NCBI GenBank assembly: GCA_903934285.1
Contig: CAIZNN010000256.1
Coordinates: forward strand, 1 to 58,405
Reading direction: 5' to 3'
Length of the DNA: 58,405 nt
DNA from: Akkermansiaceae bacterium
GTDB lineage: Bacteria > Verrucomicrobiota > Verrucomicrobiia > Verrucomicrobiales > Akkermansiaceae
Made by a program: the position numbers and the translations under genes. Below the pieces are notes generated by a model. It searched no databases. It saw only the letters and a program-made list of their open reading frames with translations, and was not told the DNA's origin. Of this stretch, positions 1 through 58,405 are shown in pieces. Position 1 is the first letter of the stretch. Every line of letters starts with the position of its first letter.

Positions 1-660
1 CCGCAGATAGCCCGCGATGAGCGCGTCCGCCTCATCCGGCATCCTGCGTCGCCGCAGGTCTGCCAACTCCGTCCACAACGCTGCGATATAGTTTCGGGAA
101 TACAGCAGGGGCAGGTGTTCCAGCAAGCGTTCCTCGCCGCCCGGGCCGGCGAATTGCACCACGAACTGGTCGTGGGCCGGCACCCGGGCGAGGATATGAA
201 AATGGTTGTCCATGATCGCGTAGGTGCGGATTTCCACCCCGGCGAAGCGGGCCAGGCGCCACATCAGGCGGCGCAGCGCTTCTTTTTCCGTCTCGCCGAG
301 CAAGCGTTCGCCGCCTGCGGTGCGGCTCATGATGTGATAGCTCGCGCCCTCCGCCGCGCTCAGCACGATCCGCTGGCGCCCGCCCTTCCAGCCCCGTGCA
401 AACACCCGGCCGAGGCTGGCACCCGTCGGCAACTCAATCCGTTCCAAGGCTGAGAGCACTCGTGGCTCGGGTTCCATCGTCGCATCCAGCCCCACCACCG
501 CTGCCGCCGTTTCGCCTGCTGCCGCCACTGCCGCTGCCGTTGCCGCTGCCGCCCCGCCAGTCGCCAGCGCTACAGTTCCACGCCTCTTCGTCCCGCCGCC
601 ACCAGACCTGCTATCAGACACGGAATTCAGCACTCCCAACCAACGATTCGTCGTTTTCAT
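1..660 (-). CDS. IS200-like Y1 (RAYT-type) transposase, 3' end outside window
   Basis: This frame is open from the left edge to an ATG at 660, and the C-terminus lies beyond position 1. The translated part contains YHIMSRTAGGE and then MDNHFHILARVP. The HFH is the metal-binding HUH motif of Y1 single-strand transposases, and the spacing matches REP-associated tyrosine transposases, which act on palindromic single-stranded DNA. The catalytic tyrosine should lie in the missing part. The first about 60 residues are Ala-rich low complexity, so the true start may be the ATG at 477 (MEPEPRVLSALERIE). It is divergent from the sugar-binding protein at 1063. The family assignment is firm; start and activity are unknown. 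Confidence 0.75.
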   Translation of the reverse strand, partial: MKTTNRWLGVLNSVSDSRSGGGGTKRRGTVALATGGAAAATAAAVAAAGETAAAVVGLDATMEPEPRVLSALERIELPTGASLGRVFARGWKGGRQRIVLSAAEGASYHIMSRTAGGERLLGETEKEALRRLMWRLARFAGVEIRTYAIMDNHFHILARVPAHDQFVVQFAGPGGEERLLEHLPLLYSRNYIAALWTELADLRRRRMPDEADALIAGYLR

Positions 661-1062
661 TTACCGAGAAGATAGGATTGAGCCGCCGTCGTCAAGTAGA
701 AAATGGCTGGCATTATGTTTATGTCGGGCTCAGTACCAAGAGTCGGCCCAGTCAGCCAAACGCCCAGGCAAGGGCTGCCGGACGATCCGGGGCGCGACCG
801 CGGAGGAAGCGAGGAATGAGGTAAAATGTTGCCACAGGGCAGCAACGGACAGCGACGGGCGGCGCTTGGGTGCCATGGCTGCCGCGCGAGAAAGGACGAA
901 GGGCAGGCAAATGCAGGAATCACTTGCTACGGGCCGCTGCCGTGGGCTAGAAGTCGGCATGGCAATGCGGCGGATGCGTTGCAAGTTTCCGGCTGCATGC
1001 TCGCGGTTGGGAACTGCCATCCCGCCCTGCCGCGCCGTGCCGAAAGCCATCAACAACCCGCC
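661..1062. other. Intergenic region between divergent genes
   Basis: This 402-base stretch separates the transposase from the sugar-binding lipoprotein. Apart from the 31-base element at 691-721 I see no recognisable promoter, RNA or conserved reading frame. An open frame runs through 826-1062 into the downstream gene, but its translation has low-complexity composition with no signal peptide or motif, so I treat it as non-coding. Confidence 0.5.
691..721. repeat. 31-base dispersed element, copy 1
   Basis: The element matches 32424-32454 at 27 of 31 positions without gaps. Its core AATGGCTGGCATTATG is identical in both copies. In copy 2 the core sits inside a perfect inverted repeat; here the left arm is degenerate. 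Both copies lie between divergently transcribed genes, which fits an operator, but a small repeat element is equally possible. Confidence 0.5.
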
Positions 1063-2022
1063 ATGAAACGCGCCGCAGTCACCTTGCATCTGTTGCTTCT
1101 GGTCAGTCTCAGTGCCGGGCTGGCCCTGCTCGGCGGGGTAAGCTGCAAGCGGGCACCCCAGGCGGCAGGTGGTGGCGGCAGGCTCTTCGGGGTCTCGTTG
1201 CAGTCGCTGAACAACCCGTTTTTTGTGGATCTGAATCAGGGGCTGAGGCAGGTTATCGAGGCTCAGGGCGACAAGTTGGTCACCCTCGACGCCCAGTATA
1301 ACTCACTCAAACAGAACAACGATGTGGCCGCCTTGCTCGAGCAACAGCCGGCGGCCATTTTCATCAACCCGCTGAATTGGGAGGGCATCAAGGGCACTCT
1401 CATCGAGGCGAAACGCAAGAATGTGCCCATCATCATTGTCGATGCGCCAGTGAGCGATCCGGATCTGGTGCTGTGCCAAGTCGCTAGCGACAATTTCGAG
1501 GCCGGCCGTCTCGCCTGCGAGGAGTTGGCGCGGCTCAAGCCGCAAGCCAAAATTGTCATTCTCCACCAAGGGGCGAACAAGGCGTGCATTGATCGGGTGG
1601 CGGGTTTCAAGGCCGAGATGGCCAAGCATGCCGGCATGCAGGTGCTCGACACGCAGGAGGGCAAAGGGGTCGCGGAGACCTCGCGCCCGGTGATGCGCGA
1701 CTTGTTGAGGCGCTTTCCCGAGCTGGACGCCGCGTTTCCGATCAACGACCCCAGCTCGATGGGGGCGATCGGGGCGATTGAGGAGATGGGTCGTGGGGGG
1801 CAAGTCACGGTGGTGACCGTGGACGGCTCGCGCGATGGGGCGGCGGCGATTTTGGCTGGCAAGTTGCACTCGACCTCGGCGCAATCGGCCCGCGAGATTG
1901 GCCGCATCGCGGCGCAAAAGGCCTACGAACATCTCGCCGGCAAAGCGGTGGCCAAGGACGTGGTCGTGCCGGTGAAACTCATCACCAAGAGTAACGCCGC
2001 CAGCATCCTCGAGGCGAAATGA
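1063..2022 (+). CDS. Sugar ABC transporter substrate-binding lipoprotein (RbsB-like)
   Basis: This is a 319-residue periplasmic binding protein of the ribose/galactose (Peripla_BP_4) type, expected to deliver a sugar to an ABC importer or chemoreceptor. The N-terminus MKRAAVTLHLLLLVSLSAGL is a signal peptide, followed by GGVSC, a weak lipobox that may anchor it to a membrane. Family features include SLNNPFF near the start, a GVAETSRPVMRDLL segment and DGSRDGAAAI in the second lobe. I chose the ATG at 1063 because it starts the signal peptide; the frame is open further upstream. No permease or ATPase gene is adjacent, so it is an orphan here. Confidence 0.85.
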   Translation: MKRAAVTLHLLLLVSLSAGLALLGGVSCKRAPQAAGGGGRLFGVSLQSLNNPFFVDLNQGLRQVIEAQGDKLVTLDAQYNSLKQNNDVAALLEQQPAAIFINPLNWEGIKGTLIEAKRKNVPIIIVDAPVSDPDLVLCQVASDNFEAGRLACEELARLKPQAKIVILHQGANKACIDRVAGFKAEMAKHAGMQVLDTQEGKGVAETSRPVMRDLLRRFPELDAAFPINDPSSMGAIGAIEEMGRGGQVTVVTVDGSRDGAAAILAGKLHSTSAQSAREIGRIAAQKAYEHLAGKAVAKDVVVPVKLITKSNAASILEAK

Positions 2023-2162
2023 TCCGCAGAAGGCAGCGCTGCCGCGCCTTTCTAATAGCCGGTCGGGGTGTCCTCCCGCCACCGCCGGAGCGCTTGGGAT
2101 TTTTTCAGCAGGAAGCCGAAGATGGCCCGGGGATTCGGTTAGACCGGTTGCGGGGTTTGGGT

Positions 2163-2789
2163 TCAGTCGAGCTGCACGATGCCGTGCCTGACGGCTTCGA
2201 TGGCGGCTTGGGTGCGATCGGTGGCGCCGAGTTTGTGCAAGATGCGGGAGATATGGGTTTTGATGCTTTCTTCGCCGCAAGCCAAGGCTCGGGAAATCTC
2301 CTTGTTGCTGAGGCCATTGACGATAAAACGCAGCACTTCCAATTCGCGTGCGGAGAGGTCCTTGCGGCGGAGGCGCTCGTTTTGTCTGGCGGCCACCTCG
2401 GGGGTCATCACTTGTTTGCCGCGATGCACGGCGCGCACGGCGGCGATGAGTTCGGCGCTGGTGAGGTCCTTGAGCACGCAGCCGCTGGCGCCGGCCTGCA
2501 ACGCGCGGTGGATTTCCTCGTCGCTGTCATAGGTGGTGACGATCAAGACGCGGGTGGCGGGCCAGCGTTCGCGAATGGCGAGGGTGGCTTGCACCCCGCC
2601 GCCGCCGGGCAGCCGCAAATCCATCAGCACCACGTCGGGCCGTTCGAGGCCGCAGAGAGCCAGCGACTCGGCCACGTCTTTGGCCTCGGCCACCACACGC
2701 AAGTCTGGGTAGGCGCCGAGGATGGCGGCGAGACCGACGCGGAACGCGGGATGGTCGTCGACAATGAGAATCCGAATGATGTTAGGCAT
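2163..2789 (-). CDS. NarL/LuxR-family response regulator
   Basis: This 208-residue protein has an N-terminal receiver and a C-terminal LuxR-type helix-turn-helix. The acidic pair is D11-D12 (IVDDH), the phospho-acceptor is D57 (VLMDLRLPG), and a VLKDL lysine is present. The DNA-binding half contains LSARELEVLRFIVNGLSNKE and an SIKTHISRILHKLG recognition region. The start at 2789 overlaps the end of the histidine kinase gene by 8 bases, so the two are translationally coupled partners. The regulon is unknown; the nearest candidate is the sugar-binding protein at 1063. Confidence 0.93.
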   Translation of the reverse strand: MPNIIRILIVDDHPAFRVGLAAILGAYPDLRVVAEAKDVAESLALCGLERPDVVLMDLRLPGGGGVQATLAIRERWPATRVLIVTTYDSDEEIHRALQAGASGCVLKDLTSAELIAAVRAVHRGKQVMTPEVAARQNERLRRKDLSARELEVLRFIVNGLSNKEISRALACGEESIKTHISRILHKLGATDRTQAAIEAVRHGIVQLD

Positions 2790-4854
2790 GGGGGATGGTG
2801 AGTTCAACAATGGTGCCGGCGCCGGGGGTGCTGCGGAGGTGCAGCACGGCGTGAATGGCGCTGGCGCGGGCCCGCATGCCCGGCAAGCCGAAACCGCCGT
2901 TGCTGTGGGCGGGTGGCGCGGCGGGCAGGCCGCTGCCGTCGTCGGTGACGGTAAGGCACACCGCAGTTTGCTGAAAGTCGAGTGCCAGCTCGAGGCGGCT
3001 GGCCCCGGCGTGGCGCACGGCATTGGTCAACGCTTCCTGGCCGATGCGCAGCAAGTCGTGCTCGAGTTGGGCCGGCAAGGGGCGGGGCGTGCCGGTGGCG
3101 CGCATTTCGAAGGTGATGGTGCTGCCCTCGGTGAGGTGGCGGCCAATCTGCGCCAAGGCGCTGCCGAGCGAGCCTTCTTCGAGCACTTGGGGGCGCAAGC
3201 CCCAGACGCTGCGCCGGGCTTCGGCGAGGCTCTGGCGGACCAATTGGCGGGCGAGGTCGAGGTGGCGGCGGGTGGAGTCGGGGATGACGCCGAGGCGGTC
3301 GCCGAGGGCTTCGAGTTGGACGCTGATGCTGGCGAACCCTTGGGCCAAGGTATCATGGATTTCGCCCGCCATGCGATTGCGCTCGCCGAACACCGCGGCA
3401 AACAGTGCGCGTGCCCGCTCCCGGCCGCGCCGTTCTTCGCGCAGCCGCCGCCGGGTCCGCACCCACAGCACACTCAGGGTAACCACCAGCACGGCCGTCA
3501 GGATCGCGAACAGCCGCCACGCCGACCACCAGGACGGCGCGCTCAACAGCCTGACGTCAGCAAAATTGCCCACTTGCAGGCTGAATCCTTGCGGCCGGCG
3601 ATGGGTGACGAATGCCTCCCAGCTGCCCACCTCGACATCGCAGACGCCGCTGACGGCAAGCGCGCTGCCGATGCGCCAGGGCAGTGCATGGGCGTCGTAG
3701 ATGCGTGCCAGAAACCGGACCTGGCCGTTTTCCAGGGTGAGGGTCCATTGGTTTTCGCCGCGGGCGGCGGCTTGGAGGATCCCGCGCACCGTCAACAGCC
3801 GGCCCTCGTGGGTGGTGGCGTCGGGCGGGTCGACCGTCAGCGGTGCCGGCGGTGGCAGCTTGCCGACGGGTTGCCACGCGGCATCGCGGAGTACTGGTGA
3901 ATACGCCCCGGGTTCCGGGAAGCCGGCGATGTCGACTTGTTCCCCCGGATGGGGCAGCGGCGACTCGCGCAGCCAGACGCGCAGGCCGCGCGTGGCGTCC
4001 TGCACCGCCAGCGGTCCGACCGGTGGCACCAGCGTCACGATGCCGCGCACGTGAACCAATCCGGAGGGTTCGCGGCGACTGGTGGGACGCAGGATTTGGT
4101 TCATCGGTACCACCGGCAGATCGAAGGGGCGTGCCTCACCGGGGCTGAGCACCACGATGTCATCGAGCGAGCGCACGTTGAGGGTGGGCAAAAACACCTC
4201 CTGCGCCCGCGAGTCGGGACTGTGCAGACAGACACCGAGCACACTCACCCGCGCGCCCACCAACTCGGGGTGGCCGACAATCTCATGGGTCAAGTTGAGG
4301 GTGACGCGGCCGCCGCCGCTGGCCAGTTCGAGGGCCAGCCAGCCGAGGCCGAACTCGGCGTTAATGCGTTGGCTGCGGACCACGCCGATGAGTTTGACGC
4401 GTTGGCTGTTGAGGCGCACGGCGAGCAGTTCCTCGTAGCTCACCGGCAACGCCTCGGGCAACCTGCCGTGGCCGAGCACGCGCAGTGAGTCGGCGCGGAC
4501 GATGGCGCCGAACACGCCCGGTTCGGCGTGACCGGTGATTTCGACCTCCGCACCGGGCCGGCAGCCGGCCGGCAGTGGCATCTCCGGTAGCCACACCCCG
4601 CCGGTGGCGTCTTGCACGGTGAAGTCGCTCGTGTCGGCGTGGCGGCAGTAGGTGACCACGCCGCGCAGCGTCAGTGGCGGCCGTTGCTGGGTTTCGTCGC
4701 TGGTGAGCGCGCGCACTTGTGCCGCGGTCCACAGCGGGGGTGCCGCGGCGGCGGTGGCGGCGCCGGTGGCGAGGGCCAGCGCAAGCACGCGCAGGAGAAG
4801 AGACGCAAGGCAGGGCACGGCATTGTTGTAGCGACAATGCCATGGGATTGCCAT
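2782..4854 (-). CDS. Membrane sensor histidine kinase (HisKA_3) with OB-like periplasmic repeats
   Basis: The 690-residue kinase is the partner of the response regulator that follows it. A signal peptide covers roughly residues 15-38. A periplasmic region of about 400 residues contains internal repeats of the form VRGIVT...VQDATxGxxVWL...PxPGxxVDIxGxxEPG (about residues 62-135 and 265-340), resembling OB folds. One membrane helix lies at about 445-466. The HisKA_3 domain has its phospho-acceptor at H500 in GEIHDTLAQG, followed by an ATPase domain with EALTNAVRHA, DDGSG and GGFGLPGMRAR. The ligand is unknown. A C5-G5 hairpin lies in the leader at 4866-4881. Confidence 0.9.
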   Translation of the reverse strand: MAIPWHCRYNNAVPCLASLLLRVLALALATGAATAAAAPPLWTAAQVRALTSDETQQRPPLTLRGVVTYCRHADTSDFTVQDATGGVWLPEMPLPAGCRPGAEVEITGHAEPGVFGAIVRADSLRVLGHGRLPEALPVSYEELLAVRLNSQRVKLIGVVRSQRINAEFGLGWLALELASGGGRVTLNLTHEIVGHPELVGARVSVLGVCLHSPDSRAQEVFLPTLNVRSLDDIVVLSPGEARPFDLPVVPMNQILRPTSRREPSGLVHVRGIVTLVPPVGPLAVQDATRGLRVWLRESPLPHPGEQVDIAGFPEPGAYSPVLRDAAWQPVGKLPPPAPLTVDPPDATTHEGRLLTVRGILQAAARGENQWTLTLENGQVRFLARIYDAHALPWRIGSALAVSGVCDVEVGSWEAFVTHRRPQGFSLQVGNFADVRLLSAPSWWSAWRLFAILTAVLVVTLSVLWVRTRRRLREERRGRERARALFAAVFGERNRMAGEIHDTLAQGFASISVQLEALGDRLGVIPDSTRRHLDLARQLVRQSLAEARRSVWGLRPQVLEEGSLGSALAQIGRHLTEGSTITFEMRATGTPRPLPAQLEHDLLRIGQEALTNAVRHAGASRLELALDFQQTAVCLTVTDDGSGLPAAPPAHSNGGFGLPGMRARASAIHAVLHLRSTPGAGTIVELTIPHA

Positions 4855-4865
4855 CTTTCAAATTG

Positions 4866-4881
4866 TCCCCCGAATGGGGGA
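4866..4881. other. Short hairpin TCCCCC-GAAT-GGGGGA
   Basis: A perfect 6-bp stem with a four-base loop lies between the ndk stop codon and the histidine-kinase start codon. It could be a weak terminator for ndk or a leader hairpin for the kinase, both read on the minus strand. There is no T-run after it on the minus strand, so intrinsic termination is not well supported. Confidence 0.3.
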
Positions 4882-4908
4882 TGGTGGCCGGTGGTGTTGG
4901 CTGGGGAG

Positions 4909-5334
4909 TTAGAAAGTGAAAACCTCACAATCCTTGAAGAAGCGCCGCACTTCCACCGCCGCGGATTCCGCGGAATCCGAGGCGTGGCAGACGTTGATCA
5001 TCTTGTTTTCGCCGAAATCGCCGCGAATGGTGCCGGGTGCCGCCACTTGCGAATCCGTCGGGCCGAGCAAGTCGCGGATCGCGCTGATCGCGTTTTCTCC
5101 TTCCAGGGCGGCCACCACCACCGGGGCCTGGCGCATGAAGCTGATGAGTTGCGGGTAGACCGTTAGATGGCTGATATGGGCATAATGCTCGTGGAGGATG
5201 TCCTCGCCGAGGAGCATCATCTTGATGCCGCGGAGTTGAAAGCCGGCGGCTTGAAAGCGCGCCAGCACCGGTCCGACCAGCCGCTTTGCCACGGCATCCG
5301 GCTTGAAGATCACAAGTGAGGTCTCGATTGACAT
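4909..5334 (-). CDS. ndk: Nucleoside diphosphate kinase
   Basis: The enzyme transfers the gamma phosphate of ATP to nucleoside diphosphates through a phosphohistidine. The 141-residue length is normal for the family. It contains the conserved KPDAV near the N-terminus, the GTIRGDFG loop, and the active-site H117 in NVCHASDS (commonly N-x-x-H-G-S-D-S). The ATG at 5334 (MSIETSLVIFKPD) is the standard start; the upstream extension of the frame has no family match. The bases before it include GGGCGGGAG, one of the few Shine-Dalgarno-like leaders in this window. Confidence 0.95.
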   Translation of the reverse strand: MSIETSLVIFKPDAVAKRLVGPVLARFQAAGFQLRGIKMMLLGEDILHEHYAHISHLTVYPQLISFMRQAPVVVAALEGENAISAIRDLLGPTDSQVAAPGTIRGDFGENKMINVCHASDSAESAAVEVRRFFKDCEVFTF

Positions 5335-5474
5335 GCCGCGGCAATACTCCCGCCCTGTCCAATGCGCAAGCGCGGATGTGGCGGGCAGGCCCGGATTGTT
5401 GCCACCATCGGCAGCCGTGGGCAAGGTGCCAGCGCGCGCGTTCCAGCCATGGTTGACCTATCCGCTGTTGTTTA

Positions 5475-6125
5475 TCACAGTTGGGAGTCCGGGGCCACGG
5501 CGCGGGCCACGGCACTGGCCACGGCGCGGGTTGCGGCGCGGAGGTCATCGGCTTGCAACAGCGCGGAGACCATCACGATGCGGCGGGCGCCGGCGGCGAG
5601 CACCTGCGGGAGATTGCCGGGATGGATGCCGCCGATGCAAAACGCCGGCAGGCGGGCCCCGACGTCGCGCTCCATCGCGGCGACATCGCCGAGGCCGATG
5701 GCCGGTCGCCCGGCCTTGGTGGGCGTGGGAAAGAGCGGGCCGAAACCGATGTAATCGAACCCCTCCGCCAACGCGGCGCGGGCTTGCGCCAGCGAATGGG
5801 TCGAACGGCCGATGAGCATGCCGCCGCCTGTTAGATCGCGGGCTGCCCTCAGCGTGCCATCGTCTTGGCCGAGGTGGACGCCATCGGCGCCCACGCTCGC
5901 GGCGAGGGCGGGATAATCATTGAGAATGAAGGGCACGCCGGCCGCGCGGCACAGTGGCAGCACGCGCCGGGCGACCGCTTCGATCAGCGCGAGGGGGTGG
6001 CCCTTGGCGCGGAGCTGGAGCAAGTCCGCGCCTCCGGCCAACAAGGCCCCCGCCACCCGTTCCGCATCGGCCTCCGCCACGTAGCCGAGATCCAGGATGC
6101 AGTAGAGATATGGGTCATGGGTCAT
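5475..6125 (-). CDS. thiE: Thiamine-phosphate synthase
   Basis: ThiE couples the hydroxymethylpyrimidine and thiazole moieties to make thiamine monophosphate. The 216-residue TIM barrel shows LQLRAKG, FILNDYPALAASVGADGVHL with GQDD, the IGRSTHS strand, DYIGFGPLFPTPTK and the phosphate-binding CIGGI. I start at the ATG at 6125 (MTHDPYLYCILD); a longer frame reaches 6182 but overlaps the end of accC. No other thi genes and no recognisable TPP riboswitch are nearby. It lies 10 bases downstream of accC on the same strand and could be cotranscribed with it. Confidence 0.92.
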   Translation of the reverse strand: MTHDPYLYCILDLGYVAEADAERVAGALLAGGADLLQLRAKGHPLALIEAVARRVLPLCRAAGVPFILNDYPALAASVGADGVHLGQDDGTLRAARDLTGGGMLIGRSTHSLAQARAALAEGFDYIGFGPLFPTPTKAGRPAIGLGDVAAMERDVGARLPAFCIGGIHPGNLPQVLAAGARRIVMVSALLQADDLRAATRAVASAVARAVAPDSQL

Positions 6126-6135
6126 GGGGATAAAC

Positions 6136-7488
6136 CTATAGTTTCCGTTCTTCGAGGAAGCGTGCGACCCAGCCGATGTCATAGGTGCCGGCGACGAAGT
6201 CGGGATGGGCGATGATTTCCTGTTGGAACGGGATGGTGGTCTTGATGCCGCGGATCATGAACTCGCCCAGCGCGCGTTTCATCCGCGCAATGGCGATCTC
6301 ACGCGTCGAACCGGTGACAATGAGTTTGGCGATGAGCGAGTCATAGTGCGAGGGGACGGTGTAGCCGGAGTACACGTGGGTATCGACGCGCACGCCCTTG
6401 CCGCCTGGGGCATACCACAGGTCGATGGTGCCGGGGCTGGGGGCGAAGTTGTTATATGGGTCCTCGGCATTGATGCGGCATTCGATGGCGTGGCCGCGCG
6501 GGGAGGATTTATACACATGGCGGGACAGCGGTTCGCCGGCGGCGACGCTGATTTGTTCCTTGATGAGCTCACAGCCCATGACTTCCTCGGTGATCGGGTG
6601 CTCGACCTGAATCCGGGTGTTCATTTCCATGAAGTAGAAATTTTCCGCGGCGGCATCGACGAGATACTCGATGGTGCCGGCATTCTGATAGTTGATGGCG
6701 CGGATGAGTTGCACCGAGGCGTCGCCCATGCGGGCGCGCAACTCGGGGGTGAGCAGGGGCGAGGGGCATTCCTCGATGATTTTCTGGTTGCGCCGTTGCA
6801 TCGAGCAATCGCGCTCCCAGAGGTGGACGAAGTTGCCATGCGCATCGCCGAACACCTGGAACTCCACGTGGTGCGGGTTGATGACGAGTTTTTCGAGGTA
6901 GCATTCGCCATTGCCAAAGGCGACCAACGCCTCGTTGGATGCGGCATAGAACAAGTGGATGAAATCCGCCTGGTGGAAACACGGGCGCATGCCGCGGCCG
7001 CCACCGCCGGCGGTGGCCTTGATCATGACGGGGAAGCCGATGGTGATGGCGGCGGCGAGGGCGGTATCCGGATCGCGCATGATGTCCGAGCCGGGAGTGA
7101 CCGGCACGCCATTGGCGAGGGCGGTGGCGCGGGCGGTGGCCTTATCGCCCATCATGGCGATGATGTCTGCGGACGGGCCGATGAAGGTGAAGCCGGAGGC
7201 GGCGCAGATTTGGGCGAAGCGGGCATTCTCGGAGAGAAAGCCATAGCCGGGATGAATCGCTTCGGCACCGGTGATTTCCGCGGCGGCGATGATGCGGTCC
7301 GGCATCAGATAGGATTTCTTGCTCGGGCCCGGCCCGATGCAGACCGCTTCGTCGGCAAGCTGCACGTGCATTGAATCGACGTCGGCCTCGGAGTAAACCG
7401 CGATTGATTCGATGCCGAGTTCACGGCAGGCACGCACGACGCGGAGGGCGATTTCGCCACGATTGGCGACCAGGACGCGTTTGAACAT
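6136..7488 (-). CDS. accC: Acetyl-CoA carboxylase, biotin carboxylase subunit
   Basis: AccC carboxylates the biotin on AccB using ATP and bicarbonate, the first step of fatty-acid synthesis. The 450-residue length is typical. It begins MFKRVLVANRGEIALRV and shows the GYGFLSEN motif, the Gly-rich ATP loop KATAGGGGRGMR, EKLVINPHHVEFQV, MNTRIQVEHPITEEV and ECRINAEDP. It follows accB on the same strand with a 46-base gap, the usual accB-accC arrangement. The leader is C-rich (CACCCCAGC before ATG) and has no Shine-Dalgarno sequence. Confidence 0.97.
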   Translation of the reverse strand: MFKRVLVANRGEIALRVVRACRELGIESIAVYSEADVDSMHVQLADEAVCIGPGPSKKSYLMPDRIIAAAEITGAEAIHPGYGFLSENARFAQICAASGFTFIGPSADIIAMMGDKATARATALANGVPVTPGSDIMRDPDTALAAAITIGFPVMIKATAGGGGRGMRPCFHQADFIHLFYAASNEALVAFGNGECYLEKLVINPHHVEFQVFGDAHGNFVHLWERDCSMQRRNQKIIEECPSPLLTPELRARMGDASVQLIRAINYQNAGTIEYLVDAAAENFYFMEMNTRIQVEHPITEEVMGCELIKEQISVAAGEPLSRHVYKSSPRGHAIECRINAEDPYNNFAPSPGTIDLWYAPGGKGVRVDTHVYSGYTVPSHYDSLIAKLIVTGSTREIAIARMKRALGEFMIRGIKTTIPFQQEIIAHPDFVAGTYDIGWVARFLEERKL

Positions 7489-7534
7489 GCTGGGGTGGGA
7501 TGGGGTTGGCGGGGGTCGAGGGTGCGGCGGCGGG

Positions 7535-7990
7535 CTATTTGATGCGGAACAACACGTCGCCGAATTGCACCGGCGAGCCGTCTTCGGCAATCACCGCACT
7601 CACGATGCCGGCACACTCCGCCTTGATCTCGTTCATCACCTTCATCGCCTCGATGATGCAGAGGGTCTGCCCGATCGCTATGGCATCGCCCACGCTAACC
7701 AGTGGCGGCGCGTCGGGCGAATTTTTGGAGTAGAAGGTGCCGACCATCGGCGAGGTGATCTCGCTGCCTTCCGCCACCGGAGCCGCCGCCACCGCCGGGG
7801 CGGCGGGACTTGGCGCGTTGACCGCCGCCACCGGCGCGGCGGTGGGCAGGCTCGCCAGCAGGCCGCGCAGGTCGTCGAGATCCGGGCCTTTTTTGAGTTT
7901 GAGGTGGAAGTCTTTGTGACTGAGGTCGAGGAGGGTCAGCCCATGCTCATGCATGAGCTCGACGATGCTGCGGATTTCTTGGATGTCCAT
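7535..7990 (-). CDS. accB: Biotin carboxyl carrier protein of acetyl-CoA carboxylase
   Basis: AccB carries the biotin that shuttles CO2 between AccC and the carboxyltransferase. The 151 residues comprise an N-terminal MDIQEIRSIVELM segment, an Ala/Pro-rich linker at about 50-75, and a biotinyl domain with EAMKVMNEI, in which K117 is the biotinylation site. It ends directly at the domain (FGDVLFRIK). The start at 7990 is preceded by a pyrimidine tract (CTTCCTCTCTC) rather than a purine ribosome-binding site. It is the first gene of accB-accC. Confidence 0.96.
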   Translation of the reverse strand: MDIQEIRSIVELMHEHGLTLLDLSHKDFHLKLKKGPDLDDLRGLLASLPTAAPVAAVNAPSPAAPAVAAAPVAEGSEITSPMVGTFYSKNSPDAPPLVSVGDAIAIGQTLCIIEAMKVMNEIKAECAGIVSAVIAEDGSPVQFGDVLFRIK

Positions 7991-8135
7991 GAGAGAGGAA
8001 GGGGGGGTAGGAAAGGTGGCTGGGTGATTGGCGGCAGCGGCGTGACCGCAGTTGCGGCGCAGCATGAAGGGTAGAAGCACCAGCGCACCCCGTCAAGTCG
8101 GAACCCGCCAGTCGGGCGGCGCTGTCGGGCGAAGC

Positions 8136-8164
8136 TTGACAAGGATGCTAGGGTGTCAGCTTGG
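8136..8164 (+). promoter_or_regulatory. Possible promoter upstream of the L,D-transpeptidase
   Basis: A perfect -35 hexamer TTGACA occupies 8136-8141, about 58 bases before the ATG at 8200. No good -10 box is found at 16-18 bases spacing (GCTTGG at 17), so this is only a weak candidate. Confidence 0.2.
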
Positions 8165-8199
8165 GTATCGGCTTGGTAAAAACATTTTTTCAGCGGCGC

Positions 8200-8844
8200 A
8201 TGCGAGGTTGTGGGCTTCGCGCCGCCGTGAAATCGTTCACGGCAGCCGCTTGGCTCCTCGGCTTGGCGTCGTGTGCCATGATGTCACGCACCGGGCCGGC
8301 ACCGGCACCGCGGGTGATGTATGAGTGGGCTGACGACGGCGGGCCCGGCGAGGTGGCGGTGACGCTCAACCTGGCCAAGCAGATGGCCAGTTACACCCGT
8401 GGTGGCCGGCCGATTGGGTGGTCGTATATTTGCACCGGCAAGCCGGGGCATGCCACGCCGCAGGGCAAGTTCAGGATCACCGAGAAGCTGGAGCTGAAAT
8501 TTTCCGGTGCATACGGGTGGTTGGAGGATGCGACGGGAAATGTGACCAACGGCGATGCGTCGCCGGCCACCCCGGTGCCACCGGGCGAGTCTTATATCCC
8601 CGCGCCGATGCCACATTGGATGCGGCTGACGGGGGCGGGTGTGGGGATGCATGGCGGCATCATTCCGCACCCGGGCATGACGGCTTCCCACGGCTGCATC
8701 CGGCTGCCGTTGGCGTTTGCGCCGCAATTGTATGAGGTGGTCAAGGTCGGCACCCCGGTGAATATCATCGCCGGGCAGCCGCAATCCGCTCCCGGGGAGT
8801 TGGATGTGCCAAGCCAGTTGCCCATCTTGTCCCTCGGCGATTGA
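8200..8844 (+). CDS. L,D-transpeptidase (YkuD domain) lipoprotein
   Basis: This 214-residue lipoprotein has a lipobox LASC with C25 as the predicted lipidation site. The YkuD domain follows: VTLNLAKQMASYTRGG, GKPGHATPQGKFRI, GMHGG and SHGCIRLP, in which H164 and C166 are catalytic. Such enzymes cross-link peptidoglycan through L,D bonds or attach lipoproteins to it. The frame is open back to a TTG at 8161, but the ATG at 8200 starts the signal peptide. It is monocistronic and faces the tRNA gene downstream. Confidence 0.92.
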   Translation: MRGCGLRAAVKSFTAAAWLLGLASCAMMSRTGPAPAPRVMYEWADDGGPGEVAVTLNLAKQMASYTRGGRPIGWSYICTGKPGHATPQGKFRITEKLELKFSGAYGWLEDATGNVTNGDASPATPVPPGESYIPAPMPHWMRLTGAGVGMHGGIIPHPGMTASHGCIRLPLAFAPQLYEVVKVGTPVNIIAGQPQSAPGELDVPSQLPILSLGD

Positions 8845-8877
8845 ACTGCCGTCGGGGTGGCGCGGGCGGAGTGAAAC

Positions 8878-8952
8878 TGGTGATCCCGGCAGGAATCGAA
8901 CCTGCACCTACGGCTTCGGAGGCCATCGTCCTATCCATTGGACCACGGGACC
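8878..8952 (-). tRNA. tRNA-Arg (anticodon CCG), CCA encoded
   Basis: Reading the minus strand gives a full cloverleaf. The acceptor stem is GGTCCCG/CGGGATC with one G-U pair, the D stem is GTCC/GGAC, and the anticodon stem is ATGGC/GCCGT with loop CTCCGAA, which places CCG as the anticodon. The T arm is CAGGT-TCGATTC-CTGCC. The discriminator A is followed by an encoded CCA at 8880-8878. It decodes CGG arginine codons. Confidence 0.95.
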
Positions 8953-9027
8953 ATCGCGCTGGGAGCGCGCGGAGGGAATTGCTAGCGTGCGGCGGGGCGC
9001 TTGGCAAGAACAAGCCGGAAAAAGAAA

Positions 9028-11679
9028 TCACTGCCGCGAGGGACGGATCGGCTTTTTCATTTTGGCGGGTTCGGGTTGCGGGGTGACCGGGGTGGCTCTG
9101 GGGGGGCAGCTCTTGGCGGCATCCTTGGAGACACCCTTGGCGCCGCCCTTGTCGGCGAGCGGGCGGATGGCGTCAGGCGGGGGTAGCACGCCGGGGCCGT
9201 CGGCGAAGGTGCGCAGATCGCCGGAGACTTTGTAGCGGCGGTCCACGTCGGACTGGAGGGAATCGAGCGAGCCGCGGCTGCGGATGATGGAGGGCTGCAG
9301 GAAGACGAGGAGTTCCGCCCGCTCATCGGTTTTGGTGGTGGTGGAGAAGAGCTTGCCGAGGTAAGGGATGCTGCTGAGGAGGGGGATGCCGCTGACGCTT
9401 TCGCCTTTGCGGACCGTGATCAAGCCGCCGAGGACGATGGTTTCGTTGTTGGGGATGGTGACGGTGGTGAGGATTTCGCGGGTGGTGATTTTCGGGACGG
9501 TGAGATCCCCGCCGCTGGCCGCGCCTTTGATGGTTTGCTCGCCATTGACTTCGTCGTTGAGCAGGGAGATTTGGAGGGTGATTTCGTTTTCCGAGTTGAT
9601 GAGGGGAATGACTTCGAGTTTGAGGACGACGTCCTGATATTGGATCTGGGTGCTGGCGGTGCCAGTGCCGTAGCTGTTGCTGCCGGTGGGGATGGCGACG
9701 CGCTCGCCACTGGAGATCACGCCTTTCTGGTTGTTGGCGGTGAAGATGCTGGGGCGGGCGAGCACGGTGAAGTCGCCCTTGTCCTGCAGTGCCTTGAGGA
9801 AGATGCTCAGGTCGCCCGCCTTGCCGTAGAGCCGGAGGCCGGAGGCGGCGATGTCGCTGAGGTTCAATTCGGGGAACGTGTTGGTGGCGGTGGTGGTGCC
9901 GGTGCCGGTACTGGGTGTAACCGGTTTGAAGCTGGGGACGCCGCCGCCGCCGCCGCCTTGCAGGTCGCTGCCATTGAACAGATAGCCCACCCCGAATTCC
10001 TTGGAGTCGGTGAGGCTGAGCTGGCCGATGACGGTGGAGATCATGACCTGGTCGGCCTTGACGTCGATTTGATCGAGGAGGCGCTCGACGATTTCAAGGG
10101 CGGAGGGTGGGCCTTGGACGACGATGGAATTGGTGATGTTATCGGCGACGAGGAGGGTGCGTCCGACCAAGCGGGACTCCGGCGCGGTGGTGGCGTTGGG
10201 ATTGCCGAGGGAGGTGCCGCCGCCGCCACCGCCACTGCTGCCGCTGCCGCCAAAGGAGCTGCTGCCGCCGCCGAAGGAAGAATTGCCGCTGGAGCCGGAG
10301 GTCATGCCGGAGCCGGTGGCGGAGGTGCGGCTGGTGGAGCCGGAACGGCTGCCGGTGGCGGAGCTGGAGCCGGTGGCGGAGCTGGTGCGGGTGTTGCGCG
10401 AAGACCCACCGCTGGCGCCGCCACTGGCGCCACCGCCGTCGCCGGTGCTGGTGAAGGCGCGATTGAGGGCGTCGGAAGCGATGGGCAGGAAGTCGGAAAC
10501 GGTGAGGAAACTGAGTTTGCGGCGGAGGAAGGTTTTCTCGCTGGTTTCGACATCGAATTCGCGGACGAGGCCCTCGACGAAGAGGAGATCGACCGGGCGG
10601 CCCATGGCGAAGATGCGGTTGGTTCGGGGTTCCGGGATGATTTGGACGGGGGTATCGACGCTGGTGGAGGCTCCTCCGCCCACCACTGCCGCAGCTTGAG
10701 GCGCGGCGGCGGCGGGGGCCGCGACGGGGGCGGCGGGGGTAAGGGCAGCGCGCTGGACGGCGGCGGTTTTCTGCGCTTGCTGTTGGGTGTTGAGCAACTC
10801 GTTGAGAGTCCCGGACAATTCGGTGACGTCGGCGTACTTGACCGAGATGAAGCGGGTGCCGGTGATATCGGCGGGTTTGTCGATTTCGTCTTTGAGTTTG
10901 ATGAGCCGGCGGATGAGGGAGGTGTTTTCGGTGATGACGACCGAGCCATTGAGCGGGGCGATGGAGCCGTAGGTGCCGAACTGACCGATGATTTGGGTGA
11001 ATGCTTGGGCGGCGCTTTCCGGCTTGAGGTGTTTGAAAGTCATCACGTAGGAGATGACCTCATCGCCATCGGGCAGCGGATCGTTTTCGTTCAAGACATC
11101 ATAGCCAATGCCGGGCAGCCGGACCGAGACGGTCAGGAAGTCCAGATTGGGGTCTTTTTGGTCGGGCATGAAGACGAAGTTTTCGATGCCTGCGGCTTTT
11201 TTGAGGAGCTCGGCGGCCTGGGCGTAGGTGAGCGGGTCTTCCGGGCTGGCATCTTGGATGAAGGCGAACTCGGCGTTGGCGGCGGCGGCGGAGACGATGA
11301 CGCGGCGCCCGGTGTACTTGCGGTAAAGGACGGCCAATTCGGCCCCCTTGAGGGTGACTTGTTCGATGGGTTCGATGATTTTGGTTTCGCCGAGCGGCAC
11401 GGCGGGATCACGCGGGGGCTTGCGGGATGGGACCATGGCGGCGGGTGGGGCCGCCGGGGTGGCGGGCACGGCGCCTGGGGTGCCGGGCGGGCGTGTGGGC
11501 GCGGGAACGACTGGGCGGACGGGAACGGGGGGGGCTGCCGCAGGTGGCGGGGTGGTGCCGGGGGCTGGCGGGGTCGCGCCGGGGGCTGGCGGGGTGGTGC
11601 CGGGAGGTGTGGGTGGGGTCTGAGCCGCGGCGAGGGAAACGCTCAAGACGATGAGTGCAAAATAGCGGAGGAGAGGCAT
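9028..11679 (-). CDS. gspD: Secretin of a type II secretion/type IV pilus-like system
   Basis: This is a predicted outer-membrane channel protein of 883 residues. After a signal peptide (about 1-20) comes a Pro/Thr/Ala-rich stretch to about residue 85 that is unusual for GspD. It is followed by N-domains and a Ser/Gly-rich linker of about 90 residues (about 395-490). The C-terminal secretin domain contains VMISTVIGQLSLTDSKEFG, SIFTANNQKGVISSGERVAI and the VPLLSS-like segment GIPLLSSIPYLGKLFS. It is the last gene of the pseudopilin operon. An Ala/Pro-rich tail follows the barrel domain. The pilus-versus-secretion role cannot be decided because no ATPase is present. Confidence 0.9.
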   Translation of the reverse strand: MPLLRYFALIVLSVSLAAAQTPPTPPGTTPPAPGATPPAPGTTPPPAAAPPVPVRPVVPAPTRPPGTPGAVPATPAAPPAAMVPSRKPPRDPAVPLGETKIIEPIEQVTLKGAELAVLYRKYTGRRVIVSAAAANAEFAFIQDASPEDPLTYAQAAELLKKAAGIENFVFMPDQKDPNLDFLTVSVRLPGIGYDVLNENDPLPDGDEVISYVMTFKHLKPESAAQAFTQIIGQFGTYGSIAPLNGSVVITENTSLIRRLIKLKDEIDKPADITGTRFISVKYADVTELSGTLNELLNTQQQAQKTAAVQRAALTPAAPVAAPAAAAPQAAAVVGGGASTSVDTPVQIIPEPRTNRIFAMGRPVDLLFVEGLVREFDVETSEKTFLRRKLSFLTVSDFLPIASDALNRAFTSTGDGGGASGGASGGSSRNTRTSSATGSSSATGSRSGSTSRTSATGSGMTSGSSGNSSFGGGSSSFGGSGSSGGGGGGTSLGNPNATTAPESRLVGRTLLVADNITNSIVVQGPPSALEIVERLLDQIDVKADQVMISTVIGQLSLTDSKEFGVGYLFNGSDLQGGGGGGVPSFKPVTPSTGTGTTTATNTFPELNLSDIAASGLRLYGKAGDLSIFLKALQDKGDFTVLARPSIFTANNQKGVISSGERVAIPTGSNSYGTGTASTQIQYQDVVLKLEVIPLINSENEITLQISLLNDEVNGEQTIKGAASGGDLTVPKITTREILTTVTIPNNETIVLGGLITVRKGESVSGIPLLSSIPYLGKLFSTTTKTDERAELLVFLQPSIIRSRGSLDSLQSDVDRRYKVSGDLRTFADGPGVLPPPDAIRPLADKGGAKGVSKDAAKSCPPRATPVTPQPEPAKMKKPIRPSRQ

Positions 11680-11748
11680 AAGGGAGGTGGAATTGGGGAT
11701 TTGAGAGCTGAAAATTGAGGGTGGCGATTGAGGCGGCGGGTGGGCGGG

Positions 11749-12378
11749 TCAGCGGCGGGACGGGCGCTGGCTGCCGCGTTGGCCTGAGGTGCCACCGCGT
11801 GCGCCCGGAATGGTGGCTGCGGCGCCGGGTTGGGCGGCAGCGGCAGGGGGTGGCGGAACGACGCGTGGCCGCGGTTGGCGGGCCTCGCCGGGTTGGCCGG
11901 GTTGGACCGGTTGGCCGGGGATCTGCGGTTGGCCGGGTCCTTTGTGGGCGGCAGCGGGTACGGCCGCGGCGACCTTGGGGGTGGTGAATTTCTCGTTGTA
12001 GGTGACCGAGCCGATTTGGCTGCCCTTCTGGAGATGGACGATGGTGCCGAGCGGTTTGTCGGGATCGCGTTCGATTTTGAGGACCTGGTATTCCGAGGGG
12101 CGGTCGGTATCGATGGGAGGCACGGCCTCGGCCGGGTTTTTGGTATTGATGAGGGTGATGAGATAGCCGCCGGCGATGGGAGCCACGCCTTTGAGTGCCA
12201 AATCCTCAAACGGGTTTTTGAGGGGTCCGGGGTCAGCGGCTTGGGGTTTGGTGGTGAACGGGGAATTGTCCCACAATGATTTGTAGCGGGTGAGGGGGGC
12301 CTTTTTGGGCAGTTCCGCCGCACTCAGGCCGCTGATGGCGATGAGCAGGAACAGGCAGGGGCGGATGATCGAGTTCAT
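11749..12378 (-). CDS. Secreted or inner-membrane GspC/PilP-like accessory protein
   Basis: This 209-residue protein has an N-terminal hydrophobic segment (CLFLLIAISGLSAAE). A central region, NPFEDLALKGVAPIAGGYLI, resembles the HR domain of GspC or PilP, which contacts the secretin. A Pro/Gln/Ala-rich low-complexity tail covers the last about 65 residues. It sits directly upstream of the secretin gene on the same strand with a 69-base gap. The frame is open upstream to 12825, but that part overlaps the preceding gene in another frame. The functional label is inferred from position and a weak resemblance. Confidence 0.6.
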   Translation of the reverse strand: MNSIIRPCLFLLIAISGLSAAELPKKAPLTRYKSLWDNSPFTTKPQAADPGPLKNPFEDLALKGVAPIAGGYLITLINTKNPAEAVPPIDTDRPSEYQVLKIERDPDKPLGTIVHLQKGSQIGSVTYNEKFTTPKVAAAVPAAAHKGPGQPQIPGQPVQPGQPGEARQPRPRVVPPPPAAAAQPGAAATIPGARGGTSGQRGSQRPSRR

Positions 12379-12448
12379 GGTGAAATCCAGGTATGAGTGC
12401 GCCAAGACGGCACCGGACGAGTCGCGGTGCAGGGCAGCCGGGTTGATT

Positions 12449-12982
12449 TCAAGCGGATGGGGTGGGGATGAACCATTGTTCGATGATGGCGGTGCAGTCG
12501 ATTTTGGTGTCGTCTTCCTTGTTTGGGGACAAGCGGATGGAGGTGACGCAGCGGAGATTTTCCGGTGAGTTGAGGTGGTCGAACCACGTGTAGAGCGACT
12601 GTTCGGGGCCGAGCACGGTGAGTTGCACCTTGACGCGGTGGAAGTGGAGGCCGGCGGTATCCTCAGTGGGCAGGAGTTTTTGGCTTTTGAGGGTGAGGCC
12701 GACGGCGGTGACTTCCTTTTCGGCGAGTTGTTGGAGGGCGGTTTGGACCGGTTGGTAATCGGTGGGTTGCGGTTCGTATTTGGCGAGCCATTCCATTTCG
12801 GATTCCACCTCGTTGCGGCTGGCACTGATGAGTTCGGCGGTCTTGAGTTGATTGACGGCTTTGACGTGCTGGCTGCGGATGTCGAGTTGGACTTTGGCGA
12901 AATAGTTGAAACCCAGCAGGTTGATCACCGCGAATCCCCCGATGGCGAAGAAGATGAGGAGCTTTTTTTCACGTGGGGACAC
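12449..12982 (-). CDS. GspM/PilO-like inner-membrane assembly protein
   Basis: This 177-residue protein has a short cytoplasmic N-terminus and one membrane helix (about residues 8-28). A heptad-rich segment follows, then a ferredoxin-like fold typical of PilO/GspM (LTLKSQKLL...VKVQLTVLGPEQSLYTWFDHL). The start codon is GTG at 12982. It lies between the GspL-like and GspC-like genes, the position expected for GspM. Such proteins form the periplasmic platform that links the inner-membrane complex to the secretin. Confidence 0.7.
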   Translation of the reverse strand: MSPREKKLLIFFAIGGFAVINLLGFNYFAKVQLDIRSQHVKAVNQLKTAELISASRNEVESEMEWLAKYEPQPTDYQPVQTALQQLAEKEVTAVGLTLKSQKLLPTEDTAGLHFHRVKVQLTVLGPEQSLYTWFDHLNSPENLRCVTSIRLSPNKEDDTKIDCTAIIEQWFIPTPSA

Positions 12983-13081
12983 AGGCGGAGAGGGGATTGG
13001 AGAGGGGGCAGGAGTGGGGGCGCCAGGCAGGTAAATGCCGCGGCGGGGCGGATTTGTCGGTGACGGGGCGGGGTGGCGGGC

Positions 13082-14314
13082 TCAATTTTTCGGGGGGGCG
13101 GCGTTGAAGGTGAATTCCCAGCCGCGGGTGCTGGATTGGGGTGCCGGGGTTTGCCAGACGAGGCCGACGAGGTCATTGCTCTTGGTCAGGGCGAGGCTGA
13201 ACTGGTTGACGGCGGCTGGTTGCTGCGCCTCGCCGACGAGGGTGATTTCGGTGGCTTTGATGTCGGCGGTTTTGAGGCGCAGGCTGCTGTTAGGCGGGAT
13301 GCAGCGGGAGATGCGGTAGAGGATATCGACTGGGGACTGGTTGAGATCGACGGCGTACTTGAGTTCATCCCACTTGGCGAGATGGAGGCTGTAGGCGGTG
13401 GCGTCGGGGGCCGCGGCCTGGGCTTTTTGGAGGAGGAGTTGGGTATCGGTGTGGATTTTCCAGAGGTCGTAGCCGAACCAGCCGAGGACGCCGAGATAGG
13501 CGAGGACGATGGCGGCGACGGCGAGGATGCTGTTGCGGCGGCGCTGGGCGGTGCGCCGGGCGGCGCGGACATCAGCCGGGAGGAGTTTGCTGCGGGGCGT
13601 CGGCGGCACCGGGGCGGGGCGGGGCGAGACTTCCACCTGGGCGGCGAAGGCGCCAGCCAGGGCGCCCGGCGAGAGGGTTTCGGCGTGGGTCCAGAGGACC
13701 ACGCGGGACGGGGTTAGATCGATGTCCTGCAACGCCAGCTGGATGATGGCGAGGCGGATTTCCCGCACCAGCGTTTCATCGGGTGCGGCGGCGGAGGTGG
13801 AGGTGGCTTGGCAATAGACGGTTTTCCCTTGATGCGAGAGGGAAAACACCCAGCGCCCGAATTCTTTCCACACCGCCAGGCAATCGCCCTGCACCGGAAA
13901 GGCGCGCGCGGAGACATCGAATTCCTTGGGGCCGCGGAGCGGCAAATCGCCCTCGGTGGGAGGCCGGAGGTGGACGGAGAACAGGGCGGTGGTTTCGCCT
14001 TCGCGGGCGATGACGAAGGTGTCGGTGAGTTGGCCGGCCATCGGGTCGGGGCGCATGCCGAGGCGTTCGGCGTGCATCACGGCGAGCTCGGGGAACAACG
14101 AGTCATCCTCGCTGTTGACCTTCATGGGAATGGCCGTGATCGCCTTAACCGGGAAAAACATCAGGATGTCGCCGCTGGGAATGCCGCTGAGTTCACTGGC
14201 GCGGGAACTCAGGGAGGTGGCATGCAGGGTGAAGGCCGCATCGGCATGGGCGGTCCAGATTTCCCAACCGGTTTCGCCGGGGACGAGGAGAACTTTGTCG
14301 GTGGGTTTGCTCAC
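13082..14314 (-). CDS. GspL-like protein (cytoplasmic domain plus PilN-like C-terminus)
   Basis: The 410-residue protein has a cytoplasmic domain (about 1-255). One membrane helix follows at about 262-285 (ILAVAAIVLAYLGVLGWFGY). The periplasmic part resembles PilN (VDILYRISRCIPPNSSLRLK, then VNQFSLALTKSNDLVGLVWQ). The arrangement matches GspL, which recruits the assembly ATPase, or a fused PilM-PilN. Its start overlaps the gspK stop by ATGA. No actin-like ATP motifs were recognisable, so the N-terminal fold is uncertain. Confidence 0.7.
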   Translation of the reverse strand: MSKPTDKVLLVPGETGWEIWTAHADAAFTLHATSLSSRASELSGIPSGDILMFFPVKAITAIPMKVNSEDDSLFPELAVMHAERLGMRPDPMAGQLTDTFVIAREGETTALFSVHLRPPTEGDLPLRGPKEFDVSARAFPVQGDCLAVWKEFGRWVFSLSHQGKTVYCQATSTSAAAPDETLVREIRLAIIQLALQDIDLTPSRVVLWTHAETLSPGALAGAFAAQVEVSPRPAPVPPTPRSKLLPADVRAARRTAQRRRNSILAVAAIVLAYLGVLGWFGYDLWKIHTDTQLLLQKAQAAAPDATAYSLHLAKWDELKYAVDLNQSPVDILYRISRCIPPNSSLRLKTADIKATEITLVGEAQQPAAVNQFSLALTKSNDLVGLVWQTPAPQSSTRGWEFTFNAAPPKN

Positions 14315-15249
14315 GGGATGATTTCTTCGAAGCGCTCGAGGAGGGCGGGTTTACCGGTGCGATTGCGGACGATGACGCTGATGCGACGTTTGGCCGCGCC
14401 AGCGAAGCCGGTGCTTTCGATGCGGGTGGTGGTATCGTTCACAGTGAAGCGTTGGGCTAGGTCGGGGCGACTATCGGTGTCCAGGCTCAAAAGAGCAAGC
14501 GCGGTGTTCACGTCGGCGAAAGGCGCGTCATCCTCGGTGTCGCGGACGCCATCGGGGCCGCGCACGGTTTCGGGAATCACCTCGGCGAGCTCGGTGGTGA
14601 CCCCGGCGGCGGTGGCGATGAGCTCGGCGGGGGCCTCGTTGAGGTCGAGGCCGCCGCCGCTCCAAATGGTGAACCAATTGCGCCAATCCGGGCGGACCGC
14701 TTCGACGAGATCCATGCCGCGGACGAAGCGGACTTCGTCGATGTGATAGAAGGGGCGGTTGAAGGGCTGGTTGAGGCGGCCCTCATTGTTATACCAATTT
14801 TTTTCCGCGCCGTTGAGGGATTCGTCGTCATCCGCGTCGATCCAGTCGGCGAGGGCATCGGTGATGGCTTGGGCGGCATCGAGTTCCAAGCCCCAAGAGA
14901 TGAACATGTCGCGGAGCAGGGCGGAGTCGTTGCGGAGGATGATGGTGTTGATATTGAAGCGGCCGCCCTCGGAGAGGATTTTCACATCGAAGCCGCCGCC
15001 GGCGGCGGCGTTGGCTTGGTGGAGGATCGGATCGGTGCGTTTGACCACCGGGTTGGAGCCGACGGCGATGCCCATTTCGGCGATGTTGCGGGCGCGCGAG
15101 CCGTGGACCTTGGCGGTGGTCAATTCCATGTCGAAGGAGATGACGCGCAGCGCGACCATGGAGGCCATGCCGAGCACGGCGATGAGCCACAGCACGGCGA
15201 CCAGGGCGAAACCTGCAGGCTGGCGGGAGTAGCGCGGGTGACGGGTCAT
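14311..15249 (-). CDS. gspK: GspK-like minor pseudopilin
   Basis: This 312-residue protein is much longer than the other pseudopilins, as is typical for GspK. The N-terminal PAGFALVAVLWLIAVLGMAS is a prepilin-type segment, with G before the cleavage site and F as the first mature residue. A large insert domain with a SAM-like region follows (TDALADWIDADDD, LNEAPAELIA). GspK caps the pseudopilus together with GspI and GspJ. Its ATG overlaps the gspJ stop codon by one base (TGATG) and its stop overlaps the next start. The order G-H-I-J-K supports the call. Confidence 0.85.
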   Translation of the reverse strand: MTRHPRYSRQPAGFALVAVLWLIAVLGMASMVALRVISFDMELTTAKVHGSRARNIAEMGIAVGSNPVVKRTDPILHQANAAAGGGFDVKILSEGGRFNINTIILRNDSALLRDMFISWGLELDAAQAITDALADWIDADDDESLNGAEKNWYNNEGRLNQPFNRPFYHIDEVRFVRGMDLVEAVRPDWRNWFTIWSGGGLDLNEAPAELIATAAGVTTELAEVIPETVRGPDGVRDTEDDAPFADVNTALALLSLDTDSRPDLAQRFTVNDTTTRIESTGFAGAAKRRISVIVRNRTGKPALLERFEEIIP

Positions 15250-16055
15250 CAACGGGGTGGGGTGGGCGGGGTGGGCGGCCGCGTGTCGGAGGCGGGCAGG
15301 TTGCCGGCGGGAAGGATGATGGTGCCAGGTTGGCCGCCCCCCCCGGGTTGGGCGGCGGCGGGTTGGGTGCCGCCGCTTTGCAGCAATTGGCGCAGCACGA
15401 CCTCCGGGTTTTGTTTGGGGGCGATCCAGAAGATGTGGCGCATTTCCTCGCCTTTGGCACCGAAGGCGAGGGTGAGTTCGAGTTGCAGCGGGAGGCGGCC
15501 TTGGACGTCCCAATCGTATTGCCATTCCATCGATCGGCCATCGAGTACGCGCCATTCGAAGAAGGCGACATCATCGAGGAGTTCCACTTCGGCGAAGGGA
15601 GCCGTGTCGAGCTGGCTCTTGCCGCCCTCGAGGGATGCGGAGCCGGGCAGCACTTCGTCTTCGTAATAGCGCAGGACGATTGAGAGGAAGCCGCTGCGGC
15701 GGCGCACGGTGGAGAGTTGGACGGCTTTGGCGATGCGCGGCTGGCCTCCCCAAGTGAAGCTCAGCGGCACATTTTGCAGGGTCAGATCGGAGAGGTATTG
15801 GCCGCTGGTATTCTGGACTTTGAGATCGAGGCGGGTGTTGCCTGGCAGCGCGGAGAAGCGTTGGCCGAGCAGCTCGAAAAACGCCTGATGGAGCATTTCC
15901 TCATTTTGGGATTTGACCACGGTGTTGCCCAAGGCCAGCGAGGTGCGTGCGATGCCGAAGACCATGCCGATGAGGATGGTTAACAATAACATCGCCATCA
16001 CGAGTTCGAGCAGCGTGAAGCCGGTGGGTCGGGGCTTGGCGGGGATGGGGGTCAT
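15249..16055 (-). CDS. gspJ: GspJ-like minor pseudopilin
   Basis: This 268-residue pseudopilin starts MTPIPAKPRPTGFTLLELVM, a canonical class III signal (G/FTLLE) for the prepilin peptidase. The globular part includes VELLDDVAFFEWRVLDG, similar in layout to GspJ. The C-terminal about 40 residues are Pro/Gly/Gln-rich, like the tails of the other proteins of this operon. It overlaps gspI by ATGA. The specific J assignment depends on its position between I and K. Confidence 0.75.
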   Translation of the reverse strand: MTPIPAKPRPTGFTLLELVMAMLLLTILIGMVFGIARTSLALGNTVVKSQNEEMLHQAFFELLGQRFSALPGNTRLDLKVQNTSGQYLSDLTLQNVPLSFTWGGQPRIAKAVQLSTVRRRSGFLSIVLRYYEDEVLPGSASLEGGKSQLDTAPFAEVELLDDVAFFEWRVLDGRSMEWQYDWDVQGRLPLQLELTLAFGAKGEEMRHIFWIAPKQNPEVVLRQLLQSGGTQPAAAQPGGGGQPGTIILPAGNLPASDTRPPTPPTPPR

Positions 16056-16471
16056 GGCTGATACATCAGGCCGTAGCGCCAGGTTTCGGCGGAGCGTTCC
16101 TTCCATTCCCCGGATTCATACCAGCGGGCGGTGACGGTGATGAGGAACATTTCCTGCAACGGCTGGCCATCTTCGTTTTCGAGGTCTTCGAGGATGGCAA
16201 CGGTGGTGGCCATTTCGACATCGGATTTGGCCACCGCCGCAGTGGTGGTGCCCTCTTCGAGTACCGGCAGCGAAAGCGTCTCGTCCAGCGCGCTATCCAG
16301 AATCCGGGTGATGCGCAATTCGCTTTGGGCCAGGGTGGCGGCCTTGGCCATCTGGTGCAGGGCAACGGCAAACCCGGTGGCAGCCGCGCTGAACACGGCC
16401 AGCGCCAAAATCACCTCCAGCAGCAGGAAGCCGCGCTGGCGCTTGCAGCCGGGATGGAGCGGGGGGGTCAT
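16052..16471 (-). CDS. gspI: GspI-like minor pseudopilin
   Basis: This small pseudopilin has 139 residues. The N-terminal segment QRGFLLLEVILALAVFSAAA is a prepilin cleavage/methylation site followed by the hydrophobic helix. The rest has no strong motif. It overlaps gspH upstream and gspJ downstream by ATGA, so expression should be tightly coupled. I used the ATG at 16471; the longer open frame upstream runs through gspH in another frame. Confidence 0.72.
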   Translation of the reverse strand: MTPPLHPGCKRQRGFLLLEVILALAVFSAAATGFAVALHQMAKAATLAQSELRITRILDSALDETLSLPVLEEGTTTAAVAKSDVEMATTVAILEDLENEDGQPLQEMFLITVTARWYESGEWKERSAETWRYGLMYQP

Positions 16472-17043
16472 TTGACTTCGAGCACGGTGTCGCGAATCGT
16501 CGCGGTGAGCGGGTGGTAGGTGTCTTCGATGAAGTTGCTGCCGATGGTGATGCGGACGCCGAGCGGTTCGCACAGGCCGTCGGGATCGAAGCGCCAGACA
16601 TGCACGATCCGATCGCTCATCGGCAACCATGCCTCGCTATTCCAGCGCCGGACGCAGCTGGTCATGTTCGGTTCGAGGGCGAGTTGACTGTGGACCGGGC
16701 TCTTGGCCCCGGCGGGGGTCATGACGACGCGTTCGCCGCCGATGGTGTGGCCGAGCGCGGTTTTTGTTTCGTCCTGGCCGGCCTCGGCGAGCGGCAGCAG
16801 GCGGACGCTGCCGGGGCGGAACTCCAGGGCGTAGGGGGTTTGCTGGAGGATGGCGATGGTGCGGGCGCGTTTGGCCAGCAGTTCGATTTCGCCGGATGCA
16901 TTGCGCAGGTCGCGCTCATCGGAGGAAAACACCATGACCGCCACCGCGCCACCCAGCAGGATGGTGGCAATGGCGAGAACCATGACGATCTCGATGAGCG
17001 TGAAGCCTCGGCGGAGGCTAGAGATCCTGGCTGCTGATGTCAT
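16468..17043 (-). CDS. gspH: GspH-like minor pseudopilin
   Basis: This 191-residue protein begins MTSAARISSLRRGFTLIEIVM, a prepilin signal with E5 of the mature protein conserved. It continues with a GspH-like region (ELLAKRARTIAILQQTPYALE). The start at 17043 lies inside the end of gspG in a different frame (26-base overlap), so translation is probably coupled. Pseudopilins H, I, J and K form the tip of the pseudopilus. Confidence 0.78.
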   Translation of the reverse strand: MTSAARISSLRRGFTLIEIVMVLAIATILLGGAVAVMVFSSDERDLRNASGEIELLAKRARTIAILQQTPYALEFRPGSVRLLPLAEAGQDETKTALGHTIGGERVVMTPAGAKSPVHSQLALEPNMTSCVRRWNSEAWLPMSDRIVHVWRFDPDGLCEPLGVRITIGSNFIEDTYHPLTATIRDTVLEVK

Positions 17044-17458
17044 CACTGGTGCCTTCCTGTCCGTCCTTGCCTCGACTGATGATTTCGAAGTCGGTCGCAT
17101 TCTTCTTGCCGGGGAAACGGTAGAGATATTCGGTGCCCCACGGGTCGAGCGGCACCTTGTCGGCGATGCGGCTCCACATCCGCGGCACCGGCGACGAATT
17201 GGGCTTGTCGACCAGCGCCTTGAGCCCCTGTTGGGTGGTGGGGTATTGGCCGCCATTGAGTTTGTACATGTCCAAGGCATTGCGCAAGGCGGCGCAGTCG
17301 TTGCGGACTTGGGTGAGTTTGGCGGAGTCGCCGATGCCGCGCATGGCGAAGATGGCCCCGCCCAGGATCATCGCGATGATGCCGAGGACGATGACCATTT
17401 CAAGAAGGGTAAAGCCGCCGTTGCGGCGGGCCTTGCGGGAACTAGGGGACAATTTCAT
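17018..17458 (-). CDS. gspG: Major pseudopilin GspG
   Basis: This 146-residue protein carries the prepilin signal RNGGFTLLEMVIVLGIIAMI. The T2SSG core includes NALDMYKLNGGQYPTTQQGLKAL, KVPLDPWGTEYLYRFPG and the calcium-site tail DGQEGTSDDISSQDL. These features distinguish GspG from type IV pilins. It is the first gene of the G-to-D operon (17458 to 9028). The leader CTCCCACCCTCCTC before the ATG is pyrimidine-rich and resembles the anti-Shine-Dalgarno strand. No promoter was recognisable. Confidence 0.95.
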   Translation of the reverse strand: MKLSPSSRKARRNGGFTLLEMVIVLGIIAMILGGAIFAMRGIGDSAKLTQVRNDCAALRNALDMYKLNGGQYPTTQQGLKALVDKPNSSPVPRMWSRIADKVPLDPWGTEYLYRFPGKKNATDFEIISRGKDGQEGTSDDISSQDL

Positions 17459-17615
17459 GAGGAGGGTGGGAGTTTTGTGGCGGCGTCAGCCTTGCACGGA
17501 TCAAAACCCCGGGCGACCCAAAAGTTGTCGGGAATTTTGTTTTGGCAAGCGGGGTGGCCGGAGCCGGCGATGCCGGCTGGTGGCAGGCGCGGCAACCAGC
17601 CGGGCTCCAACAGGT

Positions 17616-17657
17616 GCGAATTCCGCCCTTGACCTGCGGAATTCCGTGAGACATTTT
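17616..17657 (+). promoter_or_regulatory. Candidate promoter and operator of Phd/PIN module 1
   Basis: A -35-like TTGACC (17629-17634) and a poor -10 CATTTT (17652-17657) with 17-base spacing would put transcription at or next to the ATG at 17664. Two copies of GAATTCCG lie 21 bases apart (17618-17625 and 17639-17646). The second is part of the palindrome CGGAATTCCG between the two promoter boxes, a likely autoregulatory operator. Confidence 0.4.
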
Positions 17658-17663
17658 TCTCTC

Positions 17664-17921
17664 ATGAAAACCGCCACCGTTGCCGATTTGCGCAATCACT
17701 TCCCCAAGGTTGTTGCTTGGCTCGAGCAAGGGGAAGATGTCGAAATCCTCCGCCGTGGCAAGCCGGTGGCGTGCCTCGTGCCGCCTCGCTGCGCCAGGCC
17801 GGCCAAGGTTCCAAAAATCGACTTTGCCAAGCAGAACAAGGAAATCTGGGGGGATCGGGTGTTTTCCATGCAAGAAGTCGAGGAGCTGCGAGCCTTTGAA
17901 CTGGAGGGCGAGGAGGGATGA
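17664..17921 (+). CDS. Phd/YefM-family antitoxin
   Basis: This 85-residue antitoxin should neutralise the PIN toxin that follows and repress their shared promoter. The N-terminal TVADLRNHFPKVVAWLEQGE and ILRRGKPVACLVP form the Phd/YefM DNA-binding fold. The charged C-terminal half (KIDFAKQNKEIWGDRVFSMQ) would wrap the toxin. Its stop codon overlaps the toxin ATG (ATGA). Two GAATTCCG boxes lie upstream. Confidence 0.88.
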   Translation: MKTATVADLRNHFPKVVAWLEQGEDVEILRRGKPVACLVPPRCARPAKVPKIDFAKQNKEIWGDRVFSMQEVEELRAFELEGEEG

Positions 17922-18370
17922 GCTTTTTCCCGGACACCAGTTTCCTTTGCGCCCTCTATCGTGAGCAGGGCAACTCGCCAAAGGCGCGGAACTTCTATCA
18001 GTTGCTGGATGGACCGCTGGGGATTTCAACGGCCGTGGTATTTGAGTTCCGCCAATCGGTCAGGCTACAGGTGTTCCTGAATTCCAAGGATGCGACCAAA
18101 GGCTACCGCCAGGCGGAGGCGACGCGGATGCTCGCCAAGTTCGAGCAAAACCTTGCCTCTGGAGCCCTCGTCATCATCCGGTCCGATTGGTCCGAGGTCT
18201 TGCTTATCGCCGAGCGCGTGTCGGCCGCCCACACCATCCGTGGCGGCCACCGCTCATGGGATGTGCTCCACGTCGCTACCGCCCTGCAGCGCGGCTCGCA
18301 AACCCTGCTGTCGTTCGATCTGCGCCAGAGGCCGCTCGCTGCCGCCAACGGCCTGAAGGCCGCGCCCTGA
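17918..18370 (+). CDS. PIN-domain toxin (VapC-like ribonuclease)
   Basis: This is a 150-residue PIN protein, expected to be a Mg-dependent RNase. Acidic residues at the usual positions are D6 (FFPDTSFL), E43 (VVFEFRQ), D115 (HRSWDVLHVATAL) and the D of LLSFDLRQ near residue 134. The gene is translationally coupled to the Phd-type antitoxin. A Phd/YefM antitoxin with a PIN toxin is a common mixed pairing. Confidence 0.88.
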   Translation: MSFFPDTSFLCALYREQGNSPKARNFYQLLDGPLGISTAVVFEFRQSVRLQVFLNSKDATKGYRQAEATRMLAKFEQNLASGALVIIRSDWSEVLLIAERVSAAHTIRGGHRSWDVLHVATALQRGSQTLLSFDLRQRPLAAANGLKAAP

Positions 18371-18481
18371 ACAGCCGCTGACGCCTTTGTCCCGCGCTAT
18401 CGCCGCTGCCAAAAATCCGCTGCCAAATTTCTTGCCAGGGAGCCAGGGGTTTAGCAGGCTGGCCGCCCACATCCCACCCTC

Positions 18482-19705
18482 ATGAACCAAGTCTTATTAA
18501 TTGGAGCCGGCGGCGTCGGCAGTGTCGTTGCCCACAAATGTGCCATGCTGCCGGAGGTGTTCGGTGGCATCACCCTGGCGTCGCGCACGCTGGCGAAGTG
18601 CGAGGCGATCGCCGCGCAAGTCAAACAACGCACCGGCCGGGACATCGCCACGGCGCAGGTGGATGCGGATGATGTGCGGCAGACTGCGGCGCTGATCCGG
18701 CGCACGGGGGCCAAGCTGCTCATCAATGTGGCGTTGCCCTATCAGGATCTGGCGCTGATGGATGCCTGTTTGGAGGCGGGCTGCGATTATCTGGACACGG
18801 CCAACTACGAACCCAAGGAGGTGGCGAAATTCGAGTACGGCTGGCAGTGGGCCTATCAGGACCGCTTTGTCCGGGCCGGGTTGTCGGCGTTGTTAGGCTC
18901 GGGTTTTGACCCCGGGGTGACCAATGTGTTCACCGCGTGGGCGCTCAAGCATCAATTCGATGAAATCCACACCCTCGACATCATCGACGTCAATGGTGGC
19001 GACCACGGCAAGGCGTTTGCGACGAATTTCAACCCGGAAATCAACATCCGCGAGGTCACCGCGGCGTGTCGCCACTATGAAGGCGGGGCCTTTGTGGAGA
19101 CTGCGGCGATGTCGCGGCACCAGGCGTTCACCTGCCCGGACGGGGTTGGCAGCTACGAGATTTACCGGATGTATCATGAGGAGTTGGAATCGCTCGTCAA
19201 ACACCTCCCCAGCTTGCGCCGGGCGCAATTCTGGATGTCGTTCTCGCCCAACTACTTGAAACACCTCGAAGTGTTGCAAAACGTCGGCATGACGCGGATC
19301 GACCCGGTGGAGTTCCAAGGGGTGAAAATCGTGCCGCTGCAATTTCTCAAGGCGGTGTTGCCCGATCCGGGCGAGTTGGGCAAATCCACCACCGGCAGGA
19401 CCTGCATCGGCAATGTGCTCACCGGCCTCAAGGACGGCGTGCCCAAGGCGGTGTACATCTATAACATCTGCGACCACCAAGCATGTTTTGCGGAAGTCGG
19501 GTCGCAGGCGATTTCCTACACCACCGGGGTGCCGGCGATGCTCGGGGCCAAGCAATTGTTGGCGGGTGCCTGGCGCAAGCCCGGCGTCTGGAACATGGAA
19601 CAGCACGATCCTGATAGCTTCATGGCCGATCTGCAAGTCCACGGCCTGCCGTGGCGCTGCCTCGAATTGACGCCAGCGCAAGCCGCCAGCTTCCAAGTGG
19701 CGTGA
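18482..19705 (+). CDS. Saccharopine dehydrogenase family protein, probable carboxynorspermidine synthase
   Basis: This 407-residue oxidoreductase has an N-terminal Rossmann fold (LLIGAGGVGSVVAHKCA). The sequence CDYLDTANYEPKE, GSGFDPGVTNVF and DVNGGDHGKAFATNFNPEIN match carboxynorspermidine dehydrogenases. These enzymes condense aspartate semialdehyde with a diamine or triamine in the alternative polyamine route. The decarboxylase partner (nspC) is not in the window. The leader before the ATG is CACATCCCACCCTC, with no Shine-Dalgarno sequence. The substrate is inferred from family resemblance. Confidence 0.85.
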   Translation: MNQVLLIGAGGVGSVVAHKCAMLPEVFGGITLASRTLAKCEAIAAQVKQRTGRDIATAQVDADDVRQTAALIRRTGAKLLINVALPYQDLALMDACLEAGCDYLDTANYEPKEVAKFEYGWQWAYQDRFVRAGLSALLGSGFDPGVTNVFTAWALKHQFDEIHTLDIIDVNGGDHGKAFATNFNPEINIREVTAACRHYEGGAFVETAAMSRHQAFTCPDGVGSYEIYRMYHEELESLVKHLPSLRRAQFWMSFSPNYLKHLEVLQNVGMTRIDPVEFQGVKIVPLQFLKAVLPDPGELGKSTTGRTCIGNVLTGLKDGVPKAVYIYNICDHQACFAEVGSQAISYTTGVPAMLGAKQLLAGAWRKPGVWNMEQHDPDSFMADLQVHGLPWRCLELTPAQAASFQVA

Positions 19706-19794
19706 ACCACCGCGCCTGCGCCAGGGCTTGCGATTTTTTTAGATCATTTGAGATTTCCCTTGCGCGGGTTGTGGGCGACCACCATATTCCGCCC

Positions 19795-21381
19795 GTGAAG
19801 CGTCTTAAAATCCCACGTTTTGTTGCTGCGGTGTTGCTCGCCGGTTCGTCGCTCGGGTTCGGCCAGTTGAGCTTGAGTTTTTCGACTGGGGCGACCTACC
19901 GCCAAAGCCCGAGTGAGGTGAGTTTTCGGGGAACCGGCACCTCCAGCAGCGGCACTTTCGGTGTGGGGCTGCTGGATGGCTCCGCCACGATCACCCCGTG
20001 CCCAACCAATGGCGCCCTGGCGTGGTTTGCCGCCAATCCTCTGATTGGCTGCCCGCAAGGTGCCACCGCCTACATCGTTGGTGGCGACTTGGACAATAAT
20101 GGGGTGCGCGACGATTTCAGCTATTGGGAAATCACCGCGGTGACGCCAGCGGTGGCGATTGCCCCCGACAGTCCCTTCGCGTGCAAGGTGTATTCCCACC
20201 CACCCTGCGGGTTCCCCATGGATTTGGGGTTCAACGATGGCACCACCACCATTTATTTCAATGTCCAGACCGAAGCGACGAGCGAGTACAAGATCTCGAG
20301 TTATTCCAACTCCAAGACCTACGGCTCGCGTGCCGAGATGGAGACTGAACTCGTGCCCGGCCTCTATGAGTTTTTGTTTCCGGTGCGGCGCAATCCCGGC
20401 GTGACGGTGAAGATCCCGGTGATTCATCGCCTCATTCCAGAGGGTTACCGCAAGCAAAACCATGTGGGCCAAGGGTTCCGCTTCACCAAGCTGAACGGCT
20501 CGCCCTTGGTCTGGTCGGCCGATGGCTATGTGCTCTTGGATCCGCGCGTGGTCAATACCTTCGAATGGGAGGGCACCGGCATTGAGGTGATGATGCCGTT
20601 ATCCGATGTGACCTATTTCTCGATTTTGGACTTTGGCGCGCCGTACGGGGGCGATCCCCTGCGCAATGCGTCGGCAACGGCGCCGACCCTGTTTCCGGGG
20701 TTTGCGGCACCTGGCACGTCCCGCGTGCTGTTGTCCAGTGCGATTGCCACAAGCTGCACGTTGCCGCCAGGATTCATCCCCATCGCCAGCCCGCCCAAGG
20801 AAGGCGTCGCTCAATTCACCATGTTGCGGAGCGCCGCCACCAGTTCCGTGGCCGCGGATAATTCACAACGGATCTTTCAGATGCCGCTCCGCTTCGTCGA
20901 TACCTACGAGGGGTGGGCCGTGGTCAGTTTCAAGCCCGGCACCCCGGCTTCGTCCCGCGAGAAAACGGCCGACCCGGATAAGGACGGCTTCACCAACTGG
21001 GAGGAATACAGTGCGGTTCCGAAAACCAATCCCATGTTAGCCAGCTCCAAGCCGGCGGCCCACACGTTGAACTTTGTCAAAGGCCGTGCAACCCGCTCCA
21101 CCACCGCCGCCACCCCCGGCTTCTGGGAGATGAAAACCATCAAGGCGGACGTTTACCCTGCCATCTCTTATGAATACGAGTTCAGCACGGACTTGCAGAC
21201 TTGGCGGACCATCGGGATCGACGATCCGGATTGGCTCTTGATCAACACAGACGCGGATCCTGCTACCAACACGCCCGGCGAAATCAAGGTGCAGAGCAAA
21301 CACGCGCAGTTGACCGGCGTCGGCTTCCTGCGCGTTAAGAAGGCCGAAACCACCCCCCAAGTTCAGCTCAGCACCGAATAA
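19795..21381 (+). CDS. Secreted protein with EF-hand-like loops, unknown function
   Basis: This 528-residue protein starts with a signal peptide (KRLKIPRFVAAVLLAGSSLG, GTG start at 19795). It contains two calcium-loop-like segments, GGDLDNNGVRDDF and DPDKDGFTNWEEY. The second is the thrombospondin type 3/dockerin-like form common in secreted proteins of this phylum. No catalytic motif, PEP-CTERM or other sorting tail is visible. The region between the loops is beta-rich. The frame is open back to 19651, overlapping the preceding gene, so the start is uncertain. It stands alone between an enzyme gene and rnd. Confidence 0.7.
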   Translation: MKRLKIPRFVAAVLLAGSSLGFGQLSLSFSTGATYRQSPSEVSFRGTGTSSSGTFGVGLLDGSATITPCPTNGALAWFAANPLIGCPQGATAYIVGGDLDNNGVRDDFSYWEITAVTPAVAIAPDSPFACKVYSHPPCGFPMDLGFNDGTTTIYFNVQTEATSEYKISSYSNSKTYGSRAEMETELVPGLYEFLFPVRRNPGVTVKIPVIHRLIPEGYRKQNHVGQGFRFTKLNGSPLVWSADGYVLLDPRVVNTFEWEGTGIEVMMPLSDVTYFSILDFGAPYGGDPLRNASATAPTLFPGFAAPGTSRVLLSSAIATSCTLPPGFIPIASPPKEGVAQFTMLRSAATSSVAADNSQRIFQMPLRFVDTYEGWAVVSFKPGTPASSREKTADPDKDGFTNWEEYSAVPKTNPMLASSKPAAHTLNFVKGRATRSTTAATPGFWEMKTIKADVYPAISYEYEFSTDLQTWRTIGIDDPDWLLINTDADPATNTPGEIKVQSKHAQLTGVGFLRVKKAETTPQVQLSTE

Positions 21382-21479
21382 TCCCCCGTGCCGCCCACTG
21401 CCTGTGGCACTTGCCCGCAGGCCAACCACTTGGCATTCTTGGAAACTTCCCGCCATCTGCCAGCCCTTCCGGATCATTC

Positions 21480-22556
21480 ATGCCTTTGACCCTCATCGAC
21501 ACCCCGGAGGTTCTTGCCAGCTATCTCGCGGCGGGCCGCCTCGGTGAGGCGACCCCGGTGTGTGCGATTGACACGGAGGCGGACAGCCTGCATCGGTATC
21601 GCGAGTCGCTGTGTTTGATCCAGTTCGCCGCTGGTGAGGATTGCCTGCTGATGGACCCGCTGGCCATTCAGGACCTCACGGCGCTGGGCGAGTTTCTGCG
21701 GCGGGCGGTGGTGTGGATGCATGGCGCGGATTATGACATGACCATGCTCAAGCGCCAGTTCGGCGACTTGCCGGCCAAAATTTACGACACCCAGATCGGC
21801 GCGCGCTTGTTAGGCCTGCGGCGCTTCGGCCTGGCCGATTTGGTGCTGCATTACTTCGGCCTGGAACTCTCCAAAACCTCTCAAAAGGCCGATTGGGGCA
21901 AGCGCCCGCTGACCCCGAAGATGGTCGAGTACGCCTTGAACGATGTGCGCTACCTGTTGCCGATGGCCGACCAAATCGTCGCACAGCTCCGCGCCAAAGG
22001 CCGCTATGAGTGGTTTGAGGAAAGCTGCGAGGCCGCCCTCACCAAGGTGCTGGAGCGCGACGATTCGCGCGAGGACGCCTGGCGCATCCAAGGGTCCGGC
22101 AAGTTCGACCCGTACTGCCTCGCCTGCCTGCGCGCCCTCTGGTATTGGCGCGACAACGAGGCCGCCCTCTGGGATCGCCCCTCCTTCATGGTCGCCACCA
22201 ACCGCCAGCTCATCGAGTGGAGCGCCGCCTTGGCCCAGCGCCAGACCATCGCGCTGCCCCGCCATTTCCGCCCGGAGCGGCTGAAACGCTTCAACCACTT
22301 GCTCCAAACCCTCGACGCGCTGCCGGAATCGGAGTGGCCAGCCCGCCCCAAACCCCAGCGCCGCAAGCGCGACCGCGAATTCGAGCGCCAGGTCGAATGC
22401 TTGCTCGAGGTGCGCGATCAGGCCGCCGCCGCACTCGACATCGAGAGCTCGCTCATCGCCTCGCGCGCCGCGCTCGAAACTCTCGCCGCCGATGAGGACG
22501 AGCCCACCGCCGTGCTCTTGTCGTGGCAACTCGACCTGCTCCGTTTGCACCCGTAA
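21480..22556 (+). CDS. rnd: Ribonuclease D
   Basis: This 3'-5' exoribonuclease, which trims tRNA and other stable RNA precursors, has 358 residues. The DEDDy exonuclease motifs are visible: AIDTEADSLHRY (Exo I, D and E), VWMHGADYDMTML (Exo II, D) and YALNDVRYL (Exo III, Y and D). An HRDC domain follows (KFDPYCLACLRALWYWRDNE). The ATG at 21480 gives the family start (MPLTLIDTPEVL). The long open frame on the opposite strand is a shadow. Confidence 0.93.
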   Translation: MPLTLIDTPEVLASYLAAGRLGEATPVCAIDTEADSLHRYRESLCLIQFAAGEDCLLMDPLAIQDLTALGEFLRRAVVWMHGADYDMTMLKRQFGDLPAKIYDTQIGARLLGLRRFGLADLVLHYFGLELSKTSQKADWGKRPLTPKMVEYALNDVRYLLPMADQIVAQLRAKGRYEWFEESCEAALTKVLERDDSREDAWRIQGSGKFDPYCLACLRALWYWRDNEAALWDRPSFMVATNRQLIEWSAALAQRQTIALPRHFRPERLKRFNHLLQTLDALPESEWPARPKPQRRKRDREFERQVECLLEVRDQAAAALDIESSLIASRAALETLAADEDEPTAVLLSWQLDLLRLHP

Positions 22557-22585
22557 CCATGGCGTCGCGGGCCGCCTGCAAGTAG

Positions 22586-25203
<2,618 letters not shown>

Positions 25204-25204
<1 letters not shown>

Positions 25205-25245
25205 TCATTGGTCATTAGTCATTAGTCATTAGTCATTAGTCATTA
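25204..25245 (+). repeat. Heptamer tandem array, left (6 x GTCATTR)
   Basis: Six perfect 7-base units, one GTCATTG followed by five GTCATTA, begin at the last base of the gyrB stop codon. The array ends ten bases before the ATG of the four-helix-bundle gene. It resembles the short tandemly repeated repetitive sequences known in cyanobacteria and several other phyla. Confidence 0.95.
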
Positions 25246-25254
25246 GGGAAGAGC

Positions 25255-25647
25255 ATGAACACTTCAGTCAACGATCTTGAGATTTACCGGGAGTCGATGC
25301 GTATCGGCGAGGTGGTCTGGGAATTCGTTGCCGGATGCTCATTCTTTGCCAAGGATACTGTGGGCAAACAATTGGTGCGCTCGGCCGATTCCATGGCCGC
25401 CAATCTCGCCGAAGGCTATGGCCGTTATCATTTCAAAGAGAATCAGAAGTTCTGCTATTATTCCCGTGGCTCCGCCCAGGAAACCCAAACCTGGATTGAA
25501 AAGGCCGTTAGACGTGGACTGATTCCCGATGAATCCGCACGCGAACTCTATCACGATCTCGACACCTTCAAAAAACGCCTGAACGCCTACATCCGCTCCA
25601 TCGGCCCCGTCGATTCCGACCCCAATGGGCCAGTTACTAGTCATTAG
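25255..25647 (+). CDS. Four-helix-bundle protein (S23 / rRNA intervening-sequence type)
   Basis: This 130-residue helical protein is of the family first seen as ORFs in 23S rRNA intervening sequences. The core contains SADSMAANLAEGYGRYHFKENQKF and ARELYHDLDTFKKRLNAYI. The biochemical role of the family is unknown. It is inserted between gyrB and gyrA and flanked by heptamer arrays. Its last three codons and stop (TCAT-TAG region) are supplied by the array. Unlike its neighbours it has a Shine-Dalgarno-like GGGAAGAG just before the ATG, which fits a transferred cassette. Confidence 0.88.
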   Translation: MNTSVNDLEIYRESMRIGEVVWEFVAGCSFFAKDTVGKQLVRSADSMAANLAEGYGRYHFKENQKFCYYSRGSAQETQTWIEKAVRRGLIPDESARELYHDLDTFKKRLNAYIRSIGPVDSDPNGPVTSH

Positions 25648-25667
25648 TCATTGGTCATTGGTCATTG
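25640..25667 (+). repeat. Heptamer tandem array, middle (4 x GTCATTR)
   Basis: One GTCATTA unit is followed by three GTCATTG units. The stop codon of the four-helix-bundle gene (25645-25647) lies across the first two units. The last three units pair perfectly with the inverted CCAATGA array downstream. Confidence 0.95.
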
Positions 25668-25712
25668 GTAAAGACAAAGAAAAGACACTTCCTCTTCCCC
25701 AGTGACTCTTGA

Positions 25713-25768
25713 CCAATGACCAATGACCAATGACCAATGACCAATGACCAATGACCAATGACCAATGA
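25713..25768 (+). repeat. Heptamer tandem array, inverted (8 x CCAATGA)
   Basis: Eight exact copies of CCAATGA occupy this stretch. They are the reverse complement of the GTCATTG units at 25647-25667, so a perfect stem of 22 bp with about 45 bases of loop can form in DNA or RNA just upstream of gyrA. A pyrimidine tract follows at 25769-25791. Confidence 0.95.
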
Positions 25769-25791
25769 CTTCCTCTTCCTCCTCCTCTTCC

Positions 25792-25808
25792 CCAATGACC
25801 ATTGACCA

Positions 25809-25819
<11 letters not shown>
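25792..25819 (+). repeat. Heptamer array overlapping the gyrA start codon
   Basis: Four units (CCAATGA, CCATTGA, CCAATGA, CTATTGA) run through the gyrA start: the ATG at 25809 lies within the third unit. The fourth unit supplies most of codons 2-4 of gyrA. No Shine-Dalgarno sequence precedes the ATG. Confidence 0.92.
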
Positions 25820-28409
<2,590 letters not shown>

Positions 28410-28427
<18 letters not shown>

Positions 28428-28474
28428 CCCGCCTGCACTCAACAATTACAGGCGGGCTAAAGCCCGCGCTCCAT
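28410..28474. repeat. Perfect 26-bp palindrome at the gyrA 3' end (REP-like, possible terminator)
   Basis: The left arm 28410-28435 and the right arm 28449-28474 are exact reverse complements around a 13-base loop. Each arm contains a smaller palindrome, GCGGGCTTTAGCCCGC. The gyrA stop codon lies in the left arm. The element separates convergent gyrA and moeB and could stop transcription in both directions. Nested palindromes of this kind are typical substrates of RAYT transposases. Confidence 0.88.
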
Positions 28475-28480
28475 CCCCCC

Positions 28481-29608
28481 TCACCACCCCTGCTCGAGCC
28501 AGGCGTCCATCCCGCCACTGACGTTCTTGACGCGGGTGAATCCGTTGTCTAACAACAATTTCACGGCCTTGGCCGAGCGCCCGCCGGCCTTGCAATGAAT
28601 GAGGATCTCGCGGTCGCGCGGCAGGGTGTCCAAGTGTTCCGGCAGGGTGGCCAGCGGCAGCAGCCGGGCTTGCGGAATGTGGGCAAGCGCGTGCTCGTTA
28701 GGCTCGCGCACATCAAGCAGCAGGCCCGCGTATGATTCTATCAGGAGCGTGCGCAGTTCGGTGACGGTGATGGATTCCATGGTGTTTGAGGTCAGAGTGC
28801 AAGGGGTGGCTGCGGTGGTCTCGGCATTGGCGACCTGTTGGATGTCCGCCGCCTCGCCGCACAGCCGGCAGCCCGGGTCGCGGCGCAAACTCAGCGTGCG
28901 GAACCCGCTGCTCAGCGCGTCATATACGGTGAGCCGGCCAAGCGGAATTTCGCCGATGCCGAGAATCAACTTGATGGCCTCCAGCGCCTGCAACGAGCCG
29001 ATGATGCCCGGCAGCACGCCCAGCACCCCGGCCTCCGCGCATGAGGGCACCGCTCCCGCCGCCGGCATGTTAGGCAGGAGGCAGCGGTAACACGGCCCGC
29101 CCAAGTGCGGCGCAAACACCGTCACCTGCCCCTCAAAACGCTGGATCGCCCCATACACTAACGGCTTGCCGAGGAAAAACGCCGCATCGTTGGTGAGAAA
29201 ACGCGTCGGGAAATTGTCCGAGCCATCGAGCAGGATGTCATAATCCTTGGCGATCGCCAACGCGTTGTCCGGGGTGAAGCGCACCGCATGGCACTCGACT
29301 GTGACGTGCGGATTGACCTCGCGCAAGCGGGCGGCAGCGCTCTCCAGCTTGGCTTTGCCCAGCCAGGACTCGCCGTGCAGGATCTGCCGTTGCAGGTTCG
29401 ACACTTCCACCACATCGGGGTCGACCAAGCCGAGGCGGCCGACCCCGGCGGCGGCCAGATAGAGTGCGGCCGGCGAGCCGAGTCCGCCGCAGCCGATGAG
29501 CAGCACCGAGGCGTGCTTCAAGCGCAGTTGGCCGTCCACACCCACTCCAGGAATGAGCAGGTGGCGCGAGTAGCGAAGCGATTCCGCCGCTGACAATCCG
29601 TGGGCCAT
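28481..29608 (-). CDS. moeB: MoeB/ThiF-type adenylyltransferase with C-terminal rhodanese domain
   Basis: This E1-like enzyme activates the C-terminus of a MoaD/ThiS-like sulfur carrier, and the rhodanese domain supplies sulfur. It has 375 residues from the ATG at 29608. The ThiF domain shows GCGGLGSPAALYLAAAGVG, the nucleotide-binding DPDVVEVSNLQRQ, a DGSDNFPTR loop, zinc cysteines (CYRC and CRLC) and a probable catalytic Cys in VPSCAEAG. The rhodanese active site is HCKAGGRS. Longer starts at 29638 or 29668 are possible. No moaD, moaE or thi genes adjoin. Confidence 0.92.
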   Translation of the reverse strand: MAHGLSAAESLRYSRHLLIPGVGVDGQLRLKHASVLLIGCGGLGSPAALYLAAAGVGRLGLVDPDVVEVSNLQRQILHGESWLGKAKLESAAARLREVNPHVTVECHAVRFTPDNALAIAKDYDILLDGSDNFPTRFLTNDAAFFLGKPLVYGAIQRFEGQVTVFAPHLGGPCYRCLLPNMPAAGAVPSCAEAGVLGVLPGIIGSLQALEAIKLILGIGEIPLGRLTVYDALSSGFRTLSLRRDPGCRLCGEAADIQQVANAETTAATPCTLTSNTMESITVTELRTLLIESYAGLLLDVREPNEHALAHIPQARLLPLATLPEHLDTLPRDREILIHCKAGGRSAKAVKLLLDNGFTRVKNVSGGMDAWLEQGW

Positions 29609-29883
29609 GGCGAGGGCACCATGCACCGGGTATCCCATTTCTCCAAGCTCTTCGTTCTTTGTTCCCACGCTTCCAAGATTCTGGTCTCTTGCTCGGGCGT
29701 GAACTCCGGTTCCGCCTTCAAAAGGAACGGGATGCTGCGGGTTCTCGCCACCTTGGTGAAAAACATCCGCACCGCCGTGGTGGTGTCCAAGCCCATTTCC
29801 GCAAAGATCTCCTCCACCTCTTCTTTCAGGCTTCGCTCCATCCGTACTTGTAATTTCACCGAATTCGCGTTCATGCGGGACAT
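29518..29883 (-). CDS. RelB/DinJ-like antitoxin, orphan, with read-through tail
   Basis: The first about 80 residues (VKLQVRMERSLKEEVEEIFA, TTTAVRMFFTKVARTRSIPF) match the ribbon-helix-helix RelB/DinJ antitoxins. Beyond residue 85 the frame continues for about 36 residues that overlap the 5' end of moeB in a different frame. These look like non-native sequence, so the normal C-terminus was probably lost. No RelE-type toxin is next to it. It may be a decaying remnant or a solitary regulator. The start is the ATG at 29883 or 29874. Confidence 0.7.
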   Translation of the reverse strand: MSRMNANSVKLQVRMERSLKEEVEEIFAEMGLDTTTAVRMFFTKVARTRSIPFLLKAEPEFTPEQETRILEAWEQRTKSLEKWDTRCMVPSPWPTDCQRRNRFATRATCSFLEWVWTANCA

Positions 29884-30048
29884 TTTAGCCGATTTGGGGG
29901 CTGTTGCAATCCAATTGTCCGCTCCCCTCGCGCCATTTGTCCCGTCTTGTCCGCAAAACCCAAGACATTACAATCCAAGACGCAACATGAGAATTTTTCC
30001 ATCCAATCTTCCAGCCCCTTATTTCCTGCCAAAGATCTCCGCCGGTCT

Positions 30049-31245
30049 TTAGTCCTCGCCGGCAAAAGCCAGCGCGCCATGCGCGGCGCGGGTGGCGGTG
30101 GTAAAGCAACCTTGCAGCAGGTAGCCGCCGGTGGGCGCCTCCCAATCGATCATCTCGCCGGCGACAAACACACCGGGCAGCTGGTTGAGCATGAGCATGG
30201 CGTCGAGCTCGCTCCAACACACGCCGCCGGCCGAGGAAATCGCCTCGGCGAGCGGCCGCGGCCCGCTCAGCGCAATGACACAGTGCTTCGCCTCGCTGGC
30301 GAGCGCCCCGGCATCGGCCCACGGCTTGCGCGCAAGGATGGCGTGGGCGGCGGGACTGAGCCGCCAGCGCACCCGCGCTTCCGTTAGGAAATCCCGCCGC
30401 ACCGATTGCATCTTGGCGACGAGTTGGGCGTGGCTGTGGGCGGGTTTGAAGTCGATGGCGATGGCCGGTTGTGGCATTGCGCGCAGGGCGCGGCCGAGTT
30501 GATAGATGGCGCCGCCTTCCAAGCCGTAGCGGGTGACCAGCAGCTCGCCGATGGCGGGGGTTTCCCCGGCGCGGACGTGGAGGTTCTTGAGCGGGTGGCC
30601 CTCGGCACTTGCCAGAACCGGCGCCGGCCACGCGCATTCCCAGCCGCAATTCGCCGCCACCAGCGGATGGCAGGCGATGCCGAGGCTTGCGAGAATGCTC
30701 ACCCACGCGCCATCCGAGCCGGTCTGCGGCCAGGAACCGCCGCCCAACGCGAGAATCACCGCCGCGGCGGAAACGGTTGCATTGTTAGAAAAACCGAGCC
30801 GCCAGGGCGGGCCGGGGGTGAGTGCGGTCCAGCGGTGGTTCATCTCGAAGCGCACGCCCAGCGCGCGCAAGCGCTGCACCCAGCGCCGCAGCAGCGGTGC
30901 CGCCTTGAGGGCTGTTGGATAGATCCGGCCGCTGCTCGCCTGGAATGTCTCAATGCCTAGGTCCGCCGCCCATTGGCGCAGTTCAGTGGGGCCGAATTCG
31001 CTCAATCGGTCGTGCCAGAACCCGGCGGGTTGGTCGGGGCCGGCATAGCGACTGGCGAAGCGCTCAAGGCCCGCGCTATGAGTTAGATTAAGACCGCCCC
31101 TGCCGGCGATGAGGAATTTTCTGCCGACCGAAGGTTTCGCATCAAACACCGTGACGCGCGCCCCGGCCGCCGCTGCCACCTCCGCTGCCCGCAATCCCGC
31201 CGGCCCGCCTCCAATCACGGCGATGTGGCGGGCGGCATTAGTCAT
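30049..31245 (-). CDS. HI0933-family (YhiN-like) FAD-dependent oxidoreductase
   Basis: This 398-residue flavoprotein is of unknown substrate. The N-terminal FAD-binding site is HIAVIGGGPAGLRAAEVAAA, followed by SVGRKFLIAGRGGLNLTHS, which is characteristic of the HI0933/BaiN-like family. A second signature is VILALGGGSWPQTGSDG. The C-terminal signature is GVFVAGEMIDWEAPTGGYLL. I chose the ATG at 31245; an alternative is at 31260. The gene is flanked by the RelB-like ORF and kdsD, with no functional link evident. Confidence 0.88.
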   Translation of the reverse strand: MTNAARHIAVIGGGPAGLRAAEVAAAAGARVTVFDAKPSVGRKFLIAGRGGLNLTHSAGLERFASRYAGPDQPAGFWHDRLSEFGPTELRQWAADLGIETFQASSGRIYPTALKAAPLLRRWVQRLRALGVRFEMNHRWTALTPGPPWRLGFSNNATVSAAAVILALGGGSWPQTGSDGAWVSILASLGIACHPLVAANCGWECAWPAPVLASAEGHPLKNLHVRAGETPAIGELLVTRYGLEGGAIYQLGRALRAMPQPAIAIDFKPAHSHAQLVAKMQSVRRDFLTEARVRWRLSPAAHAILARKPWADAGALASEAKHCVIALSGPRPLAEAISSAGGVCWSELDAMLMLNQLPGVFVAGEMIDWEAPTGGYLLQGCFTTATRAAHGALAFAGED

Positions 31246-31354
31246 GGGGTGACGGGGCATGGGTTGATGTGATGGAGGAATTGACCCACAGGGGGTCAGG
31301 GCAAAATCCCGTCTGCTGTCTTGGCGCGATGCGTTCTCCTGTCTTCCCACTGTC

Positions 31355-32335
31355 TCACACAATCTTGAGCCGGGCGAGGTCCTGGGTGTCGATGAGACCA
31401 ACCGGGATGCCCTCGGCATTGAGCACGATGATGTCATCGATGCGGTTTTTGCCGATGGATTTGATCGCTTCCACCGCCAGGGCATCCGCCTGCACGGTCA
31501 CCGGGTTGCGGGTCATCAGCCCGGCCACCGCCCGCCCACCTAACAGCGGGTCCTGTTGGAACGAGCGCGCGAAGTCGCCATGGGTGAAGATGCCGGCGAG
31601 CTGGCCGGTGGTGGTCAGAATCAGGCAGGCTCCGGCTCGCGCCCGGGTCATGGCGTGGAGCGCGTCGAGCACCGTGGCGGCCTCCAGCACGGTGGGCAGG
31701 GCGGCGTCGGCCCGCATGATGTCCGAGACGCGGGTGAGCAACGCGCGGCCCAGCGAGCCGCCGGGGTGGAAGCGGGCGAAATCCTCCTCGGTGAAGCCGC
31801 GGTCTTCCAACAACACCATCGCCAGCGCGTCGCCCATCACCAGCATCGCCGTCGACGAGGTGGTCGGGGCGAGATTGAGCGGACAGGCCTCGCGCTCCAC
31901 CGAGGTGTCCAGCGCCACATCGCTGAGCCGCGCCAGCGTCGAGTCGAGCTTGCCGGTTAGCGCGATGACGCTCACCTCGAAACGCTTGATGAAGGGCAGC
32001 AGGTCTAATAATTCGCGGGTTTCCCCGGAGTAGGACATGGCGATGACCGCATCGCCATCGGAGAGCAGGCCGAGATCGCCGTGCAGGGCATCCTGCGAAT
32101 TGAGGACCACGGCAGTGGCCCCGGTGGAATTGAGGGTGGCGGCGATTTTGTGGCCGATGTTGCCGGATTTGCCAATGCCCACAACCACGATTTTGCCGCG
32201 TTGGTCCAGAGTGTGGTGGAGAATTGTCACCGCCTCGATGAAGGCGTCATTGAGGCCGACTGCCATGCGGCGGAGGCCTTCGGATTCCATCGCGATGACG
32301 GTGCGGGCGCGTGCCAAGTGGTCCATGCCAGTCAT
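31355..32335 (-). CDS. kdsD: Arabinose-5-phosphate isomerase (KdsD/KpsF)
   Basis: The enzyme interconverts ribulose-5-phosphate and arabinose-5-phosphate for Kdo synthesis, which implies a lipopolysaccharide-bearing envelope. The 326-residue protein has a SIS domain (VVVGIGKSGNIGHKIAATLN, MSYSGETRELL). Two CBS domains follow (DIMRADAALPTV, LMTRNPVTVQADALAVEAIK). H and E residues of the family motif are in FARFHPGGSLGRALL. ATGs at 32362 and 32326 are alternative starts. It is divergent from the helical-repeat protein at 32543, with the 31-base element between them. Confidence 0.93.
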   Translation of the reverse strand: MTGMDHLARARTVIAMESEGLRRMAVGLNDAFIEAVTILHHTLDQRGKIVVVGIGKSGNIGHKIAATLNSTGATAVVLNSQDALHGDLGLLSDGDAVIAMSYSGETRELLDLLPFIKRFEVSVIALTGKLDSTLARLSDVALDTSVEREACPLNLAPTTSSTAMLVMGDALAMVLLEDRGFTEEDFARFHPGGSLGRALLTRVSDIMRADAALPTVLEAATVLDALHAMTRARAGACLILTTTGQLAGIFTHGDFARSFQQDPLLGGRAVAGLMTRNPVTVQADALAVEAIKSIGKNRIDDIIVLNAEGIPVGLIDTQDLARLKIV

Positions 32336-32423
32336 CACAAAGCGGGAAGCGTGAGATTGCAAGCGCGGAGCGCCGCTGGCTCCATCTGGCCCAGGGCGAG
32401 CGGCTTACCCAGCCTCTATTCCT

Positions 32424-32454
32424 GTCAATTACATAATGGCTGGCATTATGCTTA
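32424..32454. repeat. 31-base dispersed element, copy 2, with inverted repeat
   Basis: This copy contains the perfect inverted repeat CATAATG-GCTGG-CATTATG at 32432-32450, a shape typical of a dimeric repressor site. It lies between divergent kdsD and the membrane protein gene. It matches 691-721 at 27 of 31 positions. Confidence 0.55.
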
Positions 32455-32542
32455 ACGAAGGCCGGCGGCATGGTCAAACTTGCCGACAAAGGCCGGCCAC
32501 TGATTATTGACAGGACGGGGGAAAGTTGGTACCCCTTGTGAA

Positions 32543-33802
32543 GTGAAGCTCATGCACCTGTTACCGCCGGCTGTGGCGCTGGTCCTTGTGGGGACTTGGC
32601 TCGGCGTGCAACAGCTGTCCATTTCCGCGCTGCAGGCCGAAATTGGCATGTTGCGCAAACATATGGCCGCTGCCCGGCTGGTAGCCCCGGCAGGCGATGC
32701 GGCGCATGCGAAGACCGCGGCGGCAGACACGCTGGCGCAGGACCGCGGCCCGCGCGATTGGGTCAAGCTGGCCGGGATAGCCGCGGAGATGCAGAAAAGC
32801 GCTGGCATCGGCGACCTGCGGGCGATGGTGCGCATGCAGCAACGCCTGCAAGCCATGAGCCGCGACGAACTCGTCGCCGCGCTCGATGAGCTTGCCGCCG
32901 CCGAGCTTCCCGCCGCCGCCCGGGCGCTGCTTGAGCCGTTGCTGGTGGGGCCGCTCATTGCGCAAGATCCCGCCTTGGTGCTGGCACGCTTCACGGATCG
33001 GCTGGGGGGCCCTGACGAGGCGATGGAGCAACAGTTGGCCGACGCGCTCAAGGCCTGGGCGACAAGCGATTCGCGCAAGGCCGCAGCGTGGTTCGACCAG
33101 CAGATCGCCGCCGGCAAATTCGACAGCACCGCCCTGAGCGGCAAGAGCCAGCAGCGGCTGCAGTTTGAAAGCGCCTTGCTTGGGGTGTTGCTCACGGCCG
33201 ACCCGGCCGCCGCTGCCGGTCGCCTCGCCGCCTTGCCGGCCGATCAGCGCGCTGATGCCATCGGCAATGCCCCGCTCAGCGCCCCAACCAAGCAAAATCT
33301 AACAACATTTGCGAGGCTGGTCCGCAGCCAGGTGCCCGCGGCCGAGCAAGCCGGGGCCTTCGCCCGGCAGGCAGGGCAATGGGCGGCGCAGGGTGGATAT
33401 GGGAAGGCCACCGAGTACCTCGACGCGATCAAAATCAGCGCGGAGGAGCGGATCGCCTGTGTCGAACAAGCGGTGGCCACCCACCTTTTTTCTAACAACA
33501 GGAAGCTGGTTTCCGCCGACCTCGACAGCCTGCGCGCATGGGTCACTTCCCAAGCGCCGCAGGTGACGGCCAGCGTGACGGGCAAAGTGCTGTGCACGGC
33601 CGCCCTGGACAAGGACAAGCTGACATTTGCGGAAGCCGCCGAGCTTGCCATGCAATACCGCAAAGCCAGCGGCAATGATGAGGTGCTCGCCAGCTTTGTG
33701 GAGAACTGGGGTGCCCGGTCTAACAAAGAAGAGGCGCGGGATCTGGCCGCGCAAATCACCGATGCCAAGCGTCGCGCCGAAGTTCTGAAACTTCTCGAAT
33801 AA
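32543..33802 (+). CDS. Membrane-anchored helical-repeat protein, unknown function (first of pair)
   Basis: I do not recognise a characterised family. The about 419-residue protein starts with one hydrophobic helix (LLPPAVALVLVGTWLGV), then a short coiled-coil-like segment (QLSISALQAEIGMLRKHMAA). The rest is Ala-rich and almost entirely helical, with recurring WF/WA and ARF-type positions as in solenoid proteins. The GTG at 32543 and the ATG at 32552 are both possible starts. The next gene has the same layout and begins 15 bases downstream, so the two form an operon and may be old paralogs. Confidence 0.6.
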   Translation: MKLMHLLPPAVALVLVGTWLGVQQLSISALQAEIGMLRKHMAAARLVAPAGDAAHAKTAAADTLAQDRGPRDWVKLAGIAAEMQKSAGIGDLRAMVRMQQRLQAMSRDELVAALDELAAAELPAAARALLEPLLVGPLIAQDPALVLARFTDRLGGPDEAMEQQLADALKAWATSDSRKAAAWFDQQIAAGKFDSTALSGKSQQRLQFESALLGVLLTADPAAAAGRLAALPADQRADAIGNAPLSAPTKQNLTTFARLVRSQVPAAEQAGAFARQAGQWAAQGGYGKATEYLDAIKISAEERIACVEQAVATHLFSNNRKLVSADLDSLRAWVTSQAPQVTASVTGKVLCTAALDKDKLTFAEAAELAMQYRKASGNDEVLASFVENWGARSNKEEARDLAAQITDAKRRAEVLKLLE

Positions 33803-33817
33803 CCCATCCACCGCGCC

Positions 33818-35140
33818 ATGAGCCTTCCCCTTGTTGTTGCCGTTTTTATTTTTGTGGTCGGTGCGGGTCTGGGCTGGCGCGGCCACCAACGGCTGGCGGC
33901 CGTCCGTCAGACGCACCGGCAAACCGTGGCCGAGGCTGCCGAGGCGGGCATCGCCATCAATCCGTCACGCCCTGGCGAGCCGCTCCGCCTCAGCAAGCGC
34001 GAGCGCGCAGACAGCGGGGTGGGCGTCCAACTTGCCGCCGCCGAGTTCATCACGTTTGCACAGGACATGGATGCCTACAGGAGCGGTGGCGGCAGCCAAC
34101 GCGATCCGGCGATGCAAAAGCGGCTGATGGAGTTCATGGACCGCATGCTGGCGCTGAGTGCCACGCAGTTCAAAGCGCTCATCGCCGAGGTGGGCGCTAA
34201 CAAGGAGTTGCCGGATGCGATCCGCCAGGACCTCATCGGCTTTTCCATCACGGCGCTGGCCAACGACCAGCCACAGGCCGCCATCGCGCTTTTTCGCGAG
34301 GCGTCGGGGCTTTTCAGCGACGTGCGGATTGGCGGCAGGGTCCTCTCTGCGGTGCTCGCCTGTTGGGCCAAGGACGATCCGCTCGCCGCCCTCGCGTGGG
34401 TTGCACATCACGCCGGCAAACACGCCGCGCTGGTCACGGAAGACACCAAGCTGGGCATGATCGCCGCGGCCGCCGTCCAATATCCCAAGTTTGCCTTCAA
34501 ACTCATCGGCGAATTGGCGCCCAACGATGCGGCGCAGGCGGTCCAAGGCGTGGTCGATGGCGCCAAAACCGCCGCCGAGCGCAGCGCCACGCTGGCCGGG
34601 CTGCGCGGTTATCTGGCCACCCTCCCGGATGCCGCCGCCCGCGAGGCCACCGCGACGCGCGCTCTCCAAGGCATGGCGCACGGGAGCCTGCGCGGCGGCT
34701 TCGAGCCTGCCAGGCAATGGCTTGAATCCGTCAAGCTCACCCCGGCCGAGCTTGAGGCCTTCGCCGGCGGGGTGACACCCCAGCCCAAGAGCGATGACAA
34801 CGGCCAGTGGGTCGAGTGGTTCGGCACCACCCTGGCTGCCGAGCAAGCCGCGGAAAAAATCCATGGGTTTGTGAGTGCCTGGACCCAAATCGATTGTCCG
34901 GCTGCGGGCAAATGGCTCAGCACGGCGGCCGACGGCCCGGGCAAAACCGCCGCCATCCGCGCCTATGCCGAGACGGTGGCGAGCTACGAACCGGAAGTCG
35001 CCGCGCAATGGGCGCTGACCCTGCCGCCCGGCGACGAGCGGGACGCGACGCTGAAACAGATCTATCAAAACTGGCCGCGCCCCGATGCCGCCGCCAGCGA
35101 AGCCGCCGCCGCCTTCGCCAAGGAACATGGCATCGAGTAG
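33818..35140 (+). CDS. Membrane-anchored helical-repeat protein, unknown function (second of pair)
   Basis: The 440-residue protein has an N-terminal membrane helix (LPLVVAVFIFVVGAGLGW) and a long Ala-rich helical region. It carries repeats like ALAWVAHHAGKHAALV, GKWLSTAADGPGKTAAI and AAQWALTLPPGDERDATL. These resemble the W-A-x-x-L-P-x-G-x-x-R-D repeats of uncharacterised proteins in Verrucomicrobiota. No catalytic motif is visible. It follows the first protein by 15 bases and is convergent with the sugar isomerase gene, 13 bases away. Confidence 0.65.
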   Translation: MSLPLVVAVFIFVVGAGLGWRGHQRLAAVRQTHRQTVAEAAEAGIAINPSRPGEPLRLSKRERADSGVGVQLAAAEFITFAQDMDAYRSGGGSQRDPAMQKRLMEFMDRMLALSATQFKALIAEVGANKELPDAIRQDLIGFSITALANDQPQAAIALFREASGLFSDVRIGGRVLSAVLACWAKDDPLAALAWVAHHAGKHAALVTEDTKLGMIAAAAVQYPKFAFKLIGELAPNDAAQAVQGVVDGAKTAAERSATLAGLRGYLATLPDAAAREATATRALQGMAHGSLRGGFEPARQWLESVKLTPAELEAFAGGVTPQPKSDDNGQWVEWFGTTLAAEQAAEKIHGFVSAWTQIDCPAAGKWLSTAADGPGKTAAIRAYAETVASYEPEVAAQWALTLPPGDERDATLKQIYQNWPRPDAAASEAAAAFAKEHGIE

Positions 35141-35153
35141 CCGGGGTCTTGCC

Positions 35154-35996
35154 TCACGCCGACCATTCGCGCAAGCGCGCGGCGGACACCTTGACGGCTT
35201 CCTCGCCGGCGATCTCAAGGGTGGTGGGACCGTCAAAGCCGCTGGCTAACAATTCCTTGACGATGGCCTCGATGCCGACGATGCCCTCGCCTAACGGAAT
35301 GAGGCCCATGCCGCAACCGAACTGGGTGCCGCGCAGGGGCAGGCATTCGGCGGGCATGTCTTTCCAATGGACATGCTTGATGCGCGGCCCGAAGGTCTTG
35401 ATGAACTGGAGCGGATCGCCGCCGCCGAGCCAGGAGTTGCCGGTGTCGAGGTTGATGCCCACGGTGTCCTCGTTGCCCAGCGCGTCGAGAATGCGGGTCA
35501 TGCCGTCGACCGTGTCGGTGAGGATGCCGTGCGGCTCTAGCAACAGTTCGATGCCCAGCGTGGCGGCCCAGCGCACCGGTTCCTGGAGTTTCTCGCGGAT
35601 GCTGAAGATCCGCTGGTCGTCGCTGAGTTGGTGGCCGAAGGCGGTCTTCGGGTCGCCCTCGGTGGTGATGACTTGTTTGACGCCGAGGAAGTGGGCGAGC
35701 TTGATGGCCTTGATGATTTCGGCGGTGCCGTAGCGGTCGGGCGAGGTGGCATCCAGCAGGTTGGCGTGGGCGCACACGCTGGTGAGGGTGAGGCCGAACT
35801 CGTTGACCATGTCGAGGATGGTGGCCGGGTGCGAATCGAGACTGGTGGAGGCGGAAAAGCCGTACTCGGTGCCGAGGGTGGCGCCGTCGTGGTTGTCGGT
35901 GAGGTCGGCGAAGTCGAAGCCGAGTTGACGGATCAATTCGAATTGCCGGCGCATCGGCGAGAACGGTTGGATGAGGGCAAAGCAGCCGATTTTCAT
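35154..35996 (-). CDS. Sugar phosphate isomerase/epimerase (xylose isomerase-like TIM barrel)
   Basis: This 280-residue AP_endonuc_2-type TIM barrel probably uses a divalent metal to isomerise or epimerise a sugar. It begins MKIGCFALIQPFSPMRRQFE. Probable metal ligands lie in LLLEPHG (E, H), INLDTGN (D), HVHWKDM (H, D) and the final TTLEIAGEE (E). It is 34 bases downstream of the ThuA gene on the same strand, a frequent pairing in sugar-catabolic clusters of this phylum. The leader is CCCCCCAACCATCCCC. The substrate is unknown. Confidence 0.85.
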   Translation of the reverse strand: MKIGCFALIQPFSPMRRQFELIRQLGFDFADLTDNHDGATLGTEYGFSASTSLDSHPATILDMVNEFGLTLTSVCAHANLLDATSPDRYGTAEIIKAIKLAHFLGVKQVITTEGDPKTAFGHQLSDDQRIFSIREKLQEPVRWAATLGIELLLEPHGILTDTVDGMTRILDALGNEDTVGINLDTGNSWLGGGDPLQFIKTFGPRIKHVHWKDMPAECLPLRGTQFGCGMGLIPLGEGIVGIEAIVKELLASGFDGPTTLEIAGEEAVKVSAARLREWSA

Positions 35997-36030
35997 GGGG
36001 ATGGTTGGGGGGTGGTTAGGGGGTGGGATT

Positions 36031-36873
36031 TCATTTCGCCATGCGTTCGGCGTCGGCTTGGGTGGCGGGCCAGTCTTGCGCGGGAGGCAGGGTGACTTGG
36101 TTAGTCGCGGCCCACTCGGTGCCGCGTTGGAGCAGGGTGCGCCAAGCGGTGTTTTGCATGGTGAGGGCGTCATGGCCGAGGAAAATGGCGAAGCCGCGGG
36201 CCGCGCCGACTTCGCAGGTGAACAGGATGGGATCTTTGGCGGCGTCGGCGGTGGCGGCATGCGGCGGAGTGACGGCGGCGAGGGCTTTGGCGCCGCCAGC
36301 GAGGCCGATGTTTTGCCAGAACTCATCGCGGATCCAGAATGGCGCCAACCCGGCGGTGATCGGGCTTTTTTCCGCGGTGAAGGCGACCCGATCGACATGA
36401 ATCGCACCGTGGCTGGTGCCTTTCTGCCAGGAGCCGCAAGCCAATTTCTGGAACTCCGGCCAATCGAAAAACACCGAACTGCCGGCGTGCACAATGACCA
36501 GGCCGTGGCCCTTGGCGAGATGTTCGATAACCGCCTTGCGCATCGCCGCATCCCACACCTGCACCGAGGGGTCCATCTCAAGGGCGTTGAAATCACTCAG
36601 AATGACCGCATAGGGCGCCAGCGCCGCCGGTTTGAGACTGGCCACCTGCGCTTCGACATCGACGCTGAAGCGCCCGGTCTCTTCTAGCGCCGCCTTGATC
36701 GCCGGGGTGGTTTCCTGCCACTTGTGGTTGTTCGCCCCGCTCAGGATCAGCACCCGCAGCTTGGCCGCCGCCTCGGCCGCTTGCGCCGGTGGCACCGCCA
36801 GGAGGCCGGCGAGCAGCAGCAGTCCGAGGAGTCCACAACGACGGCAAGGCTCAAGCAGAGTGCGGCAATTCAT
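36031..36873 (-). CDS. Secreted ThuA-domain protein
   Basis: This 280-residue protein has a signal peptide (LLGLLLLAGLLAVPPAQA). The ThuA fold (trehalose utilisation/glutamine amidotransferase-like) shows LRVLILSGANNHKWQETTP, VILSDFN, HGLVIVHAGSSVFFDWPEF, SHGAIHVDRV and FIFL-like FAIFLGHDA. The family role is poorly defined. Secreted ThuA proteins accompany sugar oxidoreductases and isomerases. The gene lies upstream of the isomerase on the same strand, so the two probably act on the same carbohydrate. Confidence 0.87.
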   Translation of the reverse strand: MNCRTLLEPCRRCGLLGLLLLAGLLAVPPAQAAEAAAKLRVLILSGANNHKWQETTPAIKAALEETGRFSVDVEAQVASLKPAALAPYAVILSDFNALEMDPSVQVWDAAMRKAVIEHLAKGHGLVIVHAGSSVFFDWPEFQKLACGSWQKGTSHGAIHVDRVAFTAEKSPITAGLAPFWIRDEFWQNIGLAGGAKALAAVTPPHAATADAAKDPILFTCEVGAARGFAIFLGHDALTMQNTAWRTLLQRGTEWAATNQVTLPPAQDWPATQADAERMAK

Positions 36874-36940
36874 CGCCGCAGGCTAGCACCCGCCGCCTCG
36901 AAAAACTTCCAAAGCCATTCACTGGTAAATTTTGCAATAT

Positions 36941-38683
36941 TCATTTCTTCTTGCGCAGGAAGGGGGGCAGATCGAGGTCCTCGCCATCGACGACGTTGGG
37001 GGTTTGGCCCTCGAAGCGGCCGCGCGGCGTGGAGTCGAAGGCGAGTTCGTGTTGTGGAACTTGGGATTTGAGGCCGAGTTTGAGTTTGGGCGGCTCGGGC
37101 TCGGATTCGTCATCGAGACTGGTGACGAACGGGTCGGGTTGGACCGCTGGCGGACTGGGTGCCGCAGGATCTGCGGGCGGGGCTGGGGCGCTGCCGGCGG
37201 TGGCGGCAGCGGCAGCAGCGGCGGCAGCGGCGGCGGGCTTGCCCCAAGGGTTGTTGGGTGGGATGTAGGAGCGGGCGATGGGGCGGAAAACAAAGGCTGC
37301 CGGCTCGTTAGGGATTCTGGCGGCGGCGGCGGCAGTGGCGGCGGCGGGTTCCACGGCAGGCGGCGGTTCCGAATCGGTTAGGGCGGCGGCGTGGGGTTCC
37401 GCTTCGGGTGCCCCGGGCGCCTCGGCCGCGGCGGTGATGGCCGGTTCAGCGGCGGGCTCAGCGTCGGGCTCCGCTTCGGGTTCCGCTTCGGGCTCCGCGG
37501 CGGCAAAGAGCGACGGGACGTCGGCCTCGGCGGTTTGGCTGCGCCGCGGTTTGAGGGGGACGGGTGCGGCTGGCAGCTGGTCTAACGAAAAATCGCGGGC
37601 GGGGCCGGGCTCCAGGGTTGGCGCAGGCACCGGAGTATCCACCGCCACGCTGGCGGTGGGGGCGGCGTCCGGGGTGGCGGCGCTGAGCGTGTCGCGTGGG
37701 GCGGAGGCCAGCGAATCTTCCGGCAGGGCGCTGATCAGGGTCACGGAGAGGCTGTCGCCCATGGCCGGATCGATCACCGCACCGAACAACACCTGCGCGC
37801 TTTCCGGCACGAATTTTTGCAGCCGCTGCATGAGCAGTTCGACTTCGTAAAGGGTGAGGTCCTCACCGCCGGAGAGGTGGACGAGGACGGTCTGGGCCGT
37901 CTTGAGCAGCGCCCCTTGGTCGAGCAACGGGCTGGCAAGCGCATTGCGCAGCGCGCAGGACGCGCGGTCCTTGCCCTTGGCCAGGCCCGAGCCGAACAGG
38001 CAGCGCGAGCGGTTGGTGCGCAACGCGCTCATCAGGTCGTCCAGGCCGATGTTGATGAGGCCGGGGCGGACGACGAGCCGGATGACCGCTTTGATCGATT
38101 CGCAGATCATGTGATCGGCGGCGGCGAACGCCTCGTGGATGCCTTGCTTGGCAAGGACCAACTCGCCCATCCGGTTGTTATCAAAAGTGACCAGCGCGTT
38201 GGCCAGCACCGCCAGTTCGTTGAGGGTTGTTTCGGCTTGCTCGCGGCGGCGGCGGCCCTCGAAGGCAAACGGCATGGTGGCGAAAACCACCACAAAGGCC
38301 CCTTCCTCACGCGCGATGCGGGTGATGACGGGCGCGGCCCCGGAGCCGGTGCCGCCGCCCAGCCCGACACAGAGAAACACAATCCGCCGGCCGCGCAACG
38401 CGGTGCGGATTTCCGCCTCGGCCTCAAGCATGGCTTGGTGGCCCAGCTCGGGATCGCCGCCGGCGCCGAGCCCTTTGGTTAGATTGCGCCCCAGCTGGAT
38501 TTTTTCCCCGGCGACGCATCCCGACAAGGTCCGCGCGTCGGTGTTGAGAGCGAGCAGTTCGGCGCCTTCGGTGCCATCGAGGGCGACGCGTTCGAGCATG
38601 TTGACGCCGGCACCGCCCAGGCCGATGATTTTGACGGCGGAATTGGGCAGGGTTGGCTGGGGGCTGCGGTGATAGGGAATCAT
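36941..38683 (-). CDS. ftsZ: Cell division protein FtsZ, divergent, long linker
   Basis: This tubulin-like GTPase forms the division ring. The GTP-binding signature GGGTGSG is at 109-115 and GLGGAGVNML is near the start. The protein is 580 residues against about 390 usually. The extra length is an Ala/Pro/Glu-rich linker (about 320-560) before a canonical C-terminal peptide DLDLPPFLRKKK. The T7 catalytic loop reads N211-I-G-L-D-D216, so the first aspartate of NxDxxD is Gly213 while the second is kept. It is the last gene of the division cluster. Confidence 0.95.
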   Translation of the reverse strand: MIPYHRSPQPTLPNSAVKIIGLGGAGVNMLERVALDGTEGAELLALNTDARTLSGCVAGEKIQLGRNLTKGLGAGGDPELGHQAMLEAEAEIRTALRGRRIVFLCVGLGGGTGSGAAPVITRIAREEGAFVVVFATMPFAFEGRRRREQAETTLNELAVLANALVTFDNNRMGELVLAKQGIHEAFAAADHMICESIKAVIRLVVRPGLINIGLDDLMSALRTNRSRCLFGSGLAKGKDRASCALRNALASPLLDQGALLKTAQTVLVHLSGGEDLTLYEVELLMQRLQKFVPESAQVLFGAVIDPAMGDSLSVTLISALPEDSLASAPRDTLSAATPDAAPTASVAVDTPVPAPTLEPGPARDFSLDQLPAAPVPLKPRRSQTAEADVPSLFAAAEPEAEPEAEPDAEPAAEPAITAAAEAPGAPEAEPHAAALTDSEPPPAVEPAAATAAAAARIPNEPAAFVFRPIARSYIPPNNPWGKPAAAAAAAAAAATAGSAPAPPADPAAPSPPAVQPDPFVTSLDDESEPEPPKLKLGLKSQVPQHELAFDSTPRGRFEGQTPNVVDGEDLDLPPFLRKKK

Positions 38684-38741
38684 TGGGGGGGAGTAAGTGC
38701 GAGTGAGGGGCGTGCGGCGGCGGGCAGGGGTGGGGGTCGGG

Positions 38742-39956
38742 TCATTTGCCGAAGGGCCAGAACAGGCGGGTGAGCTTGCCCAGCATGCCGGGCGGCGCGG
38801 CGCGTTCGGTTTCGAGGATTTGGGCGTAGCGGATCAGGCCGATGGCGGTGGCGTATTGCGGGTCTTTGAAGCTGGCCTGGACGCCACTGAGTTCGGGCGG
38901 CTCGGGCCGGTAAATGTCGCGCCCGAACACATCGAAGGCCAGCTCGCTGAAGCCCCGCATCAGGCTGGTGCCACCAGTTAGGAAGATGCCGGCGCCGATG
39001 CTCTTGACCGAATTTTCCGGCAGTCGCTGGTAGACCAGGCGGAGGGTTTCCTCGAGCCGTTGGCGGATGATCTCGTTGAGGATGCTGCGCTGCACCTCCA
39101 CCTCCGCGAAGCCGCGCTCATCGACGAGCTTGGCGATGCCCACCGAGCGGGCCGGATCGGCCGAGGCGTCGCCCTCCATGATCTTGAGTTTTTCCGACTT
39201 GGAAAACGCCAGGCCGGTGACGAGGTGGATGTCGTTGGTGACGTGATCGCCCCCGACCGGGATGCAGCCGGAAGCGGCGATGGCCCCATCCAGATAGAGC
39301 GCGTAATCGGTGGTGCCGCCGCCGATGTCGATGACCAGCGCGCCGCGCTCGCGTTGTTCCTGATCGAGGGCCATCTGGGCGGTGGCGATCGGCGAAAAGA
39401 CAATGTCATCGACTTCGAGCGGGGTTTCGCGCACCAGGCGGATGCTGTTTTGAATGCGCGTGCCGATGCCGTGCACAATGTGGAAATCCGCCTCGACGGT
39501 CTTGCCATAGAGTCCGACCGGGCTGGTCTTGTGCTCGAGTTCATCCAACATGTAGTTGCGGATGATCGGATGGAGATGGACGTGATCGGGCGGGATGTGA
39601 ATGTCGCGGGCGATGGTGCGGGCTTCCTCGACATGTTCCGGGGCGACAATCGACTGGCCCTCGGGCAGGCGGAAGGTGCCGCGGCTGTTGATGCCTTGGA
39701 TGTGCGCGCCGGTGACTGCCAGATAGACGCTGCCGATCTCCACATCGCTGGCGTCCTCGGCTTTGACCAGGGCGTCCTTGAGGCAGGCGCGGGCTTGCGG
39801 GAAGTCATAGATTTCGCCCTTGCGCACGCCGGCGGTTTTGGTGGTGCCGATGCCGAGGATCTTCACCGCGGTATCGGGCTTGACCTCACCGACGACGATG
39901 CAGGTTTTACTGGTGCCAATTTCCAGTCCGACATGAATTTTTGAGCGGCGTGCCAT
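38742..39956 (-). CDS. ftsA: Cell division protein FtsA
   Basis: This actin-like protein tethers FtsZ to the membrane and recruits later division proteins. It has 404 residues, with VGLEIGTSKTCIVVGEV (phosphate 1), an SHS2/1C domain region, ALVIDIGGGTTDYALY (phosphate 2), GGDHVTNDI and IFLTGGTSLMRGF (adenosine motif). The C-terminal GMLGKLTRLFWPFGK is a typical amphipathic membrane-targeting helix. It lies between ftsQ and ftsZ on the same strand. Confidence 0.96.
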   Translation of the reverse strand: MARRSKIHVGLEIGTSKTCIVVGEVKPDTAVKILGIGTTKTAGVRKGEIYDFPQARACLKDALVKAEDASDVEIGSVYLAVTGAHIQGINSRGTFRLPEGQSIVAPEHVEEARTIARDIHIPPDHVHLHPIIRNYMLDELEHKTSPVGLYGKTVEADFHIVHGIGTRIQNSIRLVRETPLEVDDIVFSPIATAQMALDQEQRERGALVIDIGGGTTDYALYLDGAIAASGCIPVGGDHVTNDIHLVTGLAFSKSEKLKIMEGDASADPARSVGIAKLVDERGFAEVEVQRSILNEIIRQRLEETLRLVYQRLPENSVKSIGAGIFLTGGTSLMRGFSELAFDVFGRDIYRPEPPELSGVQASFKDPQYATAIGLIRYAQILETERAAPPGMLGKLTRLFWPFGK

Positions 39957-39980
39957 TGGGATAGAAATGGTTGAGGGGGA

Positions 39981-40973
39981 TCACTCCCGGCCGAGCAACG
40001 CCTTGAGATCGCGGGTGTGGCGATCCGGGCGCTCGGCTTGGGCGGTGGGTTCGGCGACCGGAATGGCCCGCGGCGGGGACGCATCGCTGCTGCCGGCGCC
40101 GATGACGGTGATGGGGACGTTCTCCTTGGGAATGAGGTTGATGGTGGCGATGGCATAACCTTTGTTAGCGGCATGCTGCAGGGCGCTGCGCAGGTTGGCC
40201 ACTTGCCGCGCATGATCGCCCAGTCCCACGGTGGCCACGGTGCCCGCGCGGGTGGTTAGGGCCAGCGACCAGGCATTGGCTTGTTTGACCGAGTCGATCC
40301 AAGGCGGGCCATCCGGGTCGCCGTCGTTGGTGCTGGCCAGCAGGCGCAGGCAGCGTTGCAACTCGGGTTGCTGGACTTTCTGGCCCATCACGATGGGTTG
40401 CTTGTCGCGCGCCGGCAACTCGATGATGGCTAGCGCCTCGGCTGCGGCCAATTGCCGGGCCGGACACGGATAGGCAATGTCATGGCTGTCCACCAGCATC
40501 CCCCCCGCCTGGCGCGCGGCGGGTTGGCCGGCGGCCGGGCAGGCCAGCCAGGCGCGCGGCGTGCGGGCGCTGACCCGCACCACCAAGGTGCCCGGCAGCC
40601 GCCGCTCGACCTGGGCGTCGGCAAGCTCCGGCAGGGATGTTAGGCGGCGGGCGATCGCCTTGCGATCGATCCGAAACAGGTTGGTGCGCAGATCGAGGCC
40701 GGTGATTCTAACAAAATCAAGCTCGTCAAGCGCCGGATTCGGGTTGAGGTCCACCACTTGCAAGCGGAAATCCGGATTGTCATAAAACGCCCGCTGCAGG
40801 CCCAACTGCACGCCCCAGCCGAGGCCGGCGAGGATGGCCAGCACGCAACCCGGCTTGATGCAGCGAAACAGCACCTTGAAAAGGCCGATGCGCAGCAGGC
40901 GGGTGGACCACACGCGGGCGTGCAGCACGTTGTTGCGGGCAGAGTTGCGGGATTTGGTGGATTGGCGCCTCAT
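39981..40973 (-). CDS. ftsQ: Cell division protein FtsQ
   Basis: This 330-residue bitopic membrane protein has a basic N-terminus and a membrane helix (CVLAILAGLGWGVQLGL, about 43-60). A POTRA domain follows (VRITGLDLRTNLFRIDRKAI, ELADAQVERRLPGTLVVRV). A beta domain carries WLAC and LVDSHDIAYPC. FtsQ links FtsA/FtsZ to FtsL, FtsB and the septal synthases. A charged tail follows. The position between ddl and ftsA is the conserved one in dcw clusters. Confidence 0.88.
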   Translation of the reverse strand: MRRQSTKSRNSARNNVLHARVWSTRLLRIGLFKVLFRCIKPGCVLAILAGLGWGVQLGLQRAFYDNPDFRLQVVDLNPNPALDELDFVRITGLDLRTNLFRIDRKAIARRLTSLPELADAQVERRLPGTLVVRVSARTPRAWLACPAAGQPAARQAGGMLVDSHDIAYPCPARQLAAAEALAIIELPARDKQPIVMGQKVQQPELQRCLRLLASTNDGDPDGPPWIDSVKQANAWSLALTTRAGTVATVGLGDHARQVANLRSALQHAANKGYAIATINLIPKENVPITVIGAGSSDASPPRAIPVAEPTAQAERPDRHTRDLKALLGRE

Positions 40974-41015
40974 GGCAGGGGGGTGGGTTGGCGGCGGCGG
41001 CGGCGGGATGCGGGA

Positions 41016-41939
41016 TCAGGCGGATAGTCTGCGGTTGAGTGAGAGTGTGGCAATGGCGAGACAGAGATCCGGGAAGGAAATGCCCACCGCCGCCGCCGCC
41101 TTGGGCAGCAAGCTCGTCTCGGTCATGCCGGGAATGGTGTTGGCCTCCAGCACAAACGGCCGGTTGTCCTTGTCTAACAAAACGTCGACCCGCGAGTAAA
41201 TCTCGATGCCCAGCGCGCGGTGGGCGGCCAGGGCGGCTTGCTGGACCAGCAGGGTGGTGGCCGCATCCAGCGCGGCGGGGCAGAAGTAATCGCTGCCGGC
41301 GCTGCCACTGAGCCACGGGTATTTGTTAGCCAAGTCATAGAATCCGGAGCGGGGGGCGATGTGGACCACCGGCAGCGCGGCATCGTTGAGAATGCCCACG
41401 GTGAGCTCCTTGCCGTCGATGAATTCTTCCACCAGGATGTCATGGCCGTAGCGGGCGGCATCGGCCATGGCGGCCTGCGCGTCGGCCTGCTGGCGCACGA
41501 CATGCACGCCGACGCTGGAGCCTTCGCGCGGCGGTTTGACGACAAAGGGTGCGGCCAACGCCGGCAAGCGCGGGCCGCCGGACACATCGACGATTTCGGC
41601 GCGCGGGGTGGGGACGTGGTGGGCCAGAAAGGCCGCTTTGGCTAGGTTCTTATCGAAGGCCAGGCGGCTGCTGGCGGCACCGGCGCCGGTGTAGGCGACG
41701 CCGAGGCGATCGAGCAGGTCCTGGAGTTGGCCGTCTTCGCCAAAGGTGCCGTGGATGACGTTGAAGGCCAGATCGGTGCCGGCGGGCAGCTCGAGGCGGG
41801 TGGTGGTGACGTCCACGGCCACCGCGTTGAGGCCGCGACCTAACAAGGCTTTGAGCACGGCGGCGCCGGAGGCCAGCGAGATCTCGCGCTCGGAACCCGG
41901 ACCGCCCATCAGCACGGCGATTTTGTTAGATAGTGGCAT
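41016..41939 (-). CDS. ddl: D-alanine--D-alanine ligase
   Basis: The enzyme makes the D-Ala-D-Ala dipeptide for peptidoglycan. The 307-residue ATP-grasp protein starts with AVLMGGPGSEREISLASG, then AFNVIHGTFGEDGQLQDLLD, FVVKPPREGSSVGVH and the metal site EANTIPGMTETSLLPKAAAA. Its length is standard for the short Ddl class. It lies between murC-murB and ftsQ, separated from murC-murB by 128 bases that hold a heptamer-like repeat hairpin. Confidence 0.95.
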   Translation of the reverse strand: MPLSNKIAVLMGGPGSEREISLASGAAVLKALLGRGLNAVAVDVTTTRLELPAGTDLAFNVIHGTFGEDGQLQDLLDRLGVAYTGAGAASSRLAFDKNLAKAAFLAHHVPTPRAEIVDVSGGPRLPALAAPFVVKPPREGSSVGVHVVRQQADAQAAMADAARYGHDILVEEFIDGKELTVGILNDAALPVVHIAPRSGFYDLANKYPWLSGSAGSDYFCPAALDAATTLLVQQAALAAHRALGIEIYSRVDVLLDKDNRPFVLEANTIPGMTETSLLPKAAAAVGISFPDLCLAIATLSLNRRLSA

Positions 41940-41963
41940 GGGAGGAGAAGTTTTCAGGTGAAA

Positions 41964-42032
41964 GACAGAAGACTTTGAGACAGAAGACAGAAGACAAGAA
42001 AAAGAGGTGCCAGGGGTTCTGGTCTTCTGTCT
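41964..42032. repeat. ACAGAAG-type heptamers forming a hairpin between murC-murB and ddl
   Basis: Copies of the 7-base unit ACAGAAG occur at 41966-41995. One register, AGACAGAAGAC (41978-41988), is perfectly complementary to GTCTTCTGTCT (42022-42032), giving an 11-bp stem. It is a second heptamer repeat family in the window. It lies in the murC-murB/ddl gap and could attenuate ddl expression. Confidence 0.6.
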
Positions 42033-42067
42033 GGGAGCGCAGCGTTCTTTTGTCCTGTGTCTTCATG

Positions 42068-44368
42068 TTAGAATTGTGCTTCGTCGTCGCCGAGGATTTT
42101 GACTTCGGTTTCCAGTTCGATGTGGCGGTGCAGGCGGGCTTGGTGGCGGATGGTTTCGATGAGGTTGAGCACATCGCTGGCGCTGGCGCCGCCTTGGTTG
42201 ATGATGAAATTGCCATGCTGCTCGGAGACTGCGGCGTGGCCGCAGGTGGTGCCTTTGAGGCCGAGGGCATCGACGAGTTTGCCGGCGGGGAGGTCAGCGG
42301 GATTGCGGAAGACGCAACCGGCGGAGGCGGAGACCGGCTGGGTGGCGCGGCGTTTGTCGCGGCACTCATCCCAGCGTTGCTTGATGGTGGCCGAAGTCTC
42401 GGCTTTACCCCTGAACACCGCCTGCATGGCAAAATTGCGCCGCAGCTCGGGCACGTTGCGGTATTGCGCCACGATTTCCGCCCGCTCGCGGGTGCGGATC
42501 ACGCCGTCTTCATCGAGGAAGGTGACGCGCACGATTTGGTCGAAGGTTTCCACCCCCATGGCCCCGGCATTCATCCGCAGCGCCCCGCCGACGTTGCCAG
42601 GAATCCCTTCCATCCACTCGAAGCCGCCTATGCCGTGGCCGGCGGCAAAGCCCGCCAGTTTCTTGAGCCGCACGCCCGCGCCGGCGACAATGAGGCCCTT
42701 GCCATCTAACGACACCTCGGAGAACACCCCGCCCGCAGGATGGATCACCGCGCCGCGGATGCCGCCATCGCGGACTAACAAGTTGGAGCCGCGGCCCACG
42801 ACGCGCACCGGGATGCCGCGGGCGCGGCAGTATTCGACGAGAAAGGCGAAGCCATAGAAGCTGTGCGGCTCGAGCCAATATTGGGCGGGGCCGCCGACCA
42901 ACAGGGTGGTGTGGCGCTTCATCGGTTCATAGAGGCTGCCGGTGATTTCGCCCGGCGGCATCAGGGCGCGCATTTCCTCGAGCACCTTGAGGTCGGCGGC
43001 GATGCGGCTGCCGGCTTCGTGGACATTGCCGGCACCGAGGGTGAGCAACAAATCGCCGGGTTTGAGGGCATTGCCGACGGCATGATGGGCGGTGGCGAGG
43101 TCAGGCACGGAGGTGGCGGGAACCACGCCGTGGCGGTTCATCGCGGCGATGAGGGTATCGCCGGAAATGTCTGGGATCGGGGTTTCGGAGGCCGCATAGA
43201 CATCGGTGATGAATACCCGGTCGGCCGCTTGCAGCACCTTGCCGAAGTCGTCGGCCAGCGCCTGGGTGCGGGTGTAGCGGTGCGGTTGAAACAACACGAT
43301 GAGTCGCTCCGGCTTGAGCGAGCGGGCGGTCTGCAAGGTGGCGGCCAGCTCGGATGGATGATGGCCGTAGTCATCGATGATGCGGTATTGCGCCGAGAGG
43401 TATTTGGTCTCGAAGCGGCGCTTGGCACCGGCAAAGGTGGCCAGCGCGCGGGCCACCAGCGCGAACTCGGCCCCGCAGCTATCTGCTAGAGCGATGGCGG
43501 CCAGGGCGTTGAGGATGTTGTGGTTGCCGGGGATGCCCAGCTCGATATCGCCGAGGATGGCGCCGCGTTTGCTGACCGTGAAGGCCGACGAGCCCTTGAG
43601 ATCGCGCACCGCGGTGGCCGTGAAGTCGGCATCCTCCCAGCCGTAGGACAGCGCGTTGGCACGGCCGCTGCAGACGTCGTGGGCCACCGGGTCTTCGGCG
43701 CAATACACCAGGGTGCCGGTGGTTTGATTGGCGAGGGTGGTGAAGACCTCGCGGATGTGGTCGAGATCCCGATAGAAATCGAGGTGCTCGGATTCGATGT
43801 TGAGGATGACGGCGTGCGCGGGATGATAGAGCGCCAGTGTGCCATCGCTCTCATCCCCCTCGGCCACCATGTGGGTGCCCTCCGCGACCCAGCGGGCGTT
43901 GCTGCCCAGAATCGGGATTTCCGCGCCGACGTAGTGGCTGGGTTTCATGCCGGCTTCACGCAAGGCATGGGCGGTCATCGCCGAGGTGGTGGTTTTGCCG
44001 TGGGTGCCGGCAATGATGATGCCTTGCTTGGTGTGGAGGATGGCCGCCAGACACTCGGCTCGGCGCAACAGCGGGACGCCGCCGGCCAGCGCCGCGGCAT
44101 AGGCCGGATTGGCCGGGCGGATGGCCGAGGAATAGACGACGAGATCCGCGCCTTTGACCGCGCTCGCCGTGTGGGGCGAGGAGAAAACCAGCCCCACGCC
44201 CTGCATCCGCTCGGTTTCCGCGGTGGTGACCCGATCCGAGCCGCTGACCTTGTGGCCCAGCCCTAACAAGAGGAGGGCGAGCCCGCTCATGCCCGAGCCG
44301 GCCACCCCGATGAGGTGAATGTGTAGGGGTTGCTCGTGCCGGGTGAGGCGTTGGGTCAGATCGGTCAT
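42068..44368 (-). CDS. murCB: Fused MurC-MurB (UDP-MurNAc--L-Ala ligase / UDP-GlcNAc-enolpyruvate reductase)
   Basis: One 766-residue protein carries two cytoplasmic enzymes. Residues 1 to about 455 are MurC, with HLIGVAGSGMSGLALLLLG, the ATP loop IIAGTHGKTTTSAMTAHAL and DDYGHHPSE. From about 470 comes MurB, with GRGSNLLVRDGGIRG, the FAD-site IPGNVGGALRMNAGA, and a C-terminal catalytic region with SEQHGNFIINQGGASA. MurB makes UDP-MurNAc and MurC adds L-Ala to it, so consecutive steps are fused. The start overlaps the murG stop by ATGA. Such fusions are known in Verrucomicrobiota and Chlamydiae relatives. Confidence 0.95.
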   Translation of the reverse strand: MTDLTQRLTRHEQPLHIHLIGVAGSGMSGLALLLLGLGHKVSGSDRVTTAETERMQGVGLVFSSPHTASAVKGADLVVYSSAIRPANPAYAAALAGGVPLLRRAECLAAILHTKQGIIIAGTHGKTTTSAMTAHALREAGMKPSHYVGAEIPILGSNARWVAEGTHMVAEGDESDGTLALYHPAHAVILNIESEHLDFYRDLDHIREVFTTLANQTTGTLVYCAEDPVAHDVCSGRANALSYGWEDADFTATAVRDLKGSSAFTVSKRGAILGDIELGIPGNHNILNALAAIALADSCGAEFALVARALATFAGAKRRFETKYLSAQYRIIDDYGHHPSELAATLQTARSLKPERLIVLFQPHRYTRTQALADDFGKVLQAADRVFITDVYAASETPIPDISGDTLIAAMNRHGVVPATSVPDLATAHHAVGNALKPGDLLLTLGAGNVHEAGSRIAADLKVLEEMRALMPPGEITGSLYEPMKRHTTLLVGGPAQYWLEPHSFYGFAFLVEYCRARGIPVRVVGRGSNLLVRDGGIRGAVIHPAGGVFSEVSLDGKGLIVAGAGVRLKKLAGFAAGHGIGGFEWMEGIPGNVGGALRMNAGAMGVETFDQIVRVTFLDEDGVIRTRERAEIVAQYRNVPELRRNFAMQAVFRGKAETSATIKQRWDECRDKRRATQPVSASAGCVFRNPADLPAGKLVDALGLKGTTCGHAAVSEQHGNFIINQGGASASDVLNLIETIRHQARLHRHIELETEVKILGDDEAQF

Positions 44369-45462
44369 GGGGCGGAAAAGCTGGATTCGATGGCGGTGCA
44401 GACCCGCGCGGCGGCATCCGGAATGGCGAGGGCGAGGGCCGCCTGGCGCATCCGGTCGCGGGTTGCTTGGTCTAGCAGAATCGTGGCGGCCTGGGCGGCG
44501 AGTTGCTCCGCGCTGAGGTCGCGTTCCTGGATGAGGGTGGCGGCGCCGGCCCGCGCGAAGACTTCGGCGTTGCGGGTTTGGTGGTCGTCGGCGGCAAACG
44601 GATAGGGCACCAGGATCGAGGGCAGGCCGGCGAGCGCGATTTCAGTTAGGCTCGACGCGCCGGCACGGGCGATGACGAGGTCGGCGATGGCGTAGGCGGC
44701 GGGCATGTCGTCACAGAAGCCGAGCACTTGATAGCCGGCGCGGCCGGCGGAAATTTGCGCGACGCGGGCACAGTCCGAGGTGCCGGCGATATGCAGCACC
44801 TGGGTGGCCGGCGGCAAGTTGGCGGCGGCTTGGGCGCACAGTTCGTTGAGGCGGTGGGCACCTTGGCTGCCGCCGGTGACCACCACCGTCGGCCGGGTCG
44901 GGTCCAGGCCGAAGCGGGCGGCGGCTTGGGCCCGCGGCGGCAGGTGCGAAATTTCCGGGCGGGCGGGGGTGCCGGTGGTGAGCGTCGCGCGGTTGGGGAA
45001 AAATGTCTTGGCCGCCTCCAGGCCGAGGAGCACGCCACTGCAGAACCGGCTGGTGAGCACATTGGCGCGGCCGGGCCGGGCGTTGGAATCGTGAATGAAC
45101 GTCTTGAGGCCGAGCCTGTGGCCGGCGAAAACCGGCGGCAGCGAGGTGAAGCCGCCCATGCCGAGCACCGCCTCGGCACCGAACTCGCGGAGCAGGCGCT
45201 GGCATTGGCGCACCGAACGCCACAGCGTCCACAAAAACGCCAGCATGCGCGGCGATAGCGTGGGTGGCTTGGCCACCGCCGGGATGGCCGCAAAGCGCAG
45301 GTGCCGGTATTTCGCGCTCGCCTCGGCATCCACGGGCTTTTCCGAAATCAACAACAACACCTCATGGCCGCGCCCCAGCAACGCCTCGGCTACCGCTATG
45401 CCGGGGAATAGATGGCCGCCTGTGCCGCCACAGGCAATGAGGATTTTACGGGACTTGGGCAC
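44365..45462 (-). CDS. murG: UDP-GlcNAc--undecaprenyl-PP-MurNAc-pentapeptide transferase (MurG)
   Basis: MurG makes lipid II at the inner membrane. The 365-residue GT-B protein begins at a GTG (PKSRKILIACGGTGGHLFPG). It also shows GFTSLPPVFAGHRLG, a VTGGSQGAHRLNEL loop and the donor-site motif ARAGASSLTEIALAGLPSIL with ADDHQTRNAE. The frame continues open upstream to 45696 without family similarity. It is the first recognisable gene of the division cluster here; ftsW and mraY are not in the window. Confidence 0.94.
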   Translation of the reverse strand: MPKSRKILIACGGTGGHLFPGIAVAEALLGRGHEVLLLISEKPVDAEASAKYRHLRFAAIPAVAKPPTLSPRMLAFLWTLWRSVRQCQRLLREFGAEAVLGMGGFTSLPPVFAGHRLGLKTFIHDSNARPGRANVLTSRFCSGVLLGLEAAKTFFPNRATLTTGTPARPEISHLPPRAQAAARFGLDPTRPTVVVTGGSQGAHRLNELCAQAAANLPPATQVLHIAGTSDCARVAQISAGRAGYQVLGFCDDMPAAYAIADLVIARAGASSLTEIALAGLPSILVPYPFAADDHQTRNAEVFARAGAATLIQERDLSAEQLAAQAATILLDQATRDRMRQAALALAIPDAAARVCTAIESSFSAP

Positions 45463-45589
45463 GGGCGTAAGGATCAAGCAACGGCTACCGACATGCCAAA
45501 ACCGGTTTGGCCACGCCTGAGGGAGATTTGAAACAAATCTTGATAATTCGGCAATCCATAATGTGGGCCGATGGAAAGTTTTTTTTCCC

Positions 45590-45826
45590 TCACAGCTGCC
45601 TGCGGACCTGGTCGGTGACGTACCATTCTTCGACCTTGAGGCGGGCCCAGGGGGTTTTGCGGAGGAAGGTGAGACTGGATTTGAGGGTCGGTTCAAACAG
45701 AAAACACCGGATCGGAATGCGCCGGCTCATTTCGTCCCAGCCGTGCCGGTCCACCAGATAGCGCACGATGGTTTCCAAGGTGACGCCATGCAGCGGGTCA
45801 TTGGGATGGGAGGCGGGCGAGGGCAT
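45590..45826 (-). CDS. VF530-family (DUF2132) small DNA-binding-like protein
   Basis: This 78-residue protein matches the VF530/DUF2132 family: [40 protein letters not shown] and [15 protein letters not shown]. The family has a compact helical fold and has been suggested to bind DNA; its role is unknown. It lies 127 bases upstream of murG on the same strand. A GC-rich repeat tract (45843-45892) is just upstream of its start. Confidence 0.9.
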
Positions 45827-45842
45827 GGCTAAAGGAGTGACT

Positions 45843-45892
45843 GGGCGGCTCGGCGGTTCGGCGGCACTTGGCGGCTGGGCGGCTCGGCGGCA
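45843..45892. repeat. CGGCGG-rich imperfect 8-base tandem repeats
   Basis: The stretch reads as a series of GGCGGCTC, GGCGGTTC and GGCGGCAC-like units separated by one or two bases. It lies in the 193-base gap between the VF530-family gene and the isochorismate synthase gene. It carries no coding signal and is probably a slippage-prone intergenic repeat. Confidence 0.5.
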
Positions 45893-46019
45893 AGCGCACG
45901 ATCACCGCCACGGGAAAAATGTCAAATGCCTTCCCCAAGCCGCTGCCCTCTCCCACCGCTGGCCGTGCTGGCCGCGCCTCGCCGCGCGCTGCCTATCCCG
46001 CTGGCGGGCGGCAGCCTTT

Positions 46020-47036
46020 CTAACATTCCAGGCAGCGCTTGACCGCCTCGCGCTTGAGACGCAGTTCGCGCCATTCGTTGACCAGGCGGCTGGCCTCAAT
46101 GATGCCGCACCCGGCAGGCAGCACCAGCTCGCGGTCATGCCACCAGATGCCCCGAATGGCAACCACCGCATCGAAACGACCGTGGTGCCAGACGCCGAAC
46201 GGCGCGCCGAATTCCGCCGGGCAACCGAGCCGGGCGCGCCAATCTAACAACATGGCGAGGGTCTCCGCAGTGCGCGGCAGCGGCCCGAGCGCCGGGGTCG
46301 GGTGGAGGCGTTTGACCAGGGCGGCGGGGCTTTGCGCCTGTGTGAGATCCAGCCGCAGCCGGGTGAGGAAGTGGACGATGCTGCCGAGATCGAGGATGTC
46401 GCGCGGCTGGCGCTCGAGGCACCCCAAATCGGTGAGCTTGGCGACCAGGGTTTGGGCCACGTATTCGTGCTCGCGGATTTCCTTCTCATCCACGGCGAAA
46501 ACCTCCCGATCATCGCATCGGGCGGTGCCCGCCAAGGCCATGGTTTCCAGGTGCAGCCCGTCTAACGAAATGAGCAACTCGGGGGTGGCCCCGGCAAATC
46601 CGGCGGCACCCTCGGACCAGCCAAACGAGCACAGCGGCGCGGCTTGCCGCGCCATGGCGGCGATGATGGCGGCCCCGGGCGCGGCATCGCCGCACCCGGT
46701 TTCGGTGACCACCGGCACGGTTTTTTCAAACAAGCCGCTCTGAATCGCCGCCATCACCTCGTGAAACACCCCGGCAAACGGCCCGCCATCAGGCGGTTGC
46801 CAGTGGCAGCACGGCGGCGGCACCGCGGCATGCCGCGCCGCGAATTCGTGGCTGCTGGTGACTTCGACCGCCGCCGGGATTTTCCACGGCTGCGCATCGC
46901 GCAAAGCGAAATCCTGCAGGTAAAACGCCGTGCCGGCGGCCGGCATCACGGCGGTCGCGGCAAACGGGCCATGCCCGATCACCACGCTGCCGTCACGCCG
47001 CGCCAGCCATGCCATCGGTTTGGAGTGGGTTGCCAT
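46020..47036 (-). CDS. menF: Isochorismate synthase (chorismate-binding enzyme)
   Basis: This 338-residue member of the anthranilate/isochorismate synthase superfamily converts chorismate to isochorismate, for menaquinone or siderophore synthesis. Family motifs are TPELLISLDGLHLETMALAG, the REHEYVAQTLVAKLTDLGCL helix, HFLTRLRLDL, LHPTPALGPLPR and AGCGIIEASRLVNEW. The length fits a compact MenF/EntC. No other men genes are in the window, so the pathway is not fixed by context. The product could in principle be another chorismate derivative. Confidence 0.85.
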   Translation of the reverse strand: MATHSKPMAWLARRDGSVVIGHGPFAATAVMPAAGTAFYLQDFALRDAQPWKIPAAVEVTSSHEFAARHAAVPPPCCHWQPPDGGPFAGVFHEVMAAIQSGLFEKTVPVVTETGCGDAAPGAAIIAAMARQAAPLCSFGWSEGAAGFAGATPELLISLDGLHLETMALAGTARCDDREVFAVDEKEIREHEYVAQTLVAKLTDLGCLERQPRDILDLGSIVHFLTRLRLDLTQAQSPAALVKRLHPTPALGPLPRTAETLAMLLDWRARLGCPAEFGAPFGVWHHGRFDAVVAIRGIWWHDRELVLPAGCGIIEASRLVNEWRELRLKREAVKRCLEC

Positions 47037-47390
47037 GTGTGCCTTGTACCGGCAGCGTGCGCCAGCCCCGCTGGCCCTGCAAGCCGGATTGCAGGTTTAA
47101 TCCAGCCCGAGTTTCTTGTCATGAGGCTGTGGCCGGTTTTGAGCACGTAGTCGCCGCATGGTTCCGTGAAGAGGATTTCACGGAGAAGGTGGCTTTCTTC
47201 TATCAAACTTCCAACTCACCTAAAAGGTGAATGACCAAAAATCCATGACCCTTTCCTAATCCGTAAAATCGGTGAAATCCGTGGTTTCCATTTTCCGATC
47301 CAGGGTGATGGAAATGCCGACCGCTTGCAGTCTTGCCGCCGCCGGGTGCACCGCGGCGCGGCCACCCCGCGCGGTGGCACCGGCCAGTCC
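47037..47390. other. Intergenic region with short inverted repeats
   Basis: No gene is supported in this 354-base gap. It contains the stem TCCGTGAA/TTCACGGA (47163-47170 and 47177-47184), the small hairpin TCACCT-AAA-AGGTGA (47216-47230), and a segment near 47259-47284 of the ATCCGTGAAATCCGTGG type. That last type is a dispersed intergenic repeat seen in many bacteria. No T-rich terminator tail follows the stems. Confidence 0.55.
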
Positions 47391-47957
47391 TCACCAGGTC
47401 TTGACGTCGTCGGTGGTGCCGAGTTTCTTGTCGGCGCCTGGGGAATAGACGGCGACGCGGCGGCCGTTGAGCATCACGGTTTTCGATCCGAGGGTCACCC
47501 GCAGGCGCTCCTCATAATTAATGTCCAGTTCGACGGTGAAGGGGCTGCCCCAGGAGTCATACAGGCCTTCGGCGGCCCGGCCGTTGCTATTGTAGAGCAA
47601 GCCTTTGGAGCGGGTCTTGGTTTCCACCGCGCTCAACAACTTGATCATGCGGGTGTTTTGAACCTTGCTGGACGTCTCCTCAAGCCCGAGCAGGACGTTG
47701 AGCAATCTCACCCCCTCGCCGCTGTCGGTCTTCACTTTGTAGGGCACATCCGGCAGACTGCCATATTCGGTGTAGAAATTGTTGACGGCGTTTTCCAGCG
47801 CGCGTGCGGTGGCCACCGAGGACAGTTTTTTGGCATGGTTCATGGCGACGATGCCGGCGGAAAAGCCGGCGGCGGCGAGCACCACAATGATGGCGATGAC
47901 GACGAGTAACTCAATGAGGGTGAAGCCAAGGCGGCGGCGGGATGCTGGGGGGGTCAT
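47391..47957 (-). CDS. Prepilin-type protein with GspG-like C-terminal motif
   Basis: This 188-residue protein starts MTPPASRRRLGFTLIELLVV, a class III prepilin signal followed by a 20-residue hydrophobic helix. The globular domain includes LENAVNNFYTEYGSLPDVPY, which resembles GspG. The C-terminus (VYSPGADKKLGTTDDVKTW) matches the GspG calcium-loop ending. It is far from the main pseudopilin operon (9-17.5 kb) and stands alone. It may be one of the many solitary pseudopilin-like proteins of this phylum. I used the ATG at 47957. Confidence 0.82.
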   Translation of the reverse strand: MTPPASRRRLGFTLIELLVVIAIIVVLAAAGFSAGIVAMNHAKKLSSVATARALENAVNNFYTEYGSLPDVPYKVKTDSGEGVRLLNVLLGLEETSSKVQNTRMIKLLSAVETKTRSKGLLYNSNGRAAEGLYDSWGSPFTVELDINYEERLRVTLGSKTVMLNGRRVAVYSPGADKKLGTTDDVKTW

Positions 47958-48291
47958 GAGGGATGGTGGATTTGGGCTTGCGCGGGCCGAGTCTAAGGGA
48001 ATTGGCCAACGATGGCAATGCAAACAATCACGCTGCCATCACAACCGCACACCCTAAACCCGGGCCCGCCGCAGGCAACCCGAAAATTCCCCCGGAATTG
48101 CCGGATGGTTTGTCGCTGCGCCCAGCAGGGGGCTTGACAAAACACGCCGCCATTGAGGGCCTGGCCGGGGTGCTCATCGCCGCGGGGGGGTACGGGAATT
48201 CTGTTGGAATATGGGGCCCGTGGCCGCCCCAAGCCTCGGTCCGCGCAGGGTTGATGTAACATTCGTCCGGTGCCGGACGTATCCAATCGCG
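47958..48291. other. Intergenic region between divergent genes
   Basis: This 334-base gap separates the prepilin-like gene from the HlyD-like gene. A TTGACA occurs at 48137-48142 but no -10 box is found at the right distance. I see no RNA gene, repeat or conserved ORF in it. Confidence 0.4.
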
Positions 48292-49185
48292 ATGAAAACC
48301 AGAACCTTGCCTTTCCGGATGCATCTCTTCTGTGTCGTCGCAGTGAGCCTCAGCATTGCCGCGCCTACAGACGCGGCGGAGCCCCAAACTAACCAACCAG
48401 CAGCGCTCGCCCGCGTGCCAGCGGGGGCCGCCGAACCGGTGGTCGAGGTGATCCGCACCAAGCGGGCCGGCACCGTGGTGGCCTTGCTGGTCAAGCCGGG
48501 GGATGTGGTGAGCAAGGATCAGGTGCTGGGCCACATCGAACTGGACGCGGCCAAGTTGAGCGTCGATACGGCGCGGGCCAATCTGGAGGCCACCGGTACC
48601 TTGGACCAAATGTTCTGGCAATATCAGGCGCTGACCGTCACCCGCGGCGAAATGGAGGAGGCCGTGCGCAAACGCACCGCGCCCAAGTCCCGCCTGCAAT
48701 ATGCCCTCCACATGGAAAAATGGGCCAAAGCCCAGCTCGAGGCCCAACAGGATCTCAAGAAGGTGCAGAAGATCAACTTCGAACACTATCAGAACGAGTA
48801 CGAATCGCGGTTCTTCCGCGCCCCCATCGAGGGCGTGGTCACCGAGGTGAAAGTCGCCGTGGGGCAGGTCGTCGGCATCGGCGCGGTGGCCTTCACCGTG
48901 TCTAACGAAAGCCGCCTGTCGGTGCCCGTCGCGGTGCCGGTTCCGGCTGCTGCCGCCGCGCTGCAAGCCGGCAAGCTCTCGCTGCGGGCCGAGCCGGGGC
49001 AACCGACAATCTGGGCGAAGGTGGCCGGGGGCAGCGGGCATCCCAGCACGCCCGGCGTGAAAAAAAGCCTCCACTTGTCGGTCAATAAGTCCGACCTGCC
49101 GGCGGGCGTGGCGTGCAAGGCCCTCAAGGTTGAAGTGCTGGTGCCGGATGGCTGCGCCACCGGCAGGCGCGGCGGCGCGGCGTGA
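48292..49185 (+). CDS. HlyD-like periplasmic adaptor (membrane fusion protein), orphan
   Basis: This 297-residue secreted protein has a signal peptide (MHLFCVVAVSLSIAAPTDAA). A biotinyl-lipoyl-like half motif follows (RAGTVVALLVKPGDVVSKDQ), then a helical hairpin (about 95-190, Gln/Lys/Glu-rich). The second half motif is FRAPIEGVVTEVKVAVGQVV. This is the layout of HlyD/RND-type adaptors, but the membrane-proximal domain is short and no transporter or outer-membrane factor is nearby. The stop codon lies in a tandemly repeated GC-rich sequence (about 49186-49218 continues it), so the C-terminal GRRGGAA may be eroded. Confidence 0.75.
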   Translation: MKTRTLPFRMHLFCVVAVSLSIAAPTDAAEPQTNQPAALARVPAGAAEPVVEVIRTKRAGTVVALLVKPGDVVSKDQVLGHIELDAAKLSVDTARANLEATGTLDQMFWQYQALTVTRGEMEEAVRKRTAPKSRLQYALHMEKWAKAQLEAQQDLKKVQKINFEHYQNEYESRFFRAPIEGVVTEVKVAVGQVVGIGAVAFTVSNESRLSVPVAVPVPAAAAALQAGKLSLRAEPGQPTIWAKVAGGSGHPSTPGVKKSLHLSVNKSDLPAGVACKALKVEVLVPDGCATGRRGGAA

Positions 49186-49349
49186 AGCTGCGGCGCGGCG
49201 TGAAGCTGCGGCCCGCGGGGTTGCCGGATGCAGCCGGCTGCAGCCAAGACCCGGGACGGCGCCCCCTCGAGGGCGGCAACCCGCCCGCTGGCAGCGCCGG
49301 GGCAAACTAACTCCCGTTGCAAATCGTGGCCACGCGTTTACGCTGACCC

Positions 49350-50834
49350 ATGACAAGGGTGTTGCTGCTCTATCCGGAATTCCCGAATACCTTTTGGAGT
49401 TTTAAGCATGCGCTGAAGTTCGTGCGCAAGCGGGCCGCCTTGCCGCCGCTCGGGCTGTTGACGGTGGCGGCGATGCTGCCAGCCGGCTGGGGCAAGCGCC
49501 TCATCGACCTGAATGTGGCCAAACTGAGCGAGGCCGACCTGGCGTGGGCGGACTTGGTGTTAGTCAGCGGGATGGTCGCGCAACGGGAGTCGGCGCGGGC
49601 GTTGATCGCACGTTGTCACGCGGCAGGCAAAACGGTGGTCGCTGGCGGGCCGCTGTTCTCCAGCGAGCACGCGGACTTTGCGGGCGTGGATCATTTCATC
49701 CTCAACGAGGCCGAAATCACCCTGCCCGAGTTCTTGCACGACCTCGCCGCCGGCCGACCCCGGCACCTCTACACCACCACCGGGCTGCCGGACTTGAGTG
49801 CCACCCCGGTGCCAATGTGGGAATTGGCCGACCTGCGCCGCTACGGATCGATGTGCTTGCAGTATTCGCGGGGTTGTCCGTTTGACTGCGAATTCTGTGA
49901 CATCACGGCCAAGTTCGGCCACCGCAGCCGCACCAAGTCCGCGGCGCAAGTGCTTGCGGAACTCGACGCGCTGGCGGCCGCCGGTTGGCGCGGGCCGGTG
50001 TTTTTCGTCGATGACAACTTCATCGGCAACAAGCGCAAACTGCGCGAGGAATTGCTGCCCGCACTCACCGCCTGGCAGCGCAACCACCGCCACCGCTTCA
50101 CCTTTTACACCGAGGCATCCATCAACCTCGCCGACGACGAGGCGTTGACCCGCGCCATCGTGGCGGCCGGGTTTGATGCCGTGTTCATCGGCATCGAAAC
50201 GCCCGACGATGCCGGCCTGGCCGAATGCAACAAACGCCAAAACCGCGGCCGGGACATGTTAGCCGACATCCGCCGCTTGCAGCGCGCCGGCTTGGAAGTG
50301 CAGGGCGGCTTCATCGTCGGATTCGATTCGGACACCCAGTCGATTTTCCGCCGGCAGCTGGAGTTCATCCAGAACAGCGGGATTGTCACGGCCATGGTGG
50401 GCATGCTCACCGCTCTGCCTGGCACCCGGTTGTTTGAGCGCTTGCAGCGCGAGGGGCGCTTGCTTGGCCCCTCAAGCGGCAACAATAGCGACGGCACCAC
50501 CAATTTCCTGCCGCGCATGGACCTGCAAGCGTTGCGCGACGGCTATCGCAACTTGATGGCGACACTTTACGCCCCCCGGGCCTATTACCGGCGCGTGCGG
50601 ACGTTTTTGCGCGAATTCCATCCGCCGGCGCTGGCGATTCGTTTCGATCCGGCAACACTTGCCGCCATGATCCGTTCCGCGGTCGGCCTCGGCCTGTTCG
50701 GCCGCGAGCGGCTCCACTATTGGCACTTGCTGGCGTGGACGTGTTGCCGGCGGCCGTTGTTGTTGCCTGTCGCCGTCAAACTCGCCATCTACGGCCACCA
50801 TTTCCGCCGCTGTGCCGCCAGCTTGACCAAGTGA
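49350..50834 (+). CDS. B12-binding radical SAM protein
   Basis: This 494-residue protein has an N-terminal cobalamin-binding-like domain (LLLYPEFPNTFW, then LVLVSGMVAQRESARALI). The radical SAM domain binds a 4Fe-4S cluster through C176, C180 and C183 (SRGCPFDCEFCDIT). The family is that with the DUF4070-like C-terminus and includes hopanoid methylases such as HpnP and HpnR. No hopanoid genes are next to it, so the substrate is unknown. The gene stands alone, preceded by GCTGACCC before the ATG. Confidence 0.88.
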   Translation: MTRVLLLYPEFPNTFWSFKHALKFVRKRAALPPLGLLTVAAMLPAGWGKRLIDLNVAKLSEADLAWADLVLVSGMVAQRESARALIARCHAAGKTVVAGGPLFSSEHADFAGVDHFILNEAEITLPEFLHDLAAGRPRHLYTTTGLPDLSATPVPMWELADLRRYGSMCLQYSRGCPFDCEFCDITAKFGHRSRTKSAAQVLAELDALAAAGWRGPVFFVDDNFIGNKRKLREELLPALTAWQRNHRHRFTFYTEASINLADDEALTRAIVAAGFDAVFIGIETPDDAGLAECNKRQNRGRDMLADIRRLQRAGLEVQGGFIVGFDSDTQSIFRRQLEFIQNSGIVTAMVGMLTALPGTRLFERLQREGRLLGPSSGNNSDGTTNFLPRMDLQALRDGYRNLMATLYAPRAYYRRVRTFLREFHPPALAIRFDPATLAAMIRSAVGLGLFGRERLHYWHLLAWTCCRRPLLLPVAVKLAIYGHHFRRCAASLTK

Positions 50835-50894
50835 GGTGTGAATGCCCACCCTCTGCAGTTGGGAGCAACACAAGCGCCAACCCACCCGGCCACC

Positions 50895-51134
50895 TCACCC
50901 AATCCCCTTCTGCAAATCCCTAACACTCCACAGCCGCCCGGCCGCGGCTGCCGCGTGGCCCCGCAGTTTCCGCGCCCCGCTCGTGCGCTTCTCCGCCCTA
51001 ACCGGATTCAAGTCGATATATGCCGCCATCGTGCGCGATGCCACCCCGTCTTCCACCAGCACGCATCTCACCGAACTGCCATCTAAAACCACCATGTCAA
51101 GGGCGTTTTCCACAAGAGGAGACTTCACATGCAA
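50895..51134 (-). pseudogene. Remnant of an IS200-like (RAYT) transposase C-terminus
   Basis: The segment CVLVEDGVASRTMAAYIDLN with following PVRA is the conserved C-terminal part of verrucomicrobial Y1 transposases of the same type as the gene at 1-660. The HUH motif and the catalytic tyrosine region are missing, and the sequence after PVRA does not continue as in the family. This is a decayed copy. Confidence 0.65.
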
Positions 51135-51231
51135 GAGGGGACCTCACTTGCACTTGCATCGGGTGAGAAGGGCATTGGTCCCGGCGCCTGCAGCACCTGG
51201 AGTTTCCACTCCCTGCCATCCAAACGCCACC

Positions 51232-51264
51232 TTGACATGACGCCGATACTTAGCTAGCCTAGCT
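51232..51264 (+). promoter_or_regulatory. Candidate promoter and palindromic operator of Phd/PIN module 2
   Basis: A perfect -35 TTGACA (51232-51237) is followed after 17 bases by TAGCCT (51255-51260), a weak -10. The inverted repeat AGCTAG-C-CTAGCT (51252-51264) covers the -10 box. Transcription would start about two bases before the ATG at 51269, giving a nearly leaderless mRNA. CTAG is generally rare in GC-rich genomes, so two copies in this site are notable. Confidence 0.5.
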
Positions 51265-51268
51265 CACC

Positions 51269-51520
51269 ATGATCACAGCCAACATGCACGAAGCCAAGAG
51301 CCGCCTTTCCGCCTTGGTCAAAGCTGTCGAGGAAGATGGCGAAACGGTCATCCTTTGCCGCAATGGCAAGCAAGTCGCCGCAATCCAGCCATGGTCCCCT
51401 GCCCCGCAAAAGGTCAAACGCCTGCCCAGACCCACTGTCACCCTCAAGGTGAAGTTCGCTCCCGGTTACGATCCAACCGAAGGTGCCTCAGAGGAAGAAT
51501 GGCCATCCGAATACCGATGA
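51269..51520 (+). CDS. Phd-family antitoxin
   Basis: This 83-residue protein with MHEAKSRLSALVKAVEEDGE and VILCRNGKQVAAIQP forms the Phd/YefM N-terminal DNA-binding fold. The basic-to-acidic tail (KFAPGYDPTEGASEEEWPSE) would bind the toxin. The stop overlaps the toxin start (ATGA). A palindromic operator covers its promoter. It is a different lineage from module 1 at 17664, with little similarity outside the fold. Confidence 0.9.
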   Translation: MITANMHEAKSRLSALVKAVEEDGETVILCRNGKQVAAIQPWSPAPQKVKRLPRPTVTLKVKFAPGYDPTEGASEEEWPSEYR

Positions 51521-51903
51521 TTTTATTCGACACATGCACCCTGCTCTGGCTTTCCTCAGACCAGGCCAGGCTGAGCCAAGCTGCGGTTTCCGCCTGGGAA
51601 AATTCCAGTGACAGGCGTTACCTCAGTGCCATTTCAATATTTGAGATCGCCCAGAAAGTCGCCAGCAAGAAACTCTCCCTGCCCCAAACCCTGTCAAAGT
51701 GGCGTCAGGAGCTGGCCCGGCTGTTCTCACTGGAGGAAATCCCGGTGAACTCCTCCGTCGCTATCAAAGCCGCGGCGCTGCCTCCCATCCACAAGGACCC
51801 CTTTGATCGCCTCATTATCGCCACCGCCTTGATCCACAAGCTCACCATCGTCACCTGCGATGAGAAAATCATCCAATACCCGCGCCTCAAAACCCTCTGG
51901 TAA
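51517..51903 (+). CDS. PIN-domain toxin
   Basis: This 128-residue PIN protein starts MILFDTCTLLWLSSDQARLS. Acidic residues are D5, E43 (AISIFEIAQK) and the two D of HKDPFDRLIIATA, with a final D in TIVTCDEKI. These form the usual metal site of PIN ribonucleases. Coupling to the Phd antitoxin by ATGA makes a complete module. An in-frame ATG at 51499 would add six residues. Confidence 0.9.
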   Translation: MILFDTCTLLWLSSDQARLSQAAVSAWENSSDRRYLSAISIFEIAQKVASKKLSLPQTLSKWRQELARLFSLEEIPVNSSVAIKAAALPPIHKDPFDRLIIATALIHKLTIVTCDEKIIQYPRLKTLW

Positions 51904-51960
51904 CAACTTTCCCGGACATTCTCCATCCTCTATCTCCAATCCTCGATCCATCATCCCCCC

Positions 51961-53274
51961 ATGACCATACGCACCCGTTTCGCTCCCTCGCCCACCGGCT
52001 ATTTGCACGTAGGCGGGGCCCGCACCGCCTTGTTCAATTGGTTGTTTGCCCGCAGCCAGGGTGGCACCTTCGTGTTGCGGGTAGAGGACACCGATGAGGC
52101 GCGCAACACCGACGCGGCGCGGCAAGCGATTTTTGATGGCATGGAGTGGCTCGGGCTCGACTGGGATGAAGGGCCGGGCATCGGCGGGGCCTATGGGCCG
52201 TATTTTCAGAGTGAGCGCAAGGGGATCTACGACGCATGGTTTGACAAGCTGCACGCGGCCGGCCGCCTCTATGAGGACGCGGGGGCGTGGCGGTTCCGGT
52301 TTGAGCGCCGGCCGGTGACCATGCGTGACTTGGTGTGTGGCGAGGTGACCATTGATTATCGCGATGAATCCAACACCCCGGACATGGTGATCCGGCGCTC
52401 GGATGGCTCGTATGTGTTCCACTTTGTCAATGTGGTGGATGATTTGGAAATGGCCATCAGCCATGTGATCCGCGGCGAGGATCATTTGATGAACACGCCC
52501 AAGCACCTGCAATTGATTGAAGCGCTGGGCGGCGTGGCGCCCCACTACGCGCACATTCCGCTGATCCTCAATCCGGACGGCTCGAAGATGTCCAAGCGCG
52601 ATGCCGGCGCGGCGGTCGGGGATTATCCCCGCCAGGGCTTCCTCGCGGCGGCGGTGGTCAATTTCATCGCCTTGCTGGGCTGGTCGTCCAAGACCGAGGA
52701 GGAAATTTTCACCCTCAAGGAGCTTGTGGCGCGCTTCTCACTGGAAGCCGTCAACCGCGCCCCGGCCCGCTTCGACCTGGAGAAATGCCGTTGGGTCAAT
52801 CAGCAGCATCTGGCAAAATTGAGCGAATCCGCCTTCGCCGCGCTGGCGGAGCCGTTTGTGCGGCAGGCCGGCCTGCCGGTGCCAGACCATTTTGTGGCGG
52901 TCGCCGCCGCGGTCAAAGACAAGGTGCGGCTGCTGAGTGAAGTGCCGGATGCGGCGGCCTTTCTTTTGACAGAGCAGATTCCGTTGGATGAGGCGGTGGT
53001 GGCCAAGGTCGGCGGCGCCGCCGCTGGCTTGTTAGAAAAGCTGGCGGTGGCCTTTGAAGGGATCGGCGAATGGTCGGGCCACGAGGCAAAAGCGGCCTTG
53101 CACGAGGTGGCGGTGGCCGCCGGGGTCAAGCCGGGCCAGTTGATGTTTCCGCTGCGCGCGGCGTTGTCCGGGCGCGCCCACGGTCCCGATCTGGGCGCCA
53201 TCCTCGGCCTGTTAGGCCGTGCCCGCAGCATTGCGCGCCTGCGCGAGTTTGCGAGAGTGCTGGCGCACGGATAG
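51961..53274 (+). CDS. gltX: Glutamyl-tRNA synthetase
   Basis: This enzyme charges tRNA-Glu, and in organisms without GlnRS also tRNA-Gln. The 437-residue class I synthetase shows the HIGH-type motif PSPTGYLHVGGARTA and the K209-M-S-K-R motif. The length is at the short end (family about 460-500), with a reduced C-terminal anticodon-binding region. It is directly preceded by six C residues before the ATG and no Shine-Dalgarno sequence. aroE follows on the same strand after 33 bases. Confidence 0.95.
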   Translation: MTIRTRFAPSPTGYLHVGGARTALFNWLFARSQGGTFVLRVEDTDEARNTDAARQAIFDGMEWLGLDWDEGPGIGGAYGPYFQSERKGIYDAWFDKLHAAGRLYEDAGAWRFRFERRPVTMRDLVCGEVTIDYRDESNTPDMVIRRSDGSYVFHFVNVVDDLEMAISHVIRGEDHLMNTPKHLQLIEALGGVAPHYAHIPLILNPDGSKMSKRDAGAAVGDYPRQGFLAAAVVNFIALLGWSSKTEEEIFTLKELVARFSLEAVNRAPARFDLEKCRWVNQQHLAKLSESAFAALAEPFVRQAGLPVPDHFVAVAAAVKDKVRLLSEVPDAAAFLLTEQIPLDEAVVAKVGGAAAGLLEKLAVAFEGIGEWSGHEAKAALHEVAVAAGVKPGQLMFPLRAALSGRAHGPDLGAILGLLGRARSIARLREFARVLAHG

Positions 53275-53307
53275 CCGGCAGCCGACAAGTGAAAACAGAC
53301 CACCCTC

Positions 53308-54222
53308 ATGCCCGAAGTATACACGCTGAATGATCTCGTCTCGCGGGAGGTGCTTGATGCCGGGGAGGTCAAGCCGGCGCGGTTGGCGGTGATTGGCTGG
53401 CCGATTGCGCACTCGGCCTCGCCGCAGATGCAGCAGGCGGCGTTGGACGCGGCGGGGATTCCTGCGCGTTACGTGCGCCTTGAGGTGGCGCGCGGCAGGG
53501 TGGGGGAGGCGCTGGCGCGGATGGGTGAGCTCGGGTTCATCGGCTGCAATGTGACGGTGCCGCACAAATTGGAGGTGATGGCGGCCTGTGATGTGGTGGA
53601 CGCCGCGGCGCAGGGGTTGGGGGCGGTCAACGCGGTGAGTTTCGAGGCGGAGCGGACGCGGGGCTTCAACACCGACGGGCCGGGTTTTGAGCGGGCTATT
53701 GCCGACGAGTTTGGAGTGGCGCTGGGGGCGCTCAAGGTGGTTGTTTTCGGTGCTGGCGGCGGTGCCGGCCAAGCGCTTGCCGCGCAATGTGTGATGCAGG
53801 GGGTGGCGCGCCTGGTCATCGTCAACCGGACGCTTGACAAGTTGTGGCCGCTGGCGTCGCGGTTGCAGGCGTTGGCACCGGGCTGCGAGCTCACGGCGCT
53901 GTCGTTGCACGATCCCGCGCTGGCCGAGACCTGCCTCGGGGGGGATTTGCTCGTCAATGCCTCGTCGGTCGGCTTGCACCCCGGCGAGCCATCGATTGTG
54001 CCGGCGGCTTGCCTGCGGGCCGGACATTTGGTGTACGACTGTGTCTATCAGCCGACGCCGACTCCGTTGTTAGAGCAGGCCGCCGCGCGGGGTTGCCGCA
54101 CGGCGAGTGGGCGGTCGATGCTGTTGCATCAAGGCGCGCTGGCCTTCCAACAATGGTTTCCGGGCAGCGCGCCGCTGGCGGTGATGCGCGCCGCCCTGGC
54201 TGGTGCCAGCGGCGGGCGCTGA
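53308..54222 (+). CDS. aroE: Shikimate dehydrogenase
   Basis: The enzyme reduces 3-dehydroshikimate with NADPH in aromatic amino-acid synthesis. The 304-residue protein has IGWPIAHSASPQMQQAALDA for shikimate binding, catalytic K87 in NVTVPHK, N108 in GAVNAV and D123 in FNTDGPG. The Rossmann loop is VFGAGGGAGQALAAQ, and VNRTLDK is the NADP site. It may be cotranscribed with gltX. Its 3' end meets the convergent gene at 54224 with a single base between. Confidence 0.95.
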   Translation: MPEVYTLNDLVSREVLDAGEVKPARLAVIGWPIAHSASPQMQQAALDAAGIPARYVRLEVARGRVGEALARMGELGFIGCNVTVPHKLEVMAACDVVDAAAQGLGAVNAVSFEAERTRGFNTDGPGFERAIADEFGVALGALKVVVFGAGGGAGQALAAQCVMQGVARLVIVNRTLDKLWPLASRLQALAPGCELTALSLHDPALAETCLGGDLLVNASSVGLHPGEPSIVPAACLRAGHLVYDCVYQPTPTPLLEQAAARGCRTASGRSMLLHQGALAFQQWFPGSAPLAVMRAALAGASGGR

Positions 54223-54223
54223 G

Positions 54224-55384
54224 CTAATTGGACGCTGGCGCTGACCCTGGCGCTGACGGTGGCGCTGACGGTGGTAGCGCGGGGGTGGTGTCACTGAGCG
54301 TGAGCCAGTGGCAGGCCAGGACGGAGACCAACTCGAAGGCGTGGGCGGAGTCGGCGGTGGCAGGCAGGCGGCGGATGCGCACCCGCACGCGGATCATGTC
54401 GGGAGCGTCCAGCGAGGCGAGTTTGGAGCCGAACGGGGTTAGGCCTTGTTCCTGTTGTTTGAATGCGGCGGTGAGGAGTTGGCCATCGGGGCTATCGCGG
54501 CGGATGAGGAATTCCGGCGAGGGGACGCCGGTTTGTTCCGGGTAGCCGAAGCGCGGCGCATAAAACACCAAACTCATGTGGCTCGCCTCGCTGCGTTCCT
54601 TGACCAGGCGCTCGCGGGCTAGCAGCCGGAATTCGAGTTCGGTCTCGCCGGCGCCGCTGAGAAAGAGCGACCATGGGTAATCGCAGTAGCGTGCAAAGTG
54701 TTCCCAATCGAGGCGCCACTCGCCGTTTTGTTGGACAAAAACGCAGTTGAGGGCGCGTCCGTCCGCCGCCAGCCAGCGGCTCTCCACGGCCTGGCCGGCC
54801 GGCAAATTCAGCAGGGTGTTGGTGGTGTTGGTGAGGGTTTTGGGATCCAGCCGGGTCAGGGGATTGAGGTCATAGAAGCGCGCCATTCGGCCGGCGGTGG
54901 CCACCGGATTGAGCACGAATTGGTTGCGCTCTTCGGGTGTGCCTGCATTGAGAAAGCGGCCGAGGGCAGCGTAGCAAGCCGGCAGTGCTTGGTTGAGCTG
55001 GACGAACGATTCGTCGCCGGTGGTCCCTTTCATTGTGGCGGCGGCGGAAGTGGCCGGTGTGCGTTCCGCATCACCGCCCCAGATGAAGCGGACCGCGAAC
55101 ACGATGAGGCCCATCATCAGCAGCCAGCCGAGCACGATTTTGATCATGAGGTAATTGCGGGGTGGCCGCCGGGTGGCGGTTTTCGGGCGCTTTGGGCTGC
55201 CTGCGGCAGGCGGGGGCGCGGCGGCGGGTGGTGGCGGGGTCGTTCGTGCCGACGCTGCATCCACCCCCAGTGAGGGGATGCGTCCACACTTGGTGCAACG
55301 GCGGTCCGGGGCCTCACCGACGGGCGCCTTGAAGAGCAAGCCGCAACGACCGCAGTGATACCATGCCAAGTTTTCTTCGCTCAC
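54224..55384 (-). CDS. Membrane-anchored protein with N-terminal zinc ribbon, unknown function
   Basis: The 386-residue protein starts with a rubredoxin/zinc-ribbon-like motif, YHCGRCGLLFKAPV and RCTKCGRIP (two CxxC pairs). A Pro/Ala-rich linker and one membrane helix (about 80-100, IKIVLGWLLMMGLIVFAVRF) follow. The remainder is a folded, probably extracytoplasmic domain with WLAADGRALNCVFVQQNGEW and FEL-type strands. The tail is low-complexity (PPSAPPSAPGSAPAS) and its DNA is repetitive. I do not recognise the family. The adjacent upstream gene has the same anchored design and may be a partner or distant paralog. Confidence 0.7.
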   Translation of the reverse strand: MSEENLAWYHCGRCGLLFKAPVGEAPDRRCTKCGRIPSLGVDAASARTTPPPPAAAPPPAAGSPKRPKTATRRPPRNYLMIKIVLGWLLMMGLIVFAVRFIWGGDAERTPATSAAATMKGTTGDESFVQLNQALPACYAALGRFLNAGTPEERNQFVLNPVATAGRMARFYDLNPLTRLDPKTLTNTTNTLLNLPAGQAVESRWLAADGRALNCVFVQQNGEWRLDWEHFARYCDYPWSLFLSGAGETELEFRLLARERLVKERSEASHMSLVFYAPRFGYPEQTGVPSPEFLIRRDSPDGQLLTAAFKQQEQGLTPFGSKLASLDAPDMIRVRVRIRRLPATADSAHAFELVSVLACHWLTLSDTTPALPPSAPPSAPGSAPASN

Positions 55385-55393
55385 GGGGCAAGT

Positions 55394-56608
55394 TTAGGGC
55401 GAAACCCAGTCAATGTGAAGCAACTCTCCGATGAGCCATTGATTTTTTTGCGCGCCGGCAGGAGCGGGGGTCAAGCGCAGGGTCATGGGCAGTTGTGCGG
55501 CGGTCTCGTCGTCTCGCGTCGCCGCATCGAAGGCATGCAGCAGGGCGGCGGCGGCGGTGCCGTTGGCTGGCGCGTAGCCCCAAATGACGTGGGCCCGATC
55601 TGGCGCGAGCACTTTGTATGAGCGGTACTCCGTTTCCGGGAATCTCTGTGAATAGAAATTTTCCGGGGCAAGGTAGGCCCGGATGACGCCGCCGGAGCCT
55701 ACGCCGCGCTCAAGGGTTGCGAACTCGGTGTCGCCCAGTCCTTGGGTGGCCTCCCAGTCGATCTGCAAGGTTTTCCCGAGGCGGACGAAATACACCCGGA
55801 ACGGGGTGAAGTCCGGTTTGCGTCCGCACAACTGCCCGTAGGCCAGCCCGCCCTCCATAATGACCTTCCAGGCCGCTTCGCGCGGCGGTTGCCAGTCGGC
55901 CGGAGCATGCCACGGTTGCCAGTCCTGGGTGAGGCGCGGGGCCAATCGCGCGGCATCGCGGATCAGCGGCACGACCTCTGCCACAGTCGTGGCCTTGGCA
56001 TAGGCCGCGACCATGGCGCGGGCGGTTTCTTCGCACGGCCCGTCCAGTTCAAAGCCATCGACTTGTTTGATCGGCACCTCCTCGGCCAAGGCGAGGACGG
56101 GCGCCGCCGGCTTCTTTTTTTGCGATAGAAACAACTCTTGGGCAGCCAGCGCCGCCATCAGCAAGAGTGCTGCGCCCGCTCCGGCCAGCACCAACCACCG
56201 CAGCGGGTGGTGGCGGTCCCGCCCCCAATCCTGCCCTTCGCCATGCAGGTGGAGCGGTTCTTGCCGCACGGTCAGAGTCCAGGCTGGAATGGTGTTGGCG
56301 GCTTGAAACGGCCCCTCGTCCGGCGCCTGAGCCAACTTCATCACCTCCCCGCCGTATTCCTTGATTGCCAGCCGTGCCATGGGTGGCGCCGCGCGCGGCG
56401 CCGGCGCCGCCACGTCAATGCGCAAGCCGCCCGCTGCCGGCGGCCGGGGCATGGCGTTGGCAATTCCAGGCACGGCTGCCCCCCGCTTGTCCGGCAGCAC
56501 CATTGCGCCAGACTCGCGCGCCGGGGGCGCCAGGCCCTCGTCATCCCACACATCCGCCGCCGAAACGGCCGGGACGTGATTGTTAGGGTCGTGAAGGTCG
56601 GCAGCCAT
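55394..56608 (-). CDS. Membrane-anchored protein, unknown function (partner of the zinc-ribbon protein)
   Basis: The 404-residue protein has a long polar, Pro/Ala-rich N-terminal region. One membrane helix follows at about 160-180 (LRWLVLAGAGAALLLMAALA), then a soluble domain (about 200-404) with GKTLQIDWEATQGLG and YRSYKVLAPDRAHVIWGYA. The segment QIDWEA resembles RLDWEH of the downstream protein, suggesting a shared domain. I used the ATG at 56608 (MAADLHDPNNHV); the frame is open to 56806. It is nine bases from the downstream gene, so they form an operon. Confidence 0.68.
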   Translation of the reverse strand: MAADLHDPNNHVPAVSAADVWDDEGLAPPARESGAMVLPDKRGAAVPGIANAMPRPPAAGGLRIDVAAPAPRAAPPMARLAIKEYGGEVMKLAQAPDEGPFQAANTIPAWTLTVRQEPLHLHGEGQDWGRDRHHPLRWLVLAGAGAALLLMAALAAQELFLSQKKKPAAPVLALAEEVPIKQVDGFELDGPCEETARAMVAAYAKATTVAEVVPLIRDAARLAPRLTQDWQPWHAPADWQPPREAAWKVIMEGGLAYGQLCGRKPDFTPFRVYFVRLGKTLQIDWEATQGLGDTEFATLERGVGSGGVIRAYLAPENFYSQRFPETEYRSYKVLAPDRAHVIWGYAPANGTAAAALLHAFDAATRDDETAAQLPMTLRLTPAPAGAQKNQWLIGELLHIDWVSP

Positions 56609-56950
56609 CGGAAATCCCACACCTGGGAAGCGGGGGTAGCTTGCCCGGCAGGTGGCCGGGTTGCAAGCCGGCAAGTCGCTGAATTCAAATGAGGAGGAGG
56701 TGTGCGCCTTCATCTGTCTGGGCGCGGCGGCCGTGGAGAAGCTCGCGCCAATCCGCAGCATCCTGCAAATGCCGGAGCCCGCGCAATGGGAGTGAAAGCA
56801 ATTCACATGCGAGCGGGAGGCCCCGGGCCCGACTCATCCGTGCCGCCGTGCCACCGCCGGTGGCACCCGGCGGCTTCGTCCAACACCTATGCTCTCAACT
56901 GAGAGCCTTGATGCGCTGTCGCGATCAATGCTATCTCTGGGGTTGGGTGT
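56609..56950. other. Intergenic region with one hairpin
   Basis: This 342-base gap has no supported gene. It contains the perfect hairpin TGCCACC-GCC-GGTGGCA at 56849-56865, about 85 bases past the yoeB stop on the minus strand. No T-run follows it, so it is at best a weak terminator. Confidence 0.35.
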
Positions 56951-57214
56951 TTATTCATAGTGCGTCCAAAGCCTGATGACCTTCACCACCCGTTGTCCTT
57001 CATGAACTTGATAGACCAACCGATGCTGGAGATTGAGACGTCGCGAATAGGCTCCCTTGAGATCTCCAACCAGTGCTTCGAATGGCGGTGGGTCCGCGAA
57101 TGGATTCTCGCCAATGACCTTCAGCACTTCCCTGGCCTTTTGGGCCAGCGAGCTGCCCTTGAGCTTCTTCGCATCCTTCTTCGCCTGCTTGGTGTAGACC
57201 AGTTCGTAGTTCAC
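56951..57214 (-). CDS. yoeB: YoeB/RelE-type mRNA interferase toxin
   Basis: This 87-residue toxin is expected to cleave mRNA on the ribosome. The sequence NYELVYTKQAKKDAKKLKGS, PPFEALVGDLKGAYSRRLNL and HRLVYQVHEGQRVVKVIRLW is that of the YoeB/Txe family, with conserved E, R and a C-terminal H-Y pair (THYE) in place of the usual HY end. Translation starts at GTG (57214), overlapping the antitoxin stop as GTGA. It forms a pair with the YefM-like antitoxin upstream. Confidence 0.9.
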   Translation of the reverse strand: MNYELVYTKQAKKDAKKLKGSSLAQKAREVLKVIGENPFADPPPFEALVGDLKGAYSRRLNLQHRLVYQVHEGQRVVKVIRLWTHYE

Positions 57215-57453
57215 AGGTCAATCTCTCGGCTACAGTTGGCGAGCGGTACATCCATTCCTTGGCGGATCGAGTCTCTCATTCCAGGCATGCTGACAAGGTA
57301 CAGCGTCTCTTGGATTGCTCTCCAGTCAGCCTCACCAACCAATACGGCATTGCCCCGCCTCCCGGTAATGTGAACCGGTTCGTGGTCGGAAACCGCAGCA
57401 TCAATGACCCGATAGAGGTCTGAACGGGCGGAAGTAGCTGTGATGGTCTTCAT
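57211..57453 (-). CDS. yefM: YefM-type antitoxin
   Basis: This 80-residue antitoxin starts MKTITATSARSDLYRVIDAA and contains EPVHITGRRGNAVLVGEADW. This is the canonical YefM/Phd N-terminus, followed by ETLYLVSMPGMRDSIRQGMD, which contacts the toxin. It is coupled to yoeB by overlapping codons. Its first 53 bases overlap the 3' end of the HTH ORF in another frame. The longer open frame to 57504 has no family similarity. Confidence 0.9.
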   Translation of the reverse strand: MKTITATSARSDLYRVIDAAVSDHEPVHITGRRGNAVLVGEADWRAIQETLYLVSMPGMRDSIRQGMDVPLANCSREIDL

Positions 57454-57784
57454 GCGGGAACCGTGCGCTATCCCGTGCGGTTTGCAAGGGCGATCTTTGC
57501 GCACCCAACGTGCGGGCCTGCCACCGGCAACCGGGGGCTGACCTTCGACGTGGGGGGGAGGGTTGATCTTTCACGGCTTGCGGCTTGCGCCCGACGACGC
57601 GCAATAATGCCTTGGCCGGACCTTCGGGTGCCCTTCGTCCTTGCTCCCAGTTCTGAAGCGTCCTGATGCTGACGCCGATCATTTGTGAAAAGTCGGACTG
57701 AGTAAGGCCGGGCCGTTCTCTGAGCGCTCTCAATTGAGCGGGAGTCAGATCGGTTTGTTTGTTCTTCGGGTAGGCCGTCAGCAT
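57401..57784 (-). CDS. XRE-family helix-turn-helix protein with aberrant C-terminus
   Basis: The first about 75 residues match HigA/NadS-type regulators: LTPAQLRALRERPGLTQSDF and MIGVSIRTLQNWEQGRRAPE with GPAKALLRVV. Such proteins normally end soon after this. Here the frame continues for about 50 basic, unrelated residues and runs into yefM in another frame, so the gene is probably truncated or frameshifted. No HigB/RelE partner lies directly upstream. It may regulate the yefM-yoeB promoter or be a remnant of another module. Confidence 0.62.
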   Translation of the reverse strand: MLTAYPKNKQTDLTPAQLRALRERPGLTQSDFSQMIGVSIRTLQNWEQGRRAPEGPAKALLRVVGRKPQAVKDQPSPPRRRSAPGCRWQARTLGAQRSPLQTARDSARFPHEDHHSYFRPFRPLSGH

Positions 57785-57831
57785 GAAAGCTGTGTCACCC
57801 TGCCATCCACTACTTGTTCGCCTTGTTGAAG

Positions 57832-58152
57832 TTACTTGTTGAGAGCCCACAGAATCAGCAGGAACAGCGGTACAAACAAGAGCAAAAACCAGCCACCCCA
57901 ACGAAGGAATGTCGGATGTGATTGTTCATCAATGGGTCGCCCTCCTCCCCAAAGGACTCCGGTGTAGGCCGCCATCGCGTCGGAGAACCAAATACAACTT
58001 GTCGGCAATAAGAAGTATGCGGCTGTCTTGAATGCTTGGCCGCACCCGTGCCTGTAAAATGCTAGACCAAACCAAACGGCATAGACGATTCCACAAGCGA
58101 TTCGATGCGCTTTCTGCTTTTTGTCGACGGCGTATTCTCCTTCAACATTCAT
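57832..58152 (-). CDS. Small hypothetical membrane protein
   Basis: The 106-residue protein has a charged N-terminus and about three hydrophobic segments: IACGIVYAVWFGLAFY, AYFLLPTSCIWFSDAMAAY and WFLLLFVPLFLLILWAL. No family was recognised. Base composition is clearly more AT-rich than the rest of the window, as is common in recently acquired DNA. It lies 47 bases upstream of the HTH ORF on the same strand. Confidence 0.6.
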   Translation of the reverse strand: MNVEGEYAVDKKQKAHRIACGIVYAVWFGLAFYRHGCGQAFKTAAYFLLPTSCIWFSDAMAAYTGVLWGGGRPIDEQSHPTFLRWGGWFLLLFVPLFLLILWALNK

Positions 58153-58272
58153 CTATTTGTTAATTGCCCAACGCTAATATGCTGGCACCGGCGGAGATTG
58201 AAAGGAATTTGTCATGAGACATTTCGAGCTAAACGCCGGTTGCCCAGCCATGCCTTGTGGGGCTCTTACTGA
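58153..58272. other. AT-richer intergenic segment
   Basis: This short segment at the right edge carries no recognisable gene, RNA or repeat. Its composition matches the AT-rich small membrane protein next to it. Confidence 0.4.
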
Positions 58273-58404
58273 CTAGTCCTTGGCATAGACTACACTTGGG
58301 GCACGAAAGAATGATCTTACAAGTTTTGGGTTTGATTTAATGTTAGCCATATCTGTGATAACTCTTTCCTTGAGGGATTCGTTTTGTTTGAGAGGCTTCT
58401 TCGA
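58273..58404 (-). CDS. Possible C-terminal end of a gene entering from the right edge
   Basis: On the minus strand a frame open from the window edge gives about 43 residues (SLKERVITDMANIKSNPKLV, RSFFRAPSVVYAKD) before a TAG at 58275-58273. The composition looks protein-like and AT-rich. There is no family match and the 5' part is outside the window, so this is tentative. Confidence 0.3.
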   Translation of the reverse strand, partial: SKKPLKQNESLKERVITDMANIKSNPKLVRSFFRAPSVVYAKD

Positions 58405-58405
58405 C

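Follow-up and report, generated by a model that had tools for sequence, protein, structure and literature searches.

The two acidic residues of the T7 loop (NxDxxD) are regarded as conserved across FtsZ proteins and are held to underlie treadmilling, a process believed to organise the synthesis of the septal wall. Filament structures of Staphylococcus aureus FtsZ give a part to several residues in and around this loop (PMC8936486): D210, the first T7 acid, positions the catalytic water by a swinging movement; D213, the second, and the T3 glycine G72 keep their position beside that water; R143 behaves like an arginine finger; and Q48 locks K+ into the next subunit's T7 loop, with N208 binding the ion. 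The D210N substitution abolishes assembly of the S. aureus protein (PMC8936486), and in fission yeast Escherichia coli FtsZ D209A gives structures that resemble aggregates (PMC3684127), so the first aspartate may be as important for assembly as it is for chemistry. At the second position, E. coli D212G retains the ability to form rings in vitro, but these are static and the GTPase activity is approximately tenfold lower (PMC7320174), and complementation by the mutant requires a suppressor (PMC5405962). These properties suggest that a one-acid site works poorly in an unadapted protein, D210N and D212G each being a single mutant of a protein whose evolution took place with both acids present.

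Divergence of verrucomicrobial FtsZ, to which the initial annotation of the locus studied here pointed, has already been published (PMC1845146, PMC9871819) and is borne out below; division in the PVC superphylum has been reviewed (PMC5147048). The FtsZ of Verrucomicrobium spinosum departs from all other compared FtsZ proteins at eight positions (PMC1845146), which may include changes in the T7 loop. Neither PMC1845146 nor PMC9871819 uses the terms 'T7 loop' or 'catalytic' in its main text, and 'active site' is absent from that of PMC12283558. In the literature outside subscription papers, we found by title no study of verrucomicrobial FtsZ biochemistry, and we found no published statement that a T7 aspartate has been lost in the Verrucomicrobiota. 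What is described here is a natural one-acid FtsZ, together with its reciprocal counterpart in a different clade of the same class; verrucomicrobial divergence itself was known.

The ftsZ gene and its T7 loop

The window (the whole stretch of DNA that was analysed, 58,405 nucleotides) encodes an FtsZ of 580 aa at 36941–38683 on the minus strand, the initial annotation having given no strand. The gene was delimited from its ORF and translation and is the sole ftsZ detected in the assembly. It belongs to an intact dcw cluster, in which the genes lie on this one strand in the order murG (44365–45696; PF03033 and PF04101), a murC–murB fusion of 766 aa (42068–44368; Mur ligase domains, then FAD_binding_4 and MurB_C), ddl for D-Ala-D-Ala ligase (41016–41939; PF07478 and PF01820), ftsQ with an FtsQ-type POTRA domain (39981–40973; PF08478), ftsA (38742–39956; PF14450 and PF02491 above cut-off) and ftsZ. 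A murCB fusion such as that at 42068–44368 is also known from V. spinosum (PMC12283558).

The protein scores 132.3 bits against the Tubulin/FtsZ GTPase profile PF00091 (Pfam cut-off of 33) and 77 bits against the FtsZ_C profile PF12327 (cut-off of 27). Its score against the NCBI ftsZ equivalog TIGR00065, the only NCBI family among the matches listed, is 275.5 bits, under the cut-off of 295.2, which we read as divergence and not as another family. The tubulin signature GGGTGSG occupies residues 109–115 (38339–38359, minus strand). In the AlphaFold model, the FtsZ domain is confident, with pLDDT mostly above 85, and all 50 PDB matches listed for the model are FtsZ (target-normalised TM of 0.76–0.88), the best matches of the predicted fold being FtsZ crystals. 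The domain is followed by a Pro/Ala/Glu-rich linker comprising residues 323–566 (36986–37717, minus strand), which is modelled as disordered (pLDDT below 50 over most of its length); the approximately 244 residues counted between the start of this linker at residue 323 and the C-terminal peptide agree with the approximately 240 that had been claimed. The C-terminal peptide, GEDLDLPPFLRKKK (36944–36985, minus strand), is present at the protein end and is intact, again as annotated; from its resemblance to the ends of many relatives, it is a putative FtsA-contacting peptide. Within the same family (code f1), FtsZ proteins L016, L017, L018, L020, L021, L023 and L027 of genus code g2, presumably Akkermansia, have a tail unlike the DLDxPxFLR peptide (for example, LNDLKNIFPDN), with one FtsZ match in each of these genomes.

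Direct reading of the codons places the T7 motif N211-I-G213-L-D215-D216 at 38036–38053 on the minus strand, with N211 at 38051–38053, Gly213 (codon GGC) at 38045–38047 and Asp216 at 38036–38038. The initial annotation had taken this motif to have lost the first aspartate of NxDxxD and kept the last. HMMER alignments (five shown) to solved FtsZ chains of staphylococcal and E. coli type contain no gap in the T7 region and pair G213 with D209/D210, D216 with D212/D213 and N211 with N207/N208 (E. coli/S. aureus). Alignment with 12 FtsZ proteins from outside the phylum gave the same placement of G213 and D216, and no other aspartate aligns at the G213 column in either comparison. The gap-free alignments put the glycine on the first, catalytic aspartate and Asp216 on the last, and the annotated substitution stands.

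No second ftsZ was found in the assembly that contains the window (4.8 Mb, 282 contigs, 96.9% complete): the PF00091 profile gave one hit only, and a query with E. coli FtsZ at E ≤ 1 yielded the same single gene. A second, canonical FtsZ that performs division, which the initial annotation had considered, is therefore not found in this assembly. The PF00091 profile also detected no tubulin beside FtsZ, and PF03953 (Tubulin_C) had no hit in this genome, in a search that gave no hit in any control genome either. With the E. coli query, one full-length FtsZ each was found in genomes G222, G218, G219, G110 and G071. Extra weak hits of approximately 90 residues (E of 0.002–0.006) were seen in G110 (C5:70377–70643) and G219 (C273:96071–96331), in frames of 733–789 aa, and may represent a distant nucleotide-binding family. 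The window protein is most likely a genuine division FtsZ, from a verrucomicrobium of the Akkermansiaceae type.

Distribution and history of one-acid T7 loops

Residue frequencies were determined in a set of 277 rows (265 from the phylum and 12 from outside it) that remained after identical proteins were removed. The set was drawn from a class sample (141 genomes, 138 with an FtsZ match and 130 sequences fetched), a phylum sample (115 genomes, 114 with a match, fetched in part, some genomes overlapping with the class sample), a named set (80 loci, giving 78 rows with identical proteins counted once), three genomes in the genus of Verrucomicrobium sp. BvORR034 and the 12 outside records. The window's own family, f1, contributes 20 of the 130 class-sample rows, the window included.

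Glycine stands at position 213 in 119 of the 265 phylum sequences, which rules out a sequencing or chance slip at this codon. An artefact of sequencing, assembly or alignment has a negligible probability, as Gly213 recurs in dozens of assemblies, two Luteolibacter isolates among them, with gap-free flanks. The nearest named relatives of the window FtsZ are Akkermansiaceae and Luteolibacter. Gly213 is present in 77 of the 78 distinct loci among the named best matches, with Glu in the remaining one, numbers that gauge the depth of conservation and not its frequency because these loci are the best matches of a Gly-type alignment; it is also present in all 20 f1 rows. The protein had been described as an unusual FtsZ, and this is correct in comparison with other FtsZ proteins; among its relatives the description fails, as Gly213 is the rule there.

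Exactly one T7 acid is found in 212 of the 265 phylum sequences. The acid at 216 is the only one in 158 and Asp213 the only one in 54, with both acids present in 45 and neither in 8. In the class sample (n = 130), the corresponding numbers are 70, 28, 26 and 6, four of the six rows with neither being gaps of family code f8; in the other classes of the phylum (n = 53), they are 8, 25, 19 and 1; and both acids are present in all 12 outside FtsZ proteins. The reverse of the window's type occurs in family code f13, probably Opitutales, in which the first T7 Asp is kept and the second (E. coli D212) is replaced in 13 of 13 rows, by Thr (8), Ala (3), Gly (1) or Ser (1) (for example, in L067, L068, L071 and L054). 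The class thus holds reciprocal types, with only the second acid in Akkermansiaceae, Verrucomicrobium and Chthoniobacterales and only the first in what are probably Opitutales. A rule that at least one T7 acid is kept is not significant when relatedness is controlled (p = 0.09; median p of 0.25), and the raw count of eight sequences with neither acid includes four alignment gaps. In the FtsZ of f8 (L126, L127, L128 and L131; genomes of 2.2–2.5 Mb), a family that is probably Methylacidiphilales, the T7 loop is unalignable and hmmsearch scores are 88–132 bits.

The 119 Gly213 rows were grouped by their glycine, and their constancy at this position is by construction. Their codons, however, are GGG in 42, GGC in 38, GGT in 21 and GGA in 18, in sequences whose pairwise identity has a median of 50%; this use of all four Gly codons across such divergence makes it appear that Gly213 is kept by selection. 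As 59 of the 119 codons (GGC and GGT) are a single step from Asp, the absence of Asp is hardly due to a shortage of mutation. Independent support for conservation of the glycine comes from the named set, the f1 rows and the phylogeny.

A mixture-model tree (IQ-TREE) was built from 78 of the 277 rows, hand-picked with the longest branches omitted and with the T7 columns excluded. In this tree, 37 of the 40 rows without the first Asp fall in one clade (SH-aLRT of 99), which contains the window's family, the presumed V. spinosum, L180 (a bin labelled Prosthecobacter), Thr/Ser/His types and the f10 group; a separate clade, with a support of 100, is made up of ten rows in which Asp213 is combined with Thr, Ala or Ser at 216. 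Three changes are enough at 213 and two at 216. A FastTree of 211 of the 277 rows (62 of the 78 named loci and the four unalignable f8 rows were omitted), which contains many weak or long branches, requires 14 changes at 213 (8 for Gly versus the rest) and 17 at 216, and a named Chthoniobacterales bin falls beside the f10 group in it. Together, the two trees suggest that the main loss of the first T7 Asp was old and shared, and that further losses, and some further Gly, arose elsewhere.

Use in division and the proposed remodelling of the GTPase site

Genome G222, which we infer to be V. spinosum, sits in the genus of Verrucomicrobium sp. BvORR034, and its FtsZ is 673 aa when read from the ATG at frame position 5; the published length of V. 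spinosum FtsZ is also 673 aa (PMC1845146). The G222 T7 loop reads GIVRMGIADL, with the Asn and the first Asp absent and the second Asp present. In V. spinosum, ftsZ is essential by transposon sequencing, its C-terminal extension included, and canonical binary fission was concluded for this species (PMC12283558). If the identity of G222 holds, essential division is compatible with a T7 loop in which the first Asp is missing, and by this analogy a Gly213-type FtsZ such as that of the window is presumably active enough for cell division. These observations bear on whether the protein is instead a relaxed, decaying FtsZ, heading to FtsZ-independent division like that of other PVC phyla. Decay would be in keeping with the four unalignable f8 sequences, which are among the eight phylum sequences with neither acid, and with the description of M. 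infernorum FtsZ as fast-evolving (PMC2474590). Given the near-uniform Gly213 of the named best matches, the intact dcw cluster in the window and the essential ftsZ of V. spinosum, however, we regard it as very improbable.

Around the missing aspartate, other active-site positions are kept. Among the 119 Gly213 rows, Asp49 in T2 (38537–38539, minus strand; S. aureus D46) is found in 119, the T3 glycine G75 (S. aureus G72) in 119, and Asp or Glu at 216 in 119. Arg146 (38246–38248, minus strand), which we equate with the arginine-finger-like S. aureus R143 by motif and numbering, is found in 116. Arg51 (38531–38533, minus strand) replaces S. aureus Q48, this position being Arg in 89 and Gln in 22 of the 119 rows.

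The loss of a residue called catalytic in S. aureus (PMC8936486), and the static rings that E. coli D212G forms at approximately tenfold lower GTPase activity (PMC7320174), would suit a pseudo-GTPase that binds GTP and assembles with no useful hydrolysis, its filaments being turned over by partners or by slow exchange and treadmilling being unneeded. We consider this unlikely, as the remaining catalytic positions, among them D/E216 and R146, are conserved in 116–119 of 119 rows, which would be unexpected after activity had long been lost, and E. coli D212G needs a suppressor to complement (PMC5405962).

Compensation for the lost aspartate by D215, by a T3 Asp or by basic residues at the K+ ligands was not established for any of the three by sequence comparison and trees. 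For D215, the acid would have shifted two places (NxDxxD to NxGxDD), with D215 taking over in full within the loop. This residue is present in 105 of the 119 Gly213 rows, and Ala, Ser or Asn occupies the position in most Asp213 rows. D215 is nevertheless dispensable, as Ala or Ser occupies position 215 in the presumed V. spinosum and in other proteins (GIADL, GLADL and GLSDI); it needs just six changes on the tree and gains no independent support from it; and residue 215 is modelled in the first turn of the helix that follows the loop. D215 as the moved acid was thus rejected, and full compensation within the loop is quite unlikely. At position 77 in T3, where E. coli has Asn, an acid (Asp or Glu) is found in 218 of 222 phylum rows; Asp77 was discarded as an in-cis substitute, as Asp is found there in 5 of the 12 outside FtsZ proteins, which have both T7 acids. 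Finally, Arg, Lys or His occurs at 51 and/or 211 in 111 of 119 Gly213 rows versus 29 of 99 Asp213 rows. A coupling of these basic residues to the loss of Asp was unsupported once relatedness was controlled (median p of 1), the ten independent pairs for Arg or Lys at 51/211 giving a mean of 2.1 for, 0.8 against and 7.1 with no difference; many Thr/Ser/His213 sequences have no basic residue at 51/211.

We favour, as the probable reading, a working division FtsZ with a one-acid T7 site in which hydrolysis is slower or rerouted. The residues, their conservation, their distribution among clades, the single copy, the dcw context and the predicted FtsZ fold on which it builds are observed; the score below the TIGR00065 cut-off is a point against it. 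The first T7 Asp would have been lost in an ancestor common to Akkermansiaceae-like bacteria, Verrucomicrobiaceae and Chthoniobacterales, to be succeeded by what is now mostly a selected Gly, and D216, D49 in T2, G75 in T3 and R146 would have stayed through this loss. The cross-subunit GTPase site would then run on one T7 acid rather than two. GTP hydrolysis in the filament would persist, with D216 and the backbone of G75 holding the water and with R146, and possibly Arg51, also participating in the remodelled site. Hydrolysis would probably be slower, the monovalent-cation site would be altered by Arg51 in place of the K+-locking Gln, and the slower filament turnover would be tolerated or offset by the cells. 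Reduced GTP turnover, which the initial annotation expected, is plausible by analogy with the laboratory mutants, and verrucomicrobial FtsZ has had a long time for adaptation to one acid. In cells that continue to rely on FtsZ, its textbook active site appears to have been remodelled. More tentatively, the Verrucomicrobiota might hold two reciprocal, naturally fixed one-acid FtsZ sites, so that the chemistry of water activation would not be universal among FtsZ proteins; in the type that keeps only the second acid, a basic residue (Arg51, or Arg/Lys at 211) would stand in for the cation, and the GTPase would be independent of K+ and differ in treadmilling. We hold this proposal to be possible but doubtful.

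A large clade with cultured members that divide by a one-acid FtsZ would be a natural test of how much catalysis is needed for division, and of which T7 acid does what, for which the reciprocal loss in a second clade of the class offers a ready-made pair. If genus g2 is Akkermansia, a common gut bacterium has the same change, and inhibitors in contact with the T7 loop may act on its FtsZ in a different way. Traced to the active site, the divergence already known for verrucomicrobial FtsZ acquires a testable meaning.

Comparison with known FtsZ proteins and tubulins

The window protein shares with canonical FtsZ (E. coli, S. aureus and B. subtilis) both domains, the GGGTG[ST]G signature, the C-terminal peptide, the ftsQ–ftsA–ftsZ order and the fold, as well as the equivalents of D49, G75, R146 and D216. 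It differs from canonical FtsZ in the Gly that replaces the first T7 Asp, the Arg that replaces the K+-locking Gln, the linker of approximately 244 residues and the sub-cut-off TIGR00065 score. The FtsZ of V. spinosum (PMC1845146, PMC12283558) has, in the genome that we assign to it, the same Gly at the first Asp and the same retained second Asp, and this species also has the long C-terminal extension, the dcw cluster and the murC–murB fusion. In its T7 loop, however, the Asn is also replaced, by Arg (RMGIAD), whereas the window protein keeps the Asn and has D215.

E. coli D212G and S. aureus D210N resemble the window protein in that one of the two T7 acids has been removed, but they are laboratory mutants with lost activity or assembly, whereas the state in the window is natural and clade-wide. 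The FtsZ of Nitrosopumilus maritimus is likewise a natural protein described as having no conserved T7 loop; it does not polymerise, and this archaeon also has Cdv proteins (PMC3684127). By contrast, the window's FtsZ is the sole copy found, and a close relative requires FtsZ. BtubA and BtubB of Prosthecobacter belong to the same phylum and superfamily, but they are tubulins that occur beside FtsZ there, whereas the window protein carries FtsZ_C.
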